Of a stretch of DNA of 64,000 nucleotides, positions 1-64,000 are shown one piece after another. Position 1 is the stretch's first letter, and each line of letters starts with the position of its first letter. Source of the stretch: Ornithodoros turicata (lineage: Eukaryota > Arthropoda > Arachnida > Ixodida > Argasidae); NCBI RefSeq assembly GCF_037126465.1, contig NC_088202.1, positions 117,814,123 through 117,878,122 of the forward strand, in the 5' to 3' direction. Both the position numbers and the translations under genes were made by a program. The notes beneath the pieces are model-generated. The model was not told where the DNA came from. It saw nothing but the letters and a program-made list of their open reading frames with translations, and did no database searches.

Positions 1-517
1 CCCGTACCATGATGGAAAGCAACTGTTCAGAGGCTGAAACACACAGACAGAGGTGCCTACAACATGAAGAATTACACGTACAGTGGCCATATACACGAAG
101 TAGCACGAGACGACTTTTTATGCAAGCCTGATTCCCATGATGTACGCAAAGCTGTGCAGAGATTAGGGGGTACGTTTGTTTTTGTTTGTTTGTTTGTTTC
201 TATCACTGAATGGGATCTATGCACCAAGGCGGTGTGACATCTTAAGTGCGTTCGCGCTACTGTTTATTTGACTCCTCCTCGTCGTCTTTCGGTGCCGCGC
301 TTACAAGACAGTGTGATATTTGAACATACTTTGACGTACAAAAAGAAAACAATTCTTATATTTACGTGGCATTTCACAACACTGTTCATGAAAAGGCATT
401 GGTTATATGAATGTTCTTGCGAATTCAATGCATGAATGTTATTGAAAGGTAAGCAAAAAATAAAGTTAATAAGAAAGATTAAATCGGGAGAATTGTCGGA
501 AGCACATCATGAAGAAT
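1..517. other. Left flank, no gene recognised
   Basis: I see no exon, RNA gene or recognisable element here. A short (TTTG)n tract lies near 175-200. The missing first coding exon of the phospholipase gene was looked for in this stretch and not found. Confidence 0.5.
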
Positions 518-605
518 GAAGCCTGCGCGTGGGCAACACAAAAGGGACAGACACACTGCAGCTGCCGTGTGTCTGTCGCTTCTGTGTTGCCCACGATCAG
601 GCTTC
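518..605. repeat. Imperfect 88-bp hairpin
   Basis: The arms pair as GAAGCCTG with CAGGCTTC, TGGGCAACACA with TGTGTTGCCCA and ACAGACACAC with GTGTGTCTGT, around a CTGCAG-containing centre. It is probably a small MITE remnant. Two 100-aa open frames across it are by-products of the palindrome. Confidence 0.7.
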
Positions 606-689
606 GTTGTTCACAGATTTCGTCCACCAGCTTGCCTTGCGTCTACGCCATTTTATGGGAAGAACACGTGTGCTTTTGTGGTAGAAGTG

Positions 690-755
690 TGGAAGAACTA
701 CGTGTGGAAGAACATTTCCCTCCTATTTTTTTATATAATAAACATATCCCCCCCC
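690..755 (+). mobile_element. 3' end of poly(C)-tailed LINE
   Basis: The segment reads T-rich, then ATAATAAACATAT, then eight C. The same ending occurs at 61605-61614 and, in related form, at 5763-5778 and in the minus-strand copies. Only the 3' terminus is retained, as expected of a heavily 5'-truncated LINE copy. Confidence 0.6.
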
Positions 756-2908
756 TCCACGTCTGTTGCGAAACTCACAACCTGTACGACCGTAACAAGC
801 TCTTTACGTATTGCATGCACATGAAGGTGGCACAGTGAAAATCTTTATGGACTTTGCATTCAAATTCTGACAATTTTGCGTCTGTCAATCCCCGTCTGAA
901 ATGGTAGAGGAAAAACAAAATAGGGAACGCGACACAAGACAAATGAAGGTTTCTGCAGTTTCAGTGGCTGCGCGCGCCTCCACTATTCATCATGACAAGT
1001 AACGATTCCGTTCACATTGAACACTGGAGGACATTTCCTTTTAGCTCTTTTGTCGTTTCTGTTCCATAGAAAAGAGGCGTGTACGTTCACGCGAACGTGT
1101 TCTCGGATGAATGCGTCAATACGGCTTTCTTTTCATCGATCCTTTTTTTACCTTCTGCGCGCAGCCCTATCGCATTCGCGCTGAGTTCCCTTTTCTGTTA
1201 GTATTTCGCAGGAAAGTGTGGCACGTCTGAATGCATACATCTAAGTGCTGAGGAAATCATTTGTCGTTTTCCACCGCAACGAGCTCTAGCCCTTTCAGAT
1301 AAAGCTTGAAGCGGAGGTAATGTAACAATTCTCTTCCCACGCGCTGCTGGAATTCAACGATCCCTCCGTCAATAGGAAGATGGCTGAATGAAATGTCGTT
1401 AAAGCGAAGTGTTTTGCTTCTTTCCTAACAGGGTCGGCGGCTGCAACTTTGCGGGTTGAACAAATATTTTTTTGCACAGGTATGTGTTGCGCATTCCAGA
1501 GACGTCTCCTAATCAATCTAGCAGCAGCATTTGGATGCGTGACTCTGACATCTGGAAGTCCTACATCGCCGAGAATACTCAGGTAACGCACGTTGTACGG
1601 CCCAGCAGCGATAAGGACATCTTTAAATGAAGAACTGTGGGGAACTTTGCAAAGGGACATATCGCGATCACCGGGTGCTCATGTGCCCACGCCTATACCG
1701 GCGTCGTGTTCACGACATTATGTTGTGTCCGGGAAGTTATAGGGGTGGGGATTTTCTCGTTCTTTTGCTAGGCGCCAAGTCGCCCTCTTCCTCCCTAACT
1801 GTATTCACTCACATCGACGTTAGTGAAAATGGAGACATTAGGGAAGGTCCGAAATCTGGTGCAGATGTATTTTGTACAGACTGGCAAACTACAAGAAGCG
1901 TACTGCATCTTCTCTCTCACTATGTCTTACATCGTTACAAACGTGGAAGATGACGGCTATGCTCGCACTATCAGGTACTTTGTACGCAGAAAAGAGGGGT
2001 GGGGTGATGAGAAAATAGGCTTGCCGTTGGTGGCCATACGCGTGCGGGCATCGTCACGAGTAAAGCCAGAAAAAAAAAAGCGATGAAAGGGTGAGGGTGA
2101 GGTATATGTGCAGGATGACTGAAACCAATGAGACCGAAGTGCACTGTGGATGCAAGGTGCGCTATAGGGGTCTTTGCTCAAGGCCCGTTTCTGGAGAGGA
2201 CGGACGAGGTTACCAGCTTTTATAGATCGTTCTGCATAACAACCGCCGGGGTATACATCTGACCATGGCAGATCGACACTGAACTTATGACCGGTAGAGA
2301 AGGTGTCCCCCTTGTTGTCCACCTTAGCGCGTCGTTCACGAACTCTGGAGTGTGTACCACAACTCATGTCTGTCTTTAGACGTGTCGGCAACCCCCCGAA
2401 CATAGGCAATATGCAATGCAACATTGAATCTCCTGAGACAAGACAGACAGGAAATAGTTAGCAAGTGTTGGTTCCAAAAACGCGACAGCCACCCCAGTTA
2501 TGGGTTACAAGAAGGGCGGAGCCCAATGATAAAAAAGAAGACGAAACATTACTTTTAAGGCGTGGAGGCCTGTTTCGCAAATACGTTAGTAATATCGGCT
2601 GTGTCTGCTTGTCACACTTCTCTTGAACTTCAGTATATTTATCTATAAATTTGTTGGTTAGTTCGCCCGTTCAAATAGCTCGTCTTTGTCAGTAGCAAGT
2701 AATCGTACTCATATTTTAAACTAAAACGGCTAACGATAAAGCTTTCAAGAAAAAACACCCAATAATAATAATAAAAAAAAAACTTGGTGGTGTCTCTCTC
2801 ACAAGAGATGCTGCAGGAAAGCTACAACCATAGAACTAAATGGTTGGCCATTGACTTTGGAGGAAGAAGAAAGTTGGTTGGTTAGACATAGAAAAAAAAG
2901 AAAAAAAA

Positions 2909-2940
<32 letters not shown>

Positions 2941-3378
2941 CTTTCCTAAGCATGTGTATAGTGTTTTTAAATGGTTTGCTCGGACCATTTGCAGAGTTGC
3001 GGAGTAGTACAAATAACACCATGGAGACTCCTGGTTCCGCAGCGCAGGCACGCGTTAAAACGCGAAAAGCTTACGAATTATGTCATGAGACTTGTGCATG
3101 AGACTGTCAATCAAGCATTTTTTATTAGCTATTAAAATAATAATACAACAACAAATATGCAGAAATATACGAAGTTCAACGTAGATGAAGACAGAAGTCT
3201 CAAGTTGAGAATGTTCTTCCTATGGGTTCAACAGAAGAACAGTCTCTTTTTGGAATCTTCACCTGGGGCTTCTGCGTCCAATTACATTCACCGTGTCGAT
3301 GGACTATCCGCCTCCCATCAAAGTTAAATATATAACATGCAGGATGTGTCAGCTCAAACACAACGCATTCTGTTTCAG
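756..3378. other. Unassigned sequence upstream of the first visible exon
   Basis: Nothing convincing was found. A 155-codon minus frame at 1957-2424 and a 108-codon plus frame at 1627-1953 resemble no family I know. An (AT)n(AG)n microsatellite lies near 2909-2940. Confidence 0.4.
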
Positions 3379-3492
3379 GTTCACGAACAATGGAATGTTT
3401 GTTACGGGAAGAACGCACGGTGAACCAATCGTTGTTGGTTTAACATCCAACGGCAGCCATGGGATGCGAGACTGTGAAGTTCTCAACGGAAA
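3379..3492 (+). CDS. Group III secretory phospholipase A2, coding exon A (N-terminal region)
   Basis: The exon is bounded by a good acceptor (TTCTGTTTCAG) and a consensus donor (GTATGT). It encodes 37 whole codons, with one leading and two trailing bases (enters and leaves in phase 2). The residues run FTNNGMFVTG near the start to DCEVLNG at the end. Arthropod group III enzymes have a variable region like this ahead of the catalytic domain, and the exit phase fits the exon at 13234. On its own it would not be identifiable; the call rests on splice sites and phase continuity. The exon with the initiator Met and signal peptide is not visible and is probably left of the window. Intron 1, which follows, is about 9.7 kb. 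Confidence 0.6.
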
Positions 3493-4939
3493 GTATGTTG
3501 AAACTGAAAGATTGATATCCTATAAATTGATATTATTGTGATTGGCACTCTATGAAAATGAAAAGGAGCAAGGAAGTGACATTATTGCTCGAAACCAGTG
3601 CTACATTTATGAAGCAGCTCTATCAGAGGCCACCATATACAATTATTTTCTGTGTGCAGTGTCTTGCCGGTGCGCAGTTGTTTAAAAAAAAAACATTAGG
3701 GCTGTGGCGTGACGTTCGTTGACCCAGCCCGATCTTCCGGCGTGACGTATCTTGTGGAGTAGCATCACTACGGCGGGCAGCCGCGAGGTCTCGTTGCGCC
3801 AAAGAAAATTCGTCTGCTACGGGTACAGCGCGGCGCTCTTTCCGGCGTACTCTGTACTCGAGAAGAACAGAGGACTGGGCTAGTTGGTTCAAGTCACATC
3901 ATTTCCTTGGCAAACCCCAAACACATACGTGTGCGTGTTTGGTTTCTGCCAAGGACATGAATACTCTGTACGTCACAGAGCGACGTCATCATCGCTCATT
4001 CACATACGGGCTCCCTGAAAGAGGGATAACATTCACAAAGGATGTGCTGATTAAAGACCTCTTTCACGCCGTAGAGGTCAGCTACGATCATCGCTGTTAA
4101 GCAAAAGCGAATGGTACTACCTGCACAATACGCCGCGGCCGAAAATCGAAAATAAAAATGTAGAGTGGGCCTTCACTACTCATTTGTTCATTACTTCTAA
4201 CGAGACACAGTATGTGTGATTTATCTTGTTCGAGGTAGTGGAAACACAAACCAAAGAAGTCAGAAAAGATTCGATGGTGATGCGGAATGCACATATCAAG
4301 CCAGGTTCATCGAGTTAGGACCGTTTTCGCTTCCTTCAACTTTCGTTGACCTTTTGGGCCATTCTCTTCGAACTTGCCTCAGGACCACCTTCACGGACAA
4401 AGTTAATATAGGACTTGAAATATAACTGCTCAGGGATTAAGAAGGGATTAAGGGATTTGGAAGAGGTCACTCTGTGGTACTGACGAAGTACGGCAGGTAA
4501 GAACGATCCCTTGTTGCACATATTCGATGCCTTAGCATCAACTGCACCGGAACGAGGTACTTTAACGTCACCCCAATAGACATGACTAAAGAAAAGCTTA
4601 GAATTGCATTCGGGTTTGTCGACTTCCTCAGAAGTCCTAGGTTTGAGGAATGGCGTAGAGTCTAGGAAGATTGCAGCGACAACGACATCGTCATCGTTTG
4701 AGCATGAACTTGGATAATCTTGAACATTACCGATTTGAATATCACAATCTGTTAAAGGGACTATCGCATCCGGAAATGTGTGTATAAGACCGATACGGTA
4801 ATATTCGGCATGGTTTCACAGTCAACTTGGCCAAGTTTCTCTTGCGAAAACGGCTTACTTATTCAATATTTTTTTTAAAGATTCACACTCCCTCTGCAGC
4901 TAAGCCAAAATGAGTGGGTTTTTCTGACTGGCAGCAAGA
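3493..4939. other. Start of intron 1, mostly unassigned
   Basis: A short hairpin lies at 3905-3954 (CCTTGGCA with TGCCAAGG plus inner CAAACAC/GTGTTTG pairing). A lone TTAAAGGGACTATCGC terminus near 4754 matches the left end of the MITE at 8355. Nothing else was recognised. Confidence 0.5.
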
Positions 4940-5778
4940 CTTCACTGGATCTGCTGCTCTCTTTTCGCCCCAGCACAATATGCACTCTCCACGCACTTAC
5001 ACTTCAAGCTCTCACCCATCTTGCGGCCACTGGCCATTCTGTGACGCTTCAGTGGATCCGTGGATACGTGCCTTCTTGGTAACACCCTCGCAGACACAAT
5101 GGTGAGACTCGCAACCTCTACCAGAGCTCTCCCTGCTACTCCTCTACCCCTAACAGCCACTGCCTGTTTCCTGTACATTCACCGTTGGCGCTGTGCCCGC
5201 ACCCGGCAGCTCCGAGCGGACACTACCTCATATGATCACTTCTTACGTCTCACTGAGCCCCTGCAGGACTTTATTATTGTCTGTCGTTGCAATAGAGCTG
5301 AAGAGTCACTCCTCCATCGTCTCCAAATGAATGACGCACGCACACCTTCACTCCTGTATAAAATGTACCAGACGAACTCCCCCAACTGCACAACTTGTTG
5401 CGTGTAAGACGACATTAAGCACTACCTATTATCTTGCGACCGGTACCTCTCTCAAAGACTCATCCTCCAACGACACTTGCCATAACTTCGCTACCCCAAC
5501 ATTCCTTTGGCCACCCTGATCGGCCCGGTCCTGCACAACCAGGGGGCGGTTATGACTACCCTCTTGAGCGTTCTTCGTGCCACCCGCCTTTCGATCAGCC
5601 TCTAAGATCCAGTTGTGTGTGTGTGTCTGTGTTTGTTTCTTGTTGTGTGTTTCTCCTTTTCCTTTTTTCTTTCCTCTTCTTCTTTTTATTTTCTAAGGAA
5701 TAGCAAGTCGACTTACGTCGGACTAACCTTCCCTCCGTACCCTTTTTCTTTCAATAAACATACCCCCCCCCCCCCCCC
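4940..5778 (+). mobile_element. 5'-truncated LINE with poly(C) tail
   Basis: Coding remains run from the end of the RNase H domain (HSVTLQWIRGY followed, after a +1 frameshift, by GNTLADTM) to the C-terminal region of ORF2. The HxxC-type residues of that region are partly scrambled by frameshifts near 5400. The 3' UTR ends CAATAAACATA and then sixteen C (5763-5778), followed by ten A. The upstream reverse transcriptase is missing, so this is a dead copy. RNase H plus a cysteine-rich tail suggests the Jockey/I group of LINEs, which is an inference from short motifs. Confidence 0.75.
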
Positions 5779-5877
5779 AAAAAAAAAAGAAGTAAGCCGG
5801 GCACACGAATGGGAGCGCAGCGCAGGTGATCGTCTCCGAAGTCGTCTGCTTCGCGTTCGCACTGCAATAGAGTAATG

Positions 5878-6328
5878 GCGAATTCGGGTGGTCATTTCGG
5901 AGCAACTTTTTTTGCCAGATCTCGAGCAGTCATGTTCGCTTGGTCAAAATGAAGCAAATCTCGCATGTTCGCCGCATGTTTGCGTGGCGCTTTCCGAGCG
6001 CTCGGAATTTGCTAGCTAGCACTTTTTTGCCCTGTCTCAAAATCATCGAACAGCAGATTGCTCAACTGTATCCGGTGTCGTCACATCCGCACTGCAACGG
6101 TGGCGAGTGCCCTCACTGGCCCGTATGTTGAAATCACGTGGTTTAGCAGACGACAGAACTCGAAGACTTGCGACCGCGACGCCCATAGCGTGATCCAAGT
6201 ACCTAAAACCGCTAGATTCCTAGCAATCATGTTTCGGGTGGCAACGGTCCAGCGATCCAGCTCTGTCGCCGACCTAGCAATTTCCGAGCGCTCGGCCGTT
6301 CTGCTACGAAATGACCACCCGAATTCGC
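5878..6328. mobile_element. 451-bp MITE
   Basis: Terminal inverted repeats of about 27 bp begin GCGAATTCGGGTGGTCATTT and have one mismatch. There is no transposase. The internal palindrome CCGAGCGCTCGG occurs twice, near 5994 and 6286. The target duplication is unclear, so the superfamily is not assigned. Confidence 0.8.
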
Positions 6329-6479
6329 TATAAGTGAAAAGAACACGGTAATTCAGCCGGTTTTTGCTTACCAGTGTGAGTGCTGACGTGACCATCTTCC
6401 GCGGAACACGGTGTTACGCTCCTGACTGTACGAACACGTACGACGCTAACCGGAAACAGCATTCCACGAGCCGATCTCA

Positions 6480-6770
6480 GACTTCTCCTCGAGCTACACA
6501 GACACCATTCCTCCCGCCCGGCTGTCGGACACCAAGGTATCTCTGTCGCTCCCTGATTGGCCTTGTCTAAGTGTCGTTTGCAGAGAGTGAATTCCGGAAT
6601 GCTCCCAACATCCGTCGTCTGCTCTTGCCATGAATTAAATTAAATTGCACAGAAACAACTTCACTTATTCGCGTCGGATTTTCGGCGTTATTGCCGGTGA
6701 TGAACGAGGAGTAAAATGGCACTGTAGTTCCGGAATCGACTGCGACGGATGCGATTGTTCCTTGAAATGT
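6480..6770 (-). repeat. Diverged copy of the 8355-9076 TTAA-type MITE family
   Basis: In reverse orientation this matches the left half of the element at 8355: the CCAATCAGGGAGCG segment, the GCAATAGCAGACGACG segment and the CCGAAAATCCGA segment are all present. The TTAA terminus is eroded. Confidence 0.6.
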
Positions 6771-7464
6771 GCAAAATTGAGGTAAAACGTCATGGGGCGA
6801 CGCCTGGTGGCAGATAACCCCGAATTCGTCAAGCAACAGTGATCTATGTTTCCGACTGGCTTGCTGGTCGTGATGGCTACGTAGCCGACACGTAGCCAAC
6901 TCCTTTCGTTTTAGACGCAGTGTTGTCCGCATGCAATGTATTTTCCGCTGTACTTGACGAGCAGTTCGCAGTTGGCAACCATTTCGACACAGTGTTGCCC
7001 GTAATTTTCAATTTTGGTTATCTAAAAACTATCAGCACAATTTGAACGAAAACTGTGTCGTAAGAGTACTGAGGGCTCAAGCTATCGAGTAGATAAACTT
7101 TCTGAGATTGCACCTCTGCTGCTTTACGGTAACTTTAATCGGTAATTTAATTTATTTGCCTCCTCTTCGGAGGTTTTTGAGTATATAACGTTGCTGCCCA
7201 TTACACCTGTTGCTGTGACACGAGAATTTGTCTGTTGTCCATGTCTCGAGTTTAGTTCGCAACTTTAATCGTTACGCAGGAATGTAAACTCGCAAAGCAG
7301 GGACGTGGGCGCGTAACCGGTGTAGAGATTTTTCTCTAGGAAGAGGTTTTTCTCAAATTTCACTCAAGGAAAACGTACCTATATCATATGTCTCCGAGTC
7401 ATGTCGCTTTATATAAGCCGATCGTCGTGCACCTAGGGACCCAATTAATCAGCCTGTATTTTAA

Positions 7465-8130
7465 AGGGGCACAAAACAGCTCGACGACCATTATTATGCT
7501 GCATGAAAGAACGTGACTCACAATATCCAAATTTGAAATTATTTTGCTTCTAGCCAGCGTCTTTACCACGAAACAATGCTATTGCAAGAGCATAATCGCC
7601 GTGAGTCTCACTTTCATCCTTGGAACGTGGTCACGTCACAACTTTCCAACGTATAGTAATGTCGCACTCCAGGCGTGGAAGTGGGGGAGATTTCGTTCTC
7701 CTAGCCAATGGCGGACCCCACTGAGACAAGCTGCAGCTCGCGAGGGAACCGGTTGCGAGAACATCGCGGTAACCTCGCGGAGCAATACAGCACTGAAAAT
7801 GTAGTGCGCACATGAAATCGACTATTGGGGGCTTTTGGTACGGTTTGAACTGGCTGTCTTGGGTTTGACTAGTGGGAATATGTTCAAATTAATGTATAAG
7901 CGTCCGCGTTCTGAATGGTTGATGGTGCGCGACGTCAAAGTGACGTGTGGCTATTGTAGCCAGGATATCGCAGGGAGGGCATGAGCGCGAAAGAGTGCAG
8001 AGAATGATTGGTCGGTTTGGGGCAATTATTTACTTTTTTTGCGACAACATTTCTTTGATAACGTTCACCGTCGGCAACGTATCACAGTGCATGCAAAAAT
8101 GTGCACCTCGTGTACCTGTTTATTGCCCCT
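7465..8130. mobile_element. 666-bp TTAA-flanked MITE
   Basis: TTAA flanks both ends (7461-7464, 8131-8134). The termini are AGGGGCACAAAACAG and, in reverse complement, AGGGGCAATAAACAG. TTAA target duplications are characteristic of piggyBac-like elements. There is no coding capacity. Confidence 0.65.
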
Positions 8131-8354
8131 TTAAAGGTTTCGCCGCCGTAGGTTCACGCGAGGTATTTCAGTCGGCAATGGTCACGAATCCCTCCCCTTT
8201 TCCTGTCACTGACTCCCACAAGAGGTTCTCAAGCGATATCGTATTTGGCATGATATGACTGCATTTTGACGTGCACTTATACCGCCCTACCGTTGTAGGA
8301 GTAATGGAGAACGCTCAGTCATCCTCAGCAATAAACATTTTCAACCATGATTAA

Positions 8355-9076
8355 AGGGACTATCGCGTCCGTCCCAGTCGATTCTGAAGCTATAGGTTCG
8401 TTTTACTCTGAGTTCATCAGTGATAATAACGCCGAAAATCCGATGCGAAATAGTGACGTTTTTCCGTGCATTTTGGTGTAACGCATGGCAATAGCAGACG
8501 ACGCATATTGCCAGTATTCCGAGATTCTCTCTCTGGAAACCTCACGCGGACAAGACCAATCAGTGAGCGCCCTTTGGCGCGGATGAGACCAATCAGGGAG
8601 CGGCTGGAGGGACCTGGTAGCGTTTGCGACCGACAGACAAGCGGGCGAGCGAGCCTAGGGGACGGCGTCTGCTCTGTGATCGACTTGCGGAATGTTGTTT
8701 CTGGTTAGCGTTGCACGTGTCGGTTGAGCAAGGAGCTTAGCTCCGTGTCCCACGCAACATGCCCACGTCAGAACTCATACTGGTAAGCGAAAGCCGGCCT
8801 GTTTACAAAGGACTTCCCAGTTGTGGTATATTGCGATGCGAAAGCCAAGCAGACGACCTCGGAGACAACCGCCTCTGCTGGACTCCCATTCGTGTGCCTG
8901 GCTTACGTCATCATCGTCTTTAGAGGGAGTCATCAGAGGGAGTGCGAATCTTTAAAACTCGTTTATTTAATACGTAGGCTGTTTTCGGAAGAGAAACTTG
9001 TCCAGGTTGACTGTGAAGAGGTGACGAATACTACCGTATCGGTTTCATACATGCGATCGCGGAAGCGATGGTCCCT
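8355..9076. mobile_element. 722-bp TTAA-flanked MITE
   Basis: TTAA lies at 8351-8354 and 9077-9080. The inverted termini AGGGACTATCGCGTCCG and AGGGACCATCGCTTCCG differ at two positions. A related end appears near 4754, at 6740-6770 and at 50860-50900, so this is a multi-copy family. Open frames inside show no homology. Confidence 0.65.
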
Positions 9077-9080
9077 TTAA

Positions 9081-10634
9081 AAGCCCAAGAGACAATAAAG
9101 AACTGTTTCGCTTCTTGCCATTTTCACTCTTTTTAAACAGCGCTTGTTTTGGGGTTTTCTCATAGCAATTCACTCAATGAGACATCCAGTCGCTATTGCG
9201 CTTTCAATAATGACCCGAGCTGTGCACGAAATATTGAAAGGTGGTGTCCGCGAGGAATCCGGAATTATAAAGATAATGTGATATCCACTTGGAGATGCCT
9301 TCAAAGAAGAAAACCCCCCAAAAGTTGCGCGAAATTGGATCGTGTTTTTCTCAAACATCGAAAACATCGAATTCGAAACCAACTGCCAGCTTCGGTTGAA
9401 ACGGCCCTTTCCTGCTTCGCCTGTTCCGGTGACGTAATCGGCATTACCGGCGATATTCCCAATCACTCAGCTGACAGCGTCGCAAGGCTGGTCGGAATCC
9501 GATACCACCGAAAGCATGAACGGGGATATTTCTATAGCGACTGTTCAGCAGCAGGCTGAGAGTCGAAAGGCCGCATTTTGTGACGGACAGTGAGCCTTCA
9601 TAACCGACTCCAGTGACGTCGGTCCGCACACTGTTGCCTGAATTCAGCCAGAAACGCTTAGTCGGCTGCAAAATCCGATTAAATTTATTTTCTAATCTTT
9701 CTGACTGTTGCAAAACGAAATACTCCCGTTACATGTATTTCAGGCACCCACTGTTCCGATACCACATTCAGTTCAACTGCGTTTTTTTTGTCCTGACATC
9801 ACTTTTTAAGTAAGAAGTTTGTAGTAGACGGGCAAGCAGCTCGGGTGAATTGAAACCAAGGGACTGAGAACATGTTCCTAGCTAACGACGGGCACAGCGA
9901 AACACCCTCAGTCGAAGGGCAGACATGGGCTCCCCATTATAGGATTGATCCATCGGAGCGAAACAATTCGTTTGAGATACTAGCTCTAACGGCCACGCCC
10001 TTACAATTGCATTTGTCGTTTTCCGAGAACACTCTACAAATGGAAAGAAGGAACAAGCACCGAAAAAGTAAAGTAAATGATACGTCGCATAAGAGTTCTG
10101 CATGGAATTGGAAATGCAAGAAGCGTTTCCCCCGTTTCCCAAGAAAGTCAGAACTTTCGAGTCATTTTGAATATTTAGTTCCCTCGTACTTTCCGAATGG
10201 CCATTTGAAGCGGTGGGCTACAATGGTGCTTAAAGTACATTTTTTCCTTAATAACTTTTGAAACCACGTGTGTCAGTTATGCTACATGTTGTACATTTTT
10301 CGCAAGTGGCGAAATTGGATAAATGCGAATTCACAAAAAAGCTTAATCGAATGCTTAATTTGGAATCATTTCTTAATCCTTTGCTTAATCTTTTTCAAAT
10401 CAAATGAAGATAAAAATACCGAAAAATGGGCAAAGGAAGAAAGGTTTACTGTGTTACAACTAAGAGTTCTGGATTTTTGGATTAAGCCGAAAAACGTATG
10501 CCGGTGAAATGTAAAAAAATTCAATTCCTCCGGAAACCTCCGTTTGGGTGTGTGTGCGTGTTCCTTTTTTCTTTCTTTTTTGGAGGGAGGGGTTTAATAA
10601 TCGAGAGAGCAGCAAACAAAGCCATGTCTTGATA
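9081..10634. other. Intron 1, unassigned
   Basis: Frames of 136 codons (9149-9559, +) and 129 codons (9872-10261, +) are present but have no motif and no clear splice context. I see no repeat boundary here. Confidence 0.4.
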
Positions 10635-10908
10635 CTGGTTGGCGGGGGGGTGAGGGGAGGATATGTTTAGTGGTTGAATGAAAAACAAAGGGAAAGGCCA
10701 GCCGTACTAGAGGCTTGCTATTTCCAAAACGAAAAAGAAGAGAAAACAGAAACACAGAAAACTCTACAGAAATACGAGGAAGTGTATACGCGAGGAGACG
10801 AGGATACGTATCGAGGAATGCAGTTCCTTCACTAGCCGCTGCACATGCAGTCACCAGGGAGGTATCACAGATTGCCCAAGAGTCCAGCTTCCCGAAGGAA
10901 TCGTTGGC
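10635..10908 (-). mobile_element. Poly(C)-tailed LINE, 3' fragment (copy 1)
   Basis: On the minus strand the copy ends in CATATCCTCCCC and a broken C run. The 3' UTR matches the 37374 copy, including the conserved segment around TTCCTTCACTAG and CGGGAAGC. It is joined head to tail with the next copy. Confidence 0.65.
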
Positions 10909-11190
10909 GGGCGGGTGGGGGGATATGTTTAATGCAAAGTAAAAAAAGAGAAGGGAAAGGTTAGCCACGGTGTGGGCTTGCTATTCCCAAAAGCTATCAA
11001 GCAAACAAAAGAAGATACAAGCAGGGCGGGGTTTGTTTCCTTTTGTACCGAGATCGCATCGCATCGCGTGGTACCAGATACCAGGACAAGGAAGACCCTT
11101 GACCCCAGTCCATCGCTTAACAATGCTCGAAACTTCGGTGAAATGAGGGTGAACTTCATCCTTGCCTACAGGCATGCAGCGCGTCGTTAC
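10909..11190 (-). mobile_element. Poly(C)-tailed LINE, 3' fragment (copy 2)
   Basis: The minus strand reads GGGAATAGCAAGCCCA, then GGCTAACCTTTCCC, then CATTAAACATATCC and a C-rich end. The motif order GAATAGCAAGC, GGCTAAC, AATAAACATA, poly(C) defines this family. Confidence 0.65.
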
Positions 11191-12576
11191 AGTTGCTGGA
11201 CAGGTGCCCTAATAGGCTAATACCCTATGTAGTGACTCCACTCGACACAAGGTCATTCTGAAGTCGTTTCGGCCATGTCCCAGATATACTTGGAAAACAT
11301 CCTTCACGCATGGTTTTCATTTCGTCGTGAATCATGCTCCTCCTCTTCTTCGAGGCAGACAAAGAGCCACAGGTGACACGAAAGCTGTCTCCTCGAAAGA
11401 GCAGGTAGTTGTTTGCTGTGCAACGAAGACGGTAAGGTGGGACGCAAGCGTAAACTGCCTTGCTGCTAAGCCAATGATTTCGAGATGGCGGATGTTGCCA
11501 GGTGCTCGTGATACAGATCGCCTTGCCTGCAAGTTCTGCCGCATAACAGTAAGGGCGTTTGCAAGGCAGCCTCTCATTCTTTTCTTTTTTTTTTTTTGTC
11601 AGAGCTTTTTCTCCCAATTTCGGATGTGTATATCAGCTGAAAAAAGTAAACGCCGAAAAGCTCCTAATTCTTGGAAATTATTAAACAACGAAAACATCCT
11701 CTAAATATGTCAAACAAAGCACACACAACAAAAACTCCGGAAGCCCGGTACTTTAGTTATAACGCGTAACTACACGTCCATAACTGTACTGTTCCTAAAG
11801 ATGGCACATCGGGTGGGGGCACTTTTCATATACACGTGGTAACGTATTGCTCCCTTGAATATAAAATGTAGTAAGAATATGAACAAGTACTATAACGCTT
11901 CTTTCACTATACTATGGAACCGAAATCTGTGGTCCGTACCCCACGGAGACTCGTCGTGAATACACGAAAGTACAGTACCGTTTCGTTGAATATAAGTCAA
12001 ATAATGAGGCGCAGAGAAATGCTGCGGCAGTCACGCTAGTTGTGTTCTATCTACTACAAGTGTATACATGCATTGTGTGTGTTGACGCACAATGAAATAG
12101 CCGATCACAACATGGCGCGTGACAGGCAACGTCAGACACATCGGACTCCCGTGAGTTATGCTGCTGTCCTACGCTGCGCGTTTCCTTTTAGCGTAGACGA
12201 GGACGTACGAGATTACGACATATACATGTTCGCGCAATGTCCATTAAAGAAATAGCGCGAGGCTTTAAAGGATAATTAATGAGCGCCTGTGAACTCATTA
12301 TTTTCACGACACTCGCCCCGCGGGAGGCACCGTACAACCAACGGCGCCTGTAGGAGTCCTATCCACTTTCCTTTACTGTCCCTGCATTCAGCGGTGTCGT
12401 AACAAGCGTCGTAGTCTGTCTGTTTAAATTTTTGTAATGTTGCATAACAAAGTTTATGTTCTTTGACGCCCCCAACTTTAAAGTTCGATGCTAGGTAACC
12501 CCAACTGGTTATTTCACATTTTCTTTGCTTCCCTTGTTATGTTTTTGAACGGAAGAATTTCTTTCGCGAAGAAATT
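11191..12576. other. Intron 1, unassigned
   Basis: Overlapping frames at 11225-11617 (-) and 11327-11704 (+) resemble nothing I recognise. There is a T-rich tract near 11580. No repeat ends were found. Confidence 0.4.
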
Positions 12577-12578
12577 AA

Positions 12579-12952
12579 AGGGGTTGTGACACTTTGACAT
12601 ATATGGTTCATTGCATCATGCTCGTTTTGTACTACACTACAGTGTACTAAGGAAAAAAGAATTAGTCTTATACGTATCGTGCTTAGTGAGATACAAACCA
12701 TCGAACACGTGCACGAGTAAGCACAGACATCACGGACCTCCGAGCTCCCATTGGTAGCCGTAAGCACGTGACCTGCATAGCGCTGCCTCAGTGGCGGCGA
12801 CGCGCGCTGTGATGTCAGAGCCGGGTGAGTTTCGGTATTCGCATTTCCGATTCACTGCGCTTCTATTACCCCCTGCGCTGTAAAACTTGAAATGTAGTCT
12901 CACACCGGTGCAAAGAACCGTCTATTACGATTATCTGGGAGAACCTATTTAA
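12579..12952. repeat. TTAA-type repeat, relative of 21652-21977
   Basis: It begins after TTAA (12575-12578) with AGGGGTTGTGACAC. It shares long stretches with 21652-21977, notably CCCATTGGTAGCCGTAAGCA, and GATGTCAGAGCCGGGTGAGT. The right terminus is degraded. Confidence 0.6.
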
Positions 12953-13233
12953 GATTTAAGGGGTATTTAAGAGCGACTCGTTTGAGGAATGACCACACAA
13001 TTTTTTACTTTATATATATTATTTTTTTTTTCTGGTTTCGTCAAATTCGCTACAGCAGTTAAATTCACGGTTAAATATCTCATTCTAATATCGTAAAAAT
13101 GACATGTTCGCTTCATAGTTCAGTTCACCGTCCCCTTACAAGCTCCAGAATGGTGTTATAATGGTTACAGCACAGTAATGCATTACTGACAAATTTCTTC
13201 AGTCATCGTCACCACGTGCATTTGTTATTGTAG

Positions 13234-13397
13234 GGAGGCTGTTGACGATGTCCTGAAGCGCGTTCCTGCGAAATCTATCTTGAAAGTCCCTGATGAAGAT
13301 ATATTGGTCTATCTTGTGTCCTGCAAAAACGTACTCAGAGTCCAACCCACAGGTCGTACTCTCAGTGACGATCTCCGGGAATTGACAATCTTCCCTG
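13234..13397 (+). CDS. Group III secretory phospholipase A2, coding exon B
   Basis: The exon lies between TTTGTTATTGTAG and the consensus donor GTGAGT. One reading frame is open for 54 codons. It enters in phase 2, matching the exit of 3379-3492, and leaves in phase 1, matching entry of 22415-22574. The residues include a helical segment beginning AVDDVLKRVP with a single Cys in LVSCKN, and end LTIFP. In group III enzymes a hydrophobic-Pro segment of this kind stands directly before the GTKWCG calcium loop, which is exactly where the next exon begins. That continuity is the main evidence. The other two frames contain stops. Confidence 0.75.
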
Positions 13398-13904
13398 GTG
13401 AGTGAGCTAAGCGTTGCTAAATTACATTGTCGTACTGTTACGTAGAGCTTGGATGAAACAGATATTTATTACTCGTACATGCCACTGTCAATAAAAGGTA
13501 CGAGAGATCACATATTTTCATGTCGCCATAATATTAACGGAAATATCCCATCTATTCTGTGTGCAATCGTTGTGCACGGGCACGGGAATCGTTGCGACGG
13601 TGCACATGGGCTGAAAGCCTCTGTGTACGGCTGTATAATTTCTTGGTCAGGTTCGAGCTCATGTAGCTCTCGAACTTGTGATTTGTCTTTTGCTTAGCTG
13701 GTATATTTATGTATGTGTGTATATAGTTCATGTCTACTTTTTAAGCCTTTAAAAGCACTCGTGTATAATCGTCAATAATTGATCTTCATCTGTACAATGG
13801 ACACCATCAATAATAATTCTTATATGTTTATTCTCTATTGAATTGCATTTTGTGTTTGTGGCTACCTGGCTCAATGAAAAGTTATGTTGTGGTACAAAAA
13901 AAAA

Positions 13905-14165
13905 AAAATTGTGCACGGCTGAGTGGTTTGCGTGCTAGCCATGTGACGTCGAGGCTGGGAGGTACCCGGGTTCGAATCCTGGTGCCGGATGTACTATCTA
14001 GCATTTCTTCTGGGTTTTCCTCAGATGGGGGCTTTCAACATATGTCGGCGCAGTTTCCTTAGGAGTCGGCCCAGTACGCACATTCCCCCAGGGCGTCATT
14101 CGTGACGTTGCCCACATCTGTAACGCCGACAAAGGCGAGCCCTTTCAGCACTACCACTACCACCA
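13905..14165 (+). mobile_element. tRNA-derived SINE
   Basis: There is an A-box-like GGCTGAGTGG near 13917 and a B box GGTTCGAATCC near 13970, followed by a tRNA-unrelated body ending in a (CAC/TAC)n tract. The acceptor stem does not close as a functional tRNA, and the body is LINE-mobilised in character. A and B boxes form an internal pol III promoter. Confidence 0.75.
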
Positions 14166-15151
14166 CCTGCACCACGTTCATTCACGATTTTGCTTTGTTC
14201 ACGAAGATACGCGGAATTTAATACAAAATCTAACATTGCGCCACTTGCGGCTTACGATAATGTGTTACGTACAGCAGAGTAAACAAGAGTGGAGATGTCC
14301 GTGGGTGCAGTTATCCTGGCGGCATCTTGATTTGCGGACGGCAATCGAACGTTTCAAAACGGCGCGCAGGAAATCTGGAGCGCGATGATGTCCGCATCAC
14401 TGTCAGCAAATGGGCATCGGTGTCTCTGCCTTTACGTTACATAAATGCAGCCGCGATTGAGAATTTGTAGTCAATCTAAAATGGCGTGTCCAAATATGCC
14501 ATCGATCATTTGCGTTAATTGCATTGTGCATGACATAATGTTCCTAAAAAGTTTGTGCGCTCAGAAGTAAATTCCTCTGTCACGTACATTTTTATCGCGT
14601 ACATTTTTTACACGTACGTAACATTTTCTTATCGTGTAGATTTTTCCCCGTGAATGCAATGTGCTGACGTACTCAGATACGTTCGCGGACGCGGTAGCGT
14701 ATCATATAACCACGGATTCCGTGCGGACACGTGTAGTGTCAATGTTATCCGCACTCACCTACAGAGATGACCGAAGCAACAAAAGAAGATAATCAAGTTA
14801 CAGCATAAGGTAGTAGGTATAAGGTACATCAAACGCGTATTGACTCTTATAGAGGTTGCTGCATTTTGAACGCGCCGACTGGTTTGGAAATTTGTAACGA
14901 AAAGCGACATCAGCCATTGACGGTGGACAGGAAAAGGCGCCCAAATGTGCGTATGCATTCGCCTGGATGTTCCACATGAAAACGATGCCACTAGTCACTC
15001 ACAGATGTCGCTACTTCACTGGGACTGCTTTTCTCCGACATTTTCTGTTGAGCTCAGCTTTTATAACGCGAGAAAGAGATCCCGTCGTTTGAATGTGAGT
15101 GTGAGTGAGAAAGTGGTTGGCTCGTCCCATCAAATGACGCACCCTTGGAAG
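14166..15151. other. Intron 2, unassigned
   Basis: No coding or repeat signature was recognised. Overlapping minus frames near 14755-14998 have no motifs. Confidence 0.4.
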
Positions 15152-15320
15152 CCACTGAGGAGGTGTGTTAGCTTATCTCAATTGCTTAGCCCTGGACCGG
15201 TAATCCAGAAGATGTGGGTTCGAGACCAACAGCTGGCTAACCTTTTCAGTGACGTCCTTCTTTCGTTGTTCTTAGGCACTTGAGGCTTCTGTGTTGTTGT
15301 TCCTTATTCTGTGTTCCAGC
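15152..15320 (+). mobile_element. tRNA-derived SINE of a second family
   Basis: The tRNA-like head contains TAGCTTATCTCAATTGC, an anticodon-arm-like CTGGACCGGTAATCCAG and the B box GGTTCGAGACC. The 3' part ends near a short (TTG)n, the same tail type as one LINE family here, so that LINE may have supplied its reverse transcriptase. That is an inference. Confidence 0.65.
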
Positions 15321-15839
15321 CTCTGAACATCAATTGCCATCAAGTGCTAAAACGTTCGTTAGGCAGCTGGATTAGCATTACACACCGTGTTCTCGCTCCG
15401 CTTTAGGGATCTCTAGAGCTTAGAGCAATTCAAGAGGCCGTCTCTTATCGCTTCAGTCACGCTACTGTATGTGTTGTGCAATGTGACAGTCTTCTCTTAA
15501 CCTAAAGATGCATCCCACGACAACAACAACAACAAAAGAAAAAAAAAGAAAGAAAGTCAGTCACCACAGTCATTCACTCTTTTTGAAGCTGACTCGTTAC
15601 ATTCAAAGGCTGCTGGAGGTGGCCCTCCTCTTCCTTGAGTGAAGGGAATGGCAAGGGAAGTCCATCACAGTGCCTTTCGAAAATCGAAAGAGAGAGGGTT
15701 CCTCGAAGCGACAGTACACTCCAGGGATCTCTGAGAGTGAAACGAGAATACGGTGGAAAGAGAAGCCCCTTGAGGGTTCATTATTTATTTATTTATTTGA
15801 CTTATTTATTTATTTATTAAACTCTAACGATTCCTTATA

Positions 15840-16200
15840 GCGGAGCGAGAAAACTGCGATACACGTAAACTCACAGCGTGCACTGCGGCACAACACGATA
15901 AACACGGGCTCAGCCTCAGTTTACGCTACAAGTGTACGTGATCCTGTCCAACAAGCTTCTATGGAAGAAAATACTGAACATATTTTTATGGAGTGCAGAA
16001 GACATCAGTCCCAACGCAAGACCCCCCCCCCCCCCCCCCCCCCATTGCGGGCCGCACTAACTCATGAAAGAAGTGATGTTCTGAGGCTGGAACAACATTC
16101 AAGGTTCTCGTAGACTTCATCTCAAGTTGTTCTCTTGATGCTCAGTACTAATTCATCTGTACGTGACGCCCTGGTTCCTGTGTGGCGCGATCCTCTGACG
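15840..16200 (+). pseudogene. LINE ORF2 C-terminal relic with a C homopolymer
   Basis: One frame reads ENTEHIFMECRRHQSQRK, the histidine/cysteine pattern found downstream of RNase H in LINE ORF2 proteins. A run of about 22 C (from 16022) directly follows. It is too decayed to assign to a family. Confidence 0.4.
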
Positions 16201-16472
16201 GTCATCTGCCCGTGAACAGTGCGCCGTACAGCCTAGCTTAGTCATCTCTCTTTCCTTGTTGTTGTTTTTCGTAGCTTTTTCTCGGAATAGCAGAACTTGT
16301 CAGGTGACAAGTTCAACCTCTCCGTATTATTTTTAGTCCGTCCAACTCCAACTCCAAGCATCTGTAAGAAGGAATTTTGGTTTACGGTACGTGACACAAA
16401 ATGGGCTGGAATATGCGGGATTATGCGATCGTCATGAAAAATAATAACATTGCTACACGTGTTTTCCAATGC

Positions 16473-16720
16473 GGGGGGGGGGGGGGGGGGACATGTTTAA
16501 TAAAAAAAGAGAGAAGAGGAAATGTCAGCCAGGGTGATGCCGGCTTGCTATTCCACAAAAAGAAAAAAAAATCGAATAGGAACGAAACAGAAAGTAAAGA
16601 TCATCATTAGAAGAGAAAAAGAAGGCAAATGAAAGAAAAACAGTTAGGGCAGCACAGGCACGACATGGCGCAAAAAGGCCCGGTGAGAGGGCCGACGCGA
16701 GGCCCAAATTTTGAATTTTG
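16473..16720 (-). mobile_element. Poly(C)-tailed LINE, 3' fragment
   Basis: The minus strand ends TTATTAAACATGT followed by eighteen C (16473-16490). Upstream motifs GGAATAGCAAGCC and GGCTGACATTTCC are in family order. Confidence 0.7.
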
Positions 16721-17088
16721 AATGTGATATTTAAGTGCGCCCACAGGAAATGAACTTGTGATTAATTCATTTGGCCGGCTTGTTACGCTATTGGAGTATG
16801 AACGAAAGCGTTGCTCAACAGCACAATCCCGTTTGACGTTGCGCTTTCATACTAGGAAATGCAAAGAAAACAAATAAAACTATTGTCGAAACACCGACGT
16901 CACCCACCACCGCCTGCATAATGTCATCCTTCTCTATTTTATTTTTCGTTTCTTCCGTTTCTTTTTCTTTTTTTTTTACTTATGACGCATAAATCCATAA
17001 TAGACAGGCCGATGTGTAATACTTTACGGTGCGTGTTGTGATGAACGTACATGGCAAATTTGAATCCGTGCTTAAAGAATGGTAGTTT

Positions 17089-17775
17089 ATGAAACGGAAC
17101 CACGTGTGGGCTTTCACCCCACATCTGGTGCCTCATCATCAACTGTCATTCCTCAAACAAAAATATACAGCTGGGCGTTTCGAAGGCCTTCACTGTTATG
17201 CTCATCATTGGATGTTCCATTACTTCAGCTACTGCTACGTTGAATTCTTACACTTCACGCGATCTGGCCCGACAGCTACAGATAGATTTCTGCGGATGCA
17301 TCTCCGAACATATCAATGGAAAAACAAGCATGTGGAAACAAGAAGCATCCTTTCACGTACGAACCGCCGGGGATGTATAAGAAGGCTTCACTTGACGGTC
17401 GAACGAGACAGGCGAGCTACGCGCAAACGCGCCGCCGCCGAGATTATGCTACTAAAGAAACGGGAAGTGCACGCAGGCCTTTCAAAGCAGCACAATCAAG
17501 TACAAAACGCGGAAGTTTTGGTTACGAAGATATGGACGAGATGTTTCACAGGCCTTCTGCAAGCTCGGCGAACTAAGCTGCGGAAGTTTACTCTTTCAGC
17601 GAGGGAAGCATGTAGGCAAACATTGCCGCTCGTATTTTTCGTATTTCGTTCTGCATTTTCGCGCATCAGATGGCATCCTAAGAGTTTCAAAAGATATTCC
17701 GTTTTCCTCCTTCCACATTGTTTCTTGCGAGATTCCCCTTTCATAGTTATGCCAAATGACGTAATACTCTCTTGA
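17089..17775 (+). other. Unrecognised 228-codon open frame
   Basis: This is the longest frame in the window that is not clearly transposon-derived. It is rich in Arg, His and Phe with no domain I recognise, no signal peptide and no splice context. Overlapping minus frames also stay open, which suggests chance in a compositionally biased stretch. Confidence 0.2.
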
Positions 17776-17880
17776 GTTGATCCATCCAAGCCATCGCGAG
17801 GTATACACTATAGAGCCAGAAATGAACGCGCGCGTGAAATGTCGCAGCAACGTAACGCTAACGAAATCGTTATTAGTGAG

Positions 17881-18040
17881 TTTTAGTGTATCGTACGCTG
17901 TCGCCCTTGCGTACGTAAGGGATGGCGTTCGTGGTTCTGTACACTGCACGAGACACTCTTTCTGTTATGGGCGTGCGTAGAACCATCAACGCTATCTCTT
18001 ACGTACGCAAACGCGATAGCGTACGATCTACTAAAACTTT
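17881..18040. repeat. Inverted-repeat MITE remnant
   Basis: Arms of about 58 bp (17881-17938 and 17980-18038) pair, for example TTTTAGT with ACTAAAA, ATCGTACGCT with AGCGTACGAT, and GTGGTTCT with AGAACCAT. The internal spacer is about 40 bp. The superfamily is not assigned. Confidence 0.6.
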
Positions 18041-18269
18041 CTATTATCTCGTGGTGGGTAAGTTCAATGCTAAACCCTCCCTTCGGAGCTCGGGTTTCTG
18101 AGCGATTGTAATAACAACCAAATATAAGTGAAAGTGTATACATCGTCAACATTGTCGAATATTAAAGAAATACAGAAAACAACGATTAAAGTTAAGTAAG
18201 GTAAACAAATAAAGTTACAGAGCGCACTTTTTGGTATGCTCTTGCAAATCTTGTAAAGCCTAATCCGCA

Positions 18270-19345
18270 AGAGAGAGAGAGAGAGAAATACATGATGACG
18301 ATGATATGGGGATGTGTTCCGCTCATTGAGCAGAATGCTACCGCATTGCTATTGGGGGAAAATGAGAGGATGGTGATGAGGATGATGCTGACGTCGCTGA
18401 CAGAGTTTTAGAGAGAGTCGATCAGGCCGGTAGTTTGCAGGAATTTGATGAAGGGTCGCAAGACGGACATCTGCTTTCGTTTGTCCCATGGTCCCAAAAT
18501 GACTCTGAGGTCAAGGGGCCGGCTGTCAATCCGCGCAAACGTGTTTGCCAACAAGTGACGCTCCCTCCTATAAGTGGCACATGCGATGATCACATGGTCC
18601 GCGGTCGCTGACACACCACACTACGTGCGCAAGGGACTACTGACACACCCTATCTGCTAACGGTAGTACGGCGTAAAGGCAACATTCAGCCGTAAGCGAT
18701 GTAGGAGGGACTTAATGACGCGCGGTAAAGATGTCTGTAAGCGACACGAGAATGTTGGGTCCACAGTTCCCAGTATGGTACTGACCGGGACATCCCGACG
18801 CTATTGTTCGACGGATGAGGAGGCAGCCCAGTCACGAAGAAGGGACCGTCTGTCCCCCCTTGGGAGAACAATCGGGACACACTTGCCCTGGTGGTGAGCG
18901 GCAGCTGCCGCAGCGTCAGCAACGTGGTTGCCAGAGATTCCGCAATGACCCGGAATCCATTGAGAAGCGATGGTGTGGCCGTGGGCAGTTATGGACTTCA
19001 GTAGGCGTAGGATGTTTACCACAAGTGTGGCCAGTGAACCGCGTAGACCTGAGGTTTTCAGGCATCGAAGAGCTGACTTGGAGTCCGTACAGACTACCCA
19101 TCGCCGTGGGTCGCAGGTGGCCGCATATTCTAAAAACAGCAAGATTCCGTACAGCTCGTCTGAGGTCGAAGAGGTGCGATGGGACAACCGGCAGCCCCGG
19201 GTGAGCGGTATCGAAGATATCACAAACGATGAGAATGACGAAGTTTTCGTTGAGGAGTCATCCGTGAAGACCGTGCAGAACCCGTCATATGCGGTGCCTA
19301 ATCCGCAAATAGACAAGGATGTTCTGAACATTACGATGCCACCAA
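18270..19345 (-). mobile_element. LINE with (TC)n tail: RNase H and ORF2 C-terminus
   Basis: Reading on the minus strand from 19345, an intact RNase H segment shows TDDSSTKTSS, CTDSKSALRCLKTSG, IASQWIPGHCGISGNHVADA. The ORF2 C-terminal region follows (LLHRLRLNVAF; ILGPWDKRKQMS) with frameshifts or stops near 18800 and 18640. The 3' UTR ends CATGTATTTC(TC)n at 18270-18286. The RT and endonuclease regions are missing (5' truncation). A second copy is at 45538-47035. Confidence 0.85.
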
Positions 19346-19745
19346 GGCTTACCTAACAGGGCACCAAGAGAGCGGGCTTTCTTTTGGAGCATCTCATAGC
19401 TGATGACAGCTCCTTTTGTACGTGCATTCCCAAACCACACCATGAGTGCTGCTTATAGTTTTTCATCCTGCGATGGACGACGTTGAACGGCTGTCGATTG
19501 CGCGGCAGTGATATTCAGTCATTTCTCGGCGCCCTCTAGAATAACAGCAACGGTGTACATGGCAAGTCCGGCACCAAGTTATCCTGGGCCGATTCCCTAA
19601 CCTCCTAGATGGATTCGGACGGTCGCTGACTCTAGTGTTCGCTTATTTTGCGTTTCATAGCGGCGTTCAGCCCCGTCCTTTTCTGCTTGAGGCTTGACAT
19701 GACGGCATGCTGCCTGCACTACAAATGCGACATATACTAAAACGT
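19346..19745. other. Short unassigned gap between two LINE copies
   Basis: No repeat or coding signature was recognised. Confidence 0.4.
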
Positions 19746-20466
19746 TGGATGTGTTAATGGCTTACAACTCCTTCTACGAAGCAGGGCACAGGCTGGTTCT
19801 CCAATGGGTTCCAGCCCATTGCGGTGTCGAAGGGAATGAACAGGCCGACAGCACCGCAGAAGCAGCTCTCCCGTCTCCGAGACGGACGCGTATTGCGCTG
19901 CTGAGAGGAGATCGTCGTTCCGTACTTCGACGCCTCCTGACTCCTCTGGCTTCCCGCCAATGGATTGCTGGCATTCTCCCCCCAGCCACGCTGAGCAGAG
20001 TTGATCCAGCACTCGCTTTCCGCATGCCTCGTCATACCTCTCGTCAAGATGCCGCATTTGTTCATCGAATGCGCCTCGATGTGGCTTTTGCAGCGCAGTG
20101 GCGTTACCGCTTGCGACAACTTGAATCTCCCCAATGCAGTCATTGCGGTGCTGTAGAAGATCTAGAGCACATTCTTAACTCCATTGCCCACACTACCAAC
20201 CTTCCCGAACCGTACTCTCCGGATCCCTTAACGAGCTGGACTCTAGCCCCCTCTCTTTCACAAAATTGCTTGGTCCCTGGCCACAACCAGCACACTAACG
20301 CTCTGCCCTGAAAAGCTCTCTCCACTTTCTGGATACCATAGGACTTCGATCTTTATTGTGAAGGGGCTCATTATTTCATTCCCCGCATCACCACCAGTAA
20401 TGGGGTAGAGTATCGCCCCTGGCGATGAAACTCCCCATTCATCATCTCGCAATAAAGTTGTTGTTA
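19746..20466 (+). mobile_element. LINE with (TTG)n tail, truncated copy
   Basis: The copy begins inside RNase H (HRLVLQWVPAHCGVEGNEQAD) and continues through FRMPRHTSRQDAAF and CSHCGAVEDLEHIL. A 2-nt insertion near 20178 then breaks the frame relative to the 37847 copy. The tail is AATAAAGTTGTTGTT. ACTAAAA stands on both sides (near 19736 and 20462) and may be a short target duplication. Confidence 0.85.
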
Positions 20467-20468
20467 CA

Positions 20469-20885
20469 CTAAAAGGCAGGCCCAAATCCCCGCACTATGG
20501 CCAGTGCGCTGGGCGTACTTCGAATCGTTGGGATGTCGGACTGACCCACCCCTTTCAATGTACTCCGATAACCCCGTTTACCTCCGAGTTCGTATGACCC
20601 GAGAAAAAGAAGGAATGTGACCGAGAAAAGGGCTATCTTCCCTTTGTACAAGATAGCGCTGGGAGTTCTCGGAATTGGGAACTGCTCCTGGTTGATTGTG
20701 AGGAGCGACTTGCCCTTCATGCCGAAAGCATCCTTAATAAAGAGACAAAAACACACAGGCTGAACAGGGTTTGTACCTTGTTTTACCATCCATTGTCCGA
20801 AGAGTGAGTTTCCATATTTCTGAGACAAAAATGCATTGAGAAAGTTTGGTCCCCACAGAAATCGTCCATAATTCGAGTTGTCCAT
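20469..20885 (-). other. Unrecognised 138-codon open frame
   Basis: A continuous minus-strand frame directly abuts the LINE 3' tail. It includes a hydrophobic segment (KIALFSVTFLLFLGSYELGG), and the remainder looks protein-like. I do not recognise it and cannot identify splice sites. It may be a decayed transposon frame. Confidence 0.25.
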
Positions 20886-21647
20886 CTCGACGGGATTTGT
20901 ATTAACGAAGCATGCCTTATAACAGCTGACGTTGAAGTGAGTACTCCTTCACTTACTTAATTAACAACTCTGCGAAACACTCCAGGACGCTGGTCTGTCT
21001 TGCGCGATAGGCGTGTTGTCTGAACAGCTGATGTTTAGGGCTGCATTAATGGTGAATAAATACGTACGCATAAAAGTTGTCGGGACGGACCACACATTAG
21101 GACCATAAGAGCGCGCTTCTGAGCCTTTATTGTTATCAGGAATTCCATAATCGTACTGTGTTGTTCATCACGACTTTTCCTTGTAAGATACCGCGCCTGT
21201 ACAGCGTGCTTTGCCGGCCAAGTTTCGCAGTTCGTCAGTGAAGCAACCCAACTGCTATGATACAAACTTTGACTCCCTTAAAGCTGGGAAAAGCATGATA
21301 ACCGCTAGAAGCTGAATCAAGTGCAAAGCTGTACTCCTCGATTAGTTTCAGTATTAGGCAATCTACTCTATATTCTTTCTACTTGCTCCATAGCAGAAGT
21401 AAAATGCAAAAAAAAACAAAGTAAAAATAATTAAAAGAGGGCAGAACCACCTCGCCTTAGCAGACGACATTCAGCGTGACACCTCCACATGAGAATGCGT
21501 GTGAGAAGCACCGATAGAGGGTGCCAATATTCGGCAAGATTTGGGGTCACGACAACCTCCAAGTAATGCACCGTAGCGCGGAGAAGAAAACATCGGAAAT
21601 CTCGGCACGCGCTATATTTTTAAGTACTACAGAAATGCAATGATAAT
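20886..21647. other. Intron 2, unassigned
   Basis: Nothing was recognised. Confidence 0.4.
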
Positions 21648-21651
21648 TTAA

Positions 21652-21977
21652 GGGGCTGTGACACTTCCTGGCACATTACATCATGCACGTATTGTACTAC
21701 ACCCCAGAGTGCTCAGCGAGATACAAACCCTCGAACACACGCCCGAGTAAAGCACATACATCAGAGACCTCAGAGCTCCCATTGGTAGCCGTAAGCACGT
21801 GACCTGCCTCACGTGCTGGGATGTCAGAGCCGGGTGAGTTTCGCTATTCGCGGTTTCAACTTTCTACGCTTCTATTGCCCTCTTAGCTGTAAAACCTCGA
21901 ATGCAGGCTCACATCGGTGCAAAGAACAGTCCTTTACGTTTATCTGGGGTAAACTGGGATGTCGTGCCGCGACCCCC
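21652..21977. mobile_element. 326-bp TTAA-flanked MITE
   Basis: TTAA lies at 21648-21651 and 21978-21981. The ends start GGGGCTGTGACAC and, reversed, GGGGGTCGCGGCAC, so the inverted repeats are imperfect. The body matches 12579-12952. Confidence 0.6.
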
Positions 21978-22414
21978 TTAATATGCGTTTAGAAACTTGC
22001 CCCTCCTTTTTTATCGTCTGTCATGTGGAAATAAGCTCATTTCAATATCTCCAATCTTTTAAAAATGACACAGGAGCGCTGTGCTTCACTCCAAGTGAGA
22101 AGGAAAATAATAAACCGTGAAAGCGTCCCGTAACAATGGCGTAATCCTCTAATGTGCGAATGACCCGTTGAGAAGTCAGCAGTGACACAGAGAGGTGTCG
22201 GATGTTTTACAGTAAGCGTCTGTCCGATCCGTGAAACCACTCCACAATCGCAGTTTAAACCATTTCTTCTAACGACGTATTTATTCCTCGCGACAGTGAA
22301 GTTGCGAATGGCGAAAAGTTCAGAAAGAGGCGACAGCTTATCTTCTGGCAGAACCTTCCTTCTTCTTGCCTATTCAAAACATTCGTATGAACATTCTTCT
22401 TTTTCCCCTTTCAG

Positions 22415-22574
22415 GGACGAAATGGTGCGGGAGTGGTAACATAGCAACAGGCTACAATGACCTTGGAGAAGCACAATCAACAGACCGGTGCTGCAGAGAG
22501 CATGACCATTCAAAGGACAACATCGCAGGCTTTGGCAAAAAACATGGGATCACGAACAAGTACCCGTACACAAT
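22415..22574 (+). CDS. Group III secretory phospholipase A2, catalytic exon C
   Basis: The exon encodes the enzyme core. It has the calcium-loop motif TKWCGSGN, then the active-site motif CCREHDH with the catalytic His-Asp pair, then KHGITN. The enzyme hydrolyses the sn-2 ester of phospholipids and is normally secreted and disulfide-bonded. The acceptor is CCCCTTTCAG. Entry in phase 1 completes a Gly codon with the end of exon 13234-13397. The donor is GTTAGC, a GT but a weak one, chosen because it gives phase 2 and so fits 31795. The residue after HDH is Ser where group III enzymes carry Cys. Family assignment is secure; function is inferred. Confidence 0.9.
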
Positions 22575-23311
22575 GTTAGCACTTCTTTTCTTGTGGACAG
22601 TACTTTTCCGGAGAGAAGCATAGAAACATTATGGCTTAATAGAATGTCTGCAAAGGCATAGCAAAGGTGAAGCAGCTGAGCGCTCCTTCTCTGGCACAGA
22701 GCGTCTCACGGAATAGTAAAGCGGAATCGGAAAAGGCATCCTTCAGGATGTTACCGTAGGACAGAAGAAGAGGCCATGTTCAGTTTGGTCGCTTGCATCC
22801 ATAATCATAGCAAGATGAACCCTACAAACAACAAAGAAAGAAACAAAAACAGTGGTGCAGTAGTGGCTGTGCAATTTTGGAAGATTTCTTCAGAAGTCTA
22901 TATTATGGCTGTTCATGCTATGGTTATGGTCATTTCTAAGGGCGTGACGTGTCGTTGCCATTACCGTCGTGTACCAGATATCGATTACTACAGTAGAAAG
23001 ATAAGGTGTGGCATGTTGCTTCGACATTGGTAGTACGAGATCGCAACTGACATTCTCAGGACAGGAACAATTCTGGCGCTACGATGGGTGATGTGTTACC
23101 ATTCAACGCATATTAGCTATAGCGTGTCCAAGTAACAATCGCACTAGAAACATGAGATTTCAGAAAGTATTTTACGTAATTAAACTGAAATGAGAGCAGA
23201 GATAAGAAATTCAATTCAGGTCAGTTTGTGACAAAATGTACTTTAAATTGGAACTCTACGCGTAGCCTTCCGACATGAATGGAGCACACTATAAGAGCGG
23301 TCAGTGATAAT
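22575..23311. other. Start of intron 3, unassigned
   Basis: Nothing was recognised before the TA microsatellite that borders the hammerhead array. Confidence 0.4.
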
Positions 23312-23468
23312 TGATATATATATATATAAGTTTCTCTACGTGCAGCCATAGAAGCCATCTTAATCTGTAAGTTTGAATTTCAAAGACGTCTAGCGTCATT
23401 TACTTATTTCTTTAATGGCTTTTTTCCTCTCTTTATACATATATATATATATATGTATAGATACTCAT

Positions 23469-23548
23469 GGAACGATGCGGCAGCACCAGAGGACACGTGT
23501 TTCGCCGTGTTTGCGGCTCATCGGCCCTGGGTAGCTGCGCATCGTTCC
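23469..23548 (-). ncRNA. Hammerhead ribozyme, inverted copy
   Basis: This is the reverse complement of the same 80 nt found in the units, with no difference from unit 1. It faces unit 1 across about 130 bp, so the two could form a long hairpin in RNA. Confidence 0.75.
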
Positions 23549-23681
23549 AAATTGGCAAACTTTCTTTAATGGCTTTTTTTCCTGCATTACAATTCACTGG
23601 CTTGCACTGTGGCATTGAGGAGTACTCAGTCACCCTCCCAGGTGTATATCGCTCGCTGAGTGACCCCTGGTTTGCCAATTT

Positions 23682-23761
23682 GGAACGATGCGCAGCTACC
23701 CAGGGCCGATGAGCCGCAAACACGGCGAAACACGTGTCCTCTGGTGCTGCCGCATCGTTCC
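23682..23761 (+). ncRNA. Type I hammerhead ribozyme, unit 1
   Basis: Helix I is long. Outer GGAACGATGCG pairs with CGCATCGTTCC, AGC pairs with GCT, and inner CCAGGG pairs with CTCTGG (one G-U), with internal loops between. The core is CCGATGA (23706-23712), where the consensus is CUGANGA, so U4 is C. Helix II is GCCG/CGGC closed by loop CAAACA, then GAAA (23727-23730). Helix III is a minimal ACAC/GTGT. The predicted cleavage site follows GTC, between 23738 and 23739. Loop II and the helix I internal loop are placed as in natural type I motifs that use a tertiary contact. Short helix III is typical of Penelope and retrozyme hammerheads, which can act as dimers. The U4C change may weaken activity. 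Confidence 0.8.
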
Positions 23762-23968
23762 ATGAGTATCTGTTTCTCTGCGTGCAGCCATAGAAGCCAT
23801 ATTAATCTGTAAATTTGAATTTCAAACACGTCTAGTATCATTTATTTGTTTCTTTAATGGCTTTTTTTCCTGCATTACAATTCACTGGCTTGCACTGTGG
23901 CATTGAGGAGTACTCAGTCACCCTCCCAGGTGTATATCGCTCGCTGAGTGACCCCGGTTTGCCAATTT

Positions 23969-24048
23969 GGAACGATGCGCAGCTACCCAGGGCCGATGAG
24001 CCGCAAACACGGCGAAACACGTGTCCTCTGGTGCTGCCGCATCGTTCC
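23969..24048 (+). ncRNA. Hammerhead ribozyme, unit 2
   Basis: Identical to unit 1 over all 80 nt. Predicted cleavage is after 24025. Confidence 0.8.
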
Positions 24049-24256
24049 ATGAGTATCTGTTTCTCTGCGTGCAGCCATAGAAGCCATATTAATCTGTAAA
24101 TTTGAATTTCAAACACGTCTAGTATCATTTATTTGTTTCTTTAATGGCTTTTTTTCCTGCATTACAATTCACTGGCTTGCACTGTGGCATTGAGGAGTAC
24201 TCAGTCACCCTCCCAGGTGTATATCGCTCGCTGAGTGACCCCCGGTTTGCCAATTT

Positions 24257-24336
24257 GGAACGATGCGCAGCTACCCAGGGCCGATGAGCCGCAAACACGG
24301 CGAAACACGTGTCCTCTGGTGCTGCCGCATCGTTCC
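24257..24336 (+). ncRNA. Hammerhead ribozyme, unit 3
   Basis: Identical to unit 1 over all 80 nt. Predicted cleavage is after 24313. Confidence 0.8.
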
Positions 24337-24543
24337 ATGAGTATCTGTTTCTCTGCGTGCAGCCATAGAAGCCATATTAATCTGTAAATTTGAATTTCAA
24401 ACACGTCTAGTATCATTTATTTGTTTCTTTAATGGCTTTTTTTCCTGCATTACAATTCACTGGCTTGCACTGTGGCACTGAGGAGTACTCAGTCACCCTC
24501 CCAGGTGTATATCGCTCGCTGAGTGACCCCGGTTTGCCAATTT

Positions 24544-24623
24544 GGAACGATGCGCAGCTACCCAGGGCCGATGAGCCGCAAACACGGCGAAACACGTGTC
24601 CTCTGGTGCTGCCGCATCGTTCC
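24544..24623 (+). ncRNA. Hammerhead ribozyme, unit 4
   Basis: Identical to unit 1. Predicted cleavage is after 24600. Its unit differs outside the ribozyme (for example GGCACTGAGG for GGCATTGAGG). Confidence 0.8.
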
Positions 24624-24830
24624 ATGAGTAACTGTTTCTCTGCGTGCAGCCATAGAAGCCATATTAATCTGTAAATTTGAATTTCAAACACGTCTAGTAT
24701 CATTTATTTGTTTCTTTAATGGCTTTTTTTCCTGCATTACAATTCACTGGCTTGCACTGTGGCATTGAGGAGTACTCAGTCACCCTCCCAGGTGTATATC
24801 GCTCGCTGAGTGACCCCGGTTTGCCAATTT

Positions 24831-24910
24831 GGAACGATGCGCAGCTACCCAGGGCCGATGAGCCGCAAACACGGCGAAACACGTGTCCTCTGGTGCTGCC
24901 GCATCGTTCC
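24831..24910 (+). ncRNA. Hammerhead ribozyme, unit 5
   Basis: Identical to unit 1. Predicted cleavage is after 24887. Confidence 0.8.
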
Positions 24911-25118
24911 ATGAGTATCTGTTTCTCTGCGTGCAGCCATAGAAGGCATATTAATCTGTAAATTTGAATTTCAAACACGTCTAGTATCATTTATTTGTTT
25001 CTTTAATGGCTTTTTTTCCTGCATTACAATTCACTGGCTTGCACTGTGGCATTGAGGAGTACTCAGTCACCCTCCCAGGTGTATGTCGCTCGCTGAGTGA
25101 CCCCCGGTTTGCCAATTT

Positions 25119-25198
25119 GGAACGATGCGCAGCTACCCAGGGCCGATGAGCCGCAAACACGGCGAAACACGTGTCCTCTGGTTCTGCCGCATCGTTCC
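25119..25198 (+). ncRNA. Hammerhead ribozyme, unit 6
   Basis: One change, T at 25183, disrupts the short AGC/GCT pairing between the two parts of helix I. The core and the inner helix I are unchanged. Predicted cleavage is after 25175. Confidence 0.75.
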
Positions 25199-25397
25199 AT
25201 GAGTATCTGTTTCTCTGCGTGCAGCCATAGAAGCCATATTAATCTGTAAATTTGAATTTCAAACACGTCTAGTATCATTTATTTCTTTCTTTAATGGCTT
25301 TTTTTCCTGCATTATATATATGTATATATATATCAGGAAAAAAATTTGCAGGAGCTTTGTGGCTGCACGTGTTTTTAAGTCAAACGTCGCCATGCCA

Positions 25398-25443
25398 GTA
25401 CTGGACAGCTGTTTCGGCCTTATTGGGCCATCGTCAGCAGTAC
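25398..25443 (-). ncRNA. Type I hammerhead ribozyme with canonical core
   Basis: Reading the minus strand: GTACTG (helix I), CTGACGA (exact CUGANGA core), an extra T, GGCC/GGCC closed by CAATAA (helix II), GAAA, ACAG/CTGT (helix III), the cleavage triplet GTC, then CAGTAC, which pairs perfectly with GTACTG. The cleavage site lies between complements of 25404 and 25403. Every conserved core position fits. Confidence 0.8.
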
Positions 25444-25614
25444 ACAGGCAGGCAACGTTTGAGTGGATGACGTCAGAAGGTCACGTGGCACGTGATTCCT
25501 CCCGTCAGGGTGTGCTAGCACACCCTGACGCAGCACACCTTGCTTAGCATACGCAGTGCGGCAGCAGTGCCACGTGACCTTCTGACGCCATCCACTCAAA
25601 CGTTGCCTGCCTGT

Positions 25615-25660
25615 GTACTGCTGACGATGGCCCAATAAGGCCAAAACAGCTGTCCAGTAC
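25615..25660 (+). ncRNA. Hammerhead in the right foldback arm, core mutated
   Basis: Same structure as the minus-strand copy in the left arm, but the G of GAAA is A at 25643 (G12A). G12 acts in catalysis in hammerheads, so this copy is predicted inactive. Confidence 0.65.
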
Positions 25661-25669
25661 TGGCATGGC

Positions 25670-25699
<30 letters not shown>

Positions 25700-25704
<5 letters not shown>

Positions 25705-26054
25705 TACAAGTAATGAAGAGACTTGGGAGGCCGTATAAGGGTTAAAAACACTTGCTACTTTTATTACATTAATAATTAAGGGGGCGCTAGGAATAGATTT
25801 ACAGTTAGGGGTCGACGTTTCGGCAGTCAGCGCTGCCTTCAACAGAACTAAACTTGGAAATAGGTGACAAGGGTGGGTGACCCTTGTCACCTATTTCCAA
25901 GTTTAGTTCTGTTGAAGGCAGCGCTGACTGCCGAAACGTCGACCCCTAACTGTAAATCTATTCCTAGCGCCCCCTTAATTATTAATGTAATAAAAGTAGC
26001 AAGTGTTTTTAACCCTTATACGGCCTCCCAAGTCTCTTCATTACTTGTAGTCTA
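25700..26054. repeat. Near-perfect 355-bp palindrome with hammerhead-like arms
   Basis: The two arms, TAGACTACAAG to CTTGTAGTCTA, are almost identical inverted copies meeting near 25874. Each arm contains CTGTTGA, GGCAG/CTGCC, GAAACGTC (on + at 25909-25940), which has the layout of a hammerhead core. However, the conserved A6 is T and helix I is only about 3 bp, so activity is doubtful. (TA)n flanks both sides. Confidence 0.75.
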
Positions 26055-26176
26055 TTTGTTTTCGCGTCCATCTGTACTCAGTTATACATTCATATATATA
26101 TATATATATATATACATATATGTGTGTGTGTTAAAGAGGCTGATATATCAGACGGCTGCGAAGTTGAACAAGAGTG

Positions 26177-26740
26177 AAATAACAAGACGTGGACGACAGA
26201 TTACAGGAAAGTTAACAAAACCTAGTTTATTTAGTGGGTAATCTAACACAAAGATTATAATATACTATGAAACGTTTAAAAGAACGCTGGACGTTTCGAC
26301 AGTGGCACTGTCTTCGTCAGAACTAAAGTGTTAGGAATGTAGTACATGGCTTAAGTAGATTCTTGGAGTGACGTCAGGGTTGGTAGAGGTGCGCCACGTG
26401 GCGGTCGTCAGCTTCAGGGATTTTTTCCGAGGAGTGAGGTCATCATCCCTGGGCCGTTGTCCGGCTTAGCGGGATATTTCAGAGCAGGGTTGGTGCTGCT
26501 TCGACAGGGAACTATCTTGCCTTTCAGTACCCTGTCGAAGCAGTACCCACCCTGCTCTGAAATTTCCCGATAAGCCGGACAATGGCCCACGGATGATGAC
26601 CGCACTCCTCGGAGAAAATCCCTGAAAGTCCCTGAAAAGTCATTTGTGTTAGTTCTGTTAGTGAAAAGTACTTTGTGTTAGATTACCCACTAAATAAACT
26701 AGTTTTTGTTAACTTTCCTGCAATCTGTAGTCCACGTCTT
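26177..26740. mobile_element. Foldback element with asymmetric arms
   Basis: Outer arms (AACAAGACGTGGAC with GTCCACGTCTTATT, GGTAATCTAACAC with GTGTTAGATTACC) and inner arms (26408-26508 with 26530-26628) pair. The left arm has about 150 extra bp, including on the minus strand CTGACGA, GACAG/CTGTC and GAAACGTC (26290-26320), a hammerhead-like core. Helix I does not pair, so this copy is probably degenerate. It ends next to a TA tract and the mariner-type element. Confidence 0.7.
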
Positions 26741-26759
26741 ATTATTTTACTTATATATA

Positions 26760-29191
26760 CAGGGTGGTCCACCAACCATGATAGAAATTCATAGTAAAAA
26801 ACGTAGGCTCCGGAGAGACATGCGGTCAAGGGATTTTTTTCTGCCAATAACTTTTGCCACATATTGGTACATTTTTGATTTTTTTAATTTTTAATTAATT
26901 TCTTGAATTGAACCCCGAAATTTCCCGAGGCCACCTCACGTTTTCTTTGCGTAAATGGGTTCCCCGTGGTCATTTTACTCAGTATAGCACATAATCCCAC
27001 TCGTAATGCAATGGCAATTGCCGAAATAAATTCGCCGAAAATCTGTGGAAATGAGGCCTTGGCTCCGCCTCTTTTTTGACGGCTGTAGTTTGAGCGCAAA
27101 GCTGCGAAGAAAGGAGGTTACATTGACACGCCACACGAAGGGGAAAGGGTTACAAGCCCAACCCGCAGAAGAGTTCCGCTGCCAGGTATCAGCTTTGCCC
27201 ACGTCAGTTTCAGGGTCGCGCTCTTCTCCTTTATTCGTTTTTTGCTCAGTGTGTTTGTTTGCTTTTGGGTGCGCGTGAACCCGCTCCTCCTGTACGCGTC
27301 AGTTTTCACTATGACCGCAGATAGCGGTCTTGCAGTTTTTCTGCACGACCTTATTGTCATGAACCTGTGTTGCGGATATATTCACATTCAACACACTTCC
27401 TGTGTACTTTTATTGGGTTATCATTAGCGACACTTTCAATGCATACAGGATACGTTTCCATGAACAATAGAAGACAAAGCAACTTTAAAAAAAAAACGAA
27501 AGTTGAAAGCAAAACGAAATTTGCGAAAGCAAAATATCACCTTGCACCAGGTATGGCTAAAAGTGTTCGAAGTGTTCGCCATCGGCTGCAATGCACAGGT
27601 GGGCTCTCCGAATTGTGTCTTTTGCGGCCCTTTTATTTCGGATCTGGAGAGCGACGAGCAGAAAGCAGTGATTTTCCCCTGCAGGTCAGCCGGCGATCGT
27701 TGCTCGCTTTTGTATACTTCGTCTTTGATGCGACCCCAGAGGTAAAAGTCCATAGGCGTTAAGTCAGGAGACCTGGCGGGCCATGACACTGGACCAAATC
27801 GGCCAACCCACTTCTCCCGGAACGTCTGACGGAGCAGCTGTAATGCACGCCGCGCGCTGTGAGGTTGAGCCCCATCGTGCTGGAACCATACGCAGGTCCG
27901 TTCAGCAAGAGGCAGGTTATCAACAAAGCTGAACACGACATCTAAAATTTCGCTACAGTAGCGGTTGGCATTTAGGGATCCCGTGGAAAAAGATTAGCCC
28001 AATAATGGCTCCGTTATAAATCCCGGCCTATACATTGAATCCCCACTCGTACTGATGCTTGCAGTCCCGTAGCCAGTGTGAGTTTGTCTGGCTCCAATAA
28101 TGCGCGTTGTGGGGATTCACTTGAGCGCTATGGCAGACATGGGCCTCATCAGTCCAAATGACCCTGGTCACAAAGTTTCTGCTTTCCTCGGTCTGACATA
28201 GGATCCAGTTACAGAAATCCAGCCGTTTCTCGTTGTGCCCGGCTGGAAATGTTGATGAAGGCTCACGTGGTGCGGGTGGAGTTTGTGCTTGTGTAGTATC
28301 CTCAACACACTTGACTTTGATGTCTGTACTCGCATTGCCAGGGTGCGCAGACTTACGTGGGGATCATCTCCTACTTCTTTCAGGATCTTGTTTGTCTCGA
28401 CCCACTGGCAGTGATTGGGTGTGACCGGCTCTGGGTACCAGAATGGAAACTTCCTGTTGTGGACAGTCTCAAAAATGCACGCCTTATGGTACAAGAGCTC
28501 ACCACCCTAGTACATAGAAACATTTCACTGTATTTGAGGACTGCTCTGTCATAGTCCATACCTGCGGCCCCTTGAGCAATGATCATCCTTGTTTTTTCTG
28601 GGTTGGAATACACGGTGCTTGCCATCGTTGCCGTTTACTTGTTCACTGCATTCACTGAGGCCGGAGTACAAAACGCTCCAAAAATGTATTTCCTTCCTAC
28701 CTGTCAACACGTCGGGTGACCTCATTTTTGATAAGATAGCTCTGATTCTCCCACTCACCGTGCGTGTTTGTTCCGTGGGTAAGGCTTGTAACCCTTCCCC
28801 CCTCGTGTGGCGTGTTAATGTAACCTCCTTTCTTCGCAGCTTGGCGCTCAAACTACAGCCGTCAAAAAAGAGGCGGAGCCAAGGCTTATTTCCACGGATT
28901 TTCGGCGAATTTATTTTGGCAATTGCCATTGCATTACGAGTGGGATTATGTGCTATACTAAGTAAAATGACCAAGGGGAACCCATTTCCGCAAAGAAAAC
29001 TTTAGGTTGCCTTGGGAAATTTCGGAGTTCAATTCAAGAAATTAACTTTCCGTCAATTGAAATGAAATAAAAATGTTACCCATATGTGCGGTCAAAGTTA
29101 TTGGCATCAAAAAATCCCTTGACCGTATGTCTCTCCGGGGCCTACGTATTTTACTATGAATTTCCATCATGGTTCGTAGACCACCACCCTG
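26760..29191. mobile_element. Mariner-type DNA transposon with terminal inverted repeats of about 400 bp
   Basis: TA flanks a 2.43-kb element. The ends read CAGGGTGGTCC and, reversed, CAGGGTGGTGGTC, and the inverted repeats extend to about 27170 and 28780. They include subterminal AATTGAACCCCGAAATTT and its partner. The centre holds a broken transposase on the minus strand. TA target and the DDE motifs place it in the IS630-Tc1-mariner group. Confidence 0.85.
27560..28625 (-). pseudogene. Mariner-type transposase, broken
   Basis: The N-terminal helix-turn-helix region (NKILKEVGDDPHVSLRTLAM, then SKSSVLRILHKH and LHPHHV) lies at 28494-28168. The first acidic motif (WTDEAHV) is in a stretch with stops near 28150. 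The second (FQHDGAQPHSARR) and third (ARSPDLTPMDFYLWG) motifs are in the frame ending at 27436. Stops and frameshifts separate these parts, so no functional enzyme is encoded. The last residues of the 27436-27936 frame extend past the homologous region and are probably not transposase. Confidence 0.85.
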
Positions 29192-29197
29192 TATATA

Positions 29198-29408
29198 CAG
29201 GGTGTTCAAAATTAAGGTTTCACTAGCACTTTATAAATAGGCGAACAAAAGCAAAACTGGTGCTATTTTTCTGTTCCTTGAGTAAGAAACAGGTGCTACA
29301 TAATTAGCAGCACCTGTTTCTTACACAAGTTGCGTAAAGTTATCATCCGGTTCCCTGTCATCGCTGTGTTTGAGTAGCGCTCGTGAAAGCTTAATTTTGA
29401 ACACCCTG
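29198..29408. mobile_element. 211-bp TA-flanked MITE
   Basis: The ends CAGGGTGTTCAAAATTAAG and, reversed, CAGGGTGTTCAAAATTAAG are perfect. TA lies on both sides. An internal palindrome (GAAACAGGTGCT with AGCACCTGTTTC) is present. It sits 6 bp from the larger mariner-type element. Confidence 0.85.
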
Positions 29409-30994
29409 TATATCGGGCGTTTAACCTAACGTGTTAAAAATTCTATTAAAAATATAATTACCCATAGAATTATGAAGTCAATGGTACCTTCAGCGAACTT
29501 TTGTCACGGTTTACGAGCACCTTCATCAATCCTTTGTCCCAACAAATTGAACGGAATTCCGCAATTCGCCAAGAGAAGCGTACCGTGCTTTTTTTTTTTT
29601 TTTTCAGGAACAGAGACAGCATGTCGGATTTAGCCGCGTTCATCAGAAAATACATTCCGCGCTACAACGGTAATCGCTAATAAGTAAAATAGGCCGACAC
29701 CCTTGGCTTCGAGCAGCCGAAATTGTCGGTCGCCGTCAATCCTCCACTAAGTTTCAAGAATATGCAACAAGCGGCGGAAGAAAACGATGTAACGCCTCCT
29801 TCTGTCTCCTTCTCACTGTTATGTCAGATAACTGGTGTGTAACCCTGCTGCTGTTATGAGCAGAAGCACGGAACAGGACACTGATGGGGCAGATCTATGT
29901 CTTTCTTTCGCCGCTTCTTGCATTAACTTCAGGGAGAACTGACGGCAGCCGACATGTTGCGCGTCTCGAAACGACGGTTTTTGCTACTTTGTTCTTTATC
30001 CCTCTTTTTTTTTTCATCTATAACCATCGTGAAACGGAACTCATTTCGTAGCGGATTGGGGAAAATGCGACATGATCTTTATGTTAAAAAAGAAAAAGAC
30101 GCACGTTACGTTCACGTGGTAGATTTCGGAGTTCAATTCAGAAACTTGAATTTGCTGCAACAGAAAATTTATCAAAGTGGTCATAAGTCGTGGTAAACTC
30201 GCGGAACTTGCCAACCGACCTTTTAGTGTTGAGAAGGTACTGGGAAGCTGGCCAAGGCAGCACCAGCAACCTGCGCTGTGTGCACCGCCGACCTACCTCA
30301 AGAACATACGTGCTGAAATAATCTTTAAATCACTCAGCGCTTTCACACGTCAAGCGTCCTGGAACAGCTGGTCGCACCAGCGCTACCTATGTTTCCATTT
30401 TTTTCTTTCTGTTTCTATTTCTATCGTGGTAAATCTTAGCAGAAGGCAAATACTGTTGACCCCATAATTTTCAGGATACGTAGGTCTTTCATACGATTTT
30501 TTACCGCCGTTGGTGAAATACCGTGCCTAAAGCGTCGATTATTGGAGCTGTTGGTCATCTGGTATTGCGTGAAAAATTGCGCTACATAAGGAACGGTGGA
30601 CAATGTGTACTCTCCTTATGTCTTGTCTCTTTCGTAGCGCTGATCTCGCGCAATGCGATAATTGGCAACTACTAGCGTTTTGTCGCCAGACAACTGTGAC
30701 CATGAGCGACGTCACAGTTATCGGTCTGTGGATTAATTTTGTCCACTTGAGGGTTCCTTAACGTGCACCGAACTCTCAGCGCACGGGACACCGTAATTGA
30801 CGTCCCTCGCGTAAGAAGGCGTGTCAAAGCAACTTCCACCCTGCCACCAAGTTGCTGTCGTCGTCGACCATGACCGAGGACTCAACTTGGGATCAGTATA
30901 CGCGCACGCTTACAACCGATCCATCGCGGCCAATTTTCTTTCCCCGCACAACAACGTTCTCGTTTAGTGGACACAAGTATCAAAACCAGAAGCC
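29409..30994. other. Intron 3, mostly unassigned
   Basis: A short T run lies near 29590. GGAGTTCAATTCAGAAA near 30130 resembles the subterminal motif of the TA elements and may be an eroded copy. Nothing else was recognised. Confidence 0.4.
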
Positions 30995-31007
30995 AACTAC
31001 AAATGGA

Positions 31008-31307
31008 CAAGCTCCGTGGCATAGTGGTTACGATAATAGCTTTCCACGCCGAGACTGGGAGGTGAGACGGGTTCGAGTCCTGTCACCGGCTGTGCTGTCT
31101 GAGGTTTTCCCTGGGTCTTTCCCGAAGACTTTCTCCCGAAGACTTTCCAGACGAATGTCGGCACAGTTCCCCTTGAAGTCGGCCCAGGACGCATACTAAC
31201 CCCCTGTCCCCCACTCCCTCCTTCCTGCTGTCCTCTCTCCACCTTTCCACATATGTACGCCGCTCATAGCCACAGTTGCATCGCGGCGCTAACACGGAAT
31301 AAAAAAA
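31008..31307 (+). mobile_element. Full-length tRNA-derived SINE with 13-bp target duplication
   Basis: AACTACAAATGGA occurs at 30995-31007 and again at 31308-31320. The A box TGGCATAGTGG and the B box GGGTTCGAGTCC give an internal pol III promoter. The 3' end reads GGCGCTAACACGGAAT and then A9. The copy at 51144-51249 is the same family. Confidence 0.9.
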
Positions 31308-31794
31308 AACTACAAATGGAGATACGAACAACGATGAGCTGCAATCAGAGGCGTATGCGGGATTTTTTCTTCGGGGTGTAAGGATCTGTCCAGAACGGCA
31401 CTCTGCTTACACTGCACAATATGATGCACATGGTGACGGCAGAAATTGAGGGTGGTCAGGTGGTCATCCTGAACTAGATCCGCGCCTGGTTACAATACAG
31501 ATGAGACGTTCGATAGCGACACAACGCTTAAAAACATGAATTGAAAATACTGCATGATTGAGAATAAAATGCGTGACGACGCGAGCTTTTGCGCATGTAT
31601 TCGTCCGCTGACGTTCTGTGGCAGGCAGCAAGCGGGTGCACACTATGCGAGCGCCGAACATGGCTCTGCATATAGCGCGTGCGCAGTGTGAACACGCACA
31701 CGTACACAAGGCGGCTGCGTACGGTAGAGCTAAAACCTTTCTATTGAGTGCGATACTTTACTGATGCTTTGAACCAATTGCACTTGGTGTACAG

Positions 31795-31953
31795 GACCAA
31801 CTGTGACGACGACAGCAAATTTTACAAATGCCTACTGAATGACCCGTCTGACACATCTGGTCGTGTTGGGGCCATGTATTTCGACGTGCTTCAAACACCG
31901 TGCTTTGCAAAGGCGCACCCTGTGAACTGCACACAAGAAAAGGACAGCAGCAC
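31795..31953 (+). CDS. Group III secretory phospholipase A2, exon D
   Basis: The exon sits between acceptor GGTGTACAG and consensus donor GTAAGT and holds 52 whole codons, entering and leaving in phase 2. Residues include TNCDDDSKFYKCL, VGAMYFDVLQTPCF and HPVNC, the C-terminal half of the group III catalytic domain with its structural cysteines. Where the family usually has a second Cys shortly after the first (CxC), this protein has Asp (NCDDD). Exon C lacks the Cys after HDH, so a whole disulfide may be gone. The intron before this exon is 9.2 kb and contains the hammerhead array and the mariner-type element. Confidence 0.9.
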
Positions 31954-32382
31954 GTAAGTGCATACCTACTTTCGCACCTACCTACTTTAGCACAGTTCGC
32001 ACTCTAATTGCTTTAGCACGTAGTGCAGATTGCTTTCAATATAAAATTGTTATGTAATTTTCCATTTGAAGAATTGGATGCTGCAAGACTCTTCCGATGA
32101 TAATTTATGCATTCGACTGCAACTGAAATTTGACATATTATTGTAGCCAATTGCAAATCGCAAATTTGCATAGCTGCACGAACATTCAAGCTCGAAATGA
32201 TTTCGAGGTCGTGGTATAAGCTATATGGGTTCCATTTAACATAGGTATTTGCACATTTCATCATTGCGTTTCGTTGCACTTGCAACATTACGTAGCGCGC
32301 CAGAGCAGAAGGGGCAGTCACAGAGTAGCTCTTTAGCTCTTTGACAGAATGGCGTAAATGCAGGCTAGCTGGTGGATAAATT

Positions 32383-32513
32383 CCATGATAGGCAAGCATG
32401 AGCGATGGGCAGGAACACGTAAACAAACATAAAACACGAAGGCTCAAATTGAGCCTTCGTGTTTTGTGTTTGTTTACGTGTTCTTGCCCATCGCTCAGGC
32501 TTGCCTATCATGG
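32383..32513. repeat. 131-bp near-perfect palindrome in the last intron
   Basis: The arms run CCATGATAGGCAAGC to GCTTGCCTATCATGG around the centre CTCAAATTGAG (near 32448), with one or two mismatches. It is about 275 bp upstream of the terminal exon's acceptor. Confidence 0.8.
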
Positions 32514-32788
32514 GCTCTTTAGCTCTCTTTTTTGGGAAGTAGAAACGGAGGGGGTCTGTCTGGTTCGTCAGGCACCGCAATCAATTGGTTCTTTTTTCTT
32601 CCTTTTTCTGATAATTCAATTGAATGCAGCGCGCTTGAAGAGAGGAACTAACCTGCGTGTAGCCTGTTGGCTGGTCGTTAGATGGACTTAGTTCGTCAAT
32701 GCAGGTAGAACAACAGCAACAACAGGTAGATGATGGATATGCAGGTAACTGTTATAGAAGCCATTCACTTTTCGTCTCCTGCATGCAG

Positions 32789-32861
32789 ATTTGTCACACA
32801 GAGGTCAAACCATGCCTGTGGAAAGGCGGCGGCCAACCGCTGCGTGCTACGCAAACCCTAA
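32789..32861 (+). CDS. Group III secretory phospholipase A2, probable terminal exon E
   Basis: After the acceptor TCTCCTGCATGCAG, the phase-2 frame required by exon D is open for 23 codons and ends at TAA (32859-32861). It includes CGKAAANRC, two Cys separated by seven residues. Group III enzymes close with a C-terminal disulfide loop of similar spacing. The other frames give longer read-through peptides, so the choice depends on phase and cysteine spacing. An alternative acceptor at 33325 gives a less family-like peptide. The protein would end soon after the disulfide. No polyadenylation signal is certain; AATAAA-like motifs lie near 33580. Confidence 0.55.
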
Positions 32862-35560
32862 GCAAAGTATATCGAGCAACTGAGGTGAAGTAAATGAAAT
32901 GAACAAACAGCCAGCAAAGCGGTGCCGGTTATTTAACAGAAGTTAATATTTACCGCGGCGCTTACTGATCGTGGAATTGATGAAAACAACAAAGATGAAT
33001 TGTTGAGACCACAATCTTCGAACGTTCGGAATTTTTGCGAAGTATTTTAGGTCGAAGGCACACACGCATGTGGCGCCGTGAAAATGCTGTTCAAGGTACT
33101 TTTTTCATTGTTGCGAGGGGTCCTAGATTGCTTCACAGCAAAGTGGTAGCTGCAAAAGAACGCCTGTGTGCCTCACAAACGTCAACTGTGTACCACTAAC
33201 GGGAGCTCAGTCTCGTGTTGGACGCTACGGTATAGTGTGTAGAGATTTCTGGAGAAGGAGCACAGTGTAGATATTTTGAACGCCAACTTTCTGGTTCTCA
33301 AGAACTTCTGCCCCTATCCTGCAGAACTGTGTTCAGAAGTGTTCTGTGTGCGGAAGTGTTCAATGAAGTCTACGTTGAGATTCTTCGTCGACGCACCTAG
33401 AAATATTCCCGCAAAAGATCACGCAAAATATAACTTTATCTATCTAGTACTAGACCATCGCGCGTAGCCAAAGGTAATCTCTGAATTTTGTTATCAACAC
33501 GGCTCTTTCTTTTTTTTCGAGGGCGCAAACATAAATATACAAAGGGGTTACCTAAGGCGTCTTACTTGGGACGAAGAAAATAAAATAAACGAGAAGTCAC
33601 TGCATAAACTAAAGTTCATTCTGTGTGGTAGGAAAATTTAATATGGCGTGGAACGCTCAGGACATGGTCAGCGCCTCGAGAATAATATTTACAATCTATG
33701 AGCTATGAGGGGCGATATATGCATTGCTACGCTTCATGAAACGAGAGGTGAGTGGGGAGAGGTGGGTGAGTTCATTCTAACGACCATACAGCTTGAAATC
33801 ATATTGAAAAATGAAAAGGAATTTCGCGACATTCTGTTGGTCATCATGAATGAGCTATAAGCCACGCGCCGGGGACTTTCTTCACGGAGTGTGGATCTCT
33901 GTTAATCTTGAATAGGCTTTGCTTGTTTGTTTGTAAGGAAAAAAAGTGAGGAGAGATTGAACTCGTCTCCCAACTTGTTCTGCTAATCGTAACATAAATT
34001 CTTACCCCCCCCCTCCAATTTGCTTAGGTTGCATGTTTCAAAGAGTAAAGTGTAGCATATATGTGAATGTCATTCTCCGGTGAAGGTTAACATGTAACCT
34101 AAAGACTGGTTAAAACGAAGGTAAACTTAAAAAACCAGCTGCATGTGAAAGAACGAAGGAGGTTGGGTATCGGGGTCCAATTCTCTTTCGTTTTTGTAAC
34201 AACAGCAGAGCAACATCTGTAATAGAGAGATATCGTGCTTCGCATGTGACTCGGATTAATCATGTTTTGAGTAACTTCATGTAACAAGTGATATGAATAA
34301 AATGCATTAGTTGTCACATTAATTTCTGGAAGGCTTTTGAGGCCAAGGGGTGCCCCACAAAATCCGTCTAACTACGGTGATACATTTTATTACGAACGAA
34401 ATTTTATGAAAGGAAGAAAGACGTAATTAAATAATGGCTGTCGATGAAAACGTAAGTGGAGGCACGCAGGGTCCTGTAGCGGACACATAGTTCATATTTT
34501 TCATATACGAAAAGTACCTGTCATCGGCCATCAACACGATCGAAAATATCTGCTGTGTTCAGACCGCAGGGAGTTGACACAATAAAAAGTCGAGTTGATT
34601 CACTGCCACATGCCGCAGCATACGCCTCAGTTCATGATATCAGAATCAATACAGCAAATCCGTAACGCTTTTAGGCGTAACCTCCTCATTAGCTTTAGGA
34701 TCAGCCTTCTTCCAAGCCACCTATCGACAACAGAGGGAAATGACAGTTGTAGGCGGAAATGCTTCCATTTCGGCGGAAGAGGGAGAATGTGATGAACGAT
34801 CCGCAACAGGCGTGGTTCGTCCGTCCATCCTCCGGTGAGTACATAGTTCAAATTGCTGTCGCGGTGTGGAAGCACACATACTGGGACACCCAGAGGGAAC
34901 ACCCGGATTGGTCTGCTTTCTTTTGTTGTTGAGTTAACGCTACCAGGGCGACTACTCACACAGATTCAGTGACCTTTTATGGCGTTAACGGTATCGTTAT
35001 ATGACAATGGGTTTCGTCTAGATTACGAATACACCGGTGCATGATATACTTCATTTTACCGCAAGCAGGGGTTATCGTTTAGGGTAGAATTGTTAAAATC
35101 CAACTTCCTTGGCTTTTGCCTGTCACGTTTTGTCACATATCTGTCACGTCTTTTGCGGATGATTCGCCATACGCTAGTCATGCATATTACGTAACGAGCA
35201 TTCTGATTGATTTGTTAACGCGGCAGATCGACTATCCGAGGTTTTGGGAGATGCTTTAACCTTTACTTATGCCAGGAAGCAAACACAGTTATGAATTTTC
35301 TTTAGGTTTCGGTTTAGTATGCATCAAGTGCCAGATGATACAGGCCGGGCACAGAAATGTGTCGCTAAAAACGCAGAAAAAAATACGAACAAATAAAAAG
35401 ATCCAGATACCAGACCGTAAATGTTGTATGCATTATCCATAATTTATACCTACGCTACGGTTCTATGTATATACTTTCGTATATACTTTATATACTTTCG
35501 TGCTTCCTTTGAAGAAAAATTGTCCTCGAGAATTAGTGGAACATGAACCCCGTCATTTCC
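32862..35560. other. Downstream of the phospholipase gene, unassigned
   Basis: The start may include the 3' UTR. There is a C-rich run near 34010. No element boundary or exon was recognised. Confidence 0.4.
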
Positions 35561-35723
35561 AGAGGACGCTATTGGTAGTGCCTTCAAATGCTCGGTGTAG
35601 GCTGCTACAACATTTATTGCACCACTGCCTTCATTTCTTTTTCTTTTTGATGAGGGCAGTGGTGCAATAAATGTTGTAGCAGCCTACATCGAGCATTTGA
35701 AGGTACTACCAATAGCGTCCTCT
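35561..35723. repeat. 163-bp inverted repeat (foldback)
   Basis: Arms of 69 bp at 35561-35629 and 35655-35723 pair with few mismatches (AGAGGACGCTATTGG with CCAATAGCGTCCTCT). The 25-bp loop is T-rich. There is no coding content. Confidence 0.8.
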
Positions 35724-36234
35724 AGGAATCTCTCTTTCCTTTTGATTGTTTAATTGAATAACGAGTCCTTCTTTCTCATTAATTCTGATAACAGCACGTG
35801 GAAAGAACTGTATCTTTCTGCACACCATTAAAATCGTTTTGGATATCATATGAGTAGTTGTTATATCTCCTCCAACGTCTGATTAGATGTTTTACGATCT
35901 GTTGTCTGATGTAGGCCTGAAGACAAGCTTTTCGGAGAGAAAACATGTACCAAGTACACTGTGGAAAAGTCGGCACCAGAAACCTGGCAAGAATTTCCAC
36001 CCCCGAATTTTTCCAGAGATTACATCCAGAGATGGGGACCTAGTGCCACACCCTTTATGACGTTAACCAAGAGGGAAGAGACGGTTGTCAACTGGAAGGT
36101 GATCAAAAATGTTTGAAACGTGAGATGCACGTAGTGACAAAAATAAACAACGTAATGTATCTACACACCAGTCAGCGATTCTTCTATTATTATCATTGCG
36201 CTGCTCAGGGATGAGGGTGTAACATACTGCTACA

Positions 36235-36935
36235 ACACGTCGACCAACATAAAATCCTAGGAGTAATTGTAGACAACAAATTGTCCTGGAAAGAGCACAT
36301 TGCTTACGTTAAGCAAACGCCACTAAAGAAGATGAATTTAATACCACGTACGCTAGGGCAGGCATCAACTGATGTTCGACAGGTAGCATACGCTACCCCT
36401 ACTAGGTCAATGTTCAAGTATTGCTCTCCCGTATGTCATCCAGAAGAACAGTAAAAAAGCTAAAGTTTGAAATGGTAGAAAGAAGGGCAATGAGGTTTGT
36501 TTTTAATAAACTTGAGACGTACGATTCTCCAACACAATTAGTTCAGTATGCTAACATTACTCGATTATGAGCTCGAGCTAAAAGACAACAGATGAAAATG
36601 TTCTGGCTCATACTTAACGAACAACTTAATGGTCACGCTTAGGAGTATTTGACTTCTACTGAATCTGAATGTACCAGAATATGACGTAGTAAACGCCTAC
36701 ATGAACCGTTGTGTAACATGAACGTAGTTAAGAATATTTTTTCCCACGTGCTCTTCCCATTGGAACTCCTTCCCACAAAGTGTAATTGAATGTGAGCCGC
36801 TGTCAGACTTCCTCAATATAATTACGGTTCCACCTCCATTAATCTTTGATTGCATGCATCTTCGTCGTGTTAATCGCTCCTACTATGATACCACTCACGG
36901 GTCCCAGTGGAATCATTAAATAAATAAATAATATA
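36235..36935 (+). pseudogene. Degenerate LINE reverse transcriptase C-terminal fragment
   Basis: The first frame reads HKILGVIVDNKLSWKEHI and, after a gap, FKYCSPVCHP. Later frames show ERRAMRFVF-like and FPLELLPTKCN-like segments typical of the end of CR1/Jockey-type ORF2. Many stops interrupt it. The 3' part ends in AAATAAATAAATAA. Confidence 0.7.
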
Positions 36936-37846
36936 GGGGTATGCAAGGTATAATTATGTACCTCAACTCGGTCAGATTTTATACAGCGTGCGTTGCACAT
37001 GCGACGTTATGTCTTATCACAATCCTTCATGTATACTATACAGGGTGTCTTTTTTTTAGGCGCCACAGATATTTTATTAAAAATCTATGAGAGCCGTACG
37101 TATGCCATTTGGGCGTGTAACATACCTGGCCTGGCGGACATTTTTCCTAGCCGGTCGTATCGGTGTTCGATGACTAATAAACTAAAATTCGATAATTAAC
37201 TTAGCTGGAACAGCTTTCGACTATACGACGGTCTTCAATCCTGCCATCTCAGTTTTTCCTAAAACTCTTTTCTTAGTAAGTTAATTATCGTATGTTTGCT
37301 AATGAGATATCGAACACCGATGCGACCGGCCAGGAAAGTTGTTCGCCAGACCAGGTATGTTAGACGCCCAAACGGGGGGGGGGGGGGGGTATATGTTTAA
37401 TGCAAAGTAAAAAAAGAAAAGAGACGAGAGAAAAGTTAGCCACGATGTGCGCTTGCTATTCCCTAAAGCTTTCAAGCAAACAAAAGAAGATACAAACAGC
37501 TGGGATACAGAAAATTATAAAAAAAATACACAAGAAACAGGTCCTTCACTAATCGTTGCGCATAGGACGTATCAGAGAATGCACAGGAGTTTAGATTCCC
37601 GGAGGAATCGTGTCAGCGCAGAGGTGACTTCACCGTGCTGGGTAGGGCCAAGTAGCACCGCGAGGGAAAGCTCTCGGTAGCCTAGATGAGCAAGGCGGTG
37701 CCGGTGACTCGATCGGTGATCTTCGTACCGCTGGTAGGCAATGAGGATGTGTGGCACATCGGCTTCTACGTTGCACGTTGGGCAAAGAGGTGATGGGTGC
37801 TGATTCATCTTAAATAGGAGGAGAGAAGTTCGTGCCACATTCAGCC

Positions 37847-40054
37847 CTATCCTCCTTTCGCCCGGTGAGCCTGACAAGCTGTGTGGGGAAACTGATGGAG
37901 AGAATGGTTTTGCATCGCCTCGACTGGTGGCTCGAAAAACGACGTGCGTTCCCTCACGAAATGGCTGGATTTCGTCGCCACCGAAGCTCCATGGATCCAG
38001 TTCTCGACCTAGTCTCTACAGTTCAACATGCTCGAGCCCATCGACGGATCGTCCGATCGGTCTTCCTCGACATCAAGCGCGCCTATGATACCGTCTCGCA
38101 CATTTGTGTGCTGCATGCCTTGCGCTCGTTTGGAGTATCCGGTCGGCTCTTCATCTGGCTCCAAGACTTCCTTACGGACCGAACTGTCGCTGTCCGTACG
38201 TCCCAAGGCCAAAGCCCTCAGCATCCTGTTCCCCAAGGAGTCCCCCAAGGAAGCATTCTCAGCCCGACACTCTTTAACGTGGTGATGGCCGGCCTACAAT
38301 CAGTAATTCCTCGCAAAGTGTCGTTCTCCGTGTATGCAGATGACGTCGCCCTTTGGACAGTAGGAAAATCACGCCCGGCTCTCCAGCGCCGCCTGCAGCT
38401 CGCTTTAAACAATATCCACACGTACCTGACGCACCTCGGGATGGACCTTTCACCCGAAAAGTGTGTCGAGCTCCCTTTCACGCGTAAAGCTATGGCCAAT
38501 TTCCCACTTTGGCTTGGTTTAAAGAAGCTAGAACCAGTACGCTTTCACCGCTTCCTTGGCGTGGTAATCGACTCGGACTTGCGCTGGGCTCGGCACATTA
38601 AACACCTTGAAACTAAAGTGCAGCGATGGCTCCCCGCAATCCAACATCTTTCTGGCCCAGGATGGGGCTGTGATCAGCGTTCCCTGCTCGCGGTTCACGC
38701 GGCATTGGTGAGGGCAACTGTGCTTTACAGCCTTCCTATTCTGCACAGGATATCAACAACTTCATTAAATACGCTTCGGTCCCTGTTTGCTCGAAGCCTT
38801 CGTCGATGCCTCGGAGTTCCAAGAATGGCTGAAACACGACAAGTACTGGCTGAAGCTGGTGAGCTCCCGATTGAAGTTCTCCGTGAACGGGAAACGGCTC
38901 GGCACTACCTCCGTTTGCGTGCTCACATTCCCCGCCACCCGCTACTCAGGAAAATTCGATACCGCCCTGGAAGCGACTTCTATCGAGTAGCGCAGAGGAC
39001 ACGCCAGACTCTCACTGGCTTCATAACTAAGGACACTATACCGCCGGAAGCCCCCTGGTCTCTACCGGTACCGCCCACTTTTGTACGCCTCCCAAACCTT
39101 CTGCAAATAAGAGATCAGGTCCCACCTCAAGTCCTCCGAGCCCATTTTCATGCTCTGGTAGACGAGAAGTTTTCTACGTTTACGGCAGCATATACTGATG
39201 GCGCATCGCGAAACAACAAGTCCGCCTCAGCCTTCGTCATTCCATCCGAAGGCGTCGTGCACGGAAGACGCCTTTCACATCCAACCTCCTCCACAGCTGC
39301 GGAACTCTATGCCATCCTTTTCTTTCTACAACACATCGCTGATTTTCCACCCCGGGAATGGGCAGTCTTTACAGACTCCAAATCTGCACTTCAAGCAATT
39401 GAAACTTCCGGCATACGAGGCCCATCCGCATCCCTAGTCACAGACGTGTTAATGGCTTACCACACTATCTACGCCGCAGGCCACAGGCTAGTTCTCCAGT
39501 GGGTTCCAGCCCATTGTGGTGTCGTGGGGAACGAGCAGGCCGACAGCGCCGCAGAAGCAGCACTCTCGTCTCGGAACCGGACCCGTATTGTTCTGCTCAG
39601 AGGAGACCGCCGTTCAATTCTGCGACGTCTAGTGACACCCCTGGCTTCCCGCCAACGGACAACCGACATTCTTCCCCCCTCTATGTTGAACAGAGTTGAT
39701 CCCACGCTCGCTTTCCGCATGCCACGAAACACATCTCGTCAGGATGCTGCATTAATCCACCGCATGCGCCTCGATGTGGCCTTTACAGCTCAGTGGCGTT
39801 ACCGCTTGTGACAAATTGATTCTCCCACCTGCTGCCACTGTGGTGCTCTTGAGGATCTGGAGCACATTCTTCTTCATTGCCCTCACTACGAACCTTCCCG
39901 AACCACACTCTCCGAGTCTCTTCGTCAGCTGGACTCTCGCCCTTTCTCCCTACCGAAATTGCTTGGTCCCTGGCCCAATCCAGCCCAGCAACGCTCTGCG
40001 CTCAAAGGTCTTCTGACATTTCTGGACACCATCGGACTTCGATCGTTATTGTAA
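37847..40054 (+). pseudogene. LINE ORF2 (RT, RNase H, Cys/His tail) with one nonsense mutation
   Basis: The reverse transcriptase shows FRPVSLTSCVGK, FLDIKRAYDTVSH, PQGVPQGSILSP and the catalytic FSVYADDVALW. RNase H follows with AAYTDGASRNNKSAS, FTDSKSALQAIETSG and WVPAHCGVVGNEQADSAAEA. The frame is open for about 655 codons, then meets TGA at 39809-39811 where the sister copy at 20100 has CGA. It continues open for 80 codons with CCHCGALEDLEHILLHCPHY and ends at TAA. The N-terminal endonuclease and first RT part are missing, so it could not move by itself. RT plus RNase H fits the I/R1/Jockey groups; I do not assign one. Confidence 0.9.
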
Positions 40055-40163
40055 AGGGGCACGTTATTTTATTCCCCCCAGTCCACCAAGCACTGGGGTA
40101 GAGTATCGCCTGTTGCGATGAAACTCCCCACTCTCCAAGGCCGAAAATAAAGTTGTTGTTGTT
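37847..40163 (+). mobile_element. LINE with (TTG)n tail and 15-bp target duplication
   Basis: GTGCCACATTCAGCC occurs at 37832-37846 and 40164-40178. The element is 5'-truncated within the reverse transcriptase, carries RT, RNase H and the ORF2 C-terminus, and ends AATAAAGTTGTTGTTGTTG. It lies inside the poly(C)-tailed LINE. Confidence 0.9.
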
Positions 40164-40722
40164 GTGCCACATTCAGCCGCAGCCGATGAAGCAACTATTC
40201 CTCGATGCGCGGGATGCGGCCAGGCACAGCATATGTCATGAAAGGGTCAATGGATTGAAGGAAGGCATTGGTTCGTATAGCTTCTTGCTGAAAGAGCTGT
40301 GTGCGGTTGGCAGTGAAGCGACGGATTTTCAGCTGGCACATAAAGTGCGCAAGGGGAAAGACGGTTGGTTGCTCAGTGTCGTGGACTTGCCGAGCAAGAG
40401 CGTCAGCACGATCTTTGCCTGAAATCCCGACAAACGGCATATCTGGGGCTCTCATGGATTTTTAATAAAAATATGTAGCACCTAAAAAAAGGACACCCTG
40501 TATGTGATGCCGTTACTTCAAGATCATGGCTACTTCAAGAAAACCTTTGGTAAGATTAGAAAACAAACACAGGAGTACTAGCATGCGAGCATTAATCGGA
40601 AAATCTAAAAATCAACAAAAGGCGGTATACGAAATAGAAGCTACGCGCATTAGAAGGTTGTACGGAGATTTATACAGTTCAAAGAGGCAGATCTATGTGC
40701 AACAATCAAAAATGCACAAATA

Positions 40723-40994
40723 CAGGGTGTTTTTTTTTTATTCGACACAGTTTTTTTATGAAAAAGGCTGAGAGAGCAGCGCTGATGCCAAGCAATGTCT
40801 TTTGCAATGGAATGGGGCACACTCGACATGCCCTTACTGTTTATGGCAAAAAAGCAAAAAAAGAAACAAGAAAAAACAAGAACGTGGGGTTCACTTTGCA
40901 AATATCGGAGTCCAATTGAGAAAATTTAATTTCTCGTGAATTATACGAGTAATTGAGAAAAGGGCTCCGAAGTCTTGGCAAAACACCCCCCTGA
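40723..40994. repeat. TA-type MITE, degraded
   Basis: TA and then CAGGGTGTTTTTTTTTT opens the left end. The right end reads AAAACACCCCCCTG. Inside, CGGAGTCCAATTGAG resembles the subterminal motif of the other CAGGGTG elements. Confidence 0.5.
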
Positions 40995-41582
40995 GGTAAA
41001 TAGCGTTGTTCGCATGGTTTTCGAACAACTAATTTTTAAATAAAACATATACCTCCTCTTGCAGGAAGGAGTGTAGGCACTGTGGCTAATCAAGGGCTTC
41101 TCGCTATCGACACTAGGAGGCCGGAGAATCGTGTAAGCTGAGCTGACTGTAAACAAAAGGGAGCGCTGCCTCTGGGTGACATAAGCAGTCGATGCTTTAT
41201 CGTCTGTCATATAAGCAGAACTGTCTGAAGAACATACTCTTGGAAGTGCTTGATCGCTGCACGCTTATACGGACATTGGAAATGCGGCACGACGTGGGAG
41301 CCTCCGCAATTAGCACACTTCGGTTGCCGTCGAGCCGTGCACTTTTTTCAAGTTGTGCGGGCCGCCGCAAATTTCGCAACGTCGAGGTCAGCGGGAGTTA
41401 CGCACAAGATGACGAAATCTTTGGTAGTGGAAACAGCGCGCTGAGCCATCCATGTACCCTTGCCTGGACGTTGTTGACGAAAAGTCTAAAGTGAACCTCG
41501 GGAGACCGGTGAACCGAAACATGAGGGTAACAGGGATGTGACGATTCAAGCCGTTATCGTCAGAAGCAACAGCAACAATAAG
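40995..41582. other. Unassigned gap
   Basis: Short overlapping frames only. Nothing was recognised. Confidence 0.4.
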
Positions 41583-41611
41583 TTTATTTTAATGATGATG
41601 ATTGGCGAGCT

Positions 41612-43585
41612 TCATCGCGAGGGGCGATGCTCTACCCCAGTAATGTGGTGAAATGAAATAATGAGTCGCCTCACAGTGAGGACCGGAGTCACACAGTGTC
41701 GAGAACGTGTAGGAGTGCTTTTACAAAAGAGCGTTGGTGGGCTGGTTTTGCCCATGGACAAAGCAATTTCTTCGTACAGAGACGGCGAGAGTCCATCTGC
41801 TTTAGAGACACTGAAAGTGTGTTTCGGAAGAGGTGATAGTGCGGGCAATAGAGAAGGATATTGTTGCGAGAGCCACAGCGTCAGGATGGTAATCACTTCC
41901 ATCAGATCAGGGTCACGGGCTTGTTCTGTGCATAGATCGAGGTTGTCAATGAATGAGACCGTTCCGCTGCTTCCGCAAGCTGGTAGGGGGGACCGTGACA
42001 GCGCATCCGCATCTTGATGTTTGAGTCCTGCTCGATACCTGACATCAAAGTCGTATTCTTGAAGCTGAAGGGCCCAACGAGCGAGCCTCCCAGAGGGAGA
42101 CTTAATGTTGACCAACCAACAGAGCGCGTGATGGTCAGTGACAACCGTAAAATGTCGTCCATATAAGTAGGGTCTGAGTTTTGTAACCGCCCAGACAACA
42201 GCCAAACATTCTTTCTCAGTAACACTGTAGTTCGTCTCCGGGCCAGTCAGGGATCGACTCGCGAAGGCAACCGGGTGTTCTACGTTCTCCCAGCGTTGAG
42301 CCAGAACTGCACCGAGTCCCACTCCACTAGCATCCGTGTGAAGTTCCGTTGGTTTGTCTGGGTTGAAGTGCCGTAGTAAAGGGGCGGAAGAAAGTTCGCG
42401 TTTGAGGATCTGGAAGGAGCTCTCGTGCTCGTAAGTCCAACTGTACAATGAGCCTTTTTTTAAAAGGGCATGAAGGGGGTGTGCTTTTTTCGCGAAGTCC
42501 TTGATGAACCTGCGGAAATAAGAGCATAACCCAAGAAACCTCCGCAAAGACTTAACAGTGGTTGGACAGGGAAATTCTGCAACTGCGGCGATCTTCTTAG
42601 GGTCAGGCCGAATACCGTCGGCAGACACGACATGGCCGAGGATCGTGAGTTCTTGTGAACCGAACCGGCACTTCTTACTGTTCAGCGTGAGGTTGGCGCC
42701 ACGCATGCAATTAAGAACTTGACCGAGACGCGCATTGTGCTCATCAATCGTAGATCCAAACACAACGATGTCGTCTAAGTAGCAGAGGCAAGCGGTCCAT
42801 TTCAAATTGCCAAGGACGTTGTCGACCATTCGCTCGAAGGTAGCTGGCGCGTTGCACAAACCAAACGGCATTACTTTGAACTCGTAAAGCCCATCGGGAG
42901 TGACGAAAGCTGTTTTTTCACGGTCCCTAGGGTCCACTTCAATTTGCCAGTATCCAGATCGCATATCGATCGAGGAAAAGTATTTTGCATTTTGTAGGGA
43001 ATCGAGTGCGTCATCAATACGTGGCATCGGATAGGTATCCCGCTTAGTGATCTTATTGAGTTTTCTGTAGTCGACACAAAAGCGCCATGAGTTATCTTTC
43101 TTGCGTACTAAAACAACTCGTGCAGCCCAGGGACTGCAAGAGGGCTGGATAATGTCGCCTTTCAACATCTCATCGACTTCTTTTTGAATGACCTGGCGTT
43201 CAGCAAAGGACACTCGATACGGCTTCTGTCTTATGGGACCCTGACCCTCAGTGTCGATAGAGTGTTTGACGACGGATGTGTGTCTCAGGGGCCTCTTCTC
43301 GAAGTCAAAGATAGTACCGTAGGGATGCAGAAGTCGCATAATTTTCACTCGGTTCTCGTCGTCGAGCGCACCGTCGATCATGGACAGAAGGCGCTCCGAG
43401 AGTATGTCCTCAGCTGGGTCAGGAGGCGGTGATGTAGCTGGAGGTAAGTCGTCAGAGAGACAGGTGACATCGGCGCAGAATATCGGCATTGTAAATGAAG
43501 CGACTGTTACGCCCTTAGGAAGCGTTTGTGGAGAGAAGCCTGGGTTAACGAGCCAAAGAGAAGTTGAGCCGTTTGCCAGCGTCAC
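41612..43585 (-). CDS. Ty3/gypsy RT and RNase H frame, with a chimeric tail
   Basis: An uninterrupted frame of 657 codons. RT shows CVDYRKLNKITKRDTYPMPR, FSSIDMRSGYWQIEV, VMPFGLCNAPATFERM and the catalytic CYLDDIVVF. The RNase H domain shows ELHTDASGVGLGAVLAQ, TEKECLAVVWAV, VTDHHALCWLV and QDADALSRSP. The natural sequence ends after about codon 574, at the element boundary (41862). The last 83 codons, from YPSLLPALSPLP on, are LINE sequence read in another frame. No integrase follows and no protease precedes. It is classed as a fragment: the open frame suggests a fairly young insertion, not a working gene. Confidence 0.9.
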   Translation of the reverse strand: MTLANGSTSLWLVNPGFSPQTLPKGVTVASFTMPIFCADVTCLSDDLPPATSPPPDPAEDILSERLLSMIDGALDDENRVKIMRLLHPYGTIFDFEKRPLRHTSVVKHSIDTEGQGPIRQKPYRVSFAERQVIQKEVDEMLKGDIIQPSCSPWAARVVLVRKKDNSWRFCVDYRKLNKITKRDTYPMPRIDDALDSLQNAKYFSSIDMRSGYWQIEVDPRDREKTAFVTPDGLYEFKVMPFGLCNAPATFERMVDNVLGNLKWTACLCYLDDIVVFGSTIDEHNARLGQVLNCMRGANLTLNSKKCRFGSQELTILGHVVSADGIRPDPKKIAAVAEFPCPTTVKSLRRFLGLCSYFRRFIKDFAKKAHPLHALLKKGSLYSWTYEHESSFQILKRELSSAPLLRHFNPDKPTELHTDASGVGLGAVLAQRWENVEHPVAFASRSLTGPETNYSVTEKECLAVVWAVTKLRPYLYGRHFTVVTDHHALCWLVNIKSPSGRLARWALQLQEYDFDVRYRAGLKHQDADALSRSPLPACGSSGTVSFIDNLDLCTEQARDPDLMEVITILTLWLSQQYPSLLPALSPLPKHTFSVSKADGLSPSLYEEIALSMGKTSPPTLFCKSTPTRSRHCVTPVLTVRRLIISFHHITGVEHRPSR

Positions 43586-43724
43586 TAGGCTGCGGGGAGA
43601 TACAATGTTAAGAGAAACGGGGGTGACTCAGTCTGTTTATTATCGGGCCAGCACGAGAGGAAGAGACCGCCACCCGTGCCAGAGAACGCCTTCGTCCTCT
43701 CACGCTCGCCTATTACCCGTGACA
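41862..43724 (-). mobile_element. Ty3/gypsy deletion derivative with ATAT target duplication
   Basis: On the minus strand it begins TGTCACGGGTAATAG (LTR start; AATAAACAG inside) at 43724 and ends CTCTCGCAACA at 41862. ATAT flanks it at 43725-43728 and 41858-41861. The LTR-like start runs about 120 bp. Protease and gag are missing, and integrase and nearly all of the 3' LTR are missing. It is 1,863 bp, and only the RT and RNase H part of pol remains. Confidence 0.8.
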
Positions 43725-44084
43725 ATATGCTCTATATCTTCCAGGTCACCGCAGTGACGGCAGCCTCGAGAGTCAACTTGTCTAGAGCGGTGACACCGCT
43801 GAGCTGTAAAAGCCACATTGAGTCGCATTCGATGAATTAATACAGTGTTTTGACGCGAGGTGTTTCCTGGCATCCGGAAAGCGAGCGTTGTATCAACTCT
43901 TGCAAGCATAGATAAGTGAGAACGTCCGTTGTCCATTGGCAGGAAGTCATGGGTGCCACGAGACGAAGAATGGAACGATGGTCTCCCCTCAGCAGTGCAA
44001 TACTCGTCCTTCTTCTAGATGATAGAGCCGCTTCTGTGGCTGTCACCCTGTTTGTCAGCCTGTTCATTCCTCACTAATTCATGA

Positions 44085-44460
44085 GAAGCACATCACATTT
44101 GTCACAATGTAACATAACACCTGATATAACACCTTCAATGTCCTCGTTGGTGTAAGCAAGAGGGACGTCGTTGATTTTACCCTGGTTTTTCACAATGACG
44201 ACGGGATGGTAACTTCAACGTCGATGCCTGCGACAGTCCGGAGGGACAGAGCGTTGGACGCTGCCCGCTCCGTCTTCACGAATATGCACATGAATCCATC
44301 CTTATTTACACAGTGGCGTTCGACTTATTCTTGAGCAGCAGACCGTATGTCAATCGCAACCACGTTGGGCTTCACCTTCCAAAAGGATTTGCCCGGTTGT
44401 ATTGGATTCAATAACACTGGGATACCCTGCGGCCTGTTCTTCCTGTGGGTTTAAAGGGTA
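44085..44460 (-). pseudogene. LINE ORF1 (Gag-like) relic
   Basis: Minus-strand segments read GIPVLLNPIQPGKSFWKV, KPNVVAIDIRSAAQE and, in another frame, KINDVPLAYTNEDIEGVISG. This order and spacing resemble the Gag-like ORF1 of Jockey/I-type LINEs. Several frameshifts are present. It lies directly 5' of the RNase H end at 44076, so the parent copy has lost most of ORF2. Confidence 0.55.
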
Positions 44461-45135
44461 AAACGAACCCCGATGTTCGGAACCTGCTCGCGATCAATCC
44501 CGGGAGAGGCTATGATGCGATGATACGTAGACAAATTTCAGTTTATGTGGACCAACCATGATGCAAACGGAAGTCATCCGAGGCCATAATGCTTGGTAGC
44601 CCTTCTTCGCTGATAGAGGAAGGTCCTGTGTCTTTGGGGCAGCACCTACGCAGTTACGTAGAGGTGGCTGGTGCGTCACACGAGTACCGCACCGGGGATC
44701 AGAGACCGACATTCGGCAGCCTCGTCCTCGCTCCACTGGCAGGAAGTCCTACAGAGCTCATGCTGAGAGGGAATACAGATTTTTCGCGACAATAGCGGTA
44801 GGCTTCGCAGGTACACCAGGGGGGTGGGGGTGGGGGGGGTAACGTTGGGTTGGGTAGAGCAGGAGCCGCAGAACAGTGGACCGTGCTGCGAGCAAAGGAA
44901 AAATGCTACAGGTTCTTGTCAGTATTCAGAAGAGCTAAAATAAGAAATACACACACACACAAGCTGCATGTCATCGCTCACTTTCTTCATACATGGGGGT
45001 TACGATGACTCGGCGCACCTTCTTCAGAGCAGACGTTGAGCGAGGAAACATATTTTTTGTTTCCCTTTGCGAAGTTAGAAAGCGCATCGAGAGAAATTCG
45101 CGCAACATCAAGAGCGAAGCCTGTAAATATCCGGA
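44461..45135. other. Unassigned gap with G-rich tract
   Basis: A G-rich stretch lies near 44818-44840 and (CA)n near 44950. The minus frame at 44494-44736 may continue the ORF1 relic but has no motif I trust. Confidence 0.4.
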
Positions 45136-45240
45136 GGGGGGGGGGGGAATTTATTGGCACAAAAAAAAATGAAAAAAGAAAGGGGAAAGGACAGCCATGC
45201 AGCACGCCAGAGGTTTTCATGTGAATCCCATCCTTTGCGC
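45136..45240 (-). mobile_element. Poly(C)-tailed LINE, 3' end
   Basis: The minus strand reads GGCTGTCCTTTCCCC, T-rich, then GCCAATAAATT and twelve C (45136-45147). This is a diverged member of the family. Confidence 0.55.
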
Positions 45241-45973
45241 CTTCGAGTCTACCGCTTATTACTGTTATTTTCGGGCATACGCTCACAGCGTTGGGAGCAA
45301 GTATAACGAGTTACGGATACGTGAAAAGTTCATGGACTAGCCCACTTACAGGATCGATCAGCTACTACGAAACTCGTTGCACACACACATCAAGTGATAT
45401 TGTAGGAACCGCAGAGCCGTCACGAGGCGAGTTTGCGCCAAGGCCAGGGAAAATGTGAAGCGCACCCCCCCCCCTCCTCTCCCGTTGCCGGGGCGGCTGC
45501 CCCTCTCGCACCCCCGTCGGTACGACTTTGGAGGGGAGAGAGAGAGAGAGACATGATGACGATGGTATGGGGATGTCTTGCGCTCATTGAGCAGAATGCT
45601 ACCCCATTGCTATTGGGGAAAAATGAGAGGATGGTGATGAGGATGATGCTGACGACGCTGACGAGGTCTTAGAGGGAGTCGATCAGGCCGGTAGTTTCAA
45701 GGAATTTGATAAAGGGTCGCAAGACGGACATCTGCTTCCGTTTGTCCCATGGTCCCAAAATGAGTCTGAGGTCAAGGGGTCGGCTGTCAATCCGCAAAAA
45801 GTCGTTTGCCAAAAAGTGACGCTCTCTCCTGTAAGTGGCACATGAGATGATCACATGATCCGCGGTCGCTGGCACACCACACTCGGGGCACAGGGGGCTA
45901 CTGGCACACCCTATCTTGTAAAGGTAGTACGGCGTAAAGGCAACATTCAGCCGTAAGCGATGTAGGAGGGACT

Positions 45974-46099
45974 TGTGGCGACCACCTACCGTCGACGACG
46001 ACGATGTCTATTGCAACAGCGGGCACGGGCTACGCGCCCGAATAAACAGTTGACCTCTGGGCTTCCTCCTGTGTGGCTGTCTGCTAGCTAGTTCCCACA
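45974..46099 (+). repeat. 5' LTR of the 962-bp element
   Basis: 126 bp with TG/CA ends. AATAAACA near 46042 could serve as a polyadenylation signal. Confidence 0.9.
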
Positions 46100-46809
46100 G
46101 TTGGTGACCCGAACATTCGAACACCTCGGACTATTCGGCCTTCTTACCACCCTAAATTCTCCATCTTCTGCACCAAGCTTCCTAGGCCCACTCAACGTCA
46201 TTCCCAGGAGGAAGCTGCCTTTTCCACCCGGCAGCAGAGGTCACTCACCGCACGGCACACCACCACCATGCGCCAATTCCACCTTCGGCAGCCATCGCCG
46301 TCAGCACCACGTCATCAGGTCAGCTTGGAAGGTTCGCACCAACGCCACCTCATTACCACCGCATTACCATCACCTGCCGGCCGTGACACCAGAGCCTCGT
46401 GCTCGCCGAGCGGTCCCGCTCGTCACGGCAGCCGACGTCACCCTCTCTGCAGCCGACGTCTCGGCAGCTCATCAGCGCGGCGAACAACGCCACACACGCG
46501 AAGCCAACACGGCTTTCAACCTCTCTACAACCAACTTGTCAACCTCTCTTCACGGCCCCGCAAATCTGTCTTCACGGCCTCGCAAACCTTCTGGCGCACA
46601 TCGCCAAGCTCTTCCAAAGTGACTCAAAGCCACTCACGCGACTCAAAGCGACTCACGCGACTCAAAGCGATTCAAGCGACTCAAAACGACTCCTTCAGCA
46701 CCGCACCTGCCTCCCATCATCGCATCACCCATCTGCGTTCTATCCCATGCTCCTGCTACTGCTGCAACCTGCAACCACAGCTCCCGCTGTCTCTGGGCGG
46801 GGGAGTACC

Positions 46810-46935
46810 TGTGGCGACCACCTACCGTCGACGACGACGATGTCTATTGCAACAGCGGGCACGCGCTACGCGCCCGAATAAACAGTTGACCTCTGGGCTT
46901 CCTCCTGTGTGGCTGTCTGCTAGCTAGTTCCCACA
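46810..46935 (+). repeat. 3' LTR of the 962-bp element
   Basis: 126 bp, one visible difference from the 5' LTR, which points to a recent insertion. Confidence 0.9.
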
Positions 46936-47048
46936 GACTTAATGACGCGGGGTAACGTTGACGGGAAGCGGCACGAGAATGTTGGGTCCACCATTCCCAG
47001 TGCTGACAGGGACATCCCAACGCCATTGTTCGATGGGAACATTTGTTA

Positions 47049-47090
47049 GGACTCCCGCATTCACCATCTGACAATAAAGTTGTTTTTTGT
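47049..47090 (+). mobile_element. 3' stub of a (TTG)n-tailed LINE
   Basis: CACCATCTGACAATAAAGTTG matches the 3' end at 20430-20466. Only the last ~40 bp are present. Confidence 0.55.
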
Positions 47091-47786
47091 TAGAATAGCC
47101 GCGAGGAAGATTTTGCACTGGTTTCCACAAGCTTCATGAGAATGCTAAAAGCGTGCCCGCAAACGTAGGTGAACGACGTCGCTCCGATTCACAAACAATT
47201 TAGCTGTTGTTACCCGCAATGCAAACTTTGTATCCAAATCTGGATCAAAGACGGCATCCCTGTCGCATTGCACCGAAATCTCTAACCGTGAAAACTGCAA
47301 TGCGAATCCCTTTGGACGACTGGGCTTAGCCTCGTATGTATACCGCCCGAAGCTGCAGCCGAGGAAAGGGGAGCACGGATTACGGGTCATACGAGGCGCT
47401 CCAGATGGTACTGTTTGAGCTCGGTTAGGACTCTCTTTGCGCAACAACGATGTTGATGCCAATTCCTGTGGTCATCGCAAAAGAACGTAATGCAAACTGA
47501 TAGCACTGATATACCTTAATGGTGCTTGCCTCGAGAAAGGACGAACAGCAGGGCTCAGTATAGGTTGAAGCGACTGGGAGATATTTCACCTCGTCTCCTT
47601 CAGTCGATATGATCACATACTGAGTCTAAACAACGGCGGCTGACGGAAAAGCAGTAGCAGCGGGGGTTTGTGAAAGCATTGTAACCGTTAATGTAAAGGG
47701 AAGATGTATTCGACTCAATAAACTCTGCAACGCACACACCCCCAGTGCCACACACACACACGTGAGAACACACATGAACACATATA
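47091..47786. other. Unassigned gap
   Basis: (CA)n lies near 47750-47762. Minus frames at 47145-47462 and 47626-47862 show no motif. Confidence 0.4.
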
Positions 47787-48695
47787 CAGGGTATTTCAAA
47801 AAACGTGTCATTCGGACTTTATAAAAAAACGGGGCGACGAAAAAATACGGGGTAAACGGCACTTGTGTGGCAACTGAATTTGCCGTCTTGCAAAAATATT
47901 TTCATTTGATTTTAGTTAAAAGAAATTTCTTTAATTGAACTCAAAAATTTCCCAAGTCAACCTAACGTTTCTTTTTACAGAATTACAGAGCCCAAGGCGA
48001 ACTTAGTCAGATCCACCAAGAAATCCGCTCTATATTGCAAATGGAACTTCCCAAAAAAGTCGCGAAATTGAGGCTTCAGAGTTTCGGGTATTCAACAGCG
48101 CACCAAATCAGTCGCAAAGATGCGTGAAGGGCAGGGCATGCTCCTGCCCCCATGAAGCTAGTACAGTTTATCGCCGGACCGGCGTGCAGCACAAGACGCG
48201 CCGATAACAAGGCGGGTGACATTCTACCATACGTTGATAAGCGGCAAACAAAAATGATTCCGCCTCTTTTTTCCCGCCCTGTTTTTTTTTTTTTTTCGAC
48301 CTTCTATCGTTCATGGGGGCAGGAGCATGTCCTCCTCTCCACGAATCTTTGCGTCTGATTTGCGCCGTTGAATACCTGAAACTTTGAAGCCTCAATTTCG
48401 GAACTTTTTTTGGGCAGTTCCATTTGCAATATCGAGCGGATTTGTTGCTGGATCTGACTAAGTTTGCTACGGGCTCTCTAATTCGGTAAATACAACGTTA
48501 GGTTGACTTGGGAAATTTTGGAGTTCAATTAAAGAAATTCAATTTCTTTTAATTAAAATCAAATGAAAATATTTTTGCAAGATGGCAAATTCAGTTGCCA
48601 CACAAGTGCCGTTTACCCCGTATTTTTCCGTCACCCCGTTTTTTTTTTCGTCACCCCGTTTTTTTATAAAGTCCGAATGACACGTTTTTGAAACA
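47787..48695. mobile_element. Foldback element, left copy
   Basis: After TA it begins CAGGGTATTTCAAAAAACG. Arms of about 430 bp pair across a short centre near 48230-48300. The right end stops at GAAACA, lacking the last CCCTG, and TA joins it directly to the next copy. Confidence 0.8.
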
Positions 48696-48697
48696 TA

Positions 48698-49591
48698 CAG
48701 GGTGTTTCAAAAAACGTGTCATTCGGACTTTATAAAAAAACGGGGCGACGGAAAAATACGGGGTAAACGGCATTTGTGTGGTAAGTGAATTTGCCACCTT
48801 GTAAAATATTTTCATTTGATTTTAATTAAAAGAAATTGAATTTCTTTAATTGAACTCCAAAATTTCCCAAGTCAACCTAACGTTTTTTTTACAGAATTAG
48901 AGAGTCCGTAGCGAACTTAGTCAGATCCACCAAGAAATCCGCTCGATATTGCAAATGGAACTGCCCAAAAAAGTCCCGAAGTTGAGGCTTCGGAGTTTCG
49001 GGTATTCAACGGCGCACCAAATCAGTCGCAAAGATGCGCGAAGGGCAGGACATGTTCCTGCCCTCATGGAGCTAGAACAGTTTATCGCCGGACCGGCGTC
49101 CAGCACAAGACGCGCCGATAACAAGGCGGGTGACATTCCACCATACGTTGATAAGCGGCAAACAAAAATGATTCCGCCTCTTTTTTCCCGCCCTATGTTT
49201 TTTCGACCTTCTATCTTTCATGGGGGCAGGAGCATGTCCTCCTCTCCACGAATCTTTGCGTCTGATTTGGTGCGCCGTTAAATACCAGAAACTTTGAAGC
49301 CTCAGTTTCGGGACTTTTTTTGGGCAGTTCCATTTGCAATATCGAGCGGATTTCTTGGTGGATCTGACTAAGTTCGCTACAGGCTCTCTAATTCTGTAAA
49401 AAAAACGTTACGTTGACTTGGGAAATTTTGGAGTTCAATTAAAGAAATTCAATTTATTTTAAATAAAATCAAATGAAAATATTTTTGCAATATGGCAAAT
49501 TCAGTTGCCACTCAAATGCCGTTTACCCCGTATTTTTCCATCGCCCCGTTTTTTTATAAAGTCCGAATGACACGTTTTTTGAAACACCCTG
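48698..49591. mobile_element. Foldback element, right copy
   Basis: Complete: CAGGGTGTTTCAAAAAACG at the left and its exact complement at the right, with TA on both sides. It is the same family and orientation as the left copy. Subterminal AATTGAACTCCAAAATTTCC is present in each arm. Confidence 0.85.
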
Positions 49592-49689
49592 TATATAGAG
49601 ATGAACAACGATAGCATGCACACAGGAATGACAAGAATAAAATCTATCTACACAGTGAGGAGATCAGTCAGTCAGTCAGTAATGGTGGC

Positions 49690-50520
49690 GTTCTGATTAG
49701 GGAAACGTGGCCGCCCTGCACACAAACTGAAGGGTGATGCCGCCATCGACGCGGAAACCTTCTTCCCCGAGCGCGACCAGCTGTCGCTGCAGGACACCCG
49801 TTACAGACGTCCGCGTAGTGCGTACTAGCGGGAAAATGTGGACATTGCGCCTACGTTGCGCGATCGCCTTACAGCGGGCGGACCACAGAGTCTGGGCCCC
49901 ACAGGTGGTGATGAGTATGCTGATTGGGTGGATGGACCGTCTACGGTCGAGGGGCAGTGGGCACATTACATTTGTGTGACGCTGAACAAGCTGCCAGAAA
50001 ACCCTTGCAATGCGGCACTGAAACAACACGTGCGTGTTGGTCTCCACGCAGTCGCAATACGGGCACAGGTTAGTCGTCTTCACATTCAATGAGTGAAGGC
50101 GGTCTCGCGTTGGGTGAATGCCCCACGCGAAGCTGCGCAGCTTGTGATGGAGAGGTACAGGAAGCCAAGAACAAATAATCCTTGTCCACGCGATGGATGC
50201 CGCAAACGGCTAGACCAGTCGTCATTCGTACGCTCTGCGCTCCACAAGACTGACTGTATAATCTGGGTGGGAGTAACTGAACTCGGCACTACAGGAGGAG
50301 CGAGCCGCATCAATCGCTGGCAGTACGTATGGACAGGTGCATGGAAGCGAAGCGGCGATCGCGCTGCTGGATGGGACGGACAGTATGACGGTAGTGAGAC
50401 ATGTTGAAGTAACGGGCCCATCCAGTACTTCAGGAGAACATGAGCCGTTATAGCGTTGGTTCGGTTTGGTGTAGGGAAAAATAAAATGGGGAATGTGGAG
50501 CTCATGGAGAGAGCCGGCCA
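49690..50520 (-). pseudogene. LINE ORF2 C-terminal fragment (zinc-finger domain)
   Basis: The minus-strand frame reads TTNLCPYCDCVETNTHVLFQ, C.IARVFWQL and an Arg-rich remainder, the CxxC...H...C pattern followed by FW seen at the end of CR1/L2-type LINE proteins. A second frame upstream (50505-50086) continues the homology after a frameshift. The RT core is missing. Confidence 0.7.
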
Positions 50521-51131
50521 CTGCAGTTCAATTAAATATCCAGTGACGTAAAGAGAATTGTTATTACTTTATGGGGTGTTTGCTTTTCCTCGAGCACTAC
50601 TACGTTATGATCACGTACGCACTGAGCTTCTCCCACATTTTTTTAGTTAAATATAGTGATGTCGTATTTTTAAACACGACATATCATCTTACGAAGTAAT
50701 CGAGCATTCTCCTTGATTTTCCTTGTTTCGAGAACGTCAATTTCGCGATCGGGGATTTCGCAACCGGGAACATCGAGGTCCTCCCGTCAAACTACGCCTC
50801 TATTTCGCGTGGGATTTTCGATACCGTGGTCAATGGTCCAGGAGAATAAAATGACACTATAGTTTCGAAATCGACTGGAACGGATACGACCATCCCTTTA
50901 AATGCTGGTATCAGAAACGGGACGAGAAACGTCACGCCATACAACGTTTATGGAAATACGCGTTTTCTTCGCCAGTTTGTGCATCGTACTTCGGAGATAT
51001 GTTTCAAAGCTTAGCTCGTTGCTTGTAATACGCGCCTTTGTACAGAACTACGTAGCGGGCACCCTTCACACATCCATCACATCAGAACAGCGGCTGTAAA
51101 GGACATTAAGAGCAGTGCCACTGCTGCAGCG
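50521..51131. other. Unassigned gap with a TTAA-type MITE end
   Basis: 50830-50900 matches the left end of the 8355 element in reverse (AAATCGACTGGAACGGATAC, then CCCTTTAA). Nothing else was recognised. Confidence 0.45.
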
Positions 51132-51143
51132 GTTCCAGGAAAT

Positions 51144-51249
51144 CCCTGGCATCTTGCGCTCCTTCCTGCTGTCATCACCCCATCTCTCCACGTCTGTACG
51201 CTGCTCATAGCCACGGTTGATTCGCGGCGCTAACAGGGAATACAAACAA
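51144..51249 (+). mobile_element. 5'-truncated SINE with 12-bp target duplication
   Basis: GTTCCAGGAAAT is at 51132-51143 and 51250-51261. The insert matches the 3' part of the SINE at 31008, ending GGCGCTAACAGGGAAT. The tRNA-like head and pol III boxes are absent. Confidence 0.85.
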
Positions 51250-51261
51250 GTTCCAGGAAAT

Positions 51262-51355
51262 ATGGTTGCAATTGAAACTCACATCCGCGTACAAAAGTCG
51301 GTGGATGTTCTCCGTCATGAACATGTTCGCTCTGAACTACATTGAGAATATCCTT
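51262..51355 (+). other. Exon-like open stretch next to the SINE
   Basis: Reading from the duplicated site, one frame stays open and protein-like (SRWMFSVMNMFALNYIENIL) up to a donor-like GTACGT near 51362. Before the SINE inserted, CTGCTGCAG near 51129 could have been the acceptor. There is no family match, so this may be chance. Confidence 0.25.
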
Positions 51356-51689
51356 GATATAACGTACGTAGATCAGACTTTGATAGAAAAAAATTGCGGT
51401 CTCCCTTCTGACGCAAGAGGAGTAAAGCGACAGCAATCGTTGAACTGCTCAGAAAATGCGGGGATAATTTTAAATCGCGCGTAGTGGTTTGCACATCTAG
51501 GTTTGCACATTTAGGTAATGGTTTGCAAATGTAGATGTAGGAGCAGAACTGTAATGAGTTATGATGTAACGCTAGAGAGGATAACGCGCTTTGGGGTTTG
51601 GCGTGAAGAAAAACTTTTTTGGTCGCATCGTGAGTGCATCTTTTAACATTGTCGCCCGATGTGAAAATGAAGGAACCGTCCACCTTCCT

Positions 51690-51765
51690 CCTGCATAACC
51701 TTTTTGAGGGGGCCACATACCGGCATCCCCATATCATCGTCATCATGTATTTCTCTCTCTCCTGC
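51690..51765 (+). mobile_element. 3' end of a (TC)n-tailed LINE
   Basis: CATCCCCATATCATCGTCAT, then CATGTATTTCTCTCTCTC, matches the 3' end of the minus copy at 18270. Confidence 0.65.
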
Positions 51766-53536
51766 GCGCGACCGGTGAACGCCATGCGACCACCGATTCT
51801 TTTTTTTTCTTTTTTTCTCACAGCGGCCTGGAGAACCTGTGCTCGTATCAGAGTAATACTTTCGTATAAAACTAAGTGCGATATGCTTTACAGAATCGGT
51901 GCGTTTCCGCGTGTGACGTTCACAACGCAACTCAAAGTTGATTGTCGTGTCGCGGCTGGTGGCAGACACCTCGAGTGAATGATGCTCACTATTTTTTTTT
52001 TTTTTTTTGCCGTGGATTCAGAGTGCCATTCATTTTAATGATCTCAAGCATGCACGTAAATCCTATGGGGATTACGACTGGCTTAACTGGATTTACTGCA
52101 ACGCGTAGGCAACGGCCACCAACATGGGAAGTCTGAGAACGACCGTTCGTTCACACCGGCAGGATCACGCCACAATGAAGCACGACGTCGCTCCACCGCC
52201 TTGGCAGTCTCGCTTGCAAGATATAACATAGCATTCCAATTACCGCAGAAGGGGAGGAAACACATTGAACACCCTGCCAAAAACGGTCCTGCGCCCACGG
52301 TTCCCGTGGCACCATCTATCGTCCGAGCAGAGTTTTCGGCGCAGACCACAAGAATTTCAGAAGGGGTAGCGCAATAATGTTATCGCTCTAAAATAAAATA
52401 AAAAATATCGAGGCACGATAGATGGGTGGATGGATGATGGAGATTACACAACTTTTGGAACAGAAGAACGTTTTTAAAAATTACTCTGCTCTATTTGAAA
52501 ATCGATCAGTACACGGGCAATAGAATGCAATCGTCTGCGTTCAGATGCGTCAATCAGGTGCATGATGTAGCTTCATATCAAATGTTCCACGAACCACTTG
52601 GGCGACACAATCACCAAGATTAGGATACACAGGGTTGCCCGAAACAAAGTACGGTATTTCTTCCGCCCTGTAGAAATAACTGGAGGAACGGCACACGCGA
52701 AAACTGTCGTCAAGGGCCCGTGGAGGGCTTAAAAATCGTGTCAAGAAATTTCAGCTTCCACATTTGTTTCCGTCAGTTACGAAGAATAAAAAACCTCTTT
52801 TTCCTATACATTACCAATGCACTATTCCGCTATTTTCTTGAGCTGTCGGAGCATCGGTGGCGCTTTGATAATAATTCTCGATGGCCCATATTTGCTAGAA
52901 GTATAACGACAGGAGTGGCATGCTATGCTTCGAAATTTAAAATGTGCAGCGAAAGAAATACCGTAACAAAGCTTCTGGTGCCACGAAACTGCGCAAACCA
53001 GCACACACGCGGGGCTTATAGGCGGTATAGACCATTGGATATGTTAAGAGGGTAGTGTTTCTTTTATCTCTCTCTCTCTCTCTCTCTCTCTCCCTCTCTT
53101 TCACAATTTATCCAGAAAGAACGGGTCCAAGTGAGAATTTGTGTAGAATTTTAGCGCATAATACGTCATCCAAAACGTTTATAGTTTATATAGTTCCCAC
53201 ACATCTCTAAAATTATTTTTGTCTTCACTACAAACCCAAAGCTTGGGCAGACCTATAAATCCCCAAGACATCCCACACAGGGCCTCATCCAGGAAATACA
53301 AAATATAGCTCTCGTGAATACAACGTTTGTTCCTTTTCACTCAATGCAAAGCCCGTGTCCTCTTCGTCCACTGCAAATGTTGACGAAGCTCTTGGGACGT
53401 GTGGAAAAATAGGGATTCTACCTCAACGGTCCTTACCACATGAGCGCAAAAGTTAAAAAAAAGGCAAATAGGGAACCAGGAGAAATCACCGCGTCCCTTC
53501 ACTAAACTACACAGTCTGTGCTGCAAGTCAACGGTG
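51766..53536. other. Unassigned
   Basis: T-rich runs lie near 51800 and 51990, and (TC)n at 53066-53099. No repeat boundary or exon was recognised. Confidence 0.4.
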
Positions 53537-53760
53537 CAGGGCTAGACATGAACCTGTAGCAAACCTGAGCCGCCTTTACATGAACGTAGAAAGTCGAACC
53601 GAAATTGTTATCGCTTCGGTTCGGGTTCGACTATAAGCATTAGGTTCTGGTTCAGCTTCGAAAGGCAACTATAACGGTTCAAACCGTTAATTCTAAACAG
53701 TTCTGTTCACGAACCGGTTCAATGATATGAACTTGCCTCCATCGGAATGACGGTCTAGGC
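53537..53760. repeat. GGTTCG-rich repeat, possible hAT-type MITE
   Basis: It begins CAGGGCTAGACATGAACC and has repeated CGGTTCG/GAACCG motifs. 56640-56790 has the same character. The ends are not paired with confidence. Confidence 0.4.
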
Positions 53761-55078
53761 GAAATTAGCCGCGGTACCGGCATTGCGCTGCCACATTTTT
53801 GTTGTTATATTTAACTTTCTATGGCTGACTGGGACAGGAAATTGCAATGCTCATGACGGATTGTTGAGATAGGTTAATTCAATGGACGAGGAATGTGCAC
53901 TATTAAATCAGATGTCCCGCAGAGTTAACTGCGAAATAGAACTGAGAAGTTGAGAACAAGGGCCGGTGCCATTATTTGACATTTGCATGTATTTTAATTG
54001 TAAATGAAAAGGTGAAAAGCGTACGCCCTGCTTTCGTAGCAAATCGACAACACAATGTTGATCCTTTTAATTTGCGGTAGCAGCCCTATAACATCTTTAG
54101 AAAAAATCTTCCCGGAAACAACACCGCAAGCGATGTTGCCCCGACGACCGTTTTACGGGCCGCGCATTCCAAGACACGGCCCACCCGGGGGCGGACCGCG
54201 TTATCAAGGGGCCCTTCTGGAAATATGAGTCTATAACATGTCTCTTTTACCTACGTATTGGTTGGTCCTGGAATACTAAACGGTGATGCTCTTCTCATGA
54301 ATCAACCAATGGCAAAGGCCACCACCATCAAAGTCAGGACCACCGTCACATATGAATTAAGAGAGTGAGAAAGAGAGAACGAAGAAAAAAGTTTGGGACT
54401 AACATCTACATTTTTTTCTTTTACCAATCAATGAAGAAGAAAAAAGGAGTAAACTGGGGAGTAATTACAGCTCTTGGTTCCCGAGATTACAATTACTCCC
54501 CATTTTCTTCGTTGCCACCGTCACCATCGGCACCACGCCACTCTCTAGGACATCAAATAGTTACTAAACTTCGCGAATGGTCCTCTGAATGCAGCATTCT
54601 ACGTAAATATGTGCTCTTTGTGAACTTGATGGAACAAGGCTCTATAATTACCCAATTATTTGCCAACAAAATAAGGAATAGTGGTTCTTCCTTGGCAGAT
54701 TGTGTCTTATGCGTACATGTTTTATCTTATTCGATATATCCGGGCTCACGGTTTAGTGGAAAGTATTTTCGTTCATGTACATGAATTATGTACATAAAGA
54801 CTGTGAGGGCAAAACGTAACATGCAGCCTGCAATATGTGACATTCTTTTAGCCCCATGCGATTAGTCCAGGGAGGAAGTAATGGTTGTGACAATTCATTT
54901 AGTCCCAAAAAGGACTAACTTTGCTCACACACAGTAAATTTGGTCATTTGGGCATCATCCTTTGCGGCGCTCATTTGTGATGCTACAACTCATTTTTTTC
55001 TTAAGGTATGGCATACGAAGGTCGTTGGCATACATCAGTCTCACTCTTCGTAGCGTAATTTAAATTTCTCCTAAAACA
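53761..55078. other. Unassigned
   Basis: A small hairpin lies at about 54455-54502 (TGGGGAGTAATT with AATTACTCCCCA). A 139-codon frame at 54365-54784 has no motif. Confidence 0.4.
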
Positions 55079-56593
55079 ACAACAACAACAACAACTTTAG
55101 TTAAATGATGATGCTTGGGGAGTTTCCTTGCCAGGGGCGGTGCCCTACCCTATTGCTGGAGGTAATCTGGTGAAAGGAAATATTGAGTCGCCTCACAGTG
55201 AGGACCGAAGTCCTACAGTGTCAAAAAACTTCAGATGTGCTTTAAGGGCAGAACGTTGCTGGGGTGGATTTGCCGGCATAAGTCCCATCTCATCATCGTT
55301 TCTTTATATATACAGGGTGTCCCAGCTAAATGAGAACAGATTTTAAAATATATATATATATATATATATATATGCCACTTTTTTAGAGATGGAGTCAATT
55401 GCAATATAGCATATGCTGAAGGGCACTCATTAAGAGGGCACCAGCAAACTCCTAAGGCAGTGTCCTAATTAACATTCAACAATTTACTTTTGAATTATAA
55501 ATGCTACGAAGTTGTCCCAATGAGAACATCGGGTCCCTTCGGTCACCTGATACCCGTAGCTGTTTGCAGAACAAAAATCCGTTCGATAGATCGTCCGCAA
55601 AAAATTCGTGAAGGAACACCGTTTCTTTCTTTGTTTTGTTCATTGCGCACCTCCAGAGACGCGTCTTCCCTTCACTCCCAATGTGAAGGGTGAAGGAGCA
55701 CAGTGCCGCCTCTTGCGTCTCGGAAAAAAATGGGAAGAAAACAGAAAATGCAACCCAAGATAAGGGCAGTTCCGATAGCGACACTCGATGCGTTTGTTTT
55801 TGTTTCGTTTGCGCAAGTTGAAGCTCATCTTCGACGCATGAGGCGGCACTGTGCTCCTTCACTCTCTCACACTGCGAGTGAAGGGAAGACGCGTTTATGG
55901 AGATGCGCAATGATCAAAATACAGAAAAAAATGGTGTTCCTTCACGAATTTTTTGCGGACGATCTATTGAACGGATTTTTGTTCTGAAACCGTCTATGGT
56001 ATCAGGTGACCGAAGGGACCAGAGGTTCTCATAAGGACAACTTCGTAGCTTTTAGAATTAAGAAGTTAATTATTGAAAGTTAATTAGGACATTGCTTTAG
56101 GAGTTTGTTGGTGCCCTCCTAAGGAGTGACCTTCAGCATATGCTATAGTGCAATTGATTTAATCTCGAAAAAAGTGATATATATATTTAAAAAAATCTGC
56201 TCTCACTTAGCTGGGACACCCTGTATATATGTGTGTGTGTGGATTTGCCCATGGACCAAGCAATTTTGACATAGCTAGAGGGCGAGAGTCCAGCTGATTT
56301 AGAGGCACTGAAAGTATGGATTGGAAGGGTTGGTAGTGCGAACAATGAAGAGTGATATGCTCTGGATCTTCCATATCACAGCAGTGACGCCATCTAGAAG
56401 AGTCAAACTTGTCGTAAGCGGTTGCGGCTCCGGGCTGTAAAAGCCACATAGCGTCGCATCCGATGAATTAATGACGCGTCTTGACGAGAGGTGTTTCGTT
56501 GCATCCGGAAAGCGAGCGTTGGATTAAGTTTTGCAAGCATAGATGGGGGGGGGGGGGAGAATATCAATTGTCAATTGGCGGGAAGCCAGGGAG
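55079..56593 (-). mobile_element. LINE with (TTG)n tail, interrupted by a foldback
   Basis: The tail on the minus strand is (GTT)6 at about 55079-55096. The 3' UTR (TAGGGTAGGGCACCGCCCC) and C-terminus correspond to the 37847 copy. The foldback at 55313 interrupts it. It resumes at about 56236 (QLDSRPLAMSKLLGPW; then a segment like LEDLEHI) and stops near 56593. Confidence 0.8.
55313..56223. mobile_element. 911-bp TA-flanked foldback element
   Basis: The ends are CAGGGTGTCCCAGCTAA and, reversed, CAGGGTGTCCCAGCTAAG. TA lies at both sides. Arms of about 430 bp (TGCAATATAGCATATGCTGA and its partner; CCCTTCGGTCACCTGATACC and its partner) meet near 55760. (TA)n lies in the left arm. There is no transposase. 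Confidence 0.85.
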
Positions 56594-56639
56594 AAATCCC
56601 TGACTTCCCATTTCTCCTGCCGTCGGTAATTTGGGCTGG

Positions 56640-56789
56640 TGCGAACCGTTATTTGAACAGTTTTTAAGGTTTCACTTTCGGTTCAGCTCCAAAATTGCCG
56701 CCAATAGTTTCGGTTCGGTTCAGTTCGGCTAAACATAACTGGGAATAATGTTTTTCGGTTCAGGTTCGGGTTCGGTTCGACTCTCTGCA
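56640..56789. repeat. GGTTCG-rich repeat
   Basis: Dense GGTTCGG/GTTCAG motifs, similar to 53537-53760. A 30-bp hairpin with a GAAA loop precedes it (56580-56609). Confidence 0.4.
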
Positions 56790-57085
56790 TGAATGTGACA
56801 GAAGCGCATCTTATCGAGTTATCACACCTCCTCGCACCTATCCCGGCCCGTAGGTCCATTGACTTGGCCCTGTCCGAGAAAATTTATTGCGATAAGTGGA
56901 TACAATACGCTTTTGTCGCATTCATGTAAACGCAGCTGTGAATGCGGCAGAAGGGCGTTGCATCAAGCTATCACACTTCCTCGAACCTATCCCAACCAAC
57001 GGATTGGTCTACGTGGCCCTGTGGGAAAGGATTTGTTTCGATAAGGTCGACATCGTCGCATTTCTGTAAATGCAGCGGTGCATAA
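56790..57085. repeat. Two diverged tandem copies of about 148 bp
   Basis: Both halves contain, in order, a GCAGAAG-type start, ATCACACxTCCTCG, CCTATCCC, GGCCCTGT, TTCGATAAG/TGCGATAAG and GTCGCATTxxTGTAAA. The nature is unknown. Confidence 0.6.
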
Positions 57086-57811
57086 ACAGCTGCAGCAGCT
57101 GCTACCTGCTCCTGCGCGTACCTCAAGTTATTACTCAAGCCTTCCTTGTTCGCGAGCTATCATAGTTCCGTAATATAAAGCGTCCCGTGTCTGTGTATCT
57201 CATACCCGTACATCTTATCTCGTTCAGCATCAGCAATTGATCAAAGTATTGACTTACCGAGTAGGTCCCGTATCAGTATCGAAGCCTGCTTTCGTTGTCG
57301 TTAACGAGGAGCGATAAAACTACTCCGATGCTCTGAGTTAGGTAGGTGAGGATAATTTATCATCGATGCATGCCACATCGTTAATATTGCGCAGTGAGGA
57401 CAGCTGCAAGGGCCTCCAATATGTGTGTTACAATGACTTTAATGAGCAGAGTGAGGAAAGTAGGAGGAGTCAGCACGATGCGGAGTGGTGCTGCTCCAGT
57501 TCGTTAAACATGATACGCTGAATTATGTAATATAGGCTTGATTCTACTGTTACTTAATCAATAAAGTTTGTCTAACGCACTTAACTTATCAAAATTTTCC
57601 CGAAGCTCTGTTTATTTGGGAAATACTTATTTGACGAATACTCTCAGCATATCCAAAATAAAACTATTAGTGTCGTGACGTGCAGTCGCTCTTCCTCTCA
57701 TGCCTACTTACTGCGTACATGCCGTCTCGTCAGTTTGCAATATTGAAACTATATTGGTAGCTTTTAGCACCAGTTCATTAACGCGAAGTTGCTTGTTTTT
57801 TCAAAGTAAAT
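57086..57811. other. Unassigned
   Basis: Nothing was recognised. Confidence 0.4.
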
Positions 57812-57816
57812 ATTAC

Positions 57817-57982
57817 TGTTGGAAAGGAGAAGGAACCAAGCTGTATAGGAAACCTTTAAGGGCGGATGACTGTGAAGATCAACCGTGCGGATGACGATGA
57901 CTCGAACAACTACTGATGAAGCTACCATGTCACGGGCGTCAAGGGGCAAATCACCCGCAGTTGTTCTAGCCTTCGACCAACA
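57817..57982 (+). repeat. Left LTR of the BEL/Pao-like element
   Basis: 166 bp, starting TGTTGG and ending CCAACA. Confidence 0.75.
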
Positions 57983-58059
57983 TTTTGGTGCCGAAACCCG
58001 GGACGGAGACATCGCCATCCCTATTGCGACGAAAGAACCGCAGGAACAGGACGACACAT

Positions 58060-59150
58060 GGAACAACTCCAGACGCTACTTGTCCCTCTTCGTTCCTGTG
58101 TTGAGAAGCTGGTGGAGGACATGACGTCACTTCAAGAAACTCCAAGACACAAATCCAGTTCAAACTCGCCTCATTAACGAAGAAGTCATCCCTGCTCGCT
58201 GATTTAGATCCCGTGTTAATAATGCGCCCTGGAGTAGCCAGTTCCGAGTGGCTCGAGACTAACATCTCCATTTTTTTTAAAGTCAATCAATCAATCAGGT
58301 CGTCAAATCGCAGCAATCCTAGACGATGACGAAATTGAAACAGAGGCAGAGACATGTAACTACTACCTGGAGCTCATCACCAGAGTTACTTCGAGTGCCA
58401 TGCGCTACCTGTCAACGCGTGACCCGACAACGACACCTTAACCGCGCTCCCACATCATCGTGGAATACATCGCAGCATCTAAGCCTCTTAACGCCACCGT
58501 TCATCGAAGCACCAACGCCAAAGCACCCTGACTACGAGCCACTAACATCGGAAGTTCATGACGCCTTAGATAACAACGACCACCCTGAATATACCGATAT
58601 CAAGGTTGAAATGACAGGACAAACTCCATCGACAATCCCGAATATCACGAAGAAAAAGATTAACCAGAACTTGAACAAGAAGCTTTCGCCAAGCTCGACA
58701 ACTTCGGCTATCTCTAACGAAGTTGAATCCCAGGAAGAGAAACTACCACTGAACCTCACGGTCGGTCCTTCGTCGTTGACCCTTGAATCAGAACCGAATA
58801 TGAACCTCTCAAATGGCAAGTCTACGACCCCACTGAATCGTTCCGTACCTCAAGGCTTGCGGTTATAGGACATACCACCGCCATTGATGTCTACGGCTAC
58901 ATTTTCTCGACTACACATGCTCAATGTAGCACCACCTCTTTTGAAGCAAGACCCACTACATCCGTTATACGCAAGGGATCGCGAATCCTCTCCTTGCAGC
59001 ATACATTGCTACAGATACCGCAGCACTGCAAATGCAAGGACTACTCCCTTCAGATCTCGCGACAAGAAGCCATCACAACGTCAATATTGTTGGTACTGTC
59101 ACAAGAGACTTTACCATGTGGCCAACCACAGGCATCATCGTACTCATGCG
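58060..59150 (+). pseudogene. BEL/Pao Gag relic
   Basis: It starts ATG GAA CAA CTC (about 58060) with a leucine-rich opening. A later frame has QIAAILDDDEIETEAETCNY, like the N-terminal helical part of Pao Gag. Near 59080 the third frame reads CWYCHKRLYHVANH, a zinc-knuckle-like segment. The frame at 58326-58868 is Pro/Ser/Thr-rich and partly overlaps. Several frameshifts are present, with no protease, RT or integrase. Confidence 0.55.
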
Positions 59151-59175
59151 CCGCCCGGAGTGTAAGAAAAGGGAA

Positions 59176-59313
59176 GATGAAGATTCGTCCCTTGACGCTC
59201 GTGACATGTGCGCTTCACCCGGAGTTGTTCTCGCCATCGTCATCAGCACAGTTGTTCTAGTCATCCACCATTAAAGGTTTCCTATACCGCTTGGTTCCTG
59301 CTCCTTTCCAACA
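59176..59313 (-). repeat. Right terminal LTR, inverted and partial
   Basis: The reverse complement starts TGTTGGAAAGGAG, shares CAGGAACCAAGC and GTATAGGAAACCTTTAA with the left LTR, and diverges after about 138 bp. Confidence 0.75.
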
Positions 59314-59318
59314 ATTAC

Positions 59319-61429
59319 ACTGTTTTTATTACACCCCGCTTTAGTAAAACGGTTTTATTTTTTAGCACGATTCTATAGGGATTGATTCACAAATGATATT
59401 GTATGTGTCGCTACGATGCCACAAACCGCGATGCTCGTACGATGGCATCGCCGGCCGGATCCACGATACGATGCGATCGTATAATGGAGAGAGGCGTCGG
59501 CGATCCGAAGAAGGAGAGGGTTAGGTATTTCCCGTCACACGGTGTTCGGTCGCAGGAGACACAGAGTCCAGAGAACGTTGTTGCTATAGCAACGATGGCG
59601 ACGAACGCTTACACGTCAATAATATAGTCCTCTGGCCAGACGTGTTTTGATGTACAGCAGAAGCAGACCTTCTCGGAAGTAATTGCTGCGATGAAAGTTA
59701 CGTAAACTGCTGCAAAGTATGTTATACGGCGCATTTTATGCAACGGAGGCGCCAGGCCGTTCCCGAGTGGTAAGCAAAAAAATACTACATCTGCCGTTGA
59801 CACTGCTGGCAATGGCGCAAAGGCTTCTGCTGTAAAATAGCAAGTGTACGCCCGATTTGCAGCTAGCCTGCCCGACTTCCCAAGCATGGATGGGCCAAAG
59901 CGAAGAAGCGTCTGACTATACAGGGTGTGACATGACCCAACAGTGATGGAACACAAAGCGGCTGCGATGAGACGAAGACGCGCGACGCAATGCCATAGGC
60001 GAGCGGCGAATGAAACTTTGCCCACAAACAAGTCGCACCGCCACCGCGCAGCGCTTCGTGTCCCTAGGAGAGCTTTTACGCGGAGCTGCACGACTTCAGT
60101 CTGTGCTCTTCTGCTTGTTCTTTTGCTTATTTTGTTAATTCGCTAATCAGTAATCTGTTCTGTAATTAATCTGTTCGATGTAAAATATGAAAATCTCACT
60201 TTATTCTCACTCTCACAACGTTCCGTTACCTTTACTGCAAATCTGCTCCATTTATACCGTTCTTGGGAACTACCTATGGCAATTATAAAGTCGTTCAAGT
60301 GTTGTCATTGTGTCATTATCAAGTGTTGTCAAGTCGTTCATTGTGCCATGCTAATGACACTCGTAAGACAATATTTAAAGGTCAACTTCGTTTCTCGAAA
60401 GTTCATCTGGTGGTGGTTGAAGTATTAATGATTTTGGTAAGGACGCAGTGGTTCATTGTTGCGCGTTATTGTTCGATGGAATACACGCAATTCTTGAACG
60501 TGGAGCTTCCGTGATAGATTCAATGGTCGTTCTCGAAAACATATTTCATTATCTTTCCTTTGCACACTACCACCAAGAAGAACATAATGCTGAGGCAACA
60601 GCATTAGGCTGCGAGCATCGCGTACCCAACTCAATAATCTGCGACAGCCGGTGCTTCGTCAGTGAGATTGGAGAGAGAGAGGGAAGGGGGTGATACGGCT
60701 GCATCACGTCGCAAAGCTGTCGGATTGTTTTGCATATGTGGTATGATAGACGAGAAATCATTCCGAACAGCTGCGTGAGGAATGGCGTGCGTGGAACCGA
60801 AAGTTTATTGTATGCGTCAACGGAATAAATAAACTTTTCTTCTGTGTTGTCTATTCAGCGTTTAATTAACAGGAGGGAGCTTTTCTCAATAGTAGATCAC
60901 AAGACTAGCTGCAATTAAAGAGCCTGTGGCAGCTCTTTTTGCGGCGGCGGATGGTACGCGGTCATGAGGAAAGTTGCACTAGCTAATAAAATGGTATCAA
61001 TGCAGGTTAGCTGGTAGATAAACTGTACACGAAAGAGACTGGGACTGGCCACACGAAAATGTTATCTGTCTGGATGCCACCCTCTGGATTTTCTAGTATA
61101 AGGATCCACTATCTACATACGCATGTGCTACCCCAAGATTTCAAACTACATGCGAGCGTTTTCCGGAAAACAGCGGAACGTTATCGGAACGAGGAGTCTT
61201 TACCACACCTGCATCAGTACCGCGTGGCAATTTATTACACGAATAAATACCCACTCCGTCACATTCATATTTAGTTTATAGTTTCTCTACTTGAGGTACA
61301 TCACGTCTTTACCCCAATAGTCGTGCATCGCTCGAGTCAGGATTTCGGACTTTTCCAGAGCTACGCTGCTGGGCCCCGCACAACATAGTCAGGTGACAAA
61401 GGCGCTTGTTCAGTTCCTGCGGATCTGTG
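59319..61429. other. Unassigned, one solitary TA-element terminus
   Basis: TACAGGGTGTGACATGACCC at 59919 is a CAGGGTG-type end without a visible partner. A 160-codon minus frame (59609-60091) has no motif. Nothing else was recognised. Confidence 0.4.
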
Positions 61430-61614
61430 GCCTTCTGGGTGAACTGTGATCAATTTCGTGGTTGCTTTCTTTTTTGTTTCTTTGCTTTCCTTTTCGTTTG
61501 TCTTTGTTTTTCTTTTCTTTCTTTCTTTCTTTCTTTGCTGAGAATAGCAAGCCGCCGTAGCTCAGGCTAACGTTTCCTTCTTTTTCTTTATATAATAAAC
61601 ATATCCCCCCCCCC
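61430..61614 (+). mobile_element. Poly(C)-tailed LINE, 3' end
   Basis: GAATAGCAAGCC, GGCTAACGTTTCC, T-rich, ATAATAAACATAT and ten C (61605-61614) are in family order. Confidence 0.75.
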
Positions 61615-62752
61615 AATGGTCAATCAACGGTGTTAATGGGTGGTATATTTACAATTCCAAAGAAGCAGTACCGCTTTTTTTACATTACTGCTTTCTTTTC
61701 ACACGCCCGCGCACGCATGCATGCACGCACACACACACATACAAAAAAACAAAAGAAAATAGGTTTTTCACACTTTAGCTCAGAACGGCGTCGTTCGTGC
61801 CTCCGGTATAGGAGGTGGGCCAAACATATTCAGCGTTCCATGGTTCCACGATAGCGCTTCACCCATTACCACCGATAACGAGGGGAGTAGCACTCCATTA
61901 CTTTAACCCGTTCATCTGCTTGTATTTCCTGCGTGTAAGCGTCCTGGGGGTAGCCAGTTCCATTTTGTCACGACTCGCATACCTTTTTTTCTTTATCACA
62001 TCACCAAAGGTAGATTGGCGTTCGCGATGAAGGCCTTGCTACGGCAATTTGACAGATAAAACCAGTGATTTTATCTGCTTTGAGTTCACTTCGAAGTTGA
62101 AGTTGACGAAAGGGATATAGTAGGCCCTGTGGTGTTCTAAGACTATTCCGTGAAACACCTTAAGCCACCGTCATCACGTATATGTTGGTGTTGAGACAAT
62201 ATCAGGCTAAACAGAGAGAATAAGTTGACGTTGTCAAGACAGTAAATGCTCACCTCGTATAAGACAGCGAGTTGTCGTGCAAAGTGTTCCAACGCCTGCT
62301 GAGTATTACAGAGCGAACTCAGATTAAGTTCCAGAGATCTTGAAGTCCCTCATAGACGTCAGCACGAGGTTGTCTCTGCAAAAACATTTCCTTGAAGTAC
62401 GCAAATTTTTTAGCTATGATAGATCGTGTGCTGAGAGAAAGAACCGGTAGCGGCGTTTTTGAACAGAAAAGTTTGACAATTTCTTCTGTGAAAGAGGGAG
62501 CTACGCTTCGCAGATACCGTGTTGGCAGCACAGTCTGATTTCCAAAATGCTAGTGAAGGCACAAAAGAATCAGACATAGGTGAGGAGAGAAAACGGAAAA
62601 CGATGTGTGGAACTAAGCCACCACCGATAAGCCACAGTGACACATGTCTGAGATAAGTGGAATGTAGCATGAATGTCTGATACCGCCACATGTTTGTTTA
62701 CAGACTACAAGGTCAATGGAATAATAGAGGAGGCGAAGAAGGTGGCCCTTTG
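61615..62752. other. Unassigned
   Basis: A (GCAC/CA)n tract lies near 61700-61740. Nothing else was recognised. Confidence 0.4.
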
Positions 62753-62945
62753 CAGTGATGGGCAAATTCCCAGGAAAAGTAAACTACTTCCCGTAAACTA
62801 TTAAGTACTTGCAAAAATATTCACTTTAAAGTATTTAAAATATTACACTTTAAAATATTACAGTAATAAGCCGTCCTACCGGTGCTAAATATTTCAAGTA
62901 AAGTATAAAGTAGTGGGAAATGTACTTGAAGTACTTATTAAGAAT
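62753..62945. repeat. hAT-type MITE fragment
   Basis: It opens CAGTGATGGGCAAATTCCC, a terminus common among hAT elements, with repeated AAGTACTT-type motifs and TACTTGAAGTACTT. The right end is not defined. Confidence 0.45.
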
Positions 62946-63013
62946 CCCCATATGCAACGTGCTGTTTTCATGCCATGCGCTTTAGGTCTTTACGGAGACT
63001 AATATGGGCGTAC

Positions 63014-63419
63014 CACGACCTACTAGATTATAACGACCATGTCAGGCGCACCCCTTCTATGCGCCGCATTTTTGGAAGGTAGCGGTGGCGCTCCTCATCG
63101 TCCCAGTTATTGCTTCCTCAACATCTACAATACTTCGTACTTCAGCTTACCTTAGTATTTCTGCGCAAGCGGTGGACGTTCCACAGATGTTTCATTCTGA
63201 GGTTGATTATCATCATCATTCTACGCGTTTTCATAGGGGCTATCGCTGTCGTCTGCTACGGTAGTCGTTCACACGCTTCTGCGTGTTCAGAATTCAAATT
63301 TCCATCGTCCAATCGTGTTGTGCCGATCGGTAGCGTTCCTGGCGGATCGTGCGGACAGGCTCCTCGTCCTCATAGGGTTTCCTGATTGTGACATGGTCGT
63401 TATAATCTAGTAGGTCGTG
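63014..63419. mobile_element. MITE with 8-bp target duplication, copy 1
   Basis: GGGCGTAC is at 63006-63013 and 63420-63427. Perfect inverted repeats of 31 bp start CACGACCTACTAGATTATAA. An 8-bp duplication suggests hAT. Confidence 0.85.
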
Positions 63420-63503
63420 GGGCGTACATACGGTCAAATGCAACCTCTCAGACAAACCACACACGAATGCACCAGTAAACAACGCGGAAGAGTATGTTGA
63501 AAC

Positions 63504-63921
63504 CACGACCTACTATGTTATAACGACCATGTCATAGGCACCCCTTCCGACAGCCGCATTTGGAAGCTAGCGGTGGCGGCGCGCTACTCATCGGCCTGGT
63601 TAATGCTTCCTCAACTTCTACAAAACTTTGTACTTCAGCTTATCTTAGTATTTTTGTACAAGCGGTGGATGTCCCACGGAAGTTCTTTCATTCTAAAGTT
63701 GACTATCATCATCATTCTACGCGTTTTCATAGGAGATGTTGCTGTCGTCTGCTACGGTAGCTGTACGTCCGCTTCTGCGCGAATCAAAATTCAAATTTCC
63801 ATTGTCCAATCATGATGTAGATCTCGCGGGCCGATGAATAGCGCCCCTAGCGGATCGTGCGGACGGGCTCCTCATCGAGGTTGCCGATTATGACATGGTC
63901 GTTATTATCTAGTAGGTCGTG
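63504..63921. mobile_element. MITE with 8-bp target duplication, copy 2
   Basis: GTTGAAAC (63496-63503) and GTTGAGAC (63922-63929) flank it. The same inverted repeats have one or two changes. It is in the same orientation as copy 1, 84 bp away, and the two bodies align throughout. Confidence 0.85.
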
Positions 63922-64000
63922 GTTGAGACGTGCCAATTTATCGTCTCCGATAGGATGGTGAACCGGCTAAAATAGGCCGAGGCGCAGTGGTGTGAACATC

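Follow-up and report, generated by a model that had tools for sequence, protein, structure and literature searches.

A tick hammerhead retrozyme whose insertion ends match those of Penelope-like elements

An array of hammerhead-bearing units in the genome of the soft tick Ornithodoros turicata raises the question of how such repeats reach new sites. Animal hammerhead repeats have been known since the newt satellite of 1987 (recounted in a passage of PMC7229834), and a passage of a 2020 review stated the machinery that moves them as an open question (PMC7761336). The array lies in a stretch of 64,000 nucleotides (contig NC_088202.1, positions 117,814,123 to 117,878,122), here called the window. 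Our analysis of the locus and its relatives indicates that the array is a non-autonomous hammerhead retrozyme, quite probably copied into a TA repeat by enzymes of the tick's own Penelope-like elements, namely their reverse transcriptase and GIY-YIG endonuclease. The kind of element is already known; what is new is the anatomy of its ends and their match to Penelope. Our searches of openly licensed PMC papers brought up no title or abstract on the insertion ends of retrozymes, on their head-to-head arrangement or on retrozymes from ticks.

An earlier note on this DNA, made from the letters alone, had described 23330..25315 as one retrozyme-type array of six near-identical 287/288-bp units, with a hammerhead in every unit. 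The array and its type I hammerhead in each full unit are borne out by TRF and Rfam: TRF reports 23561-25314 with period 287, 6.1 copies and 99% matches, and successive units step by 287, 288, 287, 287 and 288 nt. The direct units are, however, five full and two partial ones, and the stretch 23330-23425, 90.6-91.7% identical to the array units, is a separate fragment and not part of the young array. A seventh copy lies inverted at 23486-23530. Reverse-complemented, 23459-23560 agrees with 23670-23771 at 102/102 positions, and because the left end is an inverted copy, the window insertion is head-to-head, with TA tract on both sides. Its parts and immediate surroundings are as follows.

23330..23425, + strand: an older piece of this family covering unit positions 1-96, identified by identity to the units; TA tracts adjoin it too
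23434..23459, no strand: left TA tract, beside the a end (sequence)
23460..25314, no strand: entire retrozyme insertion, inverted arm and direct arm within a TA tract; the final TA (25313-25314) belongs to unit and tract alike
23460..23560, - strand: inverted arm with one hammerhead (23469-23548), bounded on the outside at 23460 by end 'a', unit position 287; exact reverse complement of direct-arm sequence with one base more, Rfam match 23486-23530
23561..25314, + strand: direct arm, bounded on the outside at 25314 by end 'b', unit position 106 (TRF, unit mapping)
Order within the direct arm, + strand: a partial unit, full units from 23772, 24059, 24347, 24634 and 24921, and a last partial unit from 25209
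23682..23761, + strand: first-unit hammerhead, predicted cut 23738/23739 (Rfam RF00163, coordinates of the 80-nt motif)
Further direct-arm hammerheads, + strand: starts at 23969, 24257, 24544, 24831 and 25119 (coordinates of the 80-nt motif)
25313..25333, no strand: right TA tract, beside the b end (sequence)
25334..25672, no strand: neighbouring element 2, from a second hammerhead family, head-to-head, with a palindrome at 25386-25672 and a tail at 25334-25385 (sequence, tandem relatives at locus L019)

Differences between units are each confined to one unit, the exception being the length of a C run; unit 6 carries a G-to-T change in distal helix I. A 14-bp repeat flanks the insertion, and we considered it as proof of a target duplication, which is weakened by its lack of significance within TA repeats (p=0.16 in a TA-tract null). 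The unit has a GC content of 47.4%, and the longest stop-free run over three tandem units is 96 aa, with no long open reading frame (ORF). It thus shows sequence features of metazoan non-LTR retrozymes, namely tandem type I hammerhead units of ~150-450 bp with GC below 50% and no protein-coding region. The reverse transcriptase/GIY-YIG ORF that defines an autonomous Penelope-like element is absent from the unit; such ORFs lie elsewhere in the genome. The window element is an animal non-LTR retrozyme. Absent from the earlier note are the inverted copy, both fixed ends, the preference for TA repeats as target and the Penelope match, features that tell more about mechanism than the array itself.

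The earlier note had also called for an Infernal search with the Rfam type I model. Hammerhead_1 (RF00163) gave seven window matches at or above its gathering score of 34, six on the + strand and one on the - strand (23486-23530), each with 35.5 bits and E=3.4e-5, so that 7/7 copies passed. A custom descriptor (core with at most one mismatch, stems I-III, cut triplet) recovered these seven copies and a single neighbour, whereas 20 first-order Markov random windows gave 0 hits. By sequence, helix I is long and interrupted, with TAC opposite T; helix II is GCCG/CGGC with loop CAAACA, beside GAAA and a GTC cut triplet; and helix III is short (ACACGTGT). The minimum-free-energy fold of an isolated 85-nt hammerhead, in which distal helix I and helix II form and helix III is absent, speaks against the claim that an 80-nt segment forms all three helices. 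The canonical core CUGANGA ... GAAA does not occur among the window's copies, all seven of which read CCGATGA, with C in place of the consensus U at core position 4 (C4 rather than U4).

A genome search for other arrays, likewise proposed in the earlier note, uncovered thousands of copies. Over 1,071,346,672 bp in 379 contigs, a 33-nt hammerhead pattern allowing up to 3 mismatches matched 9,869 times (4,912 + 4,957), and a reversed-pattern control 0 times. Viral and prokaryote contig sets returned 0 matches, which is uninformative about relatives as these sets hold only viral and prokaryote DNA. We mapped ends, that is, where unit blocks start and stop, in the window and 36 fetched stretches. 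These comprised all 15 array loci among the 100 matches listed, all on contig C1 with an exact C4 core and the longest array taken as two end stretches, together with 20 of the 23 loci from the list of a rare U4 form, CTGATGAG. Once ends cut by a stretch edge had been removed, 81 3' ends and 22 head-to-head pairs were available, with the window included and several insertions per stretch.

The 3' ends concentrate at two places in the unit. With windows fixed after inspection of these same loci (a, unit positions 279-287; b, 85-108), 62 of 81 3' ends lie at a (25) or b (37) and 19 elsewhere (binomial p=9e-42 against uniform). The 5' ends are scattered (14/79 in comparable windows, p=0.17). The a end is at unit position 287, GAGTATCT followed by AT repeats; the b end is at about unit positions 91-106, with GCATTA or CTCTTTA followed by TA repeats. 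Among the 22 head-to-head pairs we counted 14 a+b, one b+b and no a+a, the remaining seven having an unassigned or cut end; mixed end types in 14/15 correspond to p=3e-4 under independence. TA runs of at least 8 nt lie within 40 nt of 19/25 a ends and 32/37 b ends, as against 3/19 other ends and 0.8% of the window's random 40-mers. Twelve of the 19 3' ends outside a and b are in U4 blocks. Ten adjacent block pairs stand tail-to-tail within 60 bp; these neighbours apparently represent independent insertions that share a TA tract.

A later set of ten loci, drawn from the list of another U4 form, CTGACGAG, and selected for short appearance, was assessed with the same windows. It placed 13/15 ends at a or b; three of four head-to-head pairs were a+b, and the fourth had its second end at 110, two bases past the b window. 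TA runs accompanied 3/6 a ends and 6/7 b ends, and some insertions were one-armed.

The same genome holds elements with this end anatomy and candidate enzymes for it. A GIY-YIG search yielded 3,506 candidates, of which 150 were scored and 150/150 passed the family cut-off; many of those scored lie in long open frames and many in head-to-head pairs. One 928-aa ORF carries both RVT_1 (reverse transcriptase) and GIY-YIG, which is the composition of a Penelope-like element. We examined the outer ends of 15 head-to-head pairs from among the scored candidates, a preselection that makes the comparison one of end-type pairing and target rather than orientation. In 14/15 pairs one end is tailless and the other tailed, all beside TA repeats: the tailless arm ends in CCCCTATCT followed by AT repeats, and the tailed arm adds ~41 nt before TA repeats. 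The tail of L069, which has one changed base, was called by eye. The pair counted as a miss (L045/L046) has two tailed ends and identical outer flanks and may be an inverted duplication. Most sampled retrozyme ends at a or b likewise sit in AT-rich or TA DNA, the Penelope-type target, and many copies show the Penelope-type arrangement, in which one arm is inverted and only one of the two outer ends has a tail. Since ends, head-to-head layout and TA targets match those of the Penelopes, a Penelope enzyme likely copies the retrozyme RNA.

No binding motif was common to the retrozyme and the examined Penelope: their tail alignment was equalled by 448/500 shuffles and their whole-unit alignment by 117/200, and we dropped a shared tail between the two as nothing beyond chance. 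The retrozyme tail does have a 10-mer, CGTGCAGCCA, in common with neighbouring element 2 (2/500 shuffles as good), which we regard as suggestive only. A candidate Penelope ORF was also sought inside the window, with none among the 10 ORFs scanned. By eye, autonomous Penelopes contain a hammerhead-like motif, CCGAAGA (L050:381-414, L045-L054), that also seems to have C at core position 4; it gave no Rfam match.

Three palindromes downstream in the window adjoin TA tracts. Element 2 has a core of CTGACGA plus one extra base and a GGCC/GGCC helix II; its family forms a 233-bp tandem array at L019:411-1778 with four Hammerhead_1 matches of 40.6 bits. Elements 3 (25702-26091, 98.6% between arms) and 4 (about 26133-26752, ~87-94%) are palindromic as well. 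Elements 2 and 3 are tailed on one side only, and element 4 appears so by eye. Also by eye, elements 3 and 4 contain sequences like the minimal Penelope hammerhead, with relatives beside a Penelope end in L052; neither the custom descriptor nor Rfam reported Penelope-type hammerhead motifs in them. At 27436-28506 (- strand), broken frames resemble a mariner-type transposase by eye and have no Pfam match. Two further retrotransposon features came from the domain scan.

37814-39811, + strand: LINE reverse transcriptase with RNase H
41612-43627, - strand: LTR-retrotransposon-type reverse transcriptase with RNase H

Named matches of the LINE ORF are mostly tick proteins (Ixodes, Ornithodoros, Dermacentor); the closest of them (79% identity, 46% of the query covered) carries the label Bradyrhizobium and is probably a contaminated record.

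The altered core, which the earlier note had described as uniform in every copy, is uniform only among the window's seven. Genome-wide that description is false: exact U4 copies number 2,393, of which 2,359 are CTGACGAG and 34 CTGATGAG. The 46 stretches gave 126 distinct hammerheads, and at core position 4 we read T in 88 of them, C in 37 and A in one. The accompanying guess that C4 marks a distinct lineage is supported by these U4 kin and by an association within helix I, where C4 goes with G at position 2.2 in 142/143 copies and U4 with A in 69/107. Uncut 3' ends lie at a or b in 23/23 cases for C4 blocks and 20/32 for U4 blocks. Full units differ by 0.0-5.2 positions per 287 nt within ten C4-only blocks, 7.3-30.7 within six U4 blocks and 5.0-8.9 within three mixed blocks, with 15.7 in L016, whose core the script did not read; the U4 sample came largely through the rare form and may lean towards old copies. 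Under the Rfam HH9 model (gathering 52), U4 copies at L041 reach 38-50 bits, compared with 40 for the window's C4 copies. Because of the end precision and low within-block divergence of its blocks, C4 looks like a younger, recently mobile sublineage, and the C4 core is likely derived, belonging to one sublineage that has remained mobile. The ribozyme of this sublineage is therefore either active enough or dispensable for insertion. We had also considered stronger conservation of the hammerhead than of the rest of the unit as proof of selection and dropped it, as the loci were chosen by core matches.

Collectively, these patterns suggest how an insertion might arise, with Penelope machinery likely copying retrozyme RNA from a different start site for each of the two target strands. 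Hammerheads in the transcript would yield monomers, which a host ligase would close into circles. The Penelope endonuclease would cut both strands of a TA tract, and both DNA ends would prime reverse transcription on retrozyme RNA, the first starting from a and the second from b. Each cDNA would cover part of a lap or many laps on circular or multimeric RNA, and the two cDNAs would then be joined head-to-head, at a point that varies between insertions. The near-identical units of young arrays are consistent with a circle or closed multimer as template: seven full units at L015 show zero differences, and 19 full units across both arms at L014 have 3 variable gap-free sites, although these two arrays differ by ~8% from the window's unit. 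Alternating variants at L017 and L042 may reflect dimeric templates. We also observed long arrays with higher-order repeats, of ~11 units with C4 and U4 mixed at L033 and of 5-7 units at L037; where arrays have such periods, which range from 2 to 11 units, multimeric templates or later DNA duplication may be the source. Ribozyme activity, the circular RNA and the role of the enzyme we infer from sequence patterns.

Other routes to such arrays have to be weighed against this one. The higher-order periods at L033 (~11 units) and L037 (5-7 units), as well as the very long array at C1:181336557-181349556, are what an ordinary DNA satellite spread by unequal crossing-over might leave, its hammerhead a relic without a role in movement; crossing-over would not, however, be expected to leave loci across the genome with fixed ends at a and b next to TA repeats, give the two arms opposite end types or keep the units of young arrays near-identical, and we consider this account very improbable. 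The mover might instead be a different retrotransposon, such as a LINE whose endonuclease cuts TA, and the Penelope-like ends of the retrozyme would then reflect convergence on the same target. LINE reverse transcriptases do occur in the window, the retrozyme has no recognition motif in common with the examined Penelope, and twin priming, a LINE habit, could also give head-to-head copies. Yet two fixed internal starts and the pairing of tailless with tailed ends recur in this genome's Penelopes (14/15 pairs), and we know of no LINE with such end pairing. The two starts and the end pairing also agree with Penelope biochemistry (PMC11167929), and we judge a LINE mover unlikely.

A third rival keeps the Penelope enzymes and removes the ribozyme: they would move uncut multimeric transcripts, and the hammerhead, at least in the C4 lineage, would be dead or serve as structure only. 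C4 violates the CUGA-turn consensus, and a mutagenesis study of another hammerhead reports, in the part bearing on this turn, low activity for nearly all changes there (PMC9901934). Hammerhead mutants left Penelope insertion unaffected in vitro (PMC11167929), and C4 blocks have 23/23 ends at a or b. Against a dead ribozyme stand the near-identical units of young arrays, as from a single circular template, and the conservation of the two tertiary loops and of the remaining fixed core positions, at least 95% canonical or conserved in the 126 distinct copies, a figure that sampling by core pattern inflates. We regard this reading as possible, though less likely than not.

If Penelopes do copy retrozymes, the question of the mover would be answered. 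The copies would be a genomic footprint of two-strand Penelope initiation, until now seen in vitro in Anolis (PMC11167929), and a direct test is feasible in one assembled genome with thousands of copies and full-length Penelope ORFs. The C4 and U4 sublineages offer a natural experiment on whether such movement needs ribozyme cleavage. We think it somewhat likely that animal retrozymes at large are SINE-like partners of Penelopes, whose enzyme would cut both TA strands, start at two fixed points of an RNA circle, one for each strand, and run laps in both arms, so that insertion would give head-to-head arrays of which only one end has a tail; the youngest tick lineage would do so with C at the U-turn uridine, which would mean that this core works in a new way or else prove that cleavage is dispensable.

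Known systems frame each part of this picture. Natural hammerhead core variants are known but rare, according to a passage of PMC3088659, and they resemble C4 in being persistent changes at an otherwise fixed core position; the passages of PMC3088659 and PMC7151607 that treat them describe A6C, insertions, C3/G8 covariation and a U15.1-A16.1 pair, and not U4C. The tick U4C is unlike these in that many mobile copies carry it beside U4 kin.

The closest counterparts of the insertion anatomy are the GIY-YIG Penelopes (PMC11167929 and parts of PMC3846280), which share with the retrozyme an AT/TA target, an inverted arm, tailed and tailless ends, internal start sites and a hammerhead-like motif. 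The Anolis Penelope protein cuts AT-rich DNA and extends both strands in vitro, from two adjacent internal RNA starts that flank the tail and lack homology to the cut DNA (PMC11167929); rotifer Penelopes are described, in a portion of PMC3846280, with an inverted pLTR, an optional tail and possible 8-10-bp duplications. The retrozyme is unlike Penelopes in having no long ORF, a 287-bp unit, and ~106 nt between its end positions compared with a ~41-nt tail.

Metazoan non-LTR retrozymes, as set out in sections of PMC7229834, share with the tick element a type I hammerhead with helix I/loop II contact elements, tandem units of 170-400 nt in thousands of copies, and Penelopes in the same genome. 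There the authors named Penelopes as strong candidate movers on the basis of hammerheads in both, tandem arrangement and co-occurrence, and a passage of the same authors' 2020 review describes metazoan retrozymes as lacking a motif that reveals the machinery used (PMC7761336). The tick retrozyme differs from these in that its ends, head-to-head arms and TA target have been mapped and match those of Penelope, and in that one sublineage carries a C4 core.
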